From positions 40,768 through 104,767 of the forward strand of contig FLMG01002348.1 of NCBI GenBank assembly GCA_900088475.1: a DNA stretch of 64,000 nucleotides, read 5' to 3'. The DNA comes from Hyphochytrium catenoides. Its lineage: Eukaryota; Sar; Hyphochytriomycetes; Hyphochytriales; Hyphochytriaceae. The notes beneath the pieces are model-generated. The model worked only from the letters and a program-made list of their open reading frames with translations. It searched no databases and had not been told where the DNA came from. This document shows, piece by piece, positions 1 to 64,000 of this stretch (positions are counted from its first letter, which is position 1; every line of letters begins with the position of its first letter). The position numbers and the translations under genes are program-made.

Positions 1-3000
1 ATCATACGTGTAAGAGAAGGCGCAATATCGTTATAAATTAGACCAATATGACATATCTAGCTGGAAAATACTTTCTCCTTAAGACGCCATAACATGAGGC
101 CGTGATGAAAGGGCCATCAATTTGCGGTCTCGCAAGGAATTCAGGTGCTTAGATAGAAAGAGTTACGAGAAATGGACATACCGACAAGAGCTCCGGTGCC
201 GACCGCGACGAACATCAGCCCATAAAAGACCGTGTCCTCCTCAACCTTCTCCGCGTCCACGCCTGCTCAACAGGCACAGATGGAAAATAAAGTTTAGTTA
301 GGGAGGGATAAACGCGCAACATAAGGAGCCAACGCGACCAGAATTGGCAGTACTTCTGTCAAGCTTCTCACTAAGAACTAACTCCGAAGTACATACCAAA
401 GAATGAAGCAATCATCTTTGCAATAAAGAGTCCCCAGAGTGGGAAAACTGCGCCATTCATAAGAGCGCCCACCAATCCTAGACCCAGGAAGGGAAAGTTG
501 TTGCTCCCAAGGGAGTAAAGCCGTTTGGCAGGGACCTTGTATAGCCTAGTAGAGTAGAGAGAAGAGCAGCTGTTTGTAAGCACCTTTGGGATGTCCTTCT
601 ACATTCCAACTTCATAGATAAACGTCTCTTGGAAGGTGCGATCTCTCTCTTTGTCCTGAGGATACGTAACCTCTCCTCCGCCCTCCTCCCTTCCGGCCGA
701 GTCCTTGTTCTTCGCGGTTACACTTACTCTTCCTTCTTTGCTCCTGTCTCTAAATCCAGCGTAATCCCGGCATTTGACTGAAAGACAGAGGTACTTGAAG
801 AGACAAGTGTTGCGTCCCTTCCGGGATACAAAGTTGAACTTCCTGCTTCTCTGCGCTCATCCAATAGCACCTGGGAACCCCAGAGGCTACTCCGCCGGTG
901 ACACTCGTCGTCTTCATCTTTCACCTCTTCTTTCTGTCTATCAACCAGACGGCGATAGTGGCCATCTTCTATCGCTAAGAGATCTTCGTGCTTGCCTTCC
1001 TCAACCAGTCTTCCGGCCTCAAAGACAGCGATCTTATTGGCATATCGAATGGTTGATAGACGATGAGCGATAATAATAGTTGTCCGCTTATGCTTCTCCA
1101 GAAGAGAATCTAACGAGGCCTGGACAATCCGCTCGCTTTCATTATCTGTTTATAGAAGCAAGATCGCCAGGGTATGAGGCCATGAGAATATAGAGGAGGA
1201 AAGTGAATGGACTTAGATAACGCCACGTCCTCTGACTTTCACAGGAGAGTGGACTGTCAGAGATATAACGAGGGAGATAACCAACACGCCCAAAGAAAAC
1301 TTGAGGTACAAGACCTCTGCCTACCGAGTGCAGAAGTAGCTTCATCCAGCACCAAAATGGCTGGGTTCTTGATAATGGCACGAGCTATCGCAACTCGCTG
1401 GCCATTAAAACAAATGAAGGAAGGAGGAGGTGATATTTAGTCTCGTCGTCTGAACACAACCTTTTGGTCCTATGCCTGACCTGCTTCTGCCCTCCTGAGA
1501 GCTGGATGCCCTTCTCGCCAACTTCAGTCTCAAAGCGCTTGGGGAAAGACTGAATAAACTCATAGGCGTTCGCAAGTTTGGCTGGAGAAACAAGGAGACC
1601 ATGATGATGCAGGGCAGAAAAGAAAGTGTCAGAGGTGCAATAGCCATGCTCTCGAAATTCACTAGGCGCAAACGTAAGCGAATGATAGTGGATTAGCGCG
1701 CAGAAGCCCCAAGACGACAGCAGTCTCGTATGAGAACATAGGAGCGCTTGAATTCGTGAATCCGGGACAGTAATGTCTTTACCTGCACTCTCTACCTCAG
1801 CCATCGTGCAGCCAGGCTTTCCATTCGCAATATTCTCCGCAATAGTGCCACCGAAGAGCACCGGCTCCTGACTCACAAGCCCTAAATGGTGCCAATAGAA
1901 GGTCAAAACAGAAAATAATCCAAAGTGGTGGTAGAGAGAAATGCGGTGTGAGTTTACATGACTAACTTTCAAAACGTCAAACCAGAGGCAGAAAAGAAAG
2001 AGATACTGACCAATTTGCTGTCTGAGCCATCGAACATTAAGCGTCCTGAGATCCATCCCATCAAGGTACACCGCTCCTTCTTGAGGATCATAGAATCTTT
2101 CCAGCAGCGCTACAGCCGTGCTCTTTCCACTTCCACTATGGCCCACAAGAGCCACCGTCTCTCCTGCCCCAACCTTGAGGTTGTAGCCCCTGCAAACAGG
2201 GGCCTGAGGGCGGGTAGGATAGGCGAACGTGACATTTCGGAACTCCACCTGCAACGTGACATGGTAACGAAAGTGAGATAGCCACATCGTCAGTAAAACT
2301 CAGAGAAAGAAAGTCGACTGAGCAGGTCAAGACATACATGACCCTGGACAGGATGGAATGGCTGGGAACAGGACGACCCCTACCCACACACAGCTACATC
2401 GAGTGTGTCCTACCTCGCCTCTGACAGTTGTCAGTTTATTCCCTTCGTCGCTCATAGCATCGATATGTGGCGTGCGGTCCAGCAGGTCAAATATCGGCGC
2501 TGCCGCCGCACCAGCCCCCGCTACTGCCATGAAGGACGGCGCGGCCTGGCCAAGCGCGATGGAAGCCAGAATCACAGAAAAGAAAACACCGACGACCACA
2601 CCACCTGAAGCAGTTGTACGTGTGAGGCCAAGAAGAGGTAGGACAAGAAGGTCACAAAGCTTAACAGTACCCTGCTAACGACACTAGACTCAGAAGAAAA
2701 AAGTGCCAATAAAGAGCTATAGCGCATAGACAAGGAGGTGGAGTGTCAGACCTGTGACGCAGGAGCTGTCTGATGTGCCTATGAAGCATCCCCTACGAAT
2801 GTCATCAGCCACCACCTGGCCGCCATACCACATGCCTAATGCATAGGCTGCAAATGAGAAAAAGAAGAACAAGCCGTTGGCGATCCCAAGAGCCACACTC
2901 TTCTTAATTCCTCCTCTTTCGGCGTCCTTTAGGTTCTCCGCATAGCTAAACGGGAAGAGGCAACGTTAAAGAGATAAATCAAAGAAGTGAAGCCGTAAAT

Positions 3001-4794
3001 GGAGGAGGAGAACGCTACTGATAGGGATAGCATATGGAAAATGAACAAAGGTTACCTACCGTTGCACTTCTCTCTTCTGTCCGCCAAACGCGACCACAGT
3101 TCGGATGGAAGACAGCACCTCCGAGGCCACGGCCGCGGCCCGTGCATAAGCTTCCTGGGTCATGCTCTGGGCTTTCCCCGATGACCTAGAGAAAGAGACG
3201 CGAACGGATATAGAAGAGGGAAACAGGCGATGTCAACTAAGCAGAGCGGACAGATTAAATGAGGCAAGTGAAGGGGGATTTGAAGGACGAGTGAAGTGAC
3301 CCCTTATCATTGTCGCCTCCTGGGTCCCATAGGTCTTCCCATATTGGTTGACCGGCAGTCTTTAGCATACCTCACAAGATTCCATGCAGTGAAGCCCAGA
3401 ACTGGCAGCACGGAAATGATAACGAGTGTCAATTCCCAGCTTTTAGAGAACCCCAGGGCATAGCCTCCAATAAACATCGAGGAATGCTGGATACCGTCGG
3501 CAAACTTACGACCAATGCCCTCCTATGTAAGGCCACAAGTTAGATGTCAGACATAGACACATGCCCTCTAAGTAAACCCAAGCATCTCCGCCACGCAGGA
3601 TCATACTTTGACTCAAAGGTCATCAGCAAGTATGCGGGTAGAAACGACACAAACAAACCAACAATCTTGACAGTATTGCTACCAACGGTTGACGAGAGAC
3701 TAAGGCAAGGTCACAGCGAACTGTGAAACAGAAAGACAAAGAAGCTAGGGATAGCGTAATGTGTCCTAAGAAGCAGCAAAACGACAACGAGAGAGTAAGT
3801 CAACCTGAATGGCCGTTGTCTTTTCTACGACTCCGCTGACAAGGTCTCCAGAGTTCTTGAAGTCAAACCAGCCGATTTCCTGCCTCAAGATGGCAGCTAC
3901 ATAGTGCTTTCTCAGCTTCCTGGTCTGTCTCTCCGCAGTGGTGTTCCAGCAAAACGCTTGTAGAAAACCGGAAACGAGGGCGACCGCTGCAAAGATGCAG
4001 AGATATTGCACCTGCTTGAGCACCTCGTCCATAAACTAGCAACAACAAGAGAAGTGTGAGATGGTGGCAAGTGAGATCTTGCGCAGTGTCAGGCTAGTAG
4101 AGACATTCTAAAGAGAGAGACACTGAGTAACACGACATCAAATCCTGAACCTAGAGACAAGTGGACTGCAGTTATTATGGAGAGGGAAGGAGGATCTGAC
4201 GCGGTTCAGGAGTAAAGTGTGGATTAATCTACGCAAACGCCGAAAGGACATATACTGCAGCATGGCTCTTAAAGGTGTAGGGCGAACGTTCCAGAAAGTA
4301 GGTACAACTCCTACTTCGTCATTGGTCCCGTTAAGTGAATCAAAGAGCTGCCCAAGCACTACTGTCATCGCAGGCTGGACCAGACCCATCAGCACCGCTC
4401 CCACACTCCCCACGACCATCAGGAAGATATCAAGCTCATCTGCATAGGAGAAGATCCTAATGAAAGACGGAGTATTGGCTAGTGGATCATCCACATGGAT
4501 TGCACCCTCCTCTGGAGCCCGTTCATTAGGCATGGCAGGTTTGGCATCAGGCCTTGGGTCTCTAGTGGTGACAGACAGGTCACTCTTCCTCTCTGCCGCC
4601 TCTGTGGAAGGCCCAGATGTCTTCGGCGTCAGGGCCTGAAAGTAGGGTGCCTCAACAGGCTCTCTTGATCCCTCGGCCCCGCGCATATTCGAAGCCTCAA
4701 GGCACAAAGGTCCTGTAGCACTCGGATCCTCACCGGGTGAGCGCGCGGCCTTTGCGCCGATGTCGGAAGCACTAGGGCTGTGAAGTTGTGACAT
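1..4794 (-). CDS. ABCB-type full ABC transporter (C-terminal part beyond the left edge)
   Basis: ATP-driven membrane exporter of the MDR/P-glycoprotein (ABCB) class. Exons read from the minus strand are about 4794-4315, 4035-3805, 3532-3371, 3185-3060, 2945-2752, 2604-2414, 2248-2011, 1881-1783, 1581-1481, 1397-1325, 1145-728, 670-584, 545-397 and 262-182. A hydrophilic N-terminus of about 110 aa precedes the first transmembrane domain. The first nucleotide-binding domain is complete: Walker [11 protein letters not shown]-loop LVSQEPVLF, signature LSGGQ, Walker [12 protein letters not shown] and H-loop [10 protein letters not shown] charged linker follows, then the first helices of a second transmembrane domain, so this is a full rather than a half transporter. 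The second ATPase lies outside the window. The ATG at 4794 was chosen because an upstream in-frame extension has only a GTG. Substrate cannot be inferred. The exon 670-584 is the least certain. Confidence 0.9.
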
Positions 4795-7700
4795 TGTCTG
4801 ATTGCATTCCTCCGCTGCCAATTTCTCAAACGTCCAGCCGTTGAGCACTCGAAGTAGCACACAAGCGCCAAGGCTGCAGAAGTACGCAGTAAGAAAGGTC
4901 AGAACGCAACTACAAGTACGGCATGGTAGAACGACAGCGACGAAAGGCTGCTAAGCGAGACAGGACAAAGAGCGGGAGCAAAATGGAGGAGTGAGAGGCA
5001 GAGATGGAGCTGGATCGTGGGATGAACCGCTGCGCATAGGGTGTGAGCTCCAGGCAAACGGAGGCTACTAAAGATAAGAGGCATGAAGCCGAAGAAACCA
5101 ACACTGCAATATACTATCAGGATTGAGGCGAGCTTCTTACGCGGAAGGACACACCGGCGGCTGTTATGTACACTGGCGAGCAGCCTAAGGTAGAGTGGTC
5201 TTAGTACTCTTAGGGCACGAAGAGAAACGAAAAATGATGATCTGGGCTTTGGGCCTTCTCGACCTACTCTTATTAGCTCCCCTAGTGCAGCCAAGACATT
5301 GTCTCATCTACCGTCTCCCTCTCAACCCCCATCGTCTGGCGCTTCGTCAATATCGTCCATTGTGTCATCTGCATCGTTGGGCTAGGACGGGCACTTCTCA
5401 CGGCTTGGGTCTGCTCCTCCCTCCGCCTGTCTCACCGTCGACCTTACTCTTCTTGCCAGTCGACAATCCCACAACCTGTGGGCAGAAAGTCCCTTATCTA
5501 GACATTTTGGCCCTCTTCTCATGATGCCGAAAGGAGAGGATTTCTTTCGTCCTAAGATGCCGCCCAATAATCTTTCCTTCCTTCCTCTCTCTTTCTCCCT
5601 TTTTCTCTCTCTCTCACTCTCTCCTCTCTCATCTCTCATCTCTCCTCCTCTTCTCTCACTCACTCCTCTTCTAACTTCCTCTTTTCTCATTTGTCTCTCT
5701 GTCTACATCTTCTACGAACTCTGTTTCGTCTCTCTTTCCCTCTTTCCCTCGTCTCTCTCTTTGGTATCTTTTGGACGTTCTTCAGCCTTTATACCGCGTC
5801 TCCCTATCACAATGTATAATACAATATCTATACAACAGACACAGAACTGATTGATAGTTAAACCTCCCTCGTAACGTGTGTTACGTTCTATGATAATACT
5901 GAAACTCTACTATCTCTGGCACTATCGACTATCGCAAGCTCGTATCCTCACAAAGTTGCTGAAGTCAAGGGAACGACAGCGAAGACCACCGAGACACCAA
6001 GGTAAGACAACACCAGTGCGGCAGCGGCGCTGTTGAAGCGGCAACAACGTGAGGTATCTCCTGCCCTATCTCTGAAAATGTGGGGGCTCTAGCACCTCTA
6101 GTACTTGAGGAAGCAGTCCCTAGACTTTTCTCCTTAGTGCTGGTGCCATAACAGCAACAAGTGGATCCTCCGGCTTATAGATTAAGAGGAGGAGCCACAA
6201 GAAGGTGGATGATGAAGAGAAACGAAAGAAGCAGCAGCCGATGTCATGATGGTCAAGGAAAGAAGTGGCATGGGCCGGTATGTGAATGTCCAAGCAGGAA
6301 GAAAGGTATCGAGCAATAAACTACCTCTTGGTGTAATATCTTCCTTCTAATATGGAATAAATATCTTTGTTGTGACTGTGCATCTTCTTCGTCGAGTCAG
6401 CTACCCTATTATTATTGCCTGGTTCACTACAAGTCATATATCATCATTAACCTCCCAGCCGCAAGCACTACCAGGATGAGGGAAGTTTTCTTCTGATGGT
6501 AGTGGCACAGTGCTCCTCCACCTTTTCGAAGAGGAAGGCTGGTCAGTAGAAGAACCGCATTGCCGTCTCAAAACAGAGAGAGATGAACAAGGCGTCTGGG
6601 AATCAAATCATTCTTCGTCGATGCGATTGAAAGAAATGACAAAAACGCTTGGTTTGATGATGGGCTGTTGAATGAGCAATAATTCAGAAGCACCAAAAGG
6701 AGTTGCGCTCATGCCATCCACAGATGCCTAATCATGCCAAATAATAAATAAAGAGCGCTATTGTGTTATTAGCTGATGGGCTGGCTGGACAGCCAGGCCG
6801 GGAAGGGGAGGGGGATGACAAATAAAAACGTCGGACAAGAAATAGTGGCGAAGTGCGTCCAGCCGACGGGTAAAGAAGAAGTGCAATGGGAGAGGAGGAG
6901 CGCTGGGGAACCACGAGGCCAGAGACGCGTTGATAGTAGCACGCATTAAACATTGAAGTGTCAAATGAAGTGACTAGCCGGGAGTCCTGGACAACGTCAT
7001 CAACGGGCAGATCAACAAGCAGAACGCTGGACAACAACCCAAGATGCGTTTGACATACAACTGACGATGATTTCAGAGAAGTAAGAGCACCACCCATCCA
7101 GGAGCTCTCTCTCCTCCTCCAAACAACATAGTTGAGAAACATTCTATTTTCTTAGGAGGAACAAATGAAGAAATATGTCACAGTCATACAAGGAAGAAGA
7201 CGATAACGAGGGTAAAGATTAGATACCAACAATCCGACGCGACGGTCAGTAGCAGCTCCCCCCAGTTCAAGCGCAAGAAGGAGAAGAAGGAGGAAGGCTA
7301 GTGAACCGACTGATGTATCATGTATGAAGGAATATGGGAATACAGGCTTATCAGAGACAGGAATAAATAACTAATGTCAATTTTGGGCTATTTTAGCTTT
7401 TGTTGGTCATTCAACCCTATAATCTCATAATAGTTCTTTTCACCGTCTCTGCTGATCCTTCTTAGCAACACCATCATCCACCATTCCTTGTCTTTATCAC
7501 TAAAGAACTACAAGGACGATGATGAGGGCTTTTATAGCATTTTCCTTAGCTGATGACTACCGCCGCGAGGATCCGAAGTCCAAGAAGAAGCTCCTATTGC
7601 TATACTTATATAGTCGTCTATGCTTGTGTTGTTGTTGTTTATCTGGTGATGGGAGAATTTATATGATTTATAGGAAAGCAAGCAGGCAGGCTTTGCTAGC

Positions 7701-7983
7701 TGCTTCTTGCCATTCATCATCTTAGACTTTTTGTCATCACCTGTACTCACCAATAGAGTCATCCTCATAAGCTCAAACAACGGGACGGCAATGGACGCGG
7801 CGGGTGGGGTGGTGATGCGGGGCAGCCTACTAGTTCTTCCTAGGCCTGGTATTTCTGTGTGCATCATCATTATCTTCTTCAAGGAGCAAAGCTTGCTATG
7901 GAACTCCTGGGGAAGCTCTGCACAGCGTCCTGCTAAGCTGGAAGACTTCAATAATTTTGGCAAATCGCATCGCTCCCAGCAAT
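4795..7983. other. Gene-poor spacer upstream of the ABC transporter
   Basis: No exon chain with recognisable protein similarity was found on either strand. The stretch 5571-5760 is a CT-rich low-complexity tract. From about 5860 to 7980 the DNA looks more AT-rich, with many short TGATGA-like words and scattered stop codons. The 5' end of the transporter transcript should lie near the left side of this spacer. Confidence 0.5.
5571..5765. repeat. CT-rich low-complexity tract
   Basis: Imperfect CTCTCT/CTTCCT runs dominate this stretch. The long Ser/Leu-rich reading frame through it is a product of the repeat and is not counted as a gene. Confidence 0.85.
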
Positions 7984-8057
7984 GGCCTGTTGGCCCAATT
8001 GGATAAGGCGCCTGACTACGGATCAGGAGATTCTGGGTTCAAGTCCCAGGCGGGTCA
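7984..8057 (+). tRNA. tRNA-Arg (anticodon ACG)
   Basis: The cloverleaf folds fully. The acceptor arm GGCCTGT (7984-7990) pairs with GCGGGTC (8050-8056), with three G-U pairs. The D arm carries GCC/GGC around AATTGGATAA. The anticodon arm is CCTGA-CTACGGA-TCAGG, with ACG at positions 34-36. The T arm is CTGGG-TTCAAGT-CCCAG. A follows as discriminator. There is no intron and no encoded CCA. A run of five T (8062-8066) directly downstream is a typical RNA polymerase III terminator. ACG, read as ICG after A34 deamination, decodes CGU/CGC/CGA. The G-U-rich acceptor arm is the only oddity. Confidence 0.95.
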
Positions 8058-8061
8058 AAAA

Positions 8062-8066
8062 TTTTT
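8062..8066 (+). terminator. Pol III T-run terminator of tRNA-Arg
   Basis: Five consecutive T start five bases after the tRNA discriminator base, the usual place for RNA polymerase III termination. Confidence 0.7.
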
Positions 8067-8676
8067 CGTCCTTTAGTAAGCTCCACTACAACATTATTAC
8101 TACAAATGCTAGGTGCTCGAAACGCCACGATCATTTGTTGTACTGTAGACACAGGAGGAGAAATGATTGTCTCTTAGGGGTGGTTGTGGACACCAAGATC
8201 TTCAGGGATGAGGAATGGGCAAGGTTCTGACTCCCAACGCTATCTATGGGCGGACTTCTCTTTTCTTTCAACCGCCAGCGCCACCCAGCAGTCTTCCTTG
8301 ATGAGGTGAGACTTCATGGCGTCCAAAGAGGAAGCAAAGCTCTGCCTACTATCTAGTAGATGGGCGGGCATAGGATCACCTCCTCCTCTATGGCAGCGGC
8401 TCGTAGTGGTGGTGGGCAGTGGGCAGTAAGTGGCCATGTATTCCATGAGGGTCTCGCTGCTCCGCCGCCTCCCAAGTCCATCTCTGCATCACAATCTCCC
8501 TGGTCACATCCAACAGAGGAGGCTTGATGTCATACGGTGCGGTGCGGCCTTTCCCTCCTCTGACTTGCATCAAAGACAACTTTTCCTGACAGCCTCCACG
8601 CAAGTTCCCTAGCCAAGATAATAGTTCCCTAGCAGGATTACTTAAAGACCGGAGAAGAGACATTCTACTTTGAAGT
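8067..8676. other. Spacer between tRNA-Arg and nitrile hydratase
   Basis: No supported gene. Minus-strand open frames at 8240-8888 overlap the nitrile hydratase start and show no recognisable domain. The promoter and 5' UTR of the nitrile hydratase gene are expected here. Confidence 0.4.
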
Positions 8677-11600
8677 ATGAGTGGCTCGGTTGCCGCTGGC
8701 GGCCCACATGACCTTGGTGGCTTGGTGCCACCATCTCCAGTTAAGAATAGTGACGAGGCTTTCCCTAATCTGCAGGATCCCGCGGTAGCGAGCCAAGTGA
8801 AGGACAAGCCTGAGAAGCACTGGGAAATGCAAGTGAACGCCCTGCTTGTCGTGCTTTCATGCAAGAAGCCAAAGCCTCTTCTCACCACTGATGAGCTTCG
8901 AAGAGGTGAATCTTCTATTTCTTATTTGCTCTTGCTCTTCCTATTGAATAAGCCTCTGCGATAAGGCTTCTTACTAGCTTCCTAGTCACTTTCCTCGCTT
9001 TCGTCTCTCTATGTTCCTCTCCGTTCTTCCTGACTACTCTGCCTCGCTTCTGTCTCTTGAGTTCGTAATATGACGCTCGTCTACATTGTTTACCTCTCTG
9101 TGGCACCTTATTGCCCCGTCCTCAGGCGTCGAAGCCTTGCAAGAGAAGGTGTACCAGTCTTGGGGTTATTATGACCGATGGGCTGCGTCTATGACGAACA
9201 TCCTTATTGAGAGAGGAATCATCTCCTTAAAAGAAATGGAGGATGAGCTATCAGGGGACGAAGCAAGAGAAGGGGCTTCTTTCTCTTCCGACCCCAAGTT
9301 TAAGACCGGAAACAGAGTGCAAGTGAAGAAGGAAGACACCCGCTGCCGATGGAGAAAGCCTCATCTTCGAACTCCAGGGTAACTGTGGCACCAATACGCA
9401 TTCCGAGCCTGCCAACTGCCTATACTAAAGACTTTTTGGTCTTTGCTATCGTCCCTCCTTCTCCGTAGGTATATCTTTGGGTGCAGTGGTACGATAGAAC
9501 GGTACTGTGGTTGCTTCCCTGACCCCTACTACGAGGCCTTCAGGGACTCGGCTCCTCCGCAGCATCTCTACCGTGTTCGCTTTCTTCAAAGGGATCTTTG
9601 GCCGGAGTATGAAAGAGGGAACGATGACACAGTGGACGTGGAAGTGTATGAGGGATGGCTGAGAGCAGAAGACGTTGAAAGGACGTTTGAGGAAGGAGGT
9701 GAAGATGTCGAATACCGCCGTGCACCAACTGACGAATGCCAAGAAGGTAGGGAACTTGCTAAATTCGCTGTCAGGTCCCGTTGTCATCTGCTTTCCGCGC
9801 CGCGCTATCATGTGATCAACTTACAGCGCCTGGCCTGCCTGCCTAGGTCATTTAGCGATATTCTCATGCTGACTAACATGCCATCCTCGAGTCATCTGCC
9901 CTTGTAGCGAATATTTGTTTCTGCCTTTCGTTTCTAAATATTATCATTTCTCTTACCGTCAACCTTGACACAGTCTTCTCCTAACGCACGTCTCCTTCGG
10001 CCATGGAATTGTGTAGACGGTTTGGACCATCACTCGCATCACCACCATGCGGATGGCGACCACGGGCACGTGCACGAAGCAAGGGCTACAGTGGAGCAAA
10101 CCGCCATCGAGAAGGAAGGGGAGCCAACAGCGGGACAGGTACTGATATTACAGCTATAGTTACACGAAGTTGACTAGAGTGGGAGGGAGGAACGTCTGTT
10201 CCATTGTGAATGTTCACCCGTAGCCTGTCGAAGCCAAAATAGTGTCTTTGGTCTTTCCTATCTTCTAACCGGGAGGCCCTTAGGCTGTCGGTGAGGCTCT
10301 CCTTCGTCTCTTGGAGAGAAAGGGGATAGTCCGCAGGGACGAGATCAATCAAGTCATAGCAAAGACGGAGGAAGCTCACCATAAATTGCTTGGTGTACGT
10401 GGACTATATTGATTACTATGCGTCCTGCACTCCTCCATTGCTTCTGATACGAACTGGAACCCCACCTCTGTCGTGTCCTCCTCTTTCTTAGGCTCGTTTG
10501 GTTGCACGGGCCTGGACGGATAGCGAGTTCAAGGATAGGCTGCTCGCAGATGCTAGCAAAGCGGCAGAGGAGCTTGGCATCAAGACTAGCAATCCTAACG
10601 CTCCAACCGTGCTTACTGTCGTAGAAGACACGCCCCAGGTATGGTCTTTCGAAATGGCTCTGACGATTTTTTTTGTCACTACTTTCTCCTCCTCTGCCTA
10701 GCCCATGCGGCAATGGGATTATACAATGGCATTGGGGAATTCTTGGCCATTTCGTGTACGTTTCATTGCTGCTCACCACACCCTTGCTTACTGTTGTAAG
10801 TTACATGCCCGACGGTGGTAGGCCTTGGGCTTGTAAAGCTCTTGATGATGGCCCTCTCACAAGCTGTCCTCCTCTTCTCTCGCCTTCGGTAGGTCCACAA
10901 CGTGATTGTCTGTACTCTATGCAGCTGCTACCCATCTTCCATCCTTGGATTCTCCCCATCGTGGTACAAGAGCAGGTACATTCGCCACCATCACAGATTG
11001 TGGGGTGTAGGTGGGAGAGAGAAAGTGAGGAGGAAGGGAGACGATAGATTAATGGTGGGAAAGCTGGTGGAAATGAAAGAGACCAAGCGGCACAGTGGTG
11101 AGAAAATCAGAGCAAACAGGAGGCTTCCAGGGTATGGTCCGCTCCATTGCCTGCGACAAGAATCTCCAACACTGCTGGCATACGAAAGACAGAGGCATTG
11201 AGCGCAGACAGAGAACAGGAGGTTGAGATATTTTTACTTCCCGGTGAAGAAAATTAAAGCATTGTGTTCTCCAGAACCTATAGGTCCAGGGTGGTAAGGG
11301 AGCCACGTACTGTGCTGGCGGAGGTAAGAATAACCTTCAGTCTCCTTCTTATAGCAGATAATCCTCTTCTCACTTTTGCCTGCAATCGTCCGACAATTTC
11401 ACGCGTGCCTCCTTCAGTTTGGGACACACCTGCCTCCAACAGTGAAAATTCAAGTCCACGACTCCACTGCTGACAACAGGTGAGCGAGACTGCCTAACCA
11501 TTCTGACGGCTCCTCTCTGGCTATCTGACACCCTCAACCTTCTTGTCTTTTCTCTATCCCTTCATTTTTTGTCTTTGCCGTCCTATGGACTCAACATAAT

Positions 11601-11772
11601 GCGTCAATCTAGGTATATGGTGCTGCCTTTACGTCCAGAGGGCACGGAGACTTGGACCGAAGAAGCTTTGCTGAAACTCGTAACGAGAGATTCAATGATT
11701 GGCGTCACCCTTCCCAAGGTCATGACGTATGAGGGTACGATAGGTCCCAAAAAAACGTCTAATCAAAGTTGA
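8677..11772 (+). CDS. Nitrile hydratase, beta-alpha subunit fusion, cobalt type
   Basis: Would hydrate nitriles to amides at a low-spin metal centre bound by an oxidised-Cys claw. Exons: 8677-8905, 9126-9378, 9469-9746, 10017-10138, 10284-10394, 10492-10638, 10893-10975, 11284-11323, 11418-11479, 11613-11772. They total 1485 bases, so 494 aa in one frame. Residues about 1-250 match the beta subunit: GGPHDLGGL near the start, [22 protein letters not shown], then [13 protein letters not shown] His/Asp-rich linker ([19 protein letters not shown]) follows. Residues about 295-494 match the alpha subunit: VARAWTD, VEDTPQ, the metal claw VCTLCSC in exon 7, [21 protein letters not shown] and [12 protein letters not shown]. 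Thr between the claw cysteines is the cobalt-type consensus; iron enzymes have Ser. In bacteria the subunits are separate genes; the same fused order with a His-rich linker is known from Monosiga brevicollis. No signal peptide is evident, so it is probably cytosolic. The linker could bind or store metal, by inference only. Confidence 0.93.
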
Positions 11773-11847
11773 TCAAGCGCAGCAGGCAAAGAGATCTATA
11801 CCAATAACATGACAACCTCCGAGATACCGACGGATGACAAACGTTAT

Positions 11848-11877
11848 ATTACAGTCTAACGCATTACAGTCTAACGC
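11848..11877. repeat. 15-bp perfect tandem duplication
   Basis: ATTACAGTCTAACGC occurs at 11848-11862 and again directly at 11863-11877 without a mismatch, just downstream of the nitrile hydratase stop. Possible replication slippage in the 3' flank. Confidence 0.85.
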
Positions 11878-13302
11878 CGTACGCCGACATGATGAAGAAC
11901 ATCCGGATCCACACCCTCAATACTGCTCCTTCGCCCCTTATCTTAAGAGCGACGCAGGTGCCTCGTTCTTCTGCTAATTAACCTTATAAGCGTAGCCGCT
12001 CCCTAATCTGTTAAAATAAGGGAAATCTGCAAGAAGTGTAGAAGAGCAACTCGGGTGAATCTGCAGCACCGCTTCCTGTTGTCCTAGAGTTCTTTCTACT
12101 TGCCATAGAACTCGCTTCTGTTCGCAAGCAACTGCACCGGAGAAGCTCAAAGAAAGAAAGGCACTGAAAAGCTTCAGCCACAGCCCCACAACAGAATTGT
12201 GAAGATCTGACCAAAAGCATCGGGAACAGACAGAGTGCCTTGAAGATTATCTTATCCTACGCGTATCTACCATATTTCTATAGCAACCCGTATGACGAAG
12301 TCGAGACAGAGTGCTGGAGATAGAAGTGATCGTTTTATTTTGTTATTGGAGACCGTCCAATCTGTAATATTACGGAATCGAACTCAACTCGTATTGCCAT
12401 GCGCCAGCACAATGCAAGGCTCCAGTTGAAGCGCCTCTCCAAGGCTCCCCCTGGACACCTCCTGGATTCGTGTGACCTATGTCCGATCTTCCACAAGTAC
12501 TGGTAGTGAAACAGAAGAAATAGAAGGGCATGTAAACTAGACATATTTTGACACCAAATTTTGGTTTTGGTAAACGTCGCTGTAACGTATGCTATTTTTA
12601 CAGCTCTTTTGTCTAATAAATGACTGTTTTTGCCAGGATGTTAACAATTTTACTGTAAAGATGGGATATTTTGCCGTAGAAGGTATTCAAACAAAGCTGC
12701 TCACTGCCCACCCATCTTCTCTCTCACCAATGTTCTTAAGTCATTTATAGAGAAAAGAGACAAGAAGAACCAGCATCCATGCTGTTCCAAATGGGAAGAG
12801 TGGCCAAAGCCGTGGACCAAATCTGATAGCTCTTGTTCACAACTCTTCCAGGATGTCCCATCCGCCCCCGTTGTTTGGGGTACATATTGTTTGGGTACAA
12901 GCAGGAAGAGGTCAGAAGGGGATTGTGCGCCTCTCTCTGCTTTCTATGCACCACCAATCCACCCACCTTCTCACTGAGACTTTATCCTTGTAAAGTTCTG
13001 TAAGAGGAGCACGTTTGTCCCACCAAGCACGATTTCTGCCCATCCATCACCTGTTCCATCCCTCCACTGTACAGAGTATAGAAATAGAAGTAAGGCAGTA
13101 ATTACCCGTCGTGGCCTAAAGTATTGACAGGTCAAGAATGAAGCTTGTACTAGGAAGAAAGCGACTTTTCAGAGCCTCATCATAGTTGGAGAGATTATAA
13201 GAACCTGGACTACTCTTCAAGGCATAAAAGAAGTGCACGACGCACGCCAGGGCTTCAGTTCAGAGTGATGTTTTTACTAACACCAGCATGCGTTATTTAG
13301 CT

Positions 13303-13510
13303 CCTTTCCAAGAAATGTACCTCCTTTTATACCGCTGAATCCGGTATCTACCAAGACCTGGAGAGGTGGGTGGAAAATGTCAGCACTGGCGTCACTACGA
13401 GGGAAGCCATGATGAAGCAGGACAATCAAGGGCCAAAGCTTGCTGCTGCAACGTTGGAAAAGTGGTTAAGGCTTAGGGAAAAAGATCATAGAATGAGTCA
13501 CTGCTGACAA
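13303..13510 (+). pseudogene. Orphan coding-like exon, function unknown
   Basis: After an acceptor-like ATTTAG at about 13297-13302, a frame of about 69 codons stays open and ends at a TGA. Its composition resembles protein: Glu/Lys/Arg-rich with Trp residues, for example YQDLERWVENVSTGVTTREA and ATLEKWLRLREKDHRM. No upstream exon or start could be linked to it. It may be the last exon of a small unrecognised gene or a remnant of a decayed one. The family is not recognised. Confidence 0.3.
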
Positions 13511-14939
13511 TGCTTGTCACAAACACAGACATTCACCATTAGATTCGGTACCTCTTGTTTTCTCTGGGAAGATAAGAAATCATTTTCGTTTTCATTTAAT
13601 ACCTATTTTCGGACCGATCGCAGACATCAACTCATCGGTTCAGGTTTAGGATATGCTTTGTGCCAGAAGTTCTCTTCCCCGCCATTTCCCGTCAGTTGTT
13701 CCCCCAAAAGTTTGGACCTAAAATCGCTTCCTTGGTCTCTGGTGCTTTGCTCTTCTCAAAGCCTTACCTAGCAGGCTTTCTTTCTCCTCTCCTCAATAAA
13801 CCCTCTGCTAATTGACAATAACTCTACAGGGCCTAATTCCATATATAAGCCTAATAAGGCATCACTCTGTCTTTTCCAAATCAAGTCATTGCTGAAAACT
13901 ATCCACATCTTAACTGCCACTCTGTCTCTTAAGGTTCGATGTCGTTTGGGTGCAGGTGCCACTCTATTCCTCCTTGCCCCTCCTCTCCCCTCTTGTCACC
14001 TGCTTCCTCCTCCTAACAGACAAACGCTTGAAACAGAAAGGGAGGAACGGTACTTGTCTACGTGAGACAGAGAGGCAGAAAGACTGAGTAACAAAGGGAG
14101 AAAGAGTAGGGAAAAGCAAGAGGGAGAGTGGAGGCGGATGGGAGAGAGAGAGACACGGCAAAAGGAGAGGAAGAGATGAAGGAGAGAGGCGCGTAGGTTT
14201 AGGGAGACAGCTGCACGAAAGGATTGCCTGTCAGAGACAGTCACAATCTCTTCTCTCCCTCTCTCGCCCTTCTGTTCCAACAATCTTCCCTGTCAGCTCC
14301 ACAGAACGGAAGCTTCTCTTCTGCAGCAGCTTTTGCATTGTTCTCTTCTCTCTCTCTCTCTCTCTGTATCCCTGGCATCTTACAGTGGTGTCTGGAGTCC
14401 TCTGTGTCCCTCCCTGACAAGTCTTCACCAGTCCCATAGTTCTGTCTTTCCTTTCAAGAGAAGAAAAAGAAGAAAGAGATCGTGTGCGCTAGACAGGTAG
14501 AGCGGGAAAGAGGTTCTCTTTCTCCTGACGATCACTAAGCTTTCTACCCTTTCGAGGCCCGCAGCGCATTCTCTCTCCTGATATTCAGAACTCTTAGCGT
14601 CCTACCGTCTGCAGCATAAACAGAGCTCCGAAGCGGCACTTTTCTAATTGAAGAGGCAGAAGAGACGAGACGAAAGCTGGAGGCTCAAGGGACTGACGTG
14701 CGACCAGGCGCGAGCATTCTCTCGCTCCTCATTTCAAGCACGGCAGCGTCAACGCCCTCTACTGAAAGGGCAAGCTTCATTGCGTAGCCCTTGGGGCTTG
14801 TACAGAAAACGATAGAGATTCTAAGCGGCGCGTCGGCGAAATTTCTCAAGTGAAGCTTCCGTTCATTTCCGCATTTTCTTTAAGGGGCACATATCGGAAT
14901 TGATCTGAATAAGTGGATTAGTTAGAGACAGAACAAAAG

Positions 14940-16235
14940 ATGGATCCTGCGCAGGAAACAATGTATACGCTCTCTACTGGGCGATCTCTACGCATCGTTG
15001 GCTATTCTAAGGACCGCGATGGAGTTATTCATTACCATCTGGAAGTTTCGTATACCCCCGCAAATGGTAGGTGATACTCTTCCATTGTCGCTAAGCGTCT
15101 CTCTTGAAGCCTTTCCGCTTGGCTTCGAAGACTGCATTGTATACGACTCCTCCGTCTCTCCTACTCTAGCTACCGCATCGTCTCACAGACTAGGGAGAAC
15201 GTAATGTTCTTCTTTTACGAACAGTTCTCAACAACTCTTCCGAGTCTCTGCCTCTCTCCTCTCTCTCTCTCTCTCTCTCTCCCCCTCTCTCTCTTTCCTT
15301 AAAGGCAGGGATCTTTCGAAGGCGCTTATCTAACCTACCAGTACCGCGTCTTGCTCACTCCTCTAAGGGCTGCACACACCAAATTTTTTCTCTCCTGGTC
15401 CGATAGAACACTTTCTAACTTTTTCTTCCTCATCAGGTGAACCTCGTACCAAGTTCTTAATGAAGCGTTTCAATGACTTCAAAATGCTACATTCGTTTAT
15501 GACGCGCACACTAAAGGAGCACAATGAGTCCCATGGAGAAGATGCCAGGAAGTGCTGCTGGTGCTGGAACGCTAATCTTCCTCAGCTCCCGGCCTACGAT
15601 ATCCTCTCCCGCTTTAGAAGGTCGGATCCATCTCTCATCAACCATAGAAGAGCTGTCCTGGAACAAATTCTCGAGGTAAGACAAAGCAAGGCCGACTTGT
15701 GGTTAGGCAACAATGAGAGTGATATGTCAACGGGAGTAGATAGGACTCTTCGGATACACGAGTCTGCGCTGTGTTCTCTAACCCTCTACTTTTTTGCCGT
15801 TCGTTGTGCTAGGCTATCGAGGCTTGCTCACTCTTTAGGAGCAGTGACAAGTATTTGCAGTTCTTGGAGATGGAGTTCTTGTCTAGAGTCCCGGGCTCGC
15901 GATATCTGTCTCTTAAGGAACTGAGTGAGAAGGAGGCGCAAGAGAGCCATTCATTACATATGAAGATCCTGAGGAAGCCATTTCTCGAGCTCCTTTCTCC
16001 CTGGGCGACGCAGGGAGAGGGCACAACGGAGATTGAAACCTTACTCCAGAAGAGGAAGATATGGGCAGAAAGTCCTCCACCTCATCTTCATCCAAACAAA
16101 ATGTTCAGACCGTCGCTGCAGATGACGAACGATGTCTTTGAAGGAAGAGGGAGAATGTCCATTGAGGGCGATGTAGCCAATGAGCGAGACGGGATCATGG
16201 ACCTACCGCCTCTTGCGAACACTGCCCAGTGCTGA
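14940..16235 (+). CDS. PX (phox homology) domain protein
   Basis: Probable phosphoinositide-binding membrane-trafficking protein. Exons 14940-15066, 15437-15675 and 15813-16235 join in frame to 262 aa. Residues about 10-140 form a PX domain: a strand pair (RSLRIVGYSKDRDGVIHYHL), the basic RFNDFKMLHSFM segment equal to the family's R(Y/F)xxFxxLH element, a Pro-rich turn NLPQLPAYDI, then helices with INHRRAVLEQILE and ending SSDKYLQFLE. The remaining about 120 aa are hydrophilic, with a Lys/Glu-rich stretch and no recognised domain. There is no BAR region of the sorting-nexin type, so it is a short PX-only protein. The ATG at 14940 opens the PX strand region directly. The PX assignment is secure; lipid specificity is not. 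Confidence 0.85.
15251..15300. repeat. CT microsatellite in a PX-gene intron
   Basis: A nearly pure (CT)n run with a short C interruption lies in intron 1 of the PX gene, on the sense strand, so it can add to the pyrimidine tract. Confidence 0.85.
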
Positions 16236-16683
16236 GGCTTCTCTTCACATTACTCTTGCGGCGACTCCGTCTTCTTCGTCACTTTCTCGGAAGAGTTCTC
16301 TGTGCTCCTCTTTATCCTCTCTCTCTCTCTGGCTTTCTTAAACGCTGTATCCTGTCTCTCGCTGTGTCCGTCCAGCTGGACCTGTATCCTTGTCACATTA
16401 GAAAGATAATGCTCTGCGGCATTCTTGATGTATCCTAGAAGTAAACGTCTTCGTATCCTTCTATATTTATTTTTCCCTTCTCCACTAATAAATGTTATAC
16501 ATCCCCTTATAAATACATCCCGCTGTGGAGCCTTATTAACCCCGAACCTAGAGTCTACCTTCTCTGCATTCACTGATGTTTTCTATGCTAGCCTGTTCCT
16601 GGTGTCGCCAAGGCTTGTGTGCATGAAGAAGGGTCCTTCACCCTACTTCAGATTGCTTATTAAGCCTCACTTCTACGCCTCTC

Positions 16684-18894
16684 TCATGAGCCTGACCTGC
16701 TCTGCGTCAGAAGGTGATAGAGAGATGCCGTCAGTCCTTGTTTCTCTCCAATACTTCGGTTGGCAACGTCTGCCATAGGGGCCAATGTGGAAAGCAGGTC
16801 GGGAGTTAAAGCTAGAAACAACTGCCTGATTGTCTGCTGCACTAACAGACAAGCGTACAGCTCTCCTTCTTCAATGTACAAGCCCAGTAGCTCCTCCAAA
16901 TAAGAGACAAAGTGCAGGAAGAAGTTTTCCTTCACGATAGGAAATAGCAGATGTCCGCAACAGGGCCACGGGATCTCTTTAAGAAGATTCGTGAGGCAGA
17001 AGAGAGAAAGTATACTCCCAACTTTCTCTTTCCCTCCTCTCTTCAACGGCGCTCTGCTGTTACGCGACGGCGGTACCCATAAAAGGGAGAGAAGAAGATC
17101 TAGGGATTGTCGAAGCAGACGGGCTTCCTCCTCGCGTTGGAGGCCTCCTTCCGGCCACAGAAAGCGCACTCTTCTCGAGAAAAGGAGGAGAAAGCGGTAA
17201 TAGCCTACCAAGAGCCTGTTGAAAACTCTAGGAGGTGAGAGCTCCATATACTCTCTAAAGTCAACAAGAAGGGAAGAGAGAGGAAGAGCAATAGAAGCAT
17301 CAGGGGCGAGAAGTCCACCGCCCTCTTCCACCCCATCGAGCAGAGCCTGTACGTTGAGCTTCTCCGAGATCACGAATGACGCCTTTTCTACTTTTCTTTT
17401 TCTCTTTCCTACAGTCTCTCCCGCCCAGCCATAAGCCCATTCTTCGCTTCCTATCTCAGCGACAAGGTGTTCAAGAAACCTCGCAGAACACCTTGTAAAT
17501 GCCTCCACCATAGGGTCTACATCCACAAAAGCCCGAGCTAAGTCAGGGAAAAGATCTGAATGTATAGGAGGTTGAGAGCGATCAGCATCCTGTCGCTTTT
17601 TTTCCAAAGAAAGCGAAGAATGTAGTTGGCCAAAGCAGAGAATCTGGAGATCCGTAGGCAAGAGGAGGTTATCGCGATAATCAACCGCAGAAAGCGCTCC
17701 TTCAGAGTAAAGATTGCGGCAAACTCTCTCAAACAAAATCGGGCATTCCGAGCGGTACCAGCACATCAATCTCTTTATGTTCCACCACTCCTGTTCCCTC
17801 ATCCTTTCCTGTTCATCTCTTCCACTTTGTGCTATTGAACTTAGGAGAGAGAGTAGCCGGGCTGTTACTCGGGCTTCCAAGTCATCCTGGTGTCGTCGGT
17901 CCCCTCCTGGGTTAAGTGAGACTGCTGCCAGCGCTTCCATTTCGTCTTGTAGAGGAACCGGAGGGCCTGGGGAGAAGGGAACAGGAGAAAGAGCTCCTTC
18001 TGCTCTATCTAACAGAAGACGAACGTTCCACTCTCTCAGCTTTGCTCGGGCCCAGCCTTTGGCTTCCCCAGAAGCTGTCCCTGCTGTTAACTCCTTCAGG
18101 AGCCAGAGTACCTGATCGCGCCAGATATGATGAAGGATGAGCGGCTTCGACCTTTTCTCTCGCTCTCTTCTTGAACCTCTCTTCTCTATGAGCCTTCCCC
18201 ACTTTGCTATCTCTATTTCATCTTTGAGGTCTCTCCCAGTCTCTACAGGTGGTAGAACGGCCTTCAGCATGTACTCTAGGATCAGCTCAAAGGGGCGAGG
18301 AGAGGCATGATAACCTTCAACAGTGTGAAGAAGGAAGTTAACAAAAACTGACCCGTTCAATCGCAGTTTCTCTTCGTCTTCTCGCTTCTTCTCCTTTTCT
18401 TTCTCTTCGCCTTCTTCCCTATCGTCTGTCATTCCGCCTTCTGATGGCGAGAGGAGAAGGGCACACAAAACCAGCTTTTGGCGAGGACAGAGGCCTAAAA
18501 CTTGGTTCCCCACGGTATCAGCTTCAGAGAGGAGGAGAGGAAGAGGGGAGTAGAGAGAAAGAGAGCTAAACTCGGAAAGGAGAGAGGTCGGCAGGACAGG
18601 GAGCAGAATGGGTCTGCGTATAGGCTCCATGGACTCAAGCTCTTCCACGACATCGGGGTCAGCAGTGCAGTGAGAAGAAAGAGGTATGAAGGACATGTCA
18701 GAGAGGGATGGAGATGAAAAAGAGGAAGAGAATGACGCTGCTGAAGAAGAAGCTGCTGAAGAAGATGATGGAGAAGAGGCAGGTCGGCCAAACGGTAGAA
18801 TGCCATGACTGCACGTGGCTACATCCATGAGAAGTTCCTGCACCAGCTGCAGATACTGCGGACTTCGCAACCCCATCCCTTGACGCTCGTCCAT
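16684..18894 (-). CDS. Large intronless protein of unknown function (736 aa)
   Basis: One uninterrupted reading frame on the minus strand. The first ATG of the frame is at 18894 (MDERQGMGLRSPQYLQ); an upstream in-frame GTG follows a stop. I do not recognise the family. A Ser/Ala-rich low-complexity stretch lies near residues 40-65 (about 18700-18775). A charged Glu/Lys run (EEGEEKEKEKKREDEEK) lies around residues 170-190. The rest is Leu-rich and looks alpha-helical, for example HHIWRDQVLWLLKELTAG, FREYMELSPPRVFNRLLVGY and YACLLVQQTIRQLFLALTP, as in helical-repeat scaffolds. One segment faintly recalls the RxQxxWLxxEL element of Integrator subunit 3, far too weak to assign. It stands out as the only long uninterrupted gene among intron-rich neighbours. 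It converges on the PX gene, with 448 bases between stops. Confidence 0.75.
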   Translation of the reverse strand: MDERQGMGLRSPQYLQLVQELLMDVATCSHGILPFGRPASSPSSSSAASSSAASFSSSFSSPSLSDMSFIPLSSHCTADPDVVEELESMEPIRRPILLPVLPTSLLSEFSSLSLYSPLPLLLSEADTVGNQVLGLCPRQKLVLCALLLSPSEGGMTDDREEGEEKEKEKKREDEEKLRLNGSVFVNFLLHTVEGYHASPRPFELILEYMLKAVLPPVETGRDLKDEIEIAKWGRLIEKRGSRREREKRSKPLILHHIWRDQVLWLLKELTAGTASGEAKGWARAKLREWNVRLLLDRAEGALSPVPFSPGPPVPLQDEMEALAAVSLNPGGDRRHQDDLEARVTARLLSLLSSIAQSGRDEQERMREQEWWNIKRLMCWYRSECPILFERVCRNLYSEGALSAVDYRDNLLLPTDLQILCFGQLHSSLSLEKKRQDADRSQPPIHSDLFPDLARAFVDVDPMVEAFTRCSARFLEHLVAEIGSEEWAYGWAGETVGKRKRKVEKASFVISEKLNVQALLDGVEEGGGLLAPDASIALPLSSLLVDFREYMELSPPRVFNRLLVGYYRFLLLFSRRVRFLWPEGGLQREEEARLLRQSLDLLLSLLWVPPSRNSRAPLKRGGKEKVGSILSLFCLTNLLKEIPWPCCGHLLFPIVKENFFLHFVSYLEELLGLYIEEGELYACLLVQQTIRQLFLALTPDLLSTLAPMADVANRSIGEKQGLTASLYHLLTQSRSGS

Positions 18895-19771
18895 CTCAAA
18901 GAGTAACACCCGAGACACTCAGTAATTCTTCTCTGCGCAGCAAACGTATCAAATCCCAACGTCAGTCCTTCTTTCACCCATCCCTAAACTTTCTTTCGCT
19001 ACCTCGTCAGACCCGTATGTGTCGGCTTAGACTTTTATGGTACACCAGTCCAACAACGAGAGACGCTGCCTCCATCAGCGATTGAAGTGGGCCAGGCATT
19101 AGTAGTAGCGGCAACTTCATAGCCCCGCCCTAGCACTTCAGTGTCAAGACAAGCCCAAGTCAAGTCCCCGAGAACTCTGTCTCTGCTTCTGCTAGGATTG
19201 AAGCTCCGATAACACTCGTTGAAAGCTCCACCAAAGGGCTGATGAGGTTCTGATCCTTCCTCCTGGAGGACGTCTGATTTGACTCTGTCTCGATGGCATA
19301 AATGTCTTTTTTAGCGTTTTGCACTATGTCTTACAACAAATTCGCCCTCTCTTCCCCGTTGAACGTTCTTCTGGTCTCTTCCTTAGGAATGTGCGCTATC
19401 TCGGTACAGTCATTTAACCTGCGCGTCTCTGTCTTTACTTTGGCTCTGTCTCGAACTTGGTGGCACTCTATCTCTTCAAGTAGACTCTTCGAGAAAGTGT
19501 TTAGCTTCTTTCACTCTTCAGGATCCTGGCCGTTAGCGGTCGGGACTGTAACAAACACAATCACAGAGAAGAGGCAGACGAATCTTTTGTCTCTGTGAGC
19601 CGGCCCCGCGCCCCGCCCCATGTCTTCTCCAGTTCTTGCTGCTCTCTCTCTCTCTCTGTCTCGCACTCTTTCTCTTTCTCTCTCTCTCTTTCTTTCTCTC
19701 TTCCTCACTCTCTCTCTCTTCCCGGTCTCTTTCTCCTTTATTTTATTCCCCTCCGTTTCCCTCTTCCTCCT

Positions 19772-19802
<31 letters not shown>

Positions 19803-20086
19803 CTCTCTCTCTCTCTCACGCTCTAGCTTTCAGGTCATTTCTACCTCTAGAGCACTCTGTCTTTGTAGCTGGGATGTGATGAGCGAGAGAGAAGACAGAC
19901 AGAGACTTCCCACATTAACTTGATGCAGGAAGACACAACGCAATCGATCAGCAAGTGACCAACTGGCCGACAACAAACAGGAGCAAGAGGCAAACTTATT
20001 GAACTCTTCCGCGCAAAGCGAGAGAGACAGAAGAAAAAACGAGTGACCAAGCGAGGAAAGAAAGAAGGAAGAGACAGCGGAGCACA
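18895..20086. other. Divergent promoter region with CT repeats
   Basis: This spacer separates the starts of the minus-strand unknown gene and the plus-strand ubiquitin-like gene, so it should hold both promoters. About 19640-19830 is an almost continuous pyrimidine tract. No coding exon is supported; the Ser/Leu-rich frames here come from the repeat. Confidence 0.5.
19640..19826. repeat. Long CT-rich microsatellite
   Basis: About 190 bases of CTCTCT/TTTCTC runs with few purines. It is readable in several frames as Ser-Leu repeats with no stop, which explains the spurious open frames over it. Confidence 0.9.
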
Positions 20087-23000
20087 ATGAAGATTGTCAT
20101 CAGATCAAGCGATGTAAGGATTATGAGCCAAGCAAGAAAGTGATAGCCTTTGACGCATTCTCCTTCTACTTCACTGTGGCAGTCTCTCTCTTCTGGGCGT
20201 GGTCTCTTGACCTTGTATGACTGCTAACAAAACTTTCTCTCTCTTTAGGACAACGCCATTCCTTTGGAAGTGCAACCGACCGATTCTGTGGCGCTGACAA
20301 AGGTTCACGAAGCGCCAGGCGCCTTTGATCTCTGCTCCTTCTCTATGTCACGCCAACGCGCACTTGCTCCTCTTGCTTGAAATCGATTACCTACCTTGCC
20401 CTCTCCCGAGTTCCAAACTTCAGAGTCCCTCTTAGATGCTCTGCCCGTCTACGTTATCGTGTCTCCTCTCTGCCACTTCTCATCCTTCCTAAGCCTCTAT
20501 CCCTTCTGTCATTCACATGCAAATATAGGCTCATTACGTGGATAAGGTCCATGAGACCTCGCGTCGTGAGCTGAACTATGTCGTTCTGGTTCACAATGGG
20601 AAGATGATGGACGATGGGAAACAGCTGCGGGACTATCATATCCAAGATGGAGCAACGCTTCTTGACATAGAGGTGGGGGCTCTTCTCTAGCTGCATCCTT
20701 GGACCTGTCTCTCTTTCCGAATCCTTCTTCCTTTCATTCTGGTGGGCTACTTTGACAATATCCACACTCAATCGTTCTTTCCTAGCTTTGCCTCGGCTTT
20801 ATTGCTTGCACTCCTCTTGGGCATTAGTTCTTCGATACTCTTCTCCGCTGTTAATTGTCCTCTTGGCCTTCGCTAAGAGAAACGAACCCAACCCCTTCTT
20901 GAGCTTTAGACCTCTCTTTGCGCCTTCTACATTCTTCTTGTTCTTTAACCATTTGTATGTCCTCTTGCAGCCCAGTGCACGCCCATATGGCCATGTAGAC
21001 TATCACAAGCTAGCAGCTGAGATCGAAAGCTCTTTAAAGGCAATGGAGGAGCAGGAGAACTGGGATAGGATGAGGACAGGTACCTTAGCATGGTGAACTT
21101 TGATTACATCAAGCTTCCTGTTCTGCTGCACTCTTCTGCGCCTCTCGTCGCTCCCACGTCGAGCTCTGTCCAGTGTAGCTGACAGAGACTCCTCCCTTCT
21201 TAGAGAACGTGTGGGCTGCAGATAAAGGTAATTTTCGCGATAAAAGAAGCATGCTTGCAAGCCGAGGACTGAGAACTGTGAATTATGTGTGCACCCTAAA
21301 GAGCTCGACATAAGCGTCTTTCCTTTCCCTCAATAATCTTCTTATCCAACTAGTACCTGTTCTCTCTCTTCTGGGTTCTCCTTTCTGTGTAGAGGGCCAT
21401 CTCCACGATTTGAGACAGGAGAGCAGTGACCCTCATGGTGGGCAGCTGATCAAATTGATGGCGATGAGGTCACCGCCGCCCGGCACTGGTAGGTCATCGG
21501 AGTTGTCCCATTCTTTTCTCCCCTGCCGAGGATGTTCCTCGTTCTATTAGCGCTGTTTCACCCTTGCTTTTGAACTAGATGTGCGCTTTAGGTTCTTTGC
21601 GGTACAATCACTGCTCGTTCTCTCCAAATAGGTGTCTTCCCTTTTCCCACATCTTCTCTCCTACTCCCTGTGTCATCCCTAAGTCATCGCTTGGCCTTTC
21701 CGCAGACCTTCCGCACCACGGCAGACGTTTTCATAGCCACTATTCAATCCGTGTGGGCACCTGCATCTTCAACGTTCTACCCAGGTAAGGGCCTCTTCGG
21801 ATCCCTCCCATACTTCCTATCTCTTCGTCAGTGGCTCAATGGATGACTTAGGATGGAAGGGCGATGGAATGGGGAGATGATCACTGTGCCAAACCTGGAT
21901 GAGGAAGTGCGTGTGTGCTCCGCCGAACTTATCTTCAACGAGCAACAGGGTAAGATAAAGCTTCTTGAATGTCTCGTCTCCTCTTTATTTATCCTTACTA
22001 GCCTGGCCAAGTTTGGTCCTATCTCGCTGTCGTTACGCTCTCTTCAATAGCTTTTCCACTGGCTCCTTGCTTCCGTGGTTTTCCTTCAAGACCCCAAATA
22101 ATCTTATTTTTGCCATACAGGTGGGTGGATCTCTAGGCAGACTAGGACAGTCCACTCCGGCCTTACATCTACTCACGTAAGTATAGTCTTCGCCAATCAT
22201 CAAGAGGGAGCACGGGGTAGGAGAAAGATGTGTGTCGGCAGATTGATTTTGGAAGCGAGAGAAAGGAGATAAGATGCAATGAATGACTAAAATACGTAAG
22301 CACTGATCGCCATTTGTCTTACGATATATGTCTCAGTACTACTGGATGCGGCCGATCGCTAACGGCCTCGTGCGGGTGGACACTGATGACCCCGCGTTGA
22401 TGGGATGCGACATACGGCTTGAGGAACAAGGAAACCATGTTCTCTCGATGGTCGCCATCTCTAGGAAGACTGGTAAGGGCCAGATTCCCTTGTTCCGGAT
22501 GGGTCGTAACCCTNNNNNNNNNNNNNNNNNNNNNNNNNNNNNNNNNNNNNNNNNNNNNNNNNNNNNNNNNNNNTTGCTTCCGTGTGAGTTATGCCTTTGT
22601 CTGCCGTTTTGGTTCCTGCCGCAATGGACGTAGTTCCTCCCACTCTCCCGTGCCCTATGTTGATGACACCCCTGCGGCTTTTGCCCCTGCTATCTCGCTT
22701 GCTTCCTAATCATCCAGGCAAGCCTATATCCGTGGAGACCACCACTTGGATAGGTAACAACAGGCTAAGGACTATCCAGGTACATCTCTCTGTGGAGTGC
22801 CACATAACCTCCAGTTTGCCTCACCATTGGTCGCCTTCGCATGTCCGTACAGACTTTCACCGAGAATGGAGAGAACAAGCGCGTTTATGTCTTAAGCGAG
22901 AAGAGGTCTGACTGAACTACCATCTTTTGCTTTATCTTAGCTCTGCTTTGCTTCTTCGGCCTCTGTTCTGCCTTCCTTCTGTCCTTGCTCTCACTGTATC

Positions 23001-23144
23001 GTTTGTAATCATGATTGCCTTGTCATCCTACATTCGCGCCTCCTTCAGCTTACTAAATCAACGTTGTGCAGGGTGGTGGATACTGTCTCTGGAGCAGTGA
23101 CGCCTTATCAACAAGGAGCTCATGATGAATTTGAAAATGAGTAA
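20087..23144 (+). CDS. Ubiquitin-like domain protein with C-terminal beta-rich domain
   Basis: Twelve exons (20087-20113, 20249-20302, 20529-20672, 20971-21079, 21393-21488, 21706-21784, 21852-21949, 22121-22176, 22337-22472, 22718-22779, 22853-22905, 23072-23144) sum to 987 bases, so 328 aa with all phases consistent. Residues 1-75 look like a ubiquitin fold: first strand MKIVIRSSD, the element VLVHNGKMMDDGKQL as in ubiquitin's FAGKQLEDG region, and the closing DGATLLDIE. No terminal Gly-Gly is left for conjugation, so it is a built-in domain. A helical linker follows. Residues about 165-310 alternate strands and turns with repeated Trp and Gly (MEGRWNGEMITVP, YYWMRPIANGLVRVD, TTTWIGNNRLRTIQTFTENG). 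This suggests a lipocalin-like beta barrel, perhaps near DUF3598 or CpcS/CpeT proteins; that is a guess. Function is unknown. Confidence 0.75.
22514..22573. other. Assembly gap (60 N)
   Basis: A run of 60 N lies in the intron between exons 22337-22472 and 22718-22779 of the ubiquitin-like gene. The flanking exons join in phase, so the gap probably hides only intron sequence, although a small exon cannot be excluded. Confidence 0.99.
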
Positions 23145-24260
23145 AGGGCTTAGAGGGTAACCGAAGGAAGCAGCAGCAGATAGCGAAGAGTAAACCTAGT
23201 TCCGGTGAGCCACAAGCGTTAGAAAATCAAGAGGGCTTCCTAGGTTAACTAGAACTGCAAGTAAATCCAGTGACATAATATGTGGACACGATAGCAGAAC
23301 ATCCTTCATGTACAGTTCTTTCCCTGGTCGGCATCCGTTTCCTTACCCGTAGCTTCTTGCCCTTTCCCTTAAGAGTTATTCCTCTTTCCATCGATGCTTG
23401 GTCCCTCGGTCTTTGCCCTACTCTGTCCGCCTCGAAGGGTGCAGCTACATAGCTCCGTGCTGCACAGCAAATAACAGCGCATCCTTCACCGTTCAATACA
23501 TCTGGAAAAAGCCTAACCTTTCTCCAGACAATGCTTCTTATCTTTACAAAGGAGAGATTAGTCCCCCCCCCTTCAGCTAGTAGTCCATGTGTGGTATGCT
23601 TCTCTTCTGTCCACTCAGCTCAAGAAGGATCCCGGCAGTTTTCTGGAGGATGATACATTTTGTTGGCCTGAAGGTCAAGTCTTCCCTCATGGCATTCCAC
23701 CACACCGTTCAGTAGGCTATGAGGTAAACCAATAAAGATAATGATCCGCACGCAACCACATACTGTTTAATATCGCCCGCTAATCTCCGCTCATCACCTC
23801 TATCCTGGGGTAGGCCGAGTACGGAATAGCGTCTAAAATCTCCTAACTATCTGCTCTCTCCAACAGGCAGAACGTTGAGGAATCGTTAATTAGCCTACCT
23901 CACTCAGCATAGTCTGTTCGACATTCTGTTCGACAAGGCACCCGGTGCTAAACAAGCAACTGGCTAAGCAAGCTTGGACTTCCCTACCAGCCTCTTATCT
24001 AAAATGTGGCTAGAAGACATAGTGTCCGCAGGAAACTATTTTATAAAAGTCGATGGTTTAGCTGTGAGCTCTGGAGCACTACCGCTGCTAACCGGTTCAT
24101 AGTCTGATCTGATCAGGGAGGCAGTGCGCTCGCCGCTCTCGCTGATTTTAGTGTCTCTAAGAGAAGTGGCGAAGTGCAGCCGCTAGAGACAGCGCAGCTA
24201 CAGAATAAATATCTAACAAAAATAAAAGAAGAAGGTGGAATCATCTAGGAATAAGAGGCT
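23145..24260. other. Spacer downstream of the ubiquitin-like gene
   Basis: The plus strand has two open segments (about 23398-23580 and 23620-23731) with acceptor-like sequence before the second. They cannot be joined into a recognised protein, and the preceding gene already ends with a clean stop. They might be alternative 3' exons or a small separate gene. From 23740 to 24260 nothing is seen. Confidence 0.35.
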
Positions 24261-25586
24261 CTATAGCTCGATCACTGTGACGTCCTGTGAGTCCACGCAG
24301 ATCCCATAGGTGGGGCCTTCATACATAGAGGGATCCTCATCCTCGTCTGCTTCCGGGACCTCATAGTCAAATAGCGTTGAAGCACTAGGAATGAGAACTT
24401 TCCTATTGCCTTCGGTGCCCTCTTCATCAGTGAAAGGGAAGGGAATAATCTCGATGGGTATCGCAGGCATTATGTTGAACGGGGAGTTGTTGGCTGACGA
24501 CCCCACAGACACCGTGTCAGCTGCAGAAAGATCGCTTCCACTGACTCGCTCGGTGAGGCCACTCGACCGCTCAGTTGTTCCACTCGAACGTTGCGTGATG
24601 CCACTTGATCGCGTCGTGCCACTGTATCTCTCCCCAACATTCAGTCTTTCTCCCGCACTCAGTCTTTCTCGCGCTCTAGCAAGCTTCTCTCGGATTCCAG
24701 CTGTGTTACTCGTAGCTTCCACTTTTGATAGACGACCTAACGTCATCCTAATCCCTCCAGACCTCCGTAGAGTTCTTGATTCTCTAAGCGAAGTCGGAGA
24801 TATCTGGAACATATCTGAAGGTTGCTTCATGCCTTGTGGAGAGTTTTCCCTGCTTCTCATTTCCTCGTCCCAAGTCATGAATTCCCCTTCGTCGCGCTGT
24901 TGGTTGCCCAGCTCTCTGTTGAGTTCTAGTTCATGCTCATCTGGTATTCCTGCATTGGCTGAGAGCTTCAGTCGCAAATTTCTGGCCTTCAATAGAAGTT
25001 CATCTCGCTCCCATGACTTGAACTCCGCGCCCACATCCATGGCCATCACATCAGCCATTCCGCCTGCGGACCGAACCACTCTGTTGTGTAGTGCAGGAGC
25101 TCTGTATAGGTTGCGATTAGGTATTTATAGTAGAGATCGGACACGGCTGTGTCTGCTTTCTGAAGATAATGGAGGCGCAGCAAGCTTGCCCGACGGCGCG
25201 CTACACCTTCCAGATGTTAATTGTATTGAGCAAGTGATAGAGCTTCCATAATAGCCAAAGGACAAAGGTCCCTTCCGTCTTTCCATCGCGGCCTCGCTGT
25301 CAACAGCGGCTCTCTGAGCGACATACAGAGATATATTAACTGAGGATTGAGAGGGCGGACAGGGAAAGACAGAGTGTGGAATAAGGAAGTCAGAGTCACC
25401 ACGAGATAGGAAGGAGGCCGAGAGGTCATTTGAACCAGAGCATGAAAAGGATGTACGTATAACCTTGTATTTGGTTCCAATAGAGAAGGCAAGGGCCCCA
25501 GCAGCTGCGAATGAGAGTTTACAAGAAAAATTGATGGGAATCCGGAAAGAGATCGTGCCTGTCTGTTTCACCCCCTCACAGTCCAT
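24261..25586 (-). CDS. Unknown protein with degenerate Ser/Gly/Arg repeats
   Basis: Two exons on the minus strand, 25586-25207 and 25080-24261, join in frame (AG|A codon for Arg) to 399 aa. The first about 125 aa are strand-rich (GTISFRIPINFSCKLSF, SQSSVNISLYVAQRAAV) and could be a beta-sandwich such as a C2-like fold. That is only an impression. The middle is charged and helical (SWERDELLLKARNLRLKLS). Then come short repeats of about 7-8 residues: ERLSAGERLNVGERYSGTT followed by RSSG(I/T/L)T(Q/E) units. The C-terminus is acidic (EVPEADEDEDPSMYEG). No catalytic motif or membrane segment is evident. The repeat block suggests a disordered, possibly phosphorylated linker. Family not recognised. 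Confidence 0.7.
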
Positions 25587-28500
25587 ATCCTCAGGTTTTT
25601 ATATTTTCTAATCCAAGAACTCGGTCCTAATAAGGAGTGAAGTCTATTTCTATCACAAGAAACCTTTCAAGATGATCTTCATTCGATCACTGGCGTTTTA
25701 TCTTAGTGAACACCAGAATATATTTTTAGATTGCATGAAATGTTCAGCACTGAAGCTTTCTCCGTTGCAGTCGGTGGTTTCTATTGGCAGAAACAGACAG
25801 ACTGGAACTTTAGGAGCACACCAAGCTCACCATCTACTGGGACTACTACAAGCATCCAGAATCGAGCTCTTCGTAATATCGTATATGTACGCATTATTAT
25901 GGGCAAAACAATCGTCTATCCGGAACAAATATTCGGGTTGGACATTCATATTGGACCAAGTAGATCTTTATTGATCCAAAAGAAGAAGGCATTGAAAGTC
26001 CCGTAGGTACAAGGGCAAGGGTTTAGGAGTTAGGAGATCATCCGCCAGACTGAGACAGGGCTCCCTTCGTCCTTCGTTATATTCCCCAGAAACTACAGTA
26101 CAACTCTTACAGTCCCTGACTGAACCGCAAACCATGTCATTCATCCTTCAGAGACTGATAGCAAAAGCTATGCAAATTTGCTCACATTCTTTCTCCAAGG
26201 TCCACTTCATTATGGGAGAATGTGGGCAAATGTGTAAATATAGAGACTACAATTGTACCATAGGGTGGTTCTTGTAATAGACAGGTATATATTGATTGCG
26301 AAATGGAGGTTGATCTCATGTACTTTGGATAAATAGCGACAATCCTTGGGTATCAGATCTCATGCAGCGCGTTGCTTGGAGGTCTGCGGGGGAATCTGAG
26401 AACGAGTGAGGAAAAGCCGGAGCACTCCTTGTCATCTGCCTCGTCAGAAGAAGCCAGACCACAGTTCCTAGCCACCTGCCTCCTTCTTCTGTACACTAGT
26501 ACTACTAGAACCAGCATTTCTACGAAAAGCAACAAGCTCACTGGCTTGTATTTGTACCCTTCTTCTTCTTCTTCGTCTTTCAGAAAGCGAGGCCTTCTAT
26601 CTGAGACCTTTGCTGATGATCGTTATTGTGTGACTCTAGGAAGAAGGAGGATGTCGGATAAGTTCTACTGCTTGACATGGAAGGATGAGCACCCACCTTG
26701 ACAAGACGGACAACAAGACAGATATCTCCAAGGAGGCGGTACTACACCAAGAAAGAAAGCCTGGCCTAAGAATTTCTTAGCGGAGGAGAAATAAAGAAGA
26801 AGCAGCATGGACAATAGAACTCGAGAAGGCTGTTTGCTAATAGAAAGAAGTCGGTTGACCTGGTCCTGGTGGTCCTACTCTCTGGGGTACATCATGCGGC
26901 CTTTGCTGGCAGCATCATTATGCAAAGCAGAAGACTGCTAACCATCTTTGAACTACTCAGTAACTCAAAAGAAATTCTAGCAGCAGGTTCCGCTGTAAAA
27001 ATTTCTAAAGTGGTGATGGCTCATGTTGAAGACGGAGCGGATTCATTTTCCCTTGGTGGTTGGTGGTGCTCTTTATCGTGGTGGTTGTGACCTCGAAAAC
27101 TGATATCTTAAGAGGTCTCACCTGACTGCTTGCTTGTTCTTCGTTGTTGGGCAGGTTTCTTCCGTTCATCGTCTCGTGTTCCGCTGCTTATTCTGAAGAA
27201 GCTGGTCCTTGATGATGATGATTCTTACTCGGGAGTCCTACTTTGCAGCTGCTCTTATCATCAGTATAATCGTAACCACTTCCTCAATGATGATTCTCCC
27301 AGTTCTGGTCGTCATGATCGTGGAAGGAGGACAAGTGAAGAGACCAAGACGTAGCTCTTGCCTCTACTTCTTCTTCTTTCGAGTAGTAATATACTTCGTA
27401 ACCCTAGCGTTAAACCTTAGGAAGAAAAAGCATCTTTTTCTCTTGAGATTCCAATCGATTGTCTCCATTGCGCTCATCAATATAAAGGAGAGAATCTGGT
27501 TGTACTAGGCGGTCAGGAATAGCAAACAACAGCAGCTATTATTATGATTTCAGTGTCCTTGTCCGATTGATTTTTAGGTGAGAGGTCGTTTAAGTTAGCA
27601 GTACTACTGCTGCCCTAATTGCCGCAGTAATTATTATTATTCTATCCGCAACTGCTGTCGTGTCCCTTGACTTTGGTGAAGTCGTCGTTAGGTTGGATGT
27701 TGTGTGTACTTTATGAGGTAGATTTCGTTGAAGAAGAAAGAAGAACGTCCGTCCATCAAGCACAGAGTGAGATCTTTTTCTAGCCACAGCAGTGCGCAAG
27801 CTCCCATTAGCTCCAGTCCCGTCTCAAAAGGGCGTGTGTGAGTGAGCTCATGATGGGGCAAACAGTCCTCACATAATCAGCCATGCCATCATCCCGACGA
27901 CAACAACAACGAGGCGTTGCTAACAGGCAGCAGGGAGGGCTGCTATAATAATGTACCATCAAGAATTCAAGAATGAAGTAAATCAACCAACCTTGTAATC
28001 ACTCCGCATTCTCTTCTTTGACAATGCAGAAGACGCTAATCAGCTAAATATATCATGAGAGAGTCGCTTGTGGTCTTGCCGCTAGAACATCATCATCAGT
28101 CTGCCGTCACCACCACTCCCGACGATGGTTCTGTCCTGCTGGTATAATACCTCTCATCGCACTGATAGAGCATATAAATAACAACGCGCGAAGAAAGGCA
28201 GGCAATTGAAGAGAAGAAGGTCGATGATGAACGACGGTTGTTGTTGGGAAGAAGAAAGGCAAACAACAGGCCGCCTTCTTCGTACACCATCAAAAGAAGT
28301 CCGTCCCAAAGATAGTTCAGCATGTGGAACACTGGCAAGTTGGGTTGTAAATTGGGAGCCATCCTATTCTAGGGTTTTCGGTTCAAGTAGTCGATATTAT
28401 TGGCGGACCAATACGTTTATTATTACAGCAGACTTTTAGTGGGACTACTGTTTTTGCTGCTGGGAACTTATTTTAGGTAGTCCTGGAGGATCACTGAAGA

Positions 28501-29033
28501 TAGCCTCTGAAGCTCTGACGAAAGTTGATGGATGAGTGGAGATGGGTTCTGATCAGTCATAATCTGGTGAGAGACAGAGTGACAGTAAGAGGAACGAAGA
28601 GATGCGTTCAGTCCCAATAAATATTACCTCCGGAAAGAGAAAGATACACGAAGAGAGCGTAACGAGACAGCAGACATACTGCTCCTTCTACTCTCTGAAC
28701 AAACCAAAGCATTGACAGTACGGGTAGCAGCAGCACCAAAGCAAGCTAAGGACGCGAAAAGGCTGAGCAGACGCAGTTGACATCGGACTGAGGAAGGTGA
28801 CAGGACCAAGCAGCGGCAGTCCTGGTGAGAGCTACTGGGGACAAAGGGCGCAGCAAGTAAGCCCTAGGCAAGAGAAAAACAGCCATTGGCCACCCTGGAA
28901 CCTATCGCCAATGGCAGTAGAGCAGTAGTTATCAGCTTCAATTGCTGGCCTCGCCTGAGGAGCTAGAGACAGTGAGAAGAGAGGACCGCGGCTAAGCTTG
29001 TCAGGCGACGGCCAAACCGGACGCCGCAGCACG
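25587..29033. other. Gene-poor island
   Basis: About 3.4 kb with no supported exon chain on either strand. Open frames are short and lack protein-like motifs. The sequence appears more AT-rich than the genes around it and contains runs such as TGATGATGATGA near 27205 and an imperfect hairpin at 26171-26235. The promoter of the hydroxylase-sulfotransferase gene should lie at the right end. Confidence 0.45.
26171..26235. repeat. Imperfect inverted repeat (hairpin)
   Basis: TGCAAATTTGCTCACATTCT (26171-26190) and the near reverse complement AGAATGTGGGCAAATGTGT (26217-26235) flank a 26-base loop. They could form a stem of about 17-19 bp with a few mismatches. It lies in the gene-poor island, with no gene nearby to which it can be tied. 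Confidence 0.6.
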
Positions 29034-32000
29034 ATGCAGTCTGGTATTGTCCCTCCGAGTGGCATTGTCCCATTACTGCACATGCAGCTTCCTACCGAGG
29101 CACTGTCGCGAAAAGCTAGGGAAGGAGTGGTCTTTGCAGCCAAGTATGGAGACGTTGACGTCAGCAAGATAAGAGATAGGCTGCTAAGCGGAGGAGAGGG
29201 AGTCTGGGACCCACAAGTGGCTGACGATATGAAGCCAGGTCACTCTCTCTCTCTGTCTCTCTGCCTACTGCTTCCTCGTGTCGTGGAGTTTTCCTAGGAA
29301 GAGCGGCATATCAGAGATCCCACTGAGCTAGCGTCTTCGCTTCTGGCTAGAATGGTCTCGTTGACATCTCGGCTGCTCTCTCTCTTTTCCTAGCACCTCT
29401 CCTGCGTACTCTGTTGCTCTATGTGATGCTGTGTGAATGCCCGTCCGTTACTTGTCACTCTTTCTCTCTCCTTTCTTGTTTTGTTGACGCATACTGCCTG
29501 TGACCTATCGCCTTTAAGGAAAAGCCTAACACTCAGTCTCAGGCAAGAGCACTTATCAGAAGACTTCGTCTGCCGACGGGACCCTGCCGGGAGCTATCCC
29601 TCTCTCGCGACCATTTCACGACAAGCTCGGCGTCAAAAAAATTGTCCTGATCTTCGCGGATAATGATCTGGAGCAAGTCTACTCGTTCCCAAAGTGGGAA
29701 CAATGGAAGGACCTTCTTCTTCCTATTCTCGCGACCTTCAGCATTCCCCTAGAAAGGGTAAGCAAGTGGGAAGGGAGGAACTGACAAAAGAAGAAAGCTT
29801 ACCCATAAGCACCTCATTCCTTCTTGCTCATCTTTTGCCTCGGTTTCTTGAACGTTTTGTCTCTGCGTTGGTTTCCATTCTCCCTACTTCTGCCAGTCTA
29901 TACCATGTCTCTCTCGCTACGGGCTGGGATTCTCTACCTTGCTTTTTAGGACTTACCAGTGCTTTTGGCATTGAGAAGGTGGTTCGATGTCTGTTTGCCA
30001 GGCTGCCCCCCGGCGTCACTATCCCTCCTCATCACGATAACGGGTATGAATCGAAAGGAAGAGAGAGAGAGAGAGGAGCAGAGGGCACAAGATTTTTTGG
30101 GGAAGGTACTTACTAAAGGATAGTGAAGAGAACGCTTACAGATGAGAGATAGAAAATGACTCAGGGAAAGAGATGTGACTCGGGCGGGACCGAAAAGGAT
30201 TAACTAGGCAGGATTATCCCACCGGATAGCGAGGAGAACGCTTACTGATGAGAGATAGAAAATGACTCGGGAGAGAGATGTGACTCGGGCGGGATCGAAG
30301 AGGATCAACTAGGCAGGATTATCCCACCACTGACTTTGTAAAATAGTCGCTGGGTCCGGATGAGCCACAGAGTCCATGTCCCGATTATTACGCACGAAGA
30401 GGTAAAGTGGTTTCGCTCGCCCTCTGCTCGGTCCATAAGTTACGCCTATTCTCTCTTCTGGGCTGCACGTTGCATTCGCAGAGAGGGTCGGATTGACGGC
30501 ACCTTTGTCGGGTTCCCACTTCTGAAGGCACTTGTTGCTGTCGTCGCCCGTTAGTTCTGTAGCTCTTTTCGTCTAGCTAACTGCGCTCATTGCTATCCTT
30601 GCCTTTCTTTCTTGATGACCCGCTCATAGTGACTTCCCGCCCCTCCTATAGGTGAGCTTTCGGATAGGTTCAGTTCCTGAGGAGATGCAGAGATATTCCT
30701 TCAGTGAAGGTTGACTTTTCTCCCTTTCGTAGCTGCCACTTGGCTCCAGGCATTACCCAGCATTTCGATTCCTGCTTGACTGCAGTTCCAGCATTCTAAG
30801 CTTTCGCTTACCTGATGTTGAAAATTAGAGTACCTTAAGCCTTCTTTGATCACGCACTTTCCTTTCATTCCTGTCTCTTTAGCCGCCTTTCCTTCTCCTC
30901 GGAGTAATTTCCCCTTTCCGGCCCGATACGGTTGCAGGCAGTGTTATAGAGCTGAATAATGCCGCCAAACATGCCGTGACAAACGGTTGGGACCAGTACC
31001 GGATACACCTCATCTTTGACTGGGTGGAGACACCAAGAGAGCTTCCCTCAATGTAAGTATGAGAGTACAAGCTATGCATGCACTCGCACCAGGGTACATC
31101 TACTTGACCCCTCAGCTGCCTGAATATCTACAGGGCGAGTCTCTTACACATTTCTTGTCTTTGATGTAGTGCCCTCTCTGCTTCTCAGAAGATAAGGCAA
31201 AAAAGAGGTAAGCCCCTGTGCAGCTAGAGACCCTGGACCAGGGGACACATCAGAGGCGGAGTTGCTCAATCCTGCTGTACCCGTCGGTTGTAGGTCGAAT
31301 AGAACTAGTGACAGCAGCAGAAGAAGAAGAAGATCGCGGCAAGAACCTGCAGTCAGACAAGACAGCATCCAAAAATCTGCTATCCAAGGTACTCTCCTTC
31401 CCTCTGCTCTAATCTCTTAATGCCTTTGGCACCCGCTCTTTAAGGATTGCCTTCCCTACGCTTAGGCCTTGTAGCTTGGTATCCGCTCTTTAACTGCTGC
31501 GTACCCTACTTTGAACCCCTGTAGATTGAGAAGATAGCTGAATCGAAGGTGCCCGGAGGGGGAGAGCTGCTACGGAAGAGTCTTCGCCATTATTTCACTC
31601 AACAGATTGAGGCAGAGGTAAGAAGCTCTCGGCTTCCCAGTGTGAGGCTCCTGCTTGCAGCGCTGTTCCCAAGACTAGAGGACAACCATTGAGTTATTCT
31701 TTCTTCCCTTCGTCAACAATTGACGGGACTGCGATATAAATACGTCTCTCGTCTCATGTGCACTTTATCTCTCCCACCCGTGCGTTAGGCCTTTACACGC
31801 ATTCTCCTTTCACTCCTTTCCCTGGAGGATTGCGAGAAGCTGAGGGCAAATAGAGGAGAGGAGGAGGGCTTGCTTGACCCTTTTGTGAAGGAGGATGTCT
31901 ATAAAGTACTCTATGACATAGACTCGTACATGGTGCAAGAAGTCGAGGAAGTGCTTGAAGGCATAAGATTAGGGACCATTCCAAAGGAGCCTCCTCGAAA

Positions 32001-34523
32001 TAACATTGAAGAGCTTCTACTCGCTAAAGCAGGTAATGAGTCTACGACATGGATGAGTTGATGACAAGCTATGGAGATTGCGCTACACCTCAGTGTGGCC
32101 GTCATACAGCGGTGGCGTTCAAACCGACCTTACGAACTCTTCTTGTCGCTACTGTTTTTCCTACTGCCACTTCACCGTCCCGGCCGCATTCTACTTGCGA
32201 AGGCTCTAGTGGTACCCCGGATACCAAAGATTGGCATCCGGTGCGCTATATGATTATTGGATCTCAGAAATGCGGCACGACAGCGCTCTATGAGTATCTA
32301 TGGTGCGTGGAGTCCACTTTGTGTCTTTTGGAACTTCTGGTCCCGCTTTATCAAAAAATTGCTTTCTTTGCTCTTGATTAGTATAGCATCCGCTCCTCAT
32401 CTCTACACTTTCTTTAGATCTCCTGTCGGTTTCCCTTGTTTCCACCGTCAAAGTTAGCTCATGGAGTTTATCCCAATCTCTGCGTATCCTTGATTCCATG
32501 GACCATAGCCAGCACCCTTCGATTGAACGATCACGCCAGCGAGAATCTCACTTTTTCGACTGGCATTGGGAGGAGATGAAGCGCGTTAAACTGACGGAGA
32601 AATTGGCGGCTGAAGCCGAACACGTGGCAGGTAAAACCTATCTCAGCAAGTGACCAGAAGCAAGGCGGAAGCTTTACAGAGCCCAGAAGCAGTGCGGTAG
32701 CTGTTCGAAAACGACAGCAGTAGTACAGTTTCTCCAGATGGGAGAGGGTCATAGAGTACGAGAAAAGAAGATGTAGCAATGGGACCTTGCACACCGAAGG
32801 CAGCGTTTCTTGCTAGATCTCCTATGCAATGAGAGTGAATAATGTGCTACTAGATTCTTGTTGGTCAGCTAACATTGTCTCTAATGTAGCGGCGATTGGC
32901 AAAGGCCCAGATCTAGAGACCGAAGAGCTAAGGTGAGAAATTCGCTAACGCAAAATGTTGGAAAGAGAAAGCAGTCCAATATGGGAAAGTCAGAATGAAG
33001 ATGACATAGAAACATAAGGTGAAATGACGCTTGACAGGAAACTAAGACATCTTTTCATTTAGGCGCAAGCTTGTTCTGAAGCTGTATAGGAGTCCTCAAG
33101 AGCTGCACCTGCCTCTCATCATTGGTGACTCCACACCCAGCTACCTTCTGATGGGAAGAACCGTGGCCAGAAGAATGAAGCAGGTAGCTGGGTGCAGCTC
33201 TTCTCCATTGCTGCATTTCTCGATCTCAACCCGTCTATCTGGCTTTAGGCGCTTCCCAACGTAAAGCTCTTGGTAATGCTGAGGGAGCCTGCGGCTCGCG
33301 CTTATTCGCATTACCAGATGACAGCTGACCCAGAGGGCACACCGAAGCAAATTGCCAGCAGAGAGACAGTGAGGGGCCTTTCCTTTGAAGAGCTCATGAA
33401 CAGAGATATGAAGTTGCTGCAGGTACCTCGAATAACACCTCCCGCGACCAGCTATGGTGCATCGCTGGTTTCTTCTTTCTGCTAGTTTATCTTACGTCTT
33501 CGTTCAGTACCTCCAGTCCATCCTGTCGCCCTTGAATGGGTTAGTCAGCTCGTTAGGATCACGTTCTCTTCATCTACCTTGCCTATGATTCCCTCAATTC
33601 TCCCGCGAGAACGCTCTGAGCATTTATATTAACTCTTTGATGCCTTCATGACCAACGTCCTTCTCCGTTCCACTGCTTACCACGTCTCCTGTCTCTCTCT
33701 CCGCCCTCCTTCTGCTTATGACTATTCTCATTGCATGATCTAGGATTTCGACGTCACACCTGAGGCATCTCCAGAGGCCTTCCAGCGCTATGCGGACTCT
33801 TTACCTCTTGGTATACTTTATTGGGGCTTCTGGTGCAGTGCCCCTTATACTAACGTCCTTCCTGACTTCCCACTCCGCATTTGCCCTCCATGCTTGCGCG
33901 TCTCTGCCCCCACATACGGGCTTCAGGTCATGGCTGCCACTCTTATGTGGGTCGGGGGCTTTACGTGTTCCAACTGCTTCTATGGCTTTCTGAGTTTCCG
34001 CGAGACCAAATGCTTATCATTCCCCTCAGCAGCTTCAAGAACAAGGAGTACGTGCAGGTGAGAGACAAAGAGGGTCCAGATAAGTGGGATAAGGGGCAAG
34101 GACGAGAGAGAGAGAGGGTTTAACAAGCAATTTCTGTTGAAAGCGCTGGCCAGAGACAGTAAAGGAGCTATGATGCCCAAGTTCTCTTCCCCCTGCTTCT
34201 AGCTCTTGCTTTGTCTTCATCTATGATTGAGTGCATCTATCTTAACTGCTGAGCTTTCGGTTGCTGTCTCCTCCCACCAAACTTGCGATGTAATTAGCTT
34301 CCCATTTACTACCTATTCCTGTCTCTGCTCTCTGCTCTGTAACCAGAATCAAATGAAGGTGGTTTTTGCCTTCCTGGGTTTGCCATATCACCCTGTGGAG
34401 GATACAGCCCCAAAGAACACAAGGGCTTATCAAAAGATAGCGACGGAGACAGAAGAGAAACTTAAAGCGTTCTACAAGCCGTACAACCAGAGACTGGCTC
34501 AGACCTTTGGCATTGTTCTTTAG
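29034..34523 (+). CDS. Aspartyl/asparaginyl beta-hydroxylase fused to sulfotransferase
   Basis: Eighteen exons: 29034-29238, 29537-29757, 29979-30043, 30347-30401, 30652-30709, 30938-31052, 31170-31207, 31294-31388, 31525-31617, 31789-32032, 32110-32302, 32458-32630, 32890-32932, 33063-33183, 33249-33422, 33744-33810, 33927-34057, 34347-34523. They total 2268 bases, about 755 aa. Residues about 85-240 are a 2-oxoglutarate/Fe(II) Asp/Asn beta-hydroxylase domain: VVRCLFARLPPGVTIPPHHD, SHRVHVPIITHEE, then IELNNAAKHAVTNGW and YRIHLIFDW, giving the two His ligands and the Arg for 2-oxoglutarate. A charged helical linker covers about 240-395. The C-terminal part is a PAPS sulfotransferase: P-loop MIIGSQKCGTTALYEYL, RESHFFD, 3'-phosphate site VKLLVMLREPAARAYSHY, LLLWLSEFPRDQMLII, and the end AFYKPYNQRLAQTFG. 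The domains meet across the intron 32033-32109; reading through it instead gives a stop at 32061. No signal peptide or membrane anchor is obvious. The substrate is unknown. Confidence 0.85.
30118..30328. repeat. 106-bp tandem duplication inside an intron
   Basis: Copy 1 (30118-30223) and copy 2 (30224-30328) both start GGATAG and end ATTATCCCACC. They share most positions between, differing by scattered substitutions and a one-base length change. They lie in the intron between hydroxylase exons 29979-30043 and 30347-30401. Neither copy carries a coding frame that matches the gene. Confidence 0.9.
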
Positions 34524-35435
34524 GGCACGAAGCAGATCTATGGTGGAGAACACGGACCTTCAAGCCTGTGAAAGTTGACTGTGCTATAGGTCACCTAAGT
34601 TGACCGTGCTGTAAGAGTACCTTGAAGAAGACGCTTCAAGAAGACCAAAGATGGTAAGGGCAAGGCGAGGAAGAGATGCAGTACAGACAGCGGAAGAAGA
34701 CAAGCAAAGCTGAGAAGGCTCTGCCGTTGGCTCCCGTTGGATGAGGTCCAAATAGGTGGGGAGTGCTCGGTAGCTAGATGACTCAGTCCACAGTGCTCTT
34801 TCAGCGTTACCTCCTTGCTGTCCCAGACCGCAATGCCAGCAATAAGCTTCAAGGCCATCCATGACCTCTCTCGTGCTTACAGCGCCCAATGAGCCAACTC
34901 TCGCTCTGCTTCAATTGATCTCTAGAAAAGGAAGGGCAAAGCTCGGGAGGTGTAGAGTATCGTCCCATTCATCCTCTGTAGATCAGACGGGCATCTTATT
35001 GCCGTTACCGCCTCTAAGAAACGTAATCCATCATCGGATCGCTCTCCACTGATTGTTGTTGCTGCTTCTGTTCTGATGGAGGAAAGCTTTCTCTGTCCCT
35101 CTGGCGCGCTCGCTCTCTCCTCGTCCCTTCTCGCTCTCTCTTCTCTCTCTCCCCTCCAGTCTTCTCTCCTTTTTCCTTCGATGTCTCGATTCTCTTCGTC
35201 CTAGCTGTTTCCCTCTGTCTCGGGGTCACTCGTTGTCCTCGTCTAAGCTCGCTCTCATCGGCAGTTCATCTTTCCTCCGTCCATCACTTCATCCTGTGCA
35301 TTACCTCTTATTGGACCTCCATCAGCAACTGTTGCTTACAGGGCACTTCTCTACTAAGTTAAGAGCCTCTGCGCCAGAGAAGAATAACAGAAAGACATCT
35401 TCATTGCCCTTGCCAATCCATTCTCTGTTGATGCG
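34524..35435. other. Spacer between sulfotransferase fusion and GlyRS
   Basis: No supported gene. The stretch 35090-35230 is CT-rich. A plus-strand frame at about 35233-35475 is Ser/Leu-rich but begins without ATG and is out of frame with the synthetase. The GlyRS promoter is expected here. Confidence 0.45.
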
Positions 35436-38400
35436 ATGGCTCAGGCCAAGCGCATCAAGCTGCTCTCGTCTTTGACGGTGCCCTCGATCGAATGGAGTGC
35501 ATCCGGGCAGCGGAGGAGCTTTTCCTCTACCATTACTGGCGGGGGAGGTATGCGGGGAAAGTCCGGCACTACGACCAGTAGCACCGTTTTGGCTCCACTA
35601 GTCTCATTCATCTGCTCCCTCTCCTTCTCTATCCTGCTGCCCCTCTTTCTCGTGCAGCCATCGTGTCATTCTTTTGTCTGCCTCTTGATCTTTCCTGTGT
35701 CTTCCTTTTGCATCCCTGATTGTCTCTCTTTCCCTTCAAGTCCATTATCTTGACCTCCCTCTTTATCCTGCTCTGTCCATCGCTGCTCTCTGAGGTAGAT
35801 GCCCTCCAAGAAAAGATATTGAGCCTGTGCAAGAGGCGAGGCTTCGTCTTCCAGGGGTCTAATATCTACGGCGGGATGAGAAACTCATACGACTACGGAC
35901 CATTAGGTGAGGGACTCACGTCAAACCGTCTGACGGCTTCTACGTTGAGTGCCTACGGCTGTAACTATCCTTTACCTTGCCCGCGCTTCTTGTGATATGT
36001 GGCCGCTTTGGTCCTCTCGGCTGCAGGTGCACAGATGAAGAAGAATATAATGGACGCGTGGTGGCAAGACTTTATAGAGCATAGGCTGGACTGCCTCGCA
36101 CTAGATTCCTCTATCATGCTCCATCCCGAGGGTGAGAAGCAGTGAAGCATACGCTTACGTCTCGCTATCCGTCGTTCTTCTACGTTGTCCTTGGTATCTC
36201 TGGGTCATCGTAGAGCCACCTACCTCTCTGTGGCTTGGTCCTTTTCGTCGCTATGGCGTCGTTGCTGCTATCTTGCTCTCTTCCTATCTTCTCGCACTTC
36301 TGATTCATCCTCTCTTGTGTGGATTGTTCGATTTATGAGACAGTCTGGAAAACGTCTGGTCATGTCGATAAGTTTGTCGATCCGATGACTTCCTGCACTA
36401 CTTGCAAGGCAAGGCACAGGTCAGGGTAGAAAGGACTCTCTACTTTTAGTTACCCATGGCATTTTGGCAAAGCATCCTCCCCGTCTCTCTCTCTCCAGTA
36501 TATATGTAGTCCACCCCACTCCTTTGCAGTCTATCCCGGTTTATTTGTGGGTCTGGGTAGTCATCTCACCTCCTATCTTCCTCTCCCTGTTGATGCGAAC
36601 TCAAGGGTCGCTCTTCCGTCTCTCTGCCCATGAGCACGGTTCAGTCTATCCCCTTTTCCATATCACTCTTCTTCCTCGACATCCTAGGCCTTGGCGATAA
36701 CATCCTCTCTGAGCTCACAGAATATAGCTAATCCATGCGTCTCACCTTTCAACCGTTGCGTCATAAATGGAGACAGGACGGATAAATTGATTGAACAGAA
36801 GCTTTCTGTTCGTGCAGACACTCTTTCTCTCTCTCAGTTGGACGATCTAGTTGCTAAGAACGGCCTGAAATGTCCCTCATGCGGGAATGCCTCTCTAACT
36901 GGTAAGGAACTTGTGAGGAAAGCTGAGCCCAATAGAGGGACAAACAAAGAAGAAGCACATAACATCTGGATCTAGTTGAGAGGTTCTCTTCTGCTCGGTT
37001 ATGATTGTGATCTCTGTCTATCTTAGAGTCGAAGATGTTCAACCTTTTGTTTGAGACCAAGATGGGAGCTACAGCCAGTGAAAAGTAAGTTTCTTCCAAC
37101 GGCCGCATTTGTTAGAATTTATCGTCCCAACCCAGGGCAGAAGCAGATTTAGAGCAAATAAAAGGACGTAGAACGCTAAGAATGCCAGGAAGAACCGGGA
37201 CGACTGAGATGTGCTATACAAAGTATAGGGATACGAAAGGTGGGGGAGTTGCAGGACACCTTCAGTCATCAGTCTCTGATGGCGGTGCTCCGCAGCTGCT
37301 AAATCGAAGAGATAGGTACTAGCATAGACAGCAGTAAGAAAAAGAGAGCACAGAAAGACCTATGAGCGCAGTCCTCTCAGCGAAGAATGCTTTCTTCTAG
37401 GGAGAGCTCTGTCTACCTTCGCCCGGAGACAGCTCAAGGCGCTTTCATTAACTTCGACCTCGTGGCAACGGCCTCAAGGAAGAAGCTTCCGTTTGGTCAG
37501 TAGAAAAACCGCAAGAAGAGGCGACCAAGGAAATTGACACTGATTTTTCCCCCTAACAGGTATTGGTCAGATGGGCAAGTCCTTCCGCAACGAGATCTCT
37601 CCCGGTAATTTCCTCTTTAGGACGGTAGAGTTCGAACAGATGGAGCTGCAGTACTTCTGTGACTTTGCGGAAAGAGAAAAATGGTACTGGTAGTCTCTCT
37701 TCCCGCCTTACAGCAGTTGTTCTCTTGAGTTGTCAGCTCCTCGTTAAAGCCAATTCTGAATTGACCTTGATCTGCAGGTATGCTTACTGGGTGGACTATT
37801 GCTTTGACTGGCTAGTCAAGCTTGGAATCCCGTCCGAAGACCTGCGAAAGCACCAGCATAAGACCGAGGTGGGTCCACCTCTCTCTTCCTACTTGCTTCA
37901 TCTTCCGGCCTAGGAACTAAAATCCTAGGGTTTGCCCTGGTTTGGCCACCATCAAGTTTCTCCCTTTGCTCTCATCTTGTGACTTAACATTCCTTCTTGC
38001 TGCGTTTCCTCCGTGATGACCAGGAGCTGGCACACTATGCGCATGCGACAACAGACATCGAGTTCCGTTTCCCTTTTGGCTGGAGCGAGCTTTGGGGCAG
38101 TACGTGGCGAGAAGCACACTTGGGCCTGTTATTTCCCCGTTGATTGTTGAAGCTCAAGCTATTAGCTTTCCTGGCTCTATTAACATGTTCTTTATCTTGT
38201 TCAACACTCCGTTCGAAAACCAGTTGCAGATCGTGGTGACTATGATTTAAGGAAGCACAGTGAAGCTACTGGACAGGACCTCGCGTACAAGGATAACATG
38301 GACCAGAAGAAGGTTGGTCCATCGGACCTCTCTCCTTCCCTTGTAACTTAAGGCTTACTAAGTCTTCGTGCACTGCATACTTCTCGTGCGTATCAGTCCA

Positions 38401-39517
38401 TGTACCCTTGTGCGATTGAGCCCGCGGTAGGAGCCAACCGCCTGCTTTACGCCTTCTTGGTTTCTGCTTATCATTCCGAGGAGGTAGAGGGCAGGTAAGG
38501 AAATGTTGGGATCTAGCTATTAGAGGAAGGCCTGTCCTCTGCAAGGCTGTTACCTATGATCTTGTGAAGTTAGAGATGCCCAGCATAAGAAAGTGTGAGA
38601 CTCCTTCGTGGCTAACTATTATGATGATAGGGAAAGAGTCGTTCTTAGACTACATCCGCAGATCGCGCCGTATCAGGTGAGCCCAAGAGTCCATTTGCTG
38701 CTTTGTAACTACGAGAATATCTTGTCTCCCTGTGTCACATAAGTTCGTACTTTTACGGTCATACACCATAAAGTTGCCTTCATACACTATAACAGTTGGC
38801 TTTTCAATTCGAGGAGCTTATGCCCTTCGCCCCTCTTCCTTACGCTTGCTTTGGTATACGTAGGGTTGTGGTTGCCTATCTCCTTGAGACACTTACGTGC
38901 GTTCTTCAATAGTTTCTTGTTTCCAAAAGTAGAATTCCGCGCCTAACGCCACCTGTCACAGCTGGCTGTTCTCCCCCTTCTCAAGAAGCCTGAGTTCGTT
39001 CAAGTCGCCACTGAGCTTTCCCACAAGCTTGTTAAGGGCAGACGTGTAGACTTTGACGTAACAGGGAGCATTGGTACCTATTTCAACCCATCTTCCCGCC
39101 ACCACTTCCTCAATGAGATGCTTTCATTTCCTCTTTGCCTCTTGCTCCGTCTGAATCTAAGCTATAGACTACTGGTTCGTACTGTTCCCACGTAATGGTC
39201 AGGGTCCCTTAGACCTCTTTTTCTTTTATACCAGACTTCATCATTCTCCCCGTCAATTCGGCATTTTTCTATCACAGCTCTCCTCGATCACCTCCTCACG
39301 CTTGTGTGCCATTCCTCACTATGTAGGTCGTCGGTACCGGCGTCAGGATGAGATTGGCACTCCTCTTTGTGTGACGGTAGACCATGAGACTCTGACCGAT
39401 GGGACGGTGACAGTCAGAGCGCGAGACTCTTTGAAGCAGATCCGGGTGCACAATGATGAGCTCGTAACAACTGATATTTACAGCTTGTTTGAAAGGTTAA
39501 ATACTATAGATACATGA
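35436..39517 (+). CDS. Glycyl-tRNA synthetase
   Basis: Charges tRNA-Gly; class II synthetase of the alpha2 type found in eukaryotes. About 16 short exons. The N-terminus ([20 protein letters not shown]) is basic and Ser/Thr-rich and could be an organelle presequence. The catalytic domain begins with [17 protein letters not shown] and YDYGPLG. A family insert carries paired cysteines ([18 protein letters not shown]) before [10 protein letters not shown]. Motif 2 is [20 protein letters not shown]. Motif 3 is [33 protein letters not shown] and WSELWG are the usual family segments. The anticodon-binding domain starts at [16 protein letters not shown] and runs through [16 protein letters not shown] to a short C-terminal tail ending at 39517. 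One junction (36131 to about 36340, HPE to [12 protein letters not shown]) does not keep phase with a canonical GT-AG pair, so that splice site is unresolved. One gene may serve both cytosol and organelle; this is inferred. Confidence 0.95.
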
Positions 39518-39816
39518 GGACTGACGCTCGTCTTCAAAAGACCTGCCCATGGCCATGGCTGGTCTCCCTCACCACTAGAATTTGCAGCAAGAGGTGGAGA
39601 AGTAAAAGGACCTGGAAGCGGGAGGTTTTAGCTTTCAATGCCGCGCTGACAAGCTGTTTCCCTTTCTTTCTTGATCCCTACTCAGCCATATTCGCTGGTC
39701 TCTCTTTTGGTGTATCAGACGATAGGAAAGGCCATAAGGGGACCGGATAGGTCTAAGGTGACAATGGCATCAAGGCTAATGAAACGCACCAAACATCATA
39801 AAACCCATGGCGCCTT

Positions 39817-40447
39817 TCACTTCTTCGTCCCTTTAGCTCTACCGGGCTGCTGGGTTGCACCAGCCTTTGCGTTGTTTTGCGCTAGGGTGACCTTGAGATG
39901 CTCCTGGATGGCAGCGATAGGGTTGGTCTGAAAAGCTGGATGCTGCCGCACTAGCTCTAATCGCTTGGATTCTTGTACCACCATCGCTCTTCTTGATTTT
40001 GAAGTCTTCCCTAGCAAAAGGTTAGGCTGGGATCCCTTCTTCGGCCTATAGGATGGCCCCTCTGGACCTTCGTCTAGGGCTGAAAGGAGGCTATCCTTCA
40101 AAGCCCTGACCTCATCAAGCGGTTTCTTGACTTTAGCGCTATCTTGAGCAAGCACTGCCTTGGAGACCATGTCCATCTTCTTTAGAAAGGCTTCCCGCCT
40201 CCTTTGTCGTTTTCTTTGCCCTCTTGAGAGTCCTCCTTGAACGGGATCATCGCCTGCAAACTCGTTCTTCCATAGCATAACCTAAGAGTGCTGCATCTCA
40301 AGTACTTTAACTAACTGAACCTACCTCATCAGTCTTGAGTGCGATCTCATCTTCCTCATAATCATCATCTTCAAGGGGCAATCGGTTCTTAGAGTCTGGA
40401 GCTTTCGCGTGGACACGGTACTTCTTTCGTCGCACTTTGCCTCCCAT
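39817..40447 (-). CDS. SLX9/FAM207-like ribosome biogenesis protein
   Basis: Small basic nucleolar factor for 40S ribosome assembly and export, by family. Two exons, 40447-40325 and 40281-39817, join in phase to 195 aa. The N-terminus is basic then acidic (MGGKVRRKKYRVHAKAP, LEDDDYEEDEIALKTDE). The family core follows: LSRGQRKRQRRREAFLKKMD and a helical region LDEVRALKDSLLSAL. The diagnostic C-terminal segment is ESKRLELVRQHPAFQTNPIA followed by AIQEHLKVTL. The tail is Lys/Gly-rich. Length and order fit SLX9 (FAM207A). The gene ends 300 bases from the GlyRS stop, in convergent orientation. Confidence 0.85.
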
Positions 40448-41065
40448 TATGTTATCACCTCACTGTTCCGCCGACGAACTCTCTTTGACGAACCGTCAGT
40501 ATCTGTCTAGAGCCGATGGTCTACCTACCGCTGTGGCTGGTGAGACTTTCACGGCGATCTGTTGATTGCTGACATCATGCTGCACAGAGACTGTTGACGG
40601 AGCTTGCTGCCCAGTCATCCGGCAATCTGCAATGAGAAGCTTCATCCATCTGGTGATTATCATCAAGGGATTACCATATCGGTGTATGTTGGTAGATCCG
40701 GAATCATAATAGGTTTATTAGGTATAAAAGCCGCCTATGTAACGCATGAATTGCCCAGACCTGACACAATAAATGGATCTAATTAACGTCAGAATGGCCA
40801 CAACCATGGGGAAGCTCTTACTTCTGAGCTGTAGGTATGCCAGAAATTTATGCGAAAGACACCCACACCACAAACATGATCGCTCTGACAGGTAGAAATC
40901 CATTCCCGCGCTTTCCCTAGCTTTCCACTGTAGGCTTGGTCTGGGCTTCGCTTCTACCCCAGATCGTCAACACTTCGCCACTTCCAGAGCTTCATTGGCG
41001 TCACAGTCTCTCTCTCCTCTGTGAACAGAAGGCCCATTATCTTAGTATCTAGAATCCTTATAGCC
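40448..41065. other. Divergent spacer between SLX9-like gene and RanBP1
   Basis: Contains the 5' regions of two divergently transcribed genes. No coding exon with recognisable similarity was seen on either strand. A short intronic or untranslated extension of either gene is possible. Confidence 0.4.
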
Positions 41066-42034
41066 ATGGCTGACGATAAGAACCCAGAGGAGACTCCACG
41101 TGAGAATGAGGAGGGTGGCGAGGAGGAGACTGCAAAGGAATCAGAGGAGGCTCAGGTCTACTTCGAGCCAGTAGTTCAGCTTGACGAAGTAGATGTCGTC
41201 AGTGGCGAAGAAGAGGAAGAAGTCATCTTCAAAATGTGAGTGAATCTGACGCTGTTGCTACCAGAAGCGCCAGAGGAAACACATTGCAAGCAGTTATGAG
41301 AGTGGCTTTGCGGCACTTGCTTCTGTTGTTTGTGTCTTAGTCTGTTTGCTTTGGAAGTTCGTAGGCCAGAGGTGCTGTCTCAATGCTGAATGTGCCTTGT
41401 CGTAGGCGATGCAAGGTATTTGTATTCGGGGAGACCCTGCTCGATGTTGGTACGGGCAAGAAGAACTGGAAGGAGCGTGGTACTGGAGATGTCAGGTTTC
41501 TTAAACACAAGGAACTCCAGAAGATTCGCGTCCTCATGCGACAGGAAAAAACATGGAAGATTTGCATCAACCATTTGGTAGACCACCGCGTAGAGCTTCA
41601 GCAGAACATTGGCAGCGACAGATCTTGGGTCTGGAGCGCGTATGACTTCTCGGAGGGCAAGGTCGAGAATCAGGTAGGAATGAATGACATAGTAGCGTAT
41701 TACCTTCGGCGAGTTCTGGCTTTGATGGTTGCTGTGCAGTAGCCTGCTTTACTGTCGCCTTCTTCATCTTTCTTTTGCTTCTCTTCCTTTGGGTGGTAAT
41801 TCATAGGTCTGATATCTCGTTTTCCATTAGGTCTTTGCCGTACGCTTTGCGAGCCCAGAAAATGCACAGAAGTTCAAGGAAGCCTACGATGCTGCCCGCG
41901 AGAACAACAGAAAACTGGAAGCCGGAGAGGATGCTGCTGACACATCAAAGGGAGACGAAGCCGCAGAGGCTCTCTCTGGTCTGAAGGTGGAGGGAAAGAA
42001 GGCTGAGAGTCCCAAGAAGGAAGCAGCGGAGTAG
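41066..42034 (+). CDS. Ran-binding protein 1 (RanBP1)
   Basis: Binds Ran-GTP and promotes its release from transport receptors and hydrolysis by RanGAP; acts in nuclear transport in the cytoplasm. Exons 41066-41235, 41406-41673 and 41831-42034 join in frame to 213 aa. A Glu-rich N-terminal tail (about 35 aa) leads into a single Ran-binding domain: [55 protein letters not shown] and [18 protein letters not shown], then [20 protein letters not shown]. These match the family's WKERGxGDxKxLKH and RMRREQ/LRQEKTxKICANH signatures. The C-terminal tail is Lys/Glu/Ala-rich, as in other RanBP1 proteins. The start ATG is preceded by another in-frame ATG at about 41021, but the acidic tail normally begins at the later one. 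Confidence 0.95.
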
Positions 42035-42587
42035 ATACCAGGACACACGATCTAAATATCAATAATCTTTATCATCAACTTATTATCTCGATTGTTGCTC
42101 CTCCCGTGTTGCTCCCTCACGCCAGTGGCGGTGATGGCCTCTACCTGCCCCAAGCGCACAGATGACATCTCCACGGACGGACGGAGCTTAGTACGAGTAT
42201 GTAGTTCTATGGCAAGGGGAAGGTGCGCTTGTGATGCCTTCCCTTTGATCTACTTTTATTATCTTTTGTTAGGAAATAAAAACAATCTACTACATCCTGT
42301 ATAAAACCACTTGGTGATTCCACATAAAACACATGACTTCTTTTATAATCAATAAAAATCAATAAAATAATACGTCCGAAAAAGATAAAAGGATAAAGGA
42401 TGTGGTTGCATTCTGCAGTGGTTGTTGCGCTTGGCAATCCAATAGCAGCGCCACGGTTGATCTCCGTCCTCCGATGAAAGCTTCACGAGAGTTAGAGAGC
42501 CGTTCAAGCAGTTCATGAACTCCCATGCGCCAGGAAGCTCTTCTTTCCGTTGTGTTTCTCCCTCCTTAGTTGGCCGACTAGCAGACG
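42035..42587. other. Spacer between RanBP1 and MED10
   Basis: No gene seen. The middle (about 42240-42400) is AT-rich and contains AATAAA-like words near 42274 and 42350 that could serve RanBP1 polyadenylation. Confidence 0.4.
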
Positions 42588-43501
42588 ATGGCCTCGTCTG
42601 CTAATGCCAAGGAGACACAGGAGCTGATCTCCGCCCTGACGAATGCCGTGAGCGAGCTGCATAACTTGAGCGTCGTAGTGGAGCACTTTCAGGAGGAGAG
42701 CCAAGGTGTGCTCTTTAAGAAGATGTAAGAACTGGCTTCTGTCCATTGTCCTTCATCTTCCCTGTCATCTGCACCGTCAACTCCCTTTTGCCTTCTTGCT
42801 TTTCCCGCTCTTCGTTGCTCCTCTAACTTGGCCATAGTGACCAGCTTCTAGTATCGAGTCTTCCGTACGATATGCTTGGGCTTGTTTCAACTGTGGAGAG
42901 CGCTAAACGTCCCATCTCACTGGTCTAATCATTGCATTTCTACAGAAATAACTTCGTTACACACCTCCAGGCAATTGACAAGCTAAACTCAGCAGTGGAC
43001 ATCGCTATCCCAGTAGAACTTCTCGAGTGAGTTCGACCTAGCCGTCAACTGACCCTTTCTTCCTCTGTCAACGCCTTCGTTGGCCTCCTTTCATCTTTCC
43101 TTTTCTCAATCTTTGTCTTCCCTTCTAGTGTGTTAGACAAACCAACTGAGAATAATCCAGAGCTCTACACGAAATCTCAGCTTGAAAAATGCGAGCAAGC
43201 TAGTGAAAAGGCACAGGCTCGAATTGAGAGTTTAGAGGTAACGAAAGAGGTTCCTATCTCTTCAGCCGTTATCATAGTTTCTGGTCTCCATTCATACCTC
43301 TTCGTGTTCTCCATCGCGCTCGGACACTTCCTCCATTGGACTCGTAGAGTAGCCTTGGTTAGCCCCCGCTCAATCTGATGTTGCATCTCGCTCACGCCAT
43401 CAACCGCCCATTCCCTGCAGCTTCTGAAGCAAGAGCTTGAGAGCGCAATGTTGGCCGAGGGTATAGAGTTGCCGAGCTTCGAGGATAAAATGGAGACCTA
43501 A
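42588..43501 (+). CDS. Mediator complex subunit 10 (MED10/Nut2)
   Basis: Middle-module subunit of Mediator, linking activators to RNA polymerase II in the nucleus. Exons 42588-42724, 42946-43026, 43129-43237 and 43421-43501 join in frame to 135 aa, the usual size for the family. The protein is almost all helical. An N-terminal helix (ETQELISALTNAVSELHNLS) is followed by NNFVTHLQAIDKLNSAVDIA, then the conserved IPVELLDVLDKPTENNPELY segment, equal to the family's IPxELLxxIDxGxNPxxYT. It ends with QLEKCEQASEKAQARIESLE and a last helix LLKQELESAM. All four introns' phases agree. Assigned on the IPxELL..NPxxYT pattern and length. Confidence 0.85.
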
Positions 43502-45247
43502 TGGTCCCTTACTGCCGCACTTCACTCCTCGGCCTACCCCCGGCCTATCACTCTCACCCTCGTCGATCTTCTTTCGTTGTTATCCTCTCTCTTGCCTACA
43601 GTCGTACGTTGCTTCAATCAATCTGTACTGCTGTGACTTTCACATAAGGTGGACAATGTCGCAGACTTGCTCTTGTGTACCATAAAGACCGCCGTGAGGC
43701 TGTCCAATTCATAAAGCTAAAGGCTTCCCGTGCTGTTGCACTTGCTTCGCGTGCCTCAGAAGCTTCAGCAAGGAAGTCATGACCGAGGGCTAGAGGAAGG
43801 TGGTCCGAGATGAGGAAAGAGAGACAAGTCAGCTGCAGGGCTGATTGATGTCTGAAGAAGCTTCCTCTATGAAGCAATACGTTGTTCAATCAGACCTCCT
43901 ACGTCAGTCCACACCTCTCGTGGCATGAGTGTAAGCATGGGTTGCTGAGACTGGGTTTGGCGCTAAGCGGGCCTGGCTTAGGCCCTTCAGTATCACTCCT
44001 AATGGGCCCTTATTCCTTATTGAACTCAGTAAGCTGTGCAACCATTGGAGCACTTTCTTCCACTTTCTCAAGGCTCCTCCTAATAAGCAGCTTGCTATAT
44101 CTCTCTTGCTACGAGGCCATCGGCTAGCCTTAGAAAGCAGAGGGCTTGGGAAAGCAGATATGCCACGGCTCAAAAGACTGCCCATTTTGCTACTTCTACT
44201 TCCCTCTCTTGGCCACTTCTCTTCTGTATGAACTAGTAAGACAGAAGATCCCATGACCTGAAAGACTACTGTTGCCGTCTCCCATCAGATCTTTGCCGTG
44301 ACACCGCAATGTCGAGGAACAACGTACTCCGGTACGTTCACGCCGGCACAGTTATCTATCTTCTCTATGGCCGTACTCCTTCACCGTTCTACGTGCTATC
44401 AAGCTCCATGTCAAGTTTTAGAATGAATGGAGCAGTGGTTTCTTATACAATTGAGCTCGTCTCGCTAGGATTGCCACACTGTACATGCAGCTTCGCACCG
44501 AGTATTGCCTCTTGTGCTGACATAATCCCTACCATCGCCGTCCACGCCAAGTCTAGCGGGGGCTTTGTGGTCTCTCCACCCACAATAGATCCCAATAGCA
44601 TGCAGATATTCCCTTGGAATCTAGCCATCGCCAGACGACGACGAAGAAAGAGATTCTGACTCCTGACTTCTGATGAGATGAAGCTTTTCAGTCGATCCTG
44701 CGCGTTAGCGGTAAGCATCAGAAGCATTGAGCTTGGAACTCTGGGTGCGATCTGCGGGGCTGACGAAAGTTCTCCATCTCAAGTTGAAGCTCCACAAGCT
44801 CCCAAGAAAGCCGTCTACGCGCCTCTTACTGAAGAGGATCTGTGGTTGAGGAAGAGCAAATGCGCCTCATAGAAGACAGTTGACGTGATAGGCAGAAAGA
44901 GGTAAGACCACCCACGCTCTCTTGCCCATTGAGGCTGTCCGGTAGAAAGCGAAAGTGACATGAAAAGCGCTACCTAGAGACAGCGATCAATGCTTGAGAG
45001 AAAGAAGCGCTGGTATGGATAGATAGTGGGACGAATATACTCAGACGAAGAAGACTAGAGGGATTGCTACCTAAGAACAAGGTCGCGGCGTAGGTGGCTG
45101 ACCAGCACCCTATGGAGAACCTGTGACAAAAATTGAAGCAACGCCTTAACCAGGTTCTCGAGGCAACGGGAAGATAACAGAGTAAGGGAAGAGTGTGCAT
45201 CGTTGAGAAGCGACGTCAGAGTGAGTTGACGCTGCCCAGCCCTGAAA
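43502..45247. other. Spacer with unlinked coding-like pieces
   Basis: A plus-strand segment at about 43650-43793 follows an acceptor-like CACATAAG. It reads a basic, protein-like frame (LALVYHKDRREAVQFIKLK, then AVALASRASEASARKS) to a TGA, but no upstream exon could be joined. At 44678-44872 a 64-codon ATG frame (AVYAPLTEEDLWLRKSK near its end) is open. An opposing minus frame at 44443-44727 is also open. None matches a family I know, and I cannot choose between them. Confidence 0.3.
44678..44872 (+). CDS. Possible small protein (64 aa), unknown
   Basis: ATG at 44678 to TAG at 44870-44872. The second half looks like protein, with a Pro/Lys-rich stretch (QVEAPQAPKKAVYAPLTEED). It could also be the last exon of a larger spliced gene, since a donor-like GTAAGC lies inside the first third. 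Family not recognised. A minus-strand frame overlaps its 5' part. Confidence 0.22.
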   Translation: MKLFSRSCALAVSIRSIELGTLGAICGADESSPSQVEAPQAPKKAVYAPLTEEDLWLRKSKCAS

Positions 45248-48200
45248 ATGGGCGCTCTCTTCTGCTGTCTGGACTGCTGTCGCTGGGGCAATGATTATCC
45301 CTCTCGAGCGGACAGATCAAGGGCCAGGAACAGCTCGGAGGATCTAAAGGAGGTTATCAAGGAGGGAGTCTTAACTAAGGTTGGGGACTATTACAGGTGA
45401 GAGGCAGCAGAGATCCTTGGCTCTAAGACCAAAGGCGATCCAGGGCTCTTTCCTTAGGCCGTCTCCCTTGGGCTCCTTCTACTCTTTCACGGCTCCTGGC
45501 CTGTGCCTTTGTTCTCTCTCAGTAACTTCTCTGGATGATCTGGCGGTCTGCAATGTCTCACCTTAGGCTCTGGTTGAATAGGAAACGTCACTTCGTGCTC
45601 GTCCCAGGGCAGCTGCGATATTATGAGTACAAAGTAGATCTGGGAATGCCGCTGCCTAAGCAGGAGATTCCTGGAGTCAAGCATGTCATCTCTTATCCGA
45701 AGGTAAGGCTAATTTGTGGCTACAAAGCCTTTATGCCTACTGTGCGCAGCAACTGTGGCCAGTAGGCCTTGTCCTTATCCTAGCGCCTTCTCCCTTTCTG
45801 TCAGTAAGCCCTGACACAGCTTCTGCCTCTCTCCTTGCGTCCGCACCAAAAGTCACCTGGCGCTATGGCTCTTACTTCAGTGACTCCTCCTATCTCCAGC
45901 ACCCCTCGAGGGGTGATGTTGCTCAGCCCGGACGAGCGTACGTCAGGTTAGGACAATGTTCCTTCTCTATTGGTGGCGCTCACTACGTTCGACTCTCATG
46001 TGCTCTCCTTCTCTCTCTCTTTCCTGGCTGATAGGAGCTCCTTTCGAGTGGTTTGTTCGACCCAGTTTGACGTCAAGCAATCTCTTTTACCTCAGCGGTA
46101 TCGCCCCTGATGGACAACGCGTTACGTGGACTCTGCAAGGTAGATAATTACTCTGCTCTCCTCTCGTACGGGCGGACAGATGGGGTTCGAAACAGCCACG
46201 CACAAATAGTGGATTGGTCCTGTCCTCTGAGGCTATCTTGCTTCATAACAAGATCAGAACGGAACCTCCGTTTGCAGCTGATGGCATGGCGCGGCAGCGC
46301 AGGTCGACAGCGGGAAGGGAGAGAAAGACTGAAAAGGGGTAAAAGGAGTGGGATGCAAAAAAGAGTCGATCTGCATAAGACCGCTCTGAGTAGGTTCCGA
46401 ACGAAGCAACGCCTTGACAGAGGGAGTTGAGGCAGTATAGGAGAGTTAGTTTCTGTAAGAATCAGGGAACAAGGGGACTAAAATACTCTCCATGGTTCAA
46501 TGGGCGTTGGGCTTCATCCCTGCAGCCGCAACAGCCAAGGACCGGGAGAGCTGGATCTTGAAGCTTCGAATTGCGGCACGTCCAGCTTGGGCGCGGAATC
46601 TTCCATACTGTCAGATCTGCAAGTCTAAGTTCACGTGTTTTCGAAGGCGGCATCACTGCAGGTATGCAATTTAGGTGTGCCGAGAGAGAGAAGAATGATG
46701 GAGAACAGAGAGATGGATAGGAGAATGGTAGATCTTAGTCTTCAACTTTGCAGGAACTGCGGTACTCTTATATGCCAAGATTGCATCTCATGCTATGAAA
46801 AGATCGTGGTGCTAGGCTTTGGATCTCCGGTAGGGCGGAGGGTCATGCGTCTCTCTTATAACTATTCTCCACTCGCACCGTGTCTCTTTCAAATCCTCTC
46901 CATGTCTTTTTCCATGAGCCGCTTCTTTCTTTCGGCTTGTCGACGCTAAGATGGTCTTAGCCTGTCATGGGGCCTGCTTGTCCTAAAATCATCTCGCTCG
47001 ACTGGTGCATGGGCCGGTTATCCTAGCTCTGACCTAGCTTCCAGTGTGTCATGCTTTGGTTATGGCAAATATCAAATGTCCTCACCTGTCTTCTTTCTTT
47101 ATTAAAAGGTACCCATATGCCGAGACTGTCGTCCTCGCAAGGAGGGGATAGAAGTCGGCTCCAGGGTCTCTGTCTATGGAAAGCATACCGGCTATGTTAT
47201 GTATGCAGGGGTACCGCCTCCTGGAACCCGAAGAAGGCAAGCAATCCTTATAGAGTGAAGAAGAAATCGGTGCATCGCACCTTTTGAGCCTTTCTTTTCT
47301 TATTGGAAGGCATTCAGCGTATCCGGCACTTCATACCAGACGAGAAGACACCTTGCTTCTTTTTGCCTCCTGCTCTACATCACTTACGCTCCGAGGAATG
47401 CTTTAGTCGTCGGGCCCTTCGCGGTCCTACTTAACTGTTGGTCTTCAGTCATGCTCCTCCGTTTACTTTCCTTCTCCTTCTCAGCTGAAGCCTTTTGACA
47501 GACTACTTTCCTTCTCCTTCTCAGCTAAAGCCTTTTGAGAGACTAACATTTTTTCTATCCCGTCTGTCAAAAGGGCTCAGGAAGTTTACGGCGTAAGGCT
47601 GGACAAGAGTCTAGGAGACAATGATGGCTCTCCCTTCTTTTCTTGTGCGTTGGGCCATGGCCTCTATGTCCCGAAGGTTCATGTCTCCCGCTTTTCAGAA
47701 CAGCTTGTCGCAGCTACTAGAATTAAGGTATGTGTCGCTTCGTTATAAAGGCTTGCCTTATCCTCATCTCACCCTTGTGGCTATTCCTGCATGACTTTAT
47801 AGTGTCAGGTCAGACGATATCTAGCAACGCGTCGTGTAAATGCTATCCGGGACAGGCGTGTTTGGAATGCTCTGGACACCCGTCGCGAGGACAAGGCGAT
47901 CGCTAGAGGTTAGAAGGACAGGAAACTTGTCTTACACTCCAGTACCGCTTCCTTTAGGAAGTCAGGGCTATATTTCACTTGTGGTTCTCTTAAACTCTCT
48001 TTCCTTGTATGGCCTTCATTTCCTTTTCGTCGTCGCTGCAGAAACAACAAACAGAGGATGGCTTCTCGTGGGAGAACCTTGCTTACATATTGCTACTCTT
48101 ACTCTCGGCTCAAACAATAGATTTACCGCATCATTCACACCAAGCGCTGGCCAGACAACCTTCTGGCTCAAACCTGGATTGGGCCGCGGTGAGTTACTCC

Positions 48201-51200
48201 TTCTTCAAGGCGCGTTAGGCATTGCAGTGTCAAGATTTAGCTTCATCCTTCGCGTCGATGGTAACTGGAGGCTTCTCCTCTATTATCCTAGTACGGGGCT
48301 AGTATGTTCTACAGCGCTATTCGTGATGTCAAAGTTCTTCCTTCTGCACCTTATGGATCGCTGTCTCGTTCCGCATGCATACTTCTTTCCGAACCTAAGC
48401 GGGAGGCGGACCGGCAACTGCAATACCTCCGTGAGCCCATAGATTTCTCAGATTACCACGGGTCGCCAATTGAATTTCCTTTAACTGTGGAGTCCGTCTA
48501 CGCCATGATAGAACAGTTTCGAAGGGGAATCTGGCTGCATCGGTAAGAGGGTGTCTTGTGCCTCGAATGTCTCAGGGTCCTCGTATAGGAATCTGAAGGA
48601 AAGGTTTCTTCCTAAGAAGAGAAAGAGGTGCTAAAAATTCTGCTCTAATTGCGACCCACTCCCTTCTCCTCCTTGCGCTGTCAGGAACTACGTTTATAGG
48701 ATCTGCTGTTTGGCCAAAGACATCTTTGACCGAGAACCTACACTTCTGCATCTGGAGATACCTCCTGACTCGAAGCTGACGATTTTGGGCGATATTCATG
48801 GGCAACTCGGCGACCTTCTCACTATCTTCACCCTTAACGGTAAATGCACTCCGTTATACTCTGCCTTTTGCCGGGAGTAGCAGTTCACGTAGGATGAACT
48901 CTTTCTTTAATCTATTGCTATCATCTGTCAGTTCAGGGCCTGCTAGGGCTGCTTATGCCTTCTCCGTGTGCATCATTCCGCTCCCCTTCTCTTTGCACTT
49001 TGGCCACGTGGGCGTCAATCCTTCTTCTCGTCTCTTCTGATGCCGCACTTATTTGCTCTTCCCAGTAGCTGTCAAACAAGTCTAATGAAGCTTCTTCAAT
49101 CTTCTTGGCTAGTGGTCCCAGAGGTCTGACTCACGACAACATTTGTTAGGGTTGCCCTCTCCTTCGAATCCATATTTATTCAATGGGGATTACGTAGACC
49201 GTGGTTTTCACGGCGTTGAGGTCCTAATGGTGATCTTCGCTTTCAAGATACTCTATCCTGCGCACGTCTGGGTTCATAGGGGTAACCACGAGTGCCGATG
49301 TAAGACATGATACATCTCCCATTACTTTTTACGCCTATCTCAAGCAGTCGGCTTCTCCGTGCTATGTTATGTTTCGGCTGCCAACGGCATCTGTGGTGCT
49401 GACTCACTAGGTTTTCAGCGCTGAGGCAGACTGTGTCCTCCCTAGTCTCCCTTCCTGTTCTTTGAGGATACAATACTCTCTCACTTTCTCGTTGTCATAT
49501 CTGCCCCCCGCTGAGCCCTTCTCCTACCTTCAGTCCCTTATCAATCTTCTTCTGTCGTGACATAATGATCTTTCCCTCGTATCAGCGGTCAACTTTATGA
49601 TGGGTTTTGCCGAGGAGCTGGTACGAAAGTACGGCGAGAGACACTATACTGTAAGGGGATTAGAAGGAGGAGAGCTGCGTAGTCCTTCTCCGACCCCTTC
49701 GGCGTCTGCTCCTCATGACCTCTTCGAGCTATTTGAGAGTGTGTTTGACAGGCTGCCACTGTGCTCTCTGGTCAAGGGAAAGGTCCTCGTGGTGAGCTAA
49801 CCTTTCCTCTGATTTGGATTCTCTTGTGCATATGCTGCCGGCATCGTTTGCCACATTCATGCAGAGATTTATCTTACTGCCTTCCTATTCGAACCATGTC
49901 ATCGCCAGTTCTTGCTCTAGCGGTAGCTGATCTATCCGATATGTTTGCCCACTAACTGTTGATCTTCCCGTCTGGGTGATGCGATGCGTCGTCATACCAC
50001 TAGTTTCGCTGTTTGTTTCCCCCGGCGATCGTTCCCTGTCCTCTTTACATGACCAGCTTTCCAATTGCTTCTTTGTTTTTGCTAGTGCCACGGCGGACTG
50101 TTCTCGAAGGATGGCGTGACTTTGAGCCATATCTCTTCCATTAGACGGAAAAGAGAGGTCCCCCACAGTCCTAACCGCTTTGAAGAGGCCATCTTTGAGG
50201 ATCTGCTGTGGTCTGATCCGAAGATTCTGCAAGGGTACGGAAGCCACTCGTTCTACTAGCCTTATAAAGTAGCATTGGTATCTACTCTTCCCTCATCCTT
50301 CTTCCAAGTTGCTCTGAAGGACATCGATAGAGGTTGGTCGAGTAGTCCTTATATCAGTCCAGTCATCTGTGCCTCCGTCCGTTCTGTCCTGCCGTCTCCT
50401 GTTAGGACGCGCCCTTCCACGCGAGGTGCCGGAGTAGAGTTTGGAGAGGACGTCACGGCTGATTTCCTTAAGCGGAACGGGCTGGAGTTGATTATCCGCT
50501 CTCACGAATGTGTAGATAATGGCTGGGAAGTGATCCATGGAGGCAGGGTCATCACTCTCTTTTCCGCTTCCCTGTACTGCGGCGTCCAAGTAAGTCGGAT
50601 GAATGCGAGGGGAGAGGATTTAGACTCTTGAAAGAGAAGGCTGGGCAGCCTGTTACTTAGCACTTCGATATAGATCCTTTGGCATCTCTATGCTGCCATG
50701 ACAGGTTCTTTTTGTCTTTCAAACAATTACTTCGAAGTTCCATCTGCCTCCTCAAGTTCATGTCTATACAAAAACGACTCGGAGGGCGTTGAACCTTGGT
50801 CGTTCTGCAATCTAGGCCTTCTTCTGCTTGCGGATGGTGGCACTCATACCTCAATCTTACTTTTGCTTGATGGTCAGAACAACAAGGGCGCATACCTGAT
50901 TTTGAACAGTGACCTTCAGCCAGATGCCCACACATTTATCGCTCAGCCCTTACAGCATACGGATGTCAAAGGAGAGACCGCGAGACAAAAAGAGCAAAGA
51001 ATTCAGGGAGAGATAAAGTCAATGCTGAAAGCCCAGCTGTCAGGCGGGATTTACTCTATATACAGGTTAGCCCTCACATTTCTTGAGCCCACTCTTTTGA
51101 AGGTTCTTTGTGAGGATGTCTCGGCGGCGATCTCTCATAGTTGCATGGCTAATCCACCGATTCTACCTCTGCATCTGACCTTCTACCTTTCTTTCGGTTA

Positions 51201-53714
51201 GGCAGCTGAGGCTTGCAGATAAGGAGACATCTGGACTGCTGCCTTGCAACCGTTTCTACGTATCACTCAGTCAGGCCCTTAAACTCGATATCCCTTACAA
51301 GATCTATCTGCGCGACACCGTCAAGGAGGCTGGTGGACTTGTCGATTATAGGAGGTAAGGGTGGTGAAAACGTGAGATGGCCGCAAAAAGCGAAAGACCT
51401 CGACAGTAGATACGGTGAGGTCAATGACGAGCTGGAGGCCTGAATGACGTTCGGGGTTATGGCTACTATGGGTTGGCTCATTATATCTCTCTTCCTTGCC
51501 CGTTCTCTACCTAGATTCTTAGCTACACTAAAGGAAAGTGCCCCAGGGACTCCTCAAGAGCTGGAAAAGGTCCTTGGGCCATCTGCTGTCAAAGATATCG
51601 TTCAGGTGGGAATAGGAAATTGACCGCCTTGTGTCCGTCAACCTTGTTGTGTCCGCCGTCAGCGATGTGATTGGACCCTTTGTCTTTCTCGTTTTTCTTT
51701 GCTAAGTAGTCAGCCTTCTTTGACGTATCTACTGCAACGCGTGGTACCTTCCTTACCTGCATCTCTCCTGTCTCTCTCTCTCCGCTTTATGTTCAGAGTG
51801 TGAAGTCGGCAACAAAAATAGGAGAACGGATCCAAAACTTCGAGGCTAACCTTGCAGAGCGCGAAGGCTGCTTGACAGAGCGACAGGTTGCCTAGAGAAT
51901 TTGTCCTCTACTCATAGCAACATGGAAGCATTAGCACCGCTATTGACTTTGCAAGAGCATTGCACAAAGCAGATCTTGACGGTCTCCCTTTCTTGTCCTA
52001 GATGCTATCTACGTTTGAGGAAGTTGAGAGAAGATTACGCGTTGGAGTGAGCGCTCCGGAAGGAGAAGAGGAGAAAAAGAAAGAGGAAGAAGAGGAAAAG
52101 AAGGCTGTGGAAGGAGAAGGATTTGAGCTAGTAGGGCATGAGACAGGAGGGTTGAGCCCTTCGGCCTCATCTCAGGAAGAGGATGTCGTGTTGGTGACTA
52201 TGGATCCGGCCATGAGGAAGGCAAGCTCTCTATCTTTCTCTTCTCAAGCTCTTCACTATTCCCAAATCTCTTTTAATTTTCCTTAATAGCCAGCCCTCGT
52301 TAGTCCATCGAGCCACGCTTCTGTGAACAGAAGATGCTGTAGCTTACGTTCAGCTGTCTCGTCTCTTGTTCAAAACTTCGTCTTTTAACGGAACAGCTCT
52401 GCCTTCTAGACCCTGCTTAAACCTAGCGCTTACGGGCTCAACGTTATGGCATTGCTTCTTTGCAGCGTCTGCTAGCCTTGGTGGAACACCTTCGGAACAA
52501 GTACGGGAATCTTCACCTGGCCTACGAAATTACCGTCCGCCTGGGAGGACCAGATCGTCTGCGTATTGAGCTACGAGCACTTTCTCCTCCTCTCTCATCT
52601 ACGGAGGAAGACAGACTTCTGCAGCACTTCTTCGGTCCCAGGTCAAAACACTCATTGAACCTTTCTGTTCAAAAGTCTGACTCTTATTCTCCATCTTCCC
52701 CATTCGCCGTCCCACCCCCTCCGTAGTGCGTCTTATGCCCACATATATGGTGATCCTAGCATATGGTGTTCCTACAATTTACTCTCCTCCGAATGTCAAA
52801 AACCTCATGGCAGATTCCTCCTAGCTTCCCGGGACGTTCATTGTTCCTGGCTCTTGCGAGAAAGCTACGTGCTGTCTGATGTATGCCCTCTCTCATCTTG
52901 AATAATCAACTTGCAGACTGAAGTCGCCCCCAAGACGACACGCATTCTTCCAGTTGCTTCAGGAAGGAGAAAAGTCTCTCAACCTTGTTGCAGAGCTGAT
53001 TGAGCTGGTGAGTATGAAGAAAGACTTGGGAGGCATAGCCTCTTTTCCAGGGCTCCATCGGAATTTTTTTTCCGTTGCTCTTCCAATACTTCTCTAATAC
53101 CTTTCGATGGTTCTTTTGCCACGTTTAACAAATAGCCTTCTGTCTCGAATGACCAGGTACCCGCGTTGCCAGCTCTCTCGTTGGTCTTTGCCGCCAAGCC
53201 GAGTCATATTGAATCCATCTTTGAGCGATTTGATGTAGAACAAAGCGGAAGGTCTGCCCTAAGCTCCGCCTGGGGCTATCTATGTTCCATGTTACTATCT
53301 CTCAGCCTTACCCGCAGCGATTGACCGTGACTGCCAGAAGTCTGTTCTGTCGGTACCGCTCCTGTTGACTAACGCTGTTTCAGTTGAGGCCTAACTCTCT
53401 TTCCATTTGTCGGGCAGCATCTCTCTGGAACAGTACTTATGTGCCATGATGATTATCGGGCAGCATCTGGATGAGCCTTTGGAGGCACAAGAGGTCGAGG
53501 TAGGGTGAAAGAGGGGAAGCAAAGCTTTCGATGAGAGACTGAAGGGAGCAACATCAGAGGCAGGCGGATGTCACCAATAAAGACTTTCTTTATGCTCTAA
53601 GACCATTATCCGTACATGCAGGCAATCTTGTTCTTACTGGACAATCTGGAGGAGGACCGGATCAATTACTACGAGCTCATTGTCAAGGTGATGCGGGTTA
53701 CAGAGGCAAGGTGA
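45248..53714 (+). CDS. PH-FYVE-CAP-Gly-IQ-PPEF-type protein phosphatase
   Basis: Predicted Ser/Thr phosphatase with lipid- and microtubule-binding modules. First exons: 45248-45396, 45567-45702, 45853-45946, 46035-46139, 46526-46661, 46754-46829, 47109-47254, 47574-47727, 47803-47908, all in phase. The start [11 protein letters not shown] could be myristoylated and palmitoylated. Domains in order: PH ([20 protein letters not shown] to RVTWTLQ); FYVE finger ([26 protein letters not shown]); CAP-Gly ([35 protein letters not shown]); IQ motif ([14 protein letters not shown]). The PPEF core follows: [16 protein letters not shown], metal motifs GDIHGQ, GDYVDRG, RGNHEC, HGGL and RSHE, then [11 protein letters not shown] and NNKGAYLIL. 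The C-terminal extension has an acidic Lys/Glu run, [14 protein letters not shown], and degenerate EF hands ([14 protein letters not shown]). PPEF enzymes normally begin at the IQ motif. CAP-Gly end and IQ share exon 47574-47727, which argues for one gene. The exon at about 48043-48190 is uncertain. Confidence 0.8.
47464..47543. repeat. 40-bp tandem duplication carrying an acceptor-like site
   Basis: TACTTTCCTTCTCCTTCTCAG and the bases following it occur at 47464-47503 and again at 47504-47543, with two substitutions. Each copy ends a pyrimidine tract with CAG. Both lie in the intron before the CAP-Gly exon 47574-47727, just upstream of the acceptor I inferred (CAAAAG at 47573). Confidence 0.9.
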
Positions 53715-54075
53715 ACACTCTCTCCTCGGCATTCACTGTTCCTTCACTTCGAAGAATGGAGATGGAGGACTTCCAGAATTCAGAAGGACATTCTGGATAA
53801 GATGTCTCTTTATTGACTAGTTCGGTTGCTGCACGTGGGTGTCAAAAGCTTTCTGTCGCTTACACTCTTTATTTCTCAGCGGAAAATTGTTCGTCTTCCT
53901 CTCTGCTTTCCTCTTCCCGTCCCCTGTCTGTTTGTGCGGTTGCCTGTATCAACCCGCCTGCCTTGCCGCTTGCCGCATTAGTTAGGATTGCAGCTAAAAG
54001 CCTTATATCTACTTCGAAAACCTCAGACAAGAACCCTGTCCTTAGCTTACTGATAGTTCCGGAGGGAAGAGTAAG
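53715..54075. other. Shared 3' region of two convergent genes
   Basis: Only 361 bases separate the phosphatase stop (53714) from the flippase stop (54076). It must hold both 3' untranslated regions and polyadenylation sites. An open plus-strand frame at 53813-54079 is Ser/Ala-rich with no recognised motif and is not accepted. Confidence 0.5.
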
Positions 54076-57000
54076 TTAGAGAGTCTCCAAGGACTTGGTG
54101 GGGCCTAGACCGTCAGTGATGGCACTCTCCGCGGAGGCATTGAGGGTCGACTCTTTTCTCTGCTGGGCATGAGTGTTCGCCGACACCTGGCTCTTGAATA
54201 GCTTCCTGAGCTTTCGGGCCGAGAAAGAGTTCTGCACCATGGCGCTCTCTGCCTCAGTCGTATCCTACATATTGAGGAGAAAGGAAAAGATAGTTGCGGT
54301 GAGAGTATGAAGAGAAGGAGAGTGAGCATAAATACATTGAAAGTGGGAGGTAAAGAATAGAAAGAGAAGGGAAGAGAAGGGGCTCCGCCAGAAAGCGACG
54401 GGGATAGACGAGATGTCTGTTCCCGAAGAAGACAAAGTGGATGTGGCGAAACACAGAGCCTAAGGGTTGCCAGCAAAGGAAGGTGGGTGAACCACCTTCC
54501 TCCATGCCTAAAAGCAGTCATCTTGTTTACGACTCGGTAAACTAGGTCGCCCTTACCTGGTCATTGGAGAAGGCAAAACCTGTTCTCCGGAACTTGGAGC
54601 CCACTGCGAGAGGAGAGGCCAAGCTAATGAACTTCTTCTTTTTCTTCTTTTTCTTTGCCTTATCTGTTACCCCAGCAGGTACAAGAGAGACACAAGAGGG
54701 AGAGAAGAACTAAGTAGTTAGCGCGTGCTCCGTCGTGTTTAGCCCAGCTGGGAAGTCCTTACCATCTCCTGCCCCAGGAGCCATGGGAGAGTCCACGCTG
54801 CCAACATTCTTATCCACAACGATTGCGACCTTACCATCGGAAACTGCCGCAAGCGATGACGAGATAGGAGAGACCGCTGCAAGAGAGGAAGAGGCAGTCG
54901 AAGGCGCCTCTGCTGTCAGATAAGCGCCAAGATCTTCTTCAGGCAGGCCCAGAATCTCCGCCTCTCTTGCGATATCGTTGAAGTGGGGCCTGATCGAAAG
55001 AATCAAGGAAAATGAAGGAGGAGTGAGAACTAATCAGCGTTGAAGAAGCAAACGGACCAACACCAACGAAGGAGAGAAGGGAGGGATTATAGACCTTATC
55101 ATCAATTTCCAGCCTCTCCTAGCAAAATCAACTCCAATGGTCAAGAAGAGGACAAGCCCAAGGCAGCACCAGAAGATTTTGTCCTCGAGTAGTTCCTAAG
55201 AAAGTAGCAGTCGATCAATCAACGAAGGGCCAGCGACGAAGGACTAAAGCAGCGATGCCTGCAGTATCAGAATGAAAGACAGGTCGAAAGGTTGCAGCTT
55301 TGAAGTCATAAAGCTTGAGCAGTCGTGAACATCGCGGCCTTTGCAGAGGGAAACAGAACAAGGGAAAAAGACTGACTAGATCTTTTCTCTTTCTCTCTAG
55401 CTTGAAATGTTTCTCTCTCTCACACATACACGCTATCGGACATACCCTGTTCCTCTTTCGCCACTGCTGTGACTTACCTCGTAGATTCCTAACCAGGATG
55501 CCCCTGCTATCATCTCGTTTCTGTTAAAGTAAACGGCGGAAAAGAAGAAAGAGAAGATAGAGCCCCACAGCGCTATGTGATTGAACCAGTTCCAGGACTG
55601 TTGGCACAAGGCAAGCTTGAGGTTCGAGACCAGGACAACACAGGTCAAGGCCACAGCCCCAAGGACCCAGAGGTGGCTGAGAGGAAAGCGTAGCGAGAGG
55701 AGATAAACGCATTAGAGTTGCAGCCTTTGGTATGGAAACGGTGAGATGCTCGTATAAGCGACGATGAAGGGAAGACAAAGGACGGCTTGATGTCTTCCTA
55801 GGTCATTGATTTATCAATGAAGACCGACAAACACCTCCGACTGAGTGATCGGTGCTAACAAGTGACAGGACATGGGAAGATAGAAAGTGACGTAGGTTAG
55901 ACACTTACGTATCTGACCCATCTGGTCCATGCCTCGCAAAGCTGAGCACAACCACGACGGTGATGATGAGCGACTGGTAGATACCAGCACTCAGCCACAT
56001 CCAGAACTTTGCAGCATTCAGAAGTCTGAAGCAGGGAGCGACGTTAGCTCGTTCGAAGGTAAGGAGGAAGAGATGGGACATACTGGATGAGGAAGATCAT
56101 TCTTAGGAGCACTGCCTGGCCTTACCTTTTCTGGGGTCCTGCCTTGTATAGCTGAGGATGCCTCAAGGAAAAGGCTGCGGACACATCTTGTTCCAGAACT
56201 CCATGAAGAAAGATTGGTAGAGCTACACCAGACAGCAACAAAAGAGAGAGAAAGAGAGAGAGAGAGAGAGACGAACGTGGGGAGAGCACACGAGACTTAG
56301 CAAGCGCAATAGCTGGAAAGCCCTACTCCAATAGTTTGATACAGCTCCGTTGGACGCTCAGACGAGAGATAAGACAGGGCTACATATCAAGGAGAAGAAG
56401 CTTAAAATGCAGGGCAAGTTTTAGAGGGTTTAGCGCGGGGCTTTGAAACGCATCGCTTCCCTCGAGCAACCATGCATGTGCCTCGATCTCTTTCTTTTTC
56501 TCTCTCTGTACCCACCTGTGTAAAGCACGTTAAAGGCCTGCAGACCCATTTCAAGGTAGAACTTCTGGCCCGAGAAGCCTTGGAACCAGGAGTACCAGTA
56601 CTGAGTCATTTCAAGCATGATGCACTGCTCACGAGAAATGATAGACCACGAGTGATATTGGGAGGACAAAAGGGCCACAGGTGGTTAGAGAACCTTGCTG
56701 ACGTCGGTTTGTGGCCACGAAGCAAGCAGAAGACAGTTTGAGGCGGAAGGTTGCCTAAGATGTAGGGAAAGTAGAGAAAAGAGAAGGAAGAGCTGGCAGG
56801 TCATCTTGCGCTGTGCCTGTATCCCTCGCTATGCCTCCTTTCAGATCATCCACTGGCTAACTTTGTATTCCCTGACAGGTCCCTTGATTCCGTTCTCTCT
56901 CTTTCCGTTCACTCTCTCCATGTTCGTTCCGCTCGATCGTAGTTTGATCGTACCTTATAGAACATGTAGGGGACCAGTCTGCTCATTCTTAGGTAGTTCC

Positions 57001-60000
57001 ATCTTCCATGGACTAGCAAGAGCTTCGCTAAGAATTTGAACTGAGCGATAGCAAAGTCTGAGGCCATGACCGCCTGCATCCCCTCCATCCCACTCATGCC
57101 AATGCCGACATGCGCCTTCTGGATCATACCCACATCGTTGGCTCCATCTCCAATTGCCAGAGTGGTGATGCCTGTGTGACAAAGAGTGAGAAAGCGACAA
57201 GGGACGAAAGAGCCAAGACTGGAGGACTTCGAGAGGCAAGAGTAAAGGGCAAGACAACAAACAGAAGAGGACAAAACACGATTGAAGACAGGGAGACAGA
57301 GATGATGGAGATGTCACAGAATACGGGAATGACAGAGAGGGACAGAGAGAGAGAGAGAGAGAGAGCGATATCTCGTATGTCGCTCGTATAAGATCCACTA
57401 TTGAGGGTTGCTCCCTCCTTCTTCGCCCTGACCCTAACATTTTTCTCTCTCTGTTTTAGTTTCATGCTCTGTGATACCTCTGGAGTTGCTCCGGACTAAA
57501 GTCACAAGCTGTCCTTTCTGAGAAGGAGAGACTCTGCAAGCTACCACTGCCGCGCACTCTCGTGCCAGATGGAATAGCGAGAGAGCGTGGGAGGGAGCGA
57601 GAAGATGGTCCAGTGCCTCACTGTCCACCACCAATGCAAGGGGCTCCTCTGATTTATTCTGCCGGGGACAGACCGTAATAAAGGCAAGAGATTTGAAGCA
57701 TCAGGGACGTTAGCAGTAGTCTAGAAGACAGAATGACAGAGAACAGGGAGGAATGGCCCGCAGAAGGCCGAAAGCAGAGAGATAGAGAAAAGAGAGGAAT
57801 GCAAAGAAAAAGCACAGAGACCAAGAGAGCGGGAGAATATGAAAGGTAAATAAGGAGGGAAAAGGTAATATGGGAGGGAAGGAAAGGGAAGATAAAGGGA
57901 ACAGGGATAAAAGATGGCAAAGCTATATCGTCCCACTGTTAAACCCTAAGTTATATAGCGAGATAAGGGAACAAGCGGGCGGGAGATATCGAGAGAGATA
58001 AAGATATGGACAGAGAGCGTGAGACGGACCTTGTCGGAGGTGAGGTACTGGACCTCTTCCTTAAGCTTAGCAAGCAGAACGTCCACTGACTGACACTAAG
58101 AGCGAGCGTCAGAGAGACGTCAGAAATCTCTCGCTTTCTCACTAGTCTTCTCTAGCCTCTACGGTCACAGGTACTCTGTAGTCTCTAACACCCCACCGAC
58201 TTTCGCTCTTTATCTCTCCATCTCTCCTTCTCTCCTGCCCTCTTTCTCTATCTGTCCTATTGCTTTCAGCACTTGTCCTCGCTCTGGCCATCCTCCTACC
58301 TGCTCCATCGTCAGGTAGATCCTCCTCATCTCATCGGTGAACAATTGGCAAGCAAAAGCAATGTTCACCGCTGTCTCCTGCTTGTCTCCGGTGAGCATCC
58401 AGATCTTGATGCCACCTTGGCTCAGCAAATGAATGGTTTTAGGGACATCGTCCTGCAGGCGATCTTCAATGGCTGTCGCTCCCAAAAGGATCAGGTTCTG
58501 TGCAGTGTGTGAGCGTGAAAGAGCAAGAAGGAGTGTTCAGAGATTAAAGCATTAGCCGGAGAGGAAACGAGAGAGAGTCGAAGGAGGACAGCAGGAAAAT
58601 TTAGATAGAAGAGGAGGAACACAAGGACGTCTAAAGTGGCCTAGCTGATATAAAAAAGAAGGATGAGACTGGCAGAGCAGAATCATCCTCTTTCCTGTCT
58701 TTGTCTTCCTACTTAGATCTTCTCTGCTGATGCTCACCTGCTCTATCTTGTCCATCACCCTATCAATCTCATTATCCTCGAGCCTCTGCCTCTTCTCCAG
58801 CTCTTCCAGACTTCCAAGAGCTTCGTGATACTTCAAGCTCCACGCCTGATACTCCTCTTCCCGCAGCGTCTTATAGGCGATGGCCAGGGTACGCAGGCCA
58901 TCGTCAGCAAACTCTTCCATATGTTGCAGCGTGCTATCGATGATGTCTGAGGCGGCATCTAGGGGAAGAATAGCCAGAAGAGTAATGAGAATTCGCCGGG
59001 AAAAGGTAGTGAGCCAGCAGGAGAGATACATACAGTTCTGGAGAGCGATAGAGTATATAAGAGAGAAAAGAGAGAGAGAGAGAGATAGGAGTGGAGATGT
59101 CAGTCCTCTCACCTTGGCCCAGGCGAGGAACAATCACCGCATCTGCGCCCTTGCAATATAGAAGAATCGCCCCGGTCTCATCTCTGACGATAATGCTCAT
59201 TCTCTTTCTCGTGCTGTTGAACTCCAAGACGTCCAACACCTCCACCTTCTTCTCCTCTCCTCTAATCTTGAACACGAGGGAGCCGGGAGAGCGATCCACA
59301 AACTCAAAGCCAAAGTACTTCGCGCCGGTGACAAGTGCCTGCTCATCTGAGGACACCAGATATGAGAGACACAGGGCTTAACTTCTAGAATCAGAAACGA
59401 GACACATAACCGAGAGAGGATTCAGGACAGCGAAAGGAGGGTCATGAAAGAGAAAGAGAGCAGACGAAGAGGGAAAGAGGAAGAGAGCAGACGAGAAGGT
59501 TGATGGCGGCCGACGAGAGAATGAAAAGGGGTGTATTTGCCGTGCTTTGCACCTGCTAGAAGTACCGTCTTTCAGTAGTATGAGGCCACGGCTTCATCTC
59601 TCTCTCTCCCGCCCTCTTCTCTTTCCCTCATTCTCTCTCGCCTACCTGGTGAGGAAGCGGAGTAGATGACGCCGCTGACCCCTTCGATGTGCTCTGGAAT
59701 GACTGTGTGGCACACGGCCAGATGTGTGAAGAACATTCGGATCTTCTCAAGTTGGTCTGACTTGGCGCCAGCAGTCTTTCCTTCGAGGATGTCAAAGATC
59801 TGGAAAGGGGTAGCGGAACCAGGAGGAGGGACGAAAGAGTGGACGATGAATAAGCTAAGGCCATTAGTAAAGGGCAAAAACATAGAATAGTAGAGAGACA
59901 AAGGAAGGAAGGAAGAGAGAGAGAGAGACAAGGTGGACATATACAAAGGAGGAAAAGAGAAGGACAAGGTCTGGAAGTGAGCATATATATGTATAGAGCA

Positions 60001-61075
60001 AGAGACAATGGAGCACATGCACACAATCTGGTTAAGGCAGAGAACGACTACGCCACAGTGAGGGACAAAAGGCGATATCTGGAGACAAGAAGAAAGGGAA
60101 CAGGGACATGAGAAAAGAAAGAGAGGAATCTACAGGGAATGGGAGCTCGAGAAGAGCTCTCCCCCGTCGCGTACCTCGTCTTCTCCAAGGAAGTTAACAT
60201 ACTTGCTCTTGCAGGTCCCCCTCGGGGCAATGGGAGGCTCAGGATCAGGAGGAAGCTCTACGCCTTTCCTTCTCATTGCCGCTCTCCCTATCGCTGTCGT
60301 TCCCTTTCCATAGGAAACGCCGTTGATGCTGCACTTCCGGTAGCTCATCACGTTGCAAGTCAGAGTTCCAGTCTTGTCACTGAAGATGTAGGAAACCTGC
60401 CCCAAATCCTCATTGAGGGCCATGTTTCTGTTAAGAGGGTATGAAAAGAGCGAGGGAGAGGGAAAGAGAACATAGAGAGAAAGAGTAGAGTCAGACAAAG
60501 ACAACGGTGCTTTCTCTTCTCGGCATCTTCTACTGCTCTGCTCGTCTTGTTCCTCCTCGTTCTTTTCAATCTGCAATGGTCTTTGCTCCACCACTTTGTC
60601 ATACTTCTCACCTGACGAGGGCCGGCGTGTCTGTCTCTTCATGGTACATCTCCACGTCTCTCCCTATGAAGTAGGACTGTGCGTACTTCACGGCTGCCAT
60701 TGTGACGTAGAGAGAGACTGGGATGAACTGATAGCTCAGCAAAAAGTATCGAAGAAACATCAGGAGGAAGTCCTCCAAAGGCTTCAGCTGCATCGCCATA
60801 TACCAAGAGTCCACAGCCCATTGCTCCTCCCAATAGACGGAGGCAGCTGCGGCGAAGAGACAGAGGCACACTAGGAGGATCACGATCTGCAGGATCTGCG
60901 AGTTCACAAAGCGATCACTGTTGGCAGGAGGGGAGAGTGAGAGGCAAGACGAACGTTAACCGGACGGGAGGAAGAAAGATCAGTGCAAACCCCGTCTCTG
61001 GCTAAAGGAGAGTTAGGAAGACATGCTCAGTATGGACATGAAAATTGGAATTAAGGGTAGCTATTGTCCTCTCCC

Positions 61076-61107
<32 letters not shown>

Positions 61108-63280
61108 GTGTATATACCTCTCTCTCCCTCCCACCCTCTCTTCGTCTCACTCTCTTTCTCTTCCTCTCTCTGCCTCTCTGCCTCTCTTTCTCTTCACCTC
61201 CCTTTCATCTCCGTCTCTAATTTCCCTTTCATCCTTAACTCTTCCTTTCGCTCCTTAGCTTTCTTTATTCCAATAAATTACCTGCTACTCTTTTTCGACG
61301 GGGTTCCTGATGCATTACGAGTGATCTTAGTGTCCACCCCAGTGTTGAGAACCAGGCCGTACACGCAGCTCGTGTTCCTTAGCACACAGCCACGAAGCAG
61401 CATATTCTTTACAAAGACTGGCTCCGGACTCTGTAGGTGACAAGCAAAGGGAGAGGAAGGCGACAGCGCTGTGAATTATCAAGTAAACCTTACATGAGCT
61501 CTAGGGAGAGGAGAGCATAAGCAATGACAGGAGAGGAGAGACGAGCGGTTAAAGGAGCGCTTCTCCGCCGCATTTGTCGTCGTCTCGTTCGTGATTCTTA
61601 CCTCTCCTTGAAGCTGGAAGGTCCCCGAGAACTTGTCAATAGCTCTATTGGGGTGCTCGCACATCACTCTTCCTCGCAGTTCGTACAGTCGTCCTTCGCC
61701 TGCTGCTATTTCCTCAGTGCTTTCCAATGCTTGTCTCATCTTCAAATTCGTCTCTCCGTCCAATGACTTGGTCTCAATGTAGCAGATGTCAGTTGGAGGT
61801 GAACCTTCCGGAGTGCCCACGCCCAGAATCAGAATGTCTGCTGGGGCTCTAAAGAGAGACATGTCCATAGACATAACGACATTTAGAGGTAGGAGAACTT
61901 AGGCTAAGAAAAGTAGCAAGAGTGAGAACCCGGATGGCTTTAATCTAAACGATGGAGAAGAGAAAAAGAGAGAGAGAGAGAGAAAGTAGAGACAGAGAGA
62001 AAGAGACAGAGACAGAGAAAGAGAGAGGGAGAGAGAGAGAGAGAGAGGAAAGAGGACGAGCGAGAGAGAGAGGACGAGAGTGAGCGAGAGCGAGAGCGAG
62101 AGAGAGAGAGAGAGAGAGAAAGAAACAAAGAAACAAAGAAAGAGAGGAAGATTCCACGATGTGTGTGAAAGGGCCGCACTGACATCTGCCGATTCTTGAC
62201 CATAACAATGTCTCCAGTCATAACTTCCTTCCATTTCTTGGTAACAAAGCTCCGGGATGCAAGCTCATAGACCTGGCACGGCGATGAGTTGGCTAGTGCG
62301 TCGGCCTGATGTCGCTTAATATCTTCTAAGATTGCGAAGACCGCATCAATCAAAAGGATGAAGACCAGCACGGGGAGGAGGGTAGGCTCTCCTCCTGCGG
62401 CGAATCGAGAAAGGGAAAGCGTGTTAGTAAGCATAGATGCGTGAGGGAACGAAAGAGGGAAAAAGAGAAAGAGAGAACAGCGAACGAAAGAGAAAGAGAG
62501 AGAAGTTCATGGCGAGGGAGAGAGGGACATGAAAAGCGTGACTGAGGGCGTTAGCGCAGAAGAGTATAAGGTAGACTCTGCAATAGAGCAGGGTAAGCAC
62601 TTTGACCCCGTAGAAGAGGAGTCTTATGATAACAACCCCTGAGCTTCCACTGAGCTTCCCCTGGGAAGAAAGACAAAGAGAGAGTAAGACTCCTACCTGT
62701 GTTACTGATGGCGGGTATAGACTGGAAGATGATCACCACCAGGAAATAGACATTTGCAACCTTTTGAAAGGACTCAAAGAGAAACTTTGGCAGGAAAGAG
62801 GCAACGGAGTACTTGGCCGTGATGACGACGTTATTGCAGAAGCGCTGTGCGGCGTTGAAGACTGGATCATTCAGGAAGACATGGCGGTACTGAGGGTCCA
62901 GCGCCGGGATAGGGTCAGTTGAGGCCTCTGTAAAGGAAAGAGTTGATGTCGGAGAGGAGTCAGTACAGAGAGAATGAGAGCGAGATGCGAAGAGTACAGA
63001 GAACTGAGAGAATGGAACTAAGAAAGGTAAAAAGAGGATTAGATGAGGATATCTTCTCATTAGGTTGCGAGCATCGAAAGAACCCACGAGTAACAAGGGA
63101 AAGAGTGCTGCTACGATCATGTAAGGGATGATGTCAATGGCTTTGTTTGCCCGTAAAGGCTTGTCTCTCTCTCTCTCTCTCTCTCTGTTTTCGTCTTTCC
63201 AGTCCCCAATCTTTTCCCCGAAGCTTACCTTGTCCTCCAACATTGACCCTAACCTCGCCGGCATAAGCTGCACGAGACAT
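54076..63280 (-). CDS. P4-type ATPase, phospholipid flippase
   Basis: Moves phospholipids from the outer to the inner membrane leaflet. About 22 exons read from the minus strand, among them 63280-63229, 62927-62697, 62394-62183, 61848-61602, then roughly 61435-61289, 60920-60611, 60425-60173, 59803-59646, 59348-59112, 58959-58738, 58497-58300, 58090-58030, 57660-57481, 57172-56957, 56660-56515, 56224-56126, 56025-55910, 55675-55480, 55197-55094, 54990-54764, 54682-54557 and 54265-54076. That is about 1,300 aa, normal for the family. Motifs: N-terminal [20 protein letters not shown]; actuator loop [14 protein letters not shown]; phosphorylation site [10 protein letters not shown]; nucleotide domain [12 protein letters not shown] and [31 protein letters not shown]; hinge [20 protein letters not shown] followed by [16 protein letters not shown]. 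Later membrane segments include [20 protein letters not shown]. The tail has a poly-Lys run and [11 protein letters not shown], like the FAFSxDE end of other flippases. Lipid preference is not readable. Confidence 0.95.
61070..61210. repeat. CT microsatellite in a flippase intron
   Basis: CT-rich run on the plus strand, so purine-rich on the sense strand of this minus-strand gene. It lies between exons 61435-61289 and 60920-60611. Confidence 0.85.
61960..62150. repeat. GA microsatellite in a flippase intron
   Basis: About 190 bases of GAGAGA/AAAGAG on the plus strand, which is CTCTCT on the gene's sense strand. It lies between exons 62394-62183 and 61848-61602. Confidence 0.9.
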
Positions 63281-64000
63281 GTTTGAGTGTCTAGCGAGCG
63301 ATCTCTGTCTGTCCTAATCGTGTGACAGCATCTTAGCTACCTAAAGAAACTTTGTAACTCTCTCCCCTTCAATCCCGTTTCTTCCTTGTTTCACTTGTTT
63401 CGCCGTCTTCTTCCCTCTCCCTAGCTTGTAATGGTAGCCAAGCTTTTCTTAGGGAGGGAAGACTTATTGAAGCACCAGCAGCGCAGACGGAGACTGTGTC
63501 GACGCTATGAGGACTGCATAAAGCGGAAAGCGGGTGATCTGGCGCGTAGTCATCAAACGAAAGCGAAGAGTTGGAGCTGAGAGGGAGAAAGGAAGGGGGG
63601 TTGGACGAGCGAGGATGTCAGCTTGCCCACAGACAACGGAAGACGAAAGGAAACGGAGTTAGATCGGAGTCGAGTACTCGTGTACTGCCTTAAGATTCAA
63701 GGCACTTACGAAGTAAAAAGGGGATGGAGGTCGAGAGAAGAATGAGAGGCAAAAAAAAAGAAAGAAGCGAGGATACAGAGAAAGAGGGTGGAGAAAGAAA
63801 GAGAGAGACGAGAGCGAGAGAGAGAGAGAGACAGTGACAGAGGGGGTGCTTTCTAAGGTTTACTTGGGAGGATTGGTGGGCGAAGGTGGGTTAACCCTGT
63901 TCCTGCGCAAGAGCGAGCGGAGAATGAGAAGGAAAGAGGTAAGCAACAGAGAAGACTCAGAAAAGCTGAGACAAGAGAGAGAGAGAGAGAGAGAGAGAGA
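63281..64000. other. 5' flank of the flippase gene, purine-rich
   Basis: No gene seen. The stretch 63750-63840 is rich in GA, and 63974-64000 is a pure GA dinucleotide run reaching the window edge. The flippase promoter is expected just right of 63280. Confidence 0.45.

Follow-up and report, generated by a model that had tools for sequence, protein, structure and literature searches.

The presence of a composite PH-FYVE-CAP-Gly-IQ-PPEF phosphatase gene was confirmed at positions 45248-53714 of the forward strand of the window, that is, the whole stretch of 64,000 nucleotides of Hyphochytrium catenoides DNA that was analysed. The gene model, obtained from in-phase splicing and homologues, has 26 exons and gives one open frame of 1196 aa with a terminal stop; its introns are of the GT-AG (23/25) or GC-AG (2/25) type. 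According to Pfam and alignment, the order of domains in the protein is PH, FYVE, CAP-Gly, IQ-like helix, PPP core and EF-hand-like tail, and the computation established these domains, their order and the single frame, as well as homologues with the same PH-FYVE-PPP backbone. As the original prediction had proposed, the named segments are in phase up to a PPEF-like core with all of its metal motifs (26-exon model, Pfam and motif scan). Exon 5 (46526-46661) is common to PH and FYVE and exon 7 (47109-47236) to FYVE and CAP-Gly; in the splice model exon 8 (47574-47727) holds the end of CAP-Gly and the first part of the IQ-like helix (AATRIK), again as had been predicted. The domain search of the predicted protein placed FYVE, CAP_GLY, PPP5 and Metallophos above the Pfam cut-offs and PH just under.

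Splicing between exons 9 and 11 (47909-48291) is ambiguous. Over this stretch there are 12 in-phase solutions with one intron and 391 with two, some alternative models start exon 11 later, and the top-scoring in-phase solutions are not identical with the adopted model, in which a possible exon 10 lies at 48055-48188. The acceptor of this exon, at 48054, scores -0.3, under all 23 acceptors of the introns used for training (lowest 2.5); it was chosen because the stronger acceptor at 48041, with a score of 8.0, appears to be out of frame with an exon 11 starting at 48292. Concerning a possible tandem copy upstream, the Metallophos match at C463:32210 looks calcineurin-A-like by eye in the six-frame translation, and for this reason a tandem duplication was not seen there.

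Relatives of the protein were searched for by scoring 7978 candidates, of which 3132 were at E<=0.001 and the best 120 were listed. FYVE is joined to PPP in 26 of these best 120, and those with a named organism are all oomycetes; P0070 of Phytophthora nicotianae, P0074 of Pythium oligandrum and P0099 of Saprolegnia parasitica are examples of such PH-FYVE-PPP(-EF) proteins. They share with the composite the PH-FYVE front, an I-K IQ-like helix, a W(N/S)xLE linker and the PPP core, but their CAP-Gly is a remnant without the GxNDG block. The oomycete proteins are annotated as serine/threonine-protein phosphatase or hypothetical protein, and no description of a PH-FYVE type phosphatase was found in the open-access literature searched. 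The relative P0001 also has FYVE together with Metallophos. CAP-Gly is joined to PPP in 35/64 matches, including the MMETSP transcript ORFs P0006 and P0008. The stramenopile CAP-Gly-IQ-PPP-EF proteins, such as P0002 of Aphanomyces invadans, P0014 of Tribonema minus and the copy C966 in the same genome as the composite, resemble it in the CAP-Gly, the IQ position, a WNxLD linker, the PPP5 region and the PPP core, whereas their precomputed domains are without PH or FYVE. A paralogue from the same genome, C484, has one open exon containing PH-FYVE, a CAP remnant, IQ and the start of PPP5, followed, after a single GT-AG intron of 302 bases, by the PPP-EF part; the N-terminus of the composite matched it only at residues 138-265 (5e-13). 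Among the matches listed, PH-FYVE and CAP-Gly occur together in one PPP protein only at 45248-53714. The composite is less novel than had been implied, because each half of its architecture is already in databases. It should be noted that a search with N-terminal residues 30-330, limited by its word filter, gave one FYVE protein and missed P0001, though it was in the size range, and so is no evidence of rarity.

The first 11 residues of the protein (45248-45280) follow a relaxed N-myristoylation pattern (PMC1885993) and include four Cys, and acylation through a myristoylation-like start and palmitoylation at these cysteines is possible. The PH domain (exons 1-5, aa 36-179, 45353-46578) has a Pfam E of 4.5e-5 and, with 24.4 bits, falls 0.7 bits short of the cut-off (25.1); the predicted structure of P0001 has a PH-like strand order and C-terminal helix, as read from DSSP, and no PH fold match was seen in fold searches of this model, whose match lists were filled by the PPP core. 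The FYVE zinc finger (exons 5-7, aa 187-240, 46600-47132) has 46.4 bits against a cut-off of 27.8 (E 4.4e-12) and keeps RRRHHCR and the cysteine pairs in the motif scan. WxxD and RVC are canonical FYVE motifs; here WARN and PIC stand in their positions, and since the Asp and the Arg are missing, PI3P binding is only predicted. Residues 1-330 matched 15 out of 15 other PH-FYVE-PPP proteins tried, with E from 4e-28 to 1e-38 (106-137 bits), and the alignments extend to residue 330 in 12 of them; the best of 20 shuffled controls reached 32 bits. At the sequence level, this N-terminal likeness is beyond chance. Of the vesicle placement proposed originally, an endomembrane address seems plausible, given the PH-FYVE conserved across the oomycete protein family and the myristoylation-like start.

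The CAP-Gly domain (exons 7-8, aa 248-309, 47154-47676) was recognised by Pfam, with 31.7 bits against a cut-off of 26.5 (E 1.5e-7), and by a profile of relatives. On this profile, built from 19 of 21 chosen rows of stramenopile-type CAP-Gly phosphatases, the CAP-Gly/IQ region of the composite scores 73 bits and the 13 other FYVE-type proteins 18-29 bits. Most of the latter (11/13) align mainly with the second half of the profile; P0074 and P0076 align along the whole of it (26-27 bits), and a CAP-Gly remnant is therefore likely in these two. Pfam CAP_GLY at E<=10 was absent in the five oomycete FYVE-type proteins tested, and also in P0001 and C484. The consensus motif of CAP-Gly is GKNDG; the composite and P0006 have GDNDG, P0002 and P0014 GDCDG. 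By Pfam the domain of the composite appears intact, and its binding to microtubules, through tubulin or EB, is putative because GDNDG replaces the consensus.

Before the catalytic core there is a PPP5-type region (aa 459-511, 48448-48748; Pfam PPP5 4.6e-6, 27.2 bits vs 23.5). The PPP core itself (exons 12-16, aa 520-746, 48773-50514; Pfam Metallophos 2.6e-32) contains GDIHG, GDYVDRG, RGNHE, HGGL, WSDP and RSHE, covering 5/5 of the metal/catalytic motifs GDxHG, GDxVDRG, GNHE, HGG and RSHE, and its PDB matches include PP5 (4.9e-78) and rdgC (1.1e-60). In Foldseek the P0001 model matched RdgC with apo-calmodulin best, in lists dominated by the PPP core. The RdgC/PPEF order IQ-PPP-EF is found as a homologous helix, the core and an EF-like tail. 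The composite is a PPP-family serine/threonine phosphatase with predicted activity, which we term PPEF-like since the glutamine of a true IQ motif is missing.

The IQ-like helix of 14 residues and the conserved WNALD linker were located by alignments at the end of exon 8 and in exon 9 (47719-47908). A homologous helix is thus present where an IQ motif had been predicted, but it is degenerate (I-K) and Pfam IQ gave no match at E<=1, although relatives also do poorly against this model (P0002 with 12.5 bits where the cut-off is 20.3, P0006, P0014 and C484 with no match). The position of the glutamine is occupied by Lys in the composite, in P0001 and in 31/32 FYVE-type rows (25 FYVE rows plus 7 close kin without precomputed FYVE; P0134 gave no match). 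Unlike the composite, 17 of 28 CAP-Gly rows have Q, with 6 giving no match and 5 something else, P0023 among these 5 having matched outside the helix; in C484, too, the pattern matched outside the helix, which by eye reads I-N. Where C-terminal EF hands had been predicted, an EF-like pair is in place (exons 24-26, aa 1124-1185, 53205-53678), but it is under the Pfam cut-off (EF-hand_7, E 1.5e-4, 22.5 bits vs 30) and its last two loops, of 12 residues each, are non-canonical. Strict EF loops were counted in 25/26 FYVE rows (without P0069) and 28/35 CAP-Gly rows, the scan covering the entire protein in two CAP-Gly rows where GDxHG did not match. The composite has 0 and C484 has 4, FYVE rows have 0-2, zero telling little in P0001 and the short FYVE rows because these sequences end early, and CAP-Gly rows, unlike the composite, have 2-5. 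With no canonical EF loop and the IQ glutamine lost, the inference of a calcium/calmodulin-tuned enzyme is weakened.

Gain and loss of the front domains were considered on two core trees, one of 49 rows (2/51 failed the core pattern) with long branches and loosely aligned tails included, and one of 41 rows, from which six long "other" rows were dropped and in which P0145, P0128, P0102 and P0054 failed a stricter pattern. Neither free tree unites the FYVE rows in a single clade; of 200 bootstrap trees, 2% and 0%, respectively, show FYVE as one change, and in the second tree the starred branches force two FYVE changes. The C966 copy clusters in both trees with oomycete, brown-algal and Tribonema proteins, which makes a heterotrophic stramenopile the likely source. 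Searches bearing on the source gave no match to a 70-base probe, no light-harvesting family (only Synechococcus of the 14 controls responded) and no elicitin, the last carrying no information because none of its controls responded. In the second free tree a branch (95/94) sets P0001 and the oomycete FYVE rows apart from the composite, which lies towards the CAP-Gly rows. AU tests on the second tree gave 0.17 for all FYVE rows as a clade (not rejected), 0.101 for the composite with C484, 0.175 for the composite with P0001 and the oomycete-type FYVE rows, and 0.158 for the composite with the CAP-Gly rows; with these values the core tree leaves gain versus loss undecided. The FYVE rows branch outside the CAP-Gly clade in the second free tree, which fits an ancestral composite on a weak root. 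We mention, as a tentative and rather doubtful scenario, that PH-FYVE-CAP-Gly-IQ-PPP-EF was ancestral, that one lineage retained CAP-Gly and calcium control but not PH-FYVE, and that the other kept PH-FYVE while CAP-Gly, IQ and EF hands decayed; the composite would be a relic with both docking systems and could therefore connect vesicles of the PI3P type with the ends of microtubules.

Among known systems, animal RdgC/PPEF has the same order of IQ helix, PPP and EF, but with true IQ and EF hands and, to our knowledge, no PH, FYVE or CAP-Gly. Leishmania PPEF, in the portion of its account available (PMC1885993), is dual-acylated (myristoylation/palmitoylation) and has an endocytic location, and its EF hands bind no calcium. 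Its acylated N-terminus and degenerate EF hands resemble the myristoylation-like start and EF tail of the composite, whose own endomembrane site is deduced from sequence, whereas PH, FYVE and CAP-Gly are absent from that portion. Toxoplasma PP7, as far as the accessible part of its description goes (PMC8785970), similarly carries CAP-Gly ahead of a calmodulin-binding motif and a PPP phosphatase, but PH-FYVE does not appear in it.

We judge it probable, with some reserve, that the locus is one gene for a membrane-tethered PPEF-like PPP phosphatase with a PH, FYVE and CAP-Gly front, in which the microtubule-type domain is retained and calcium control is weakened or lost. The ambiguous splicing at 47909-48291 and an in-frame ATG at 48304 could point instead to two adjoining genes, the first for a PH-FYVE-CAP-Gly-IQ protein that stops before 48300, the second for a phosphatase of its own that starts at about 48304. 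However, exon 9 already has the WNALD linker, which in aligned homologues stands before the PPP core. Because C484 shows the same order, its PH-FYVE exon remaining open as far as the PPP5 region, and so do single proteins elsewhere, including the CAP-Gly-PPP matches and MMETSP ORFs reported above, such a split is highly improbable, and the single gene of the original prediction stands.

Calmodulin on the IQ helix and Ca2+ on the EF hands might still release the core, as in RdgC; the homologous helix, the EF-like tail and the Foldseek match to RdgC with calmodulin are consistent with this, but the Lys in place of the glutamine, the lack of canonical EF loops and an EF pair under the cut-off make it unlikely. 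As far as the available account extends, Plasmodium PP7, a phosphatase likewise of IQ-PPP-EF order, depends on calcium and binds calmodulin, which favours such a switch, so that loss of calcium control should not be assumed for the composite. The front could also have decayed into non-functional CAP-Gly and FYVE remnants on a soluble phosphatase, as the deviations from WxxD, RVC and GKNDG and the eroded CAP-Gly of the other FYVE-type proteins examined would suggest; we consider this quite unlikely, as the FYVE cysteine pairs and RRHHCR are kept, CAP-Gly is above its Pfam cut-off and PH-FYVE is conserved in oomycete relatives.

The earlier interpretation was thus partly supported. In the single membrane-tethered phosphatase that we favour, PH and FYVE, perhaps together with an acylated N-terminus, would hold the enzyme on phosphoinositide-bearing endomembranes, and the CAP-Gly, which has eroded in the relatives with FYVE that were examined, could provide a further contact with microtubules or acidic-tailed proteins. 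Control by calcium via EF hands and calmodulin would be weakened or lost, and for this reason position, not Ca2+, is likely the main control. The composite joins the CAP-Gly type and the PH-FYVE type phosphatases into one family, and it is a case in which the shift of a phosphatase from regulation by calcium to regulation by membrane address can be tested.

The coding model of the window gene, in an assembly of 42.5 Mb and 1105 contigs, runs from an ATG at 45248 to a TGA at 53712-53714 on the forward strand and comprises 26 exons encoding 1196 residues, with zero internal stops. The richness in introns of the genes in the window marks the DNA as eukaryotic, and the 25 introns of this one (75-386 bases) are GT-AG in 23 cases and GC-AG in two; both GC-AG introns (donors at 47237 and 52221) share the donor AAG|GCAAGC. 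Pfam profiles above their cut-offs were Metallophos (2.6e-32), FYVE (4.4e-12), CAP_GLY (1.5e-7) and the PPP5 region (4.6e-6), while PH reached 24.4 bits against a cut-off of 25.1 and the EF-hand pair 22.5 bits against 30. When residues 1-797 were compared with PDB, the nearest protein was PP5 (4.9e-78), followed after the PP5 chains by rdgC (1.1e-60).

The continuity of this gene can be followed in its exons. PH ends and FYVE begins within exon 46526-46661, and the last FYVE cysteine pair lies with the CAP-Gly start in exon 47109-47236; the original observation that one exon holds the CAP-Gly end together with the first part of the IQ-like helix was confirmed, both being found in exon 47574-47727. 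Just upstream, inside intron 7, a CT-rich stretch of 34 bases occurs as a tandem near-copy at 47465-47538 (47465 and 47505), with a candidate acceptor in each. Between IQ and the catalytic core, a splice scan returned 12 one-intron and 391 two-intron solutions in phase, and the modelled exon 10 acceptor is weak; residues 361-459, approximately, are therefore uncertain. Exon 9 contains the WNALD linker, which in the aligned homologues comes directly before the PPP core region. Since this linker is present, and since a paralogue on another contig (C484) is open across the same region, a single gene is favoured, and the sequence argues for one gene at this locus despite the unsettled IQ-core splicing.

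Exon 1 of the C484 paralogue (4289-5335, minus strand) is a single open frame that takes in PH, FYVE, a CAP-Gly remnant and then the IQ helix, and extends into the PPP5 region; it is followed by a GT-AG intron of 302 bases and the PPP-EF part, so that its coding model has one intron versus 25 in the window copy. The protein (1075 aa) gave FYVE at 2.1e-11, PPP5 at 2.6e-8 and six EF-hand_1 stretches, PH remained below cut-off (19.0 bits), and CAP_GLY was absent at E<=10. The same genome also encodes, on contig C966, a CAP-Gly-IQ-PPEF copy (CAP_GLY 42.9 bits) with 72% identity over 306 core columns to P0010, a relative grouping with oomycete proteins. Upstream of the window on the same contig, a calcineurin-A-like gene in pieces was seen by eye in translations of locus L013 (C463:28000-37500) at about 4070-6100.

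Among relatives, CAP-Gly with Metallophos occurred in 35 of the 64 proteins of a first homologue search, the named carriers including oomycetes, brown algae and Tribonema; the set also contains two transcript ORFs from MMETSP, P0006 and P0008. One of the 64, P0001 (704 aa), has the order PH-FYVE-CAP remnant-IQ-PPP; that it is a copy from this genome was ruled out, its top identity across a long stretch being 43%. A second search started from a profile that combined the window protein with C484 and P0001, and FYVE with Metallophos was found in 26 of the best 120 of 3132 matches, the named organisms among them being only oomycetes (Phytophthora, Peronospora, Peronosclerospora, Plasmopara, Hyaloperonospora, Pythium, Globisporangium, Saprolegnia and Aphanomyces). 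By precomputed domains, FYVE and CAP-Gly were together in none of the 64 first-search proteins or the best 120 of 3132. Window residues 1-330 matched all 15 FYVE-PPP proteins tried (P0001 and 14 from the profile listing; E 4e-28 to 1e-38), 12 of the alignments extending through residue 330, with 106-137 bits versus 32 for the best of 20 shuffled controls.

The CAP-Gly part sets the window copy apart. Against a CAP-Gly + IQ profile of 122 positions built from 19 CAP-Gly phosphatases, it scored 73 bits (positions 7-119) and the C966 copy 93, versus 18-29 bits in the 13 other FYVE-type proteins compared (11 from the profile listing, P0001 and C484), 11 of which match mainly over the second half; the window copy thus retains both docking systems. 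Its calcium parts are worn: strict EF loops number 0 in the window protein, 4 in C484, 0-2 in FYVE rows (n=25) and 2-5 in CAP-Gly rows (n=28). Lysine replaces the IQ glutamine in the window protein, in P0001 and in 31 of 32 FYVE-type rows (the remaining one gave no match), and in CAP-Gly rows this position is Q in 17/28, otherwise in 5/28 and without a match in 6/28. The shared lysine speaks for kinship of the window protein with FYVE-type proteins of oomycetes. The core tree counts in part against it: in the free tree the FYVE rows do not group as a single clade, and the window protein falls on the CAP-Gly side (95/94), although an AU test did not reject all FYVE rows as one clade (p-AU 0.17).

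Part of this architecture is already published, as Toxoplasma PP7 shares the order of CAP-Gly before a calmodulin motif (PMC8785970). The main text of an oomycete phosphatome paper mentions neither FYVE, CAP-Gly, EF-hand nor PPEF (PMC10925823), a Phytophthora FYVE-protein paper deals with ankyrin-FYVE proteins, the word phosphatase being absent from its available text (PMC10912746), and the Phytophthora kinome paper notes FYVE on kinases (PMC3019232). No relevant paper on a FYVE or CAP-Gly phosphatase in an oomycete, Phytophthora or stramenopile was found in the open-access literature.

Elsewhere in the window lie a phospholipid-translocating ATPase N-terminus (62554-63336, minus strand; PF16209, 3.2e-24), an exon of an ABC transporter ATPase (1388-2299, minus strand; 2.3e-16), a tRNA gene (7984-8057, plus strand; RF00005, 51.4 bits) and a nitrile hydratase beta C-terminal domain (9383-9904, plus strand; 1.2e-10), which is uncommon in eukaryotes.

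Concerning mechanism, the N-terminus of the window protein (11 residues) fits the relaxed N-myristoylation pattern applied to kinetoplastid PPEFs. In fly RdgC, contact between the N-terminus and the catalytic domain is abolished once calmodulin binds the IQ motif (PMC6161916). Plasmodium PP7 is described as calcium-dependent and calmodulin-binding (PMC11559042), contrary to the weak or absent calcium switch proposed here. We infer the membrane, microtubule and substrate steps: in the simplest reading, PH, FYVE and lipid would hold the phosphatase on endomembranes, its calcium switch would be weak or absent, and CAP-Gly may contact microtubules or acidic-tailed partners.
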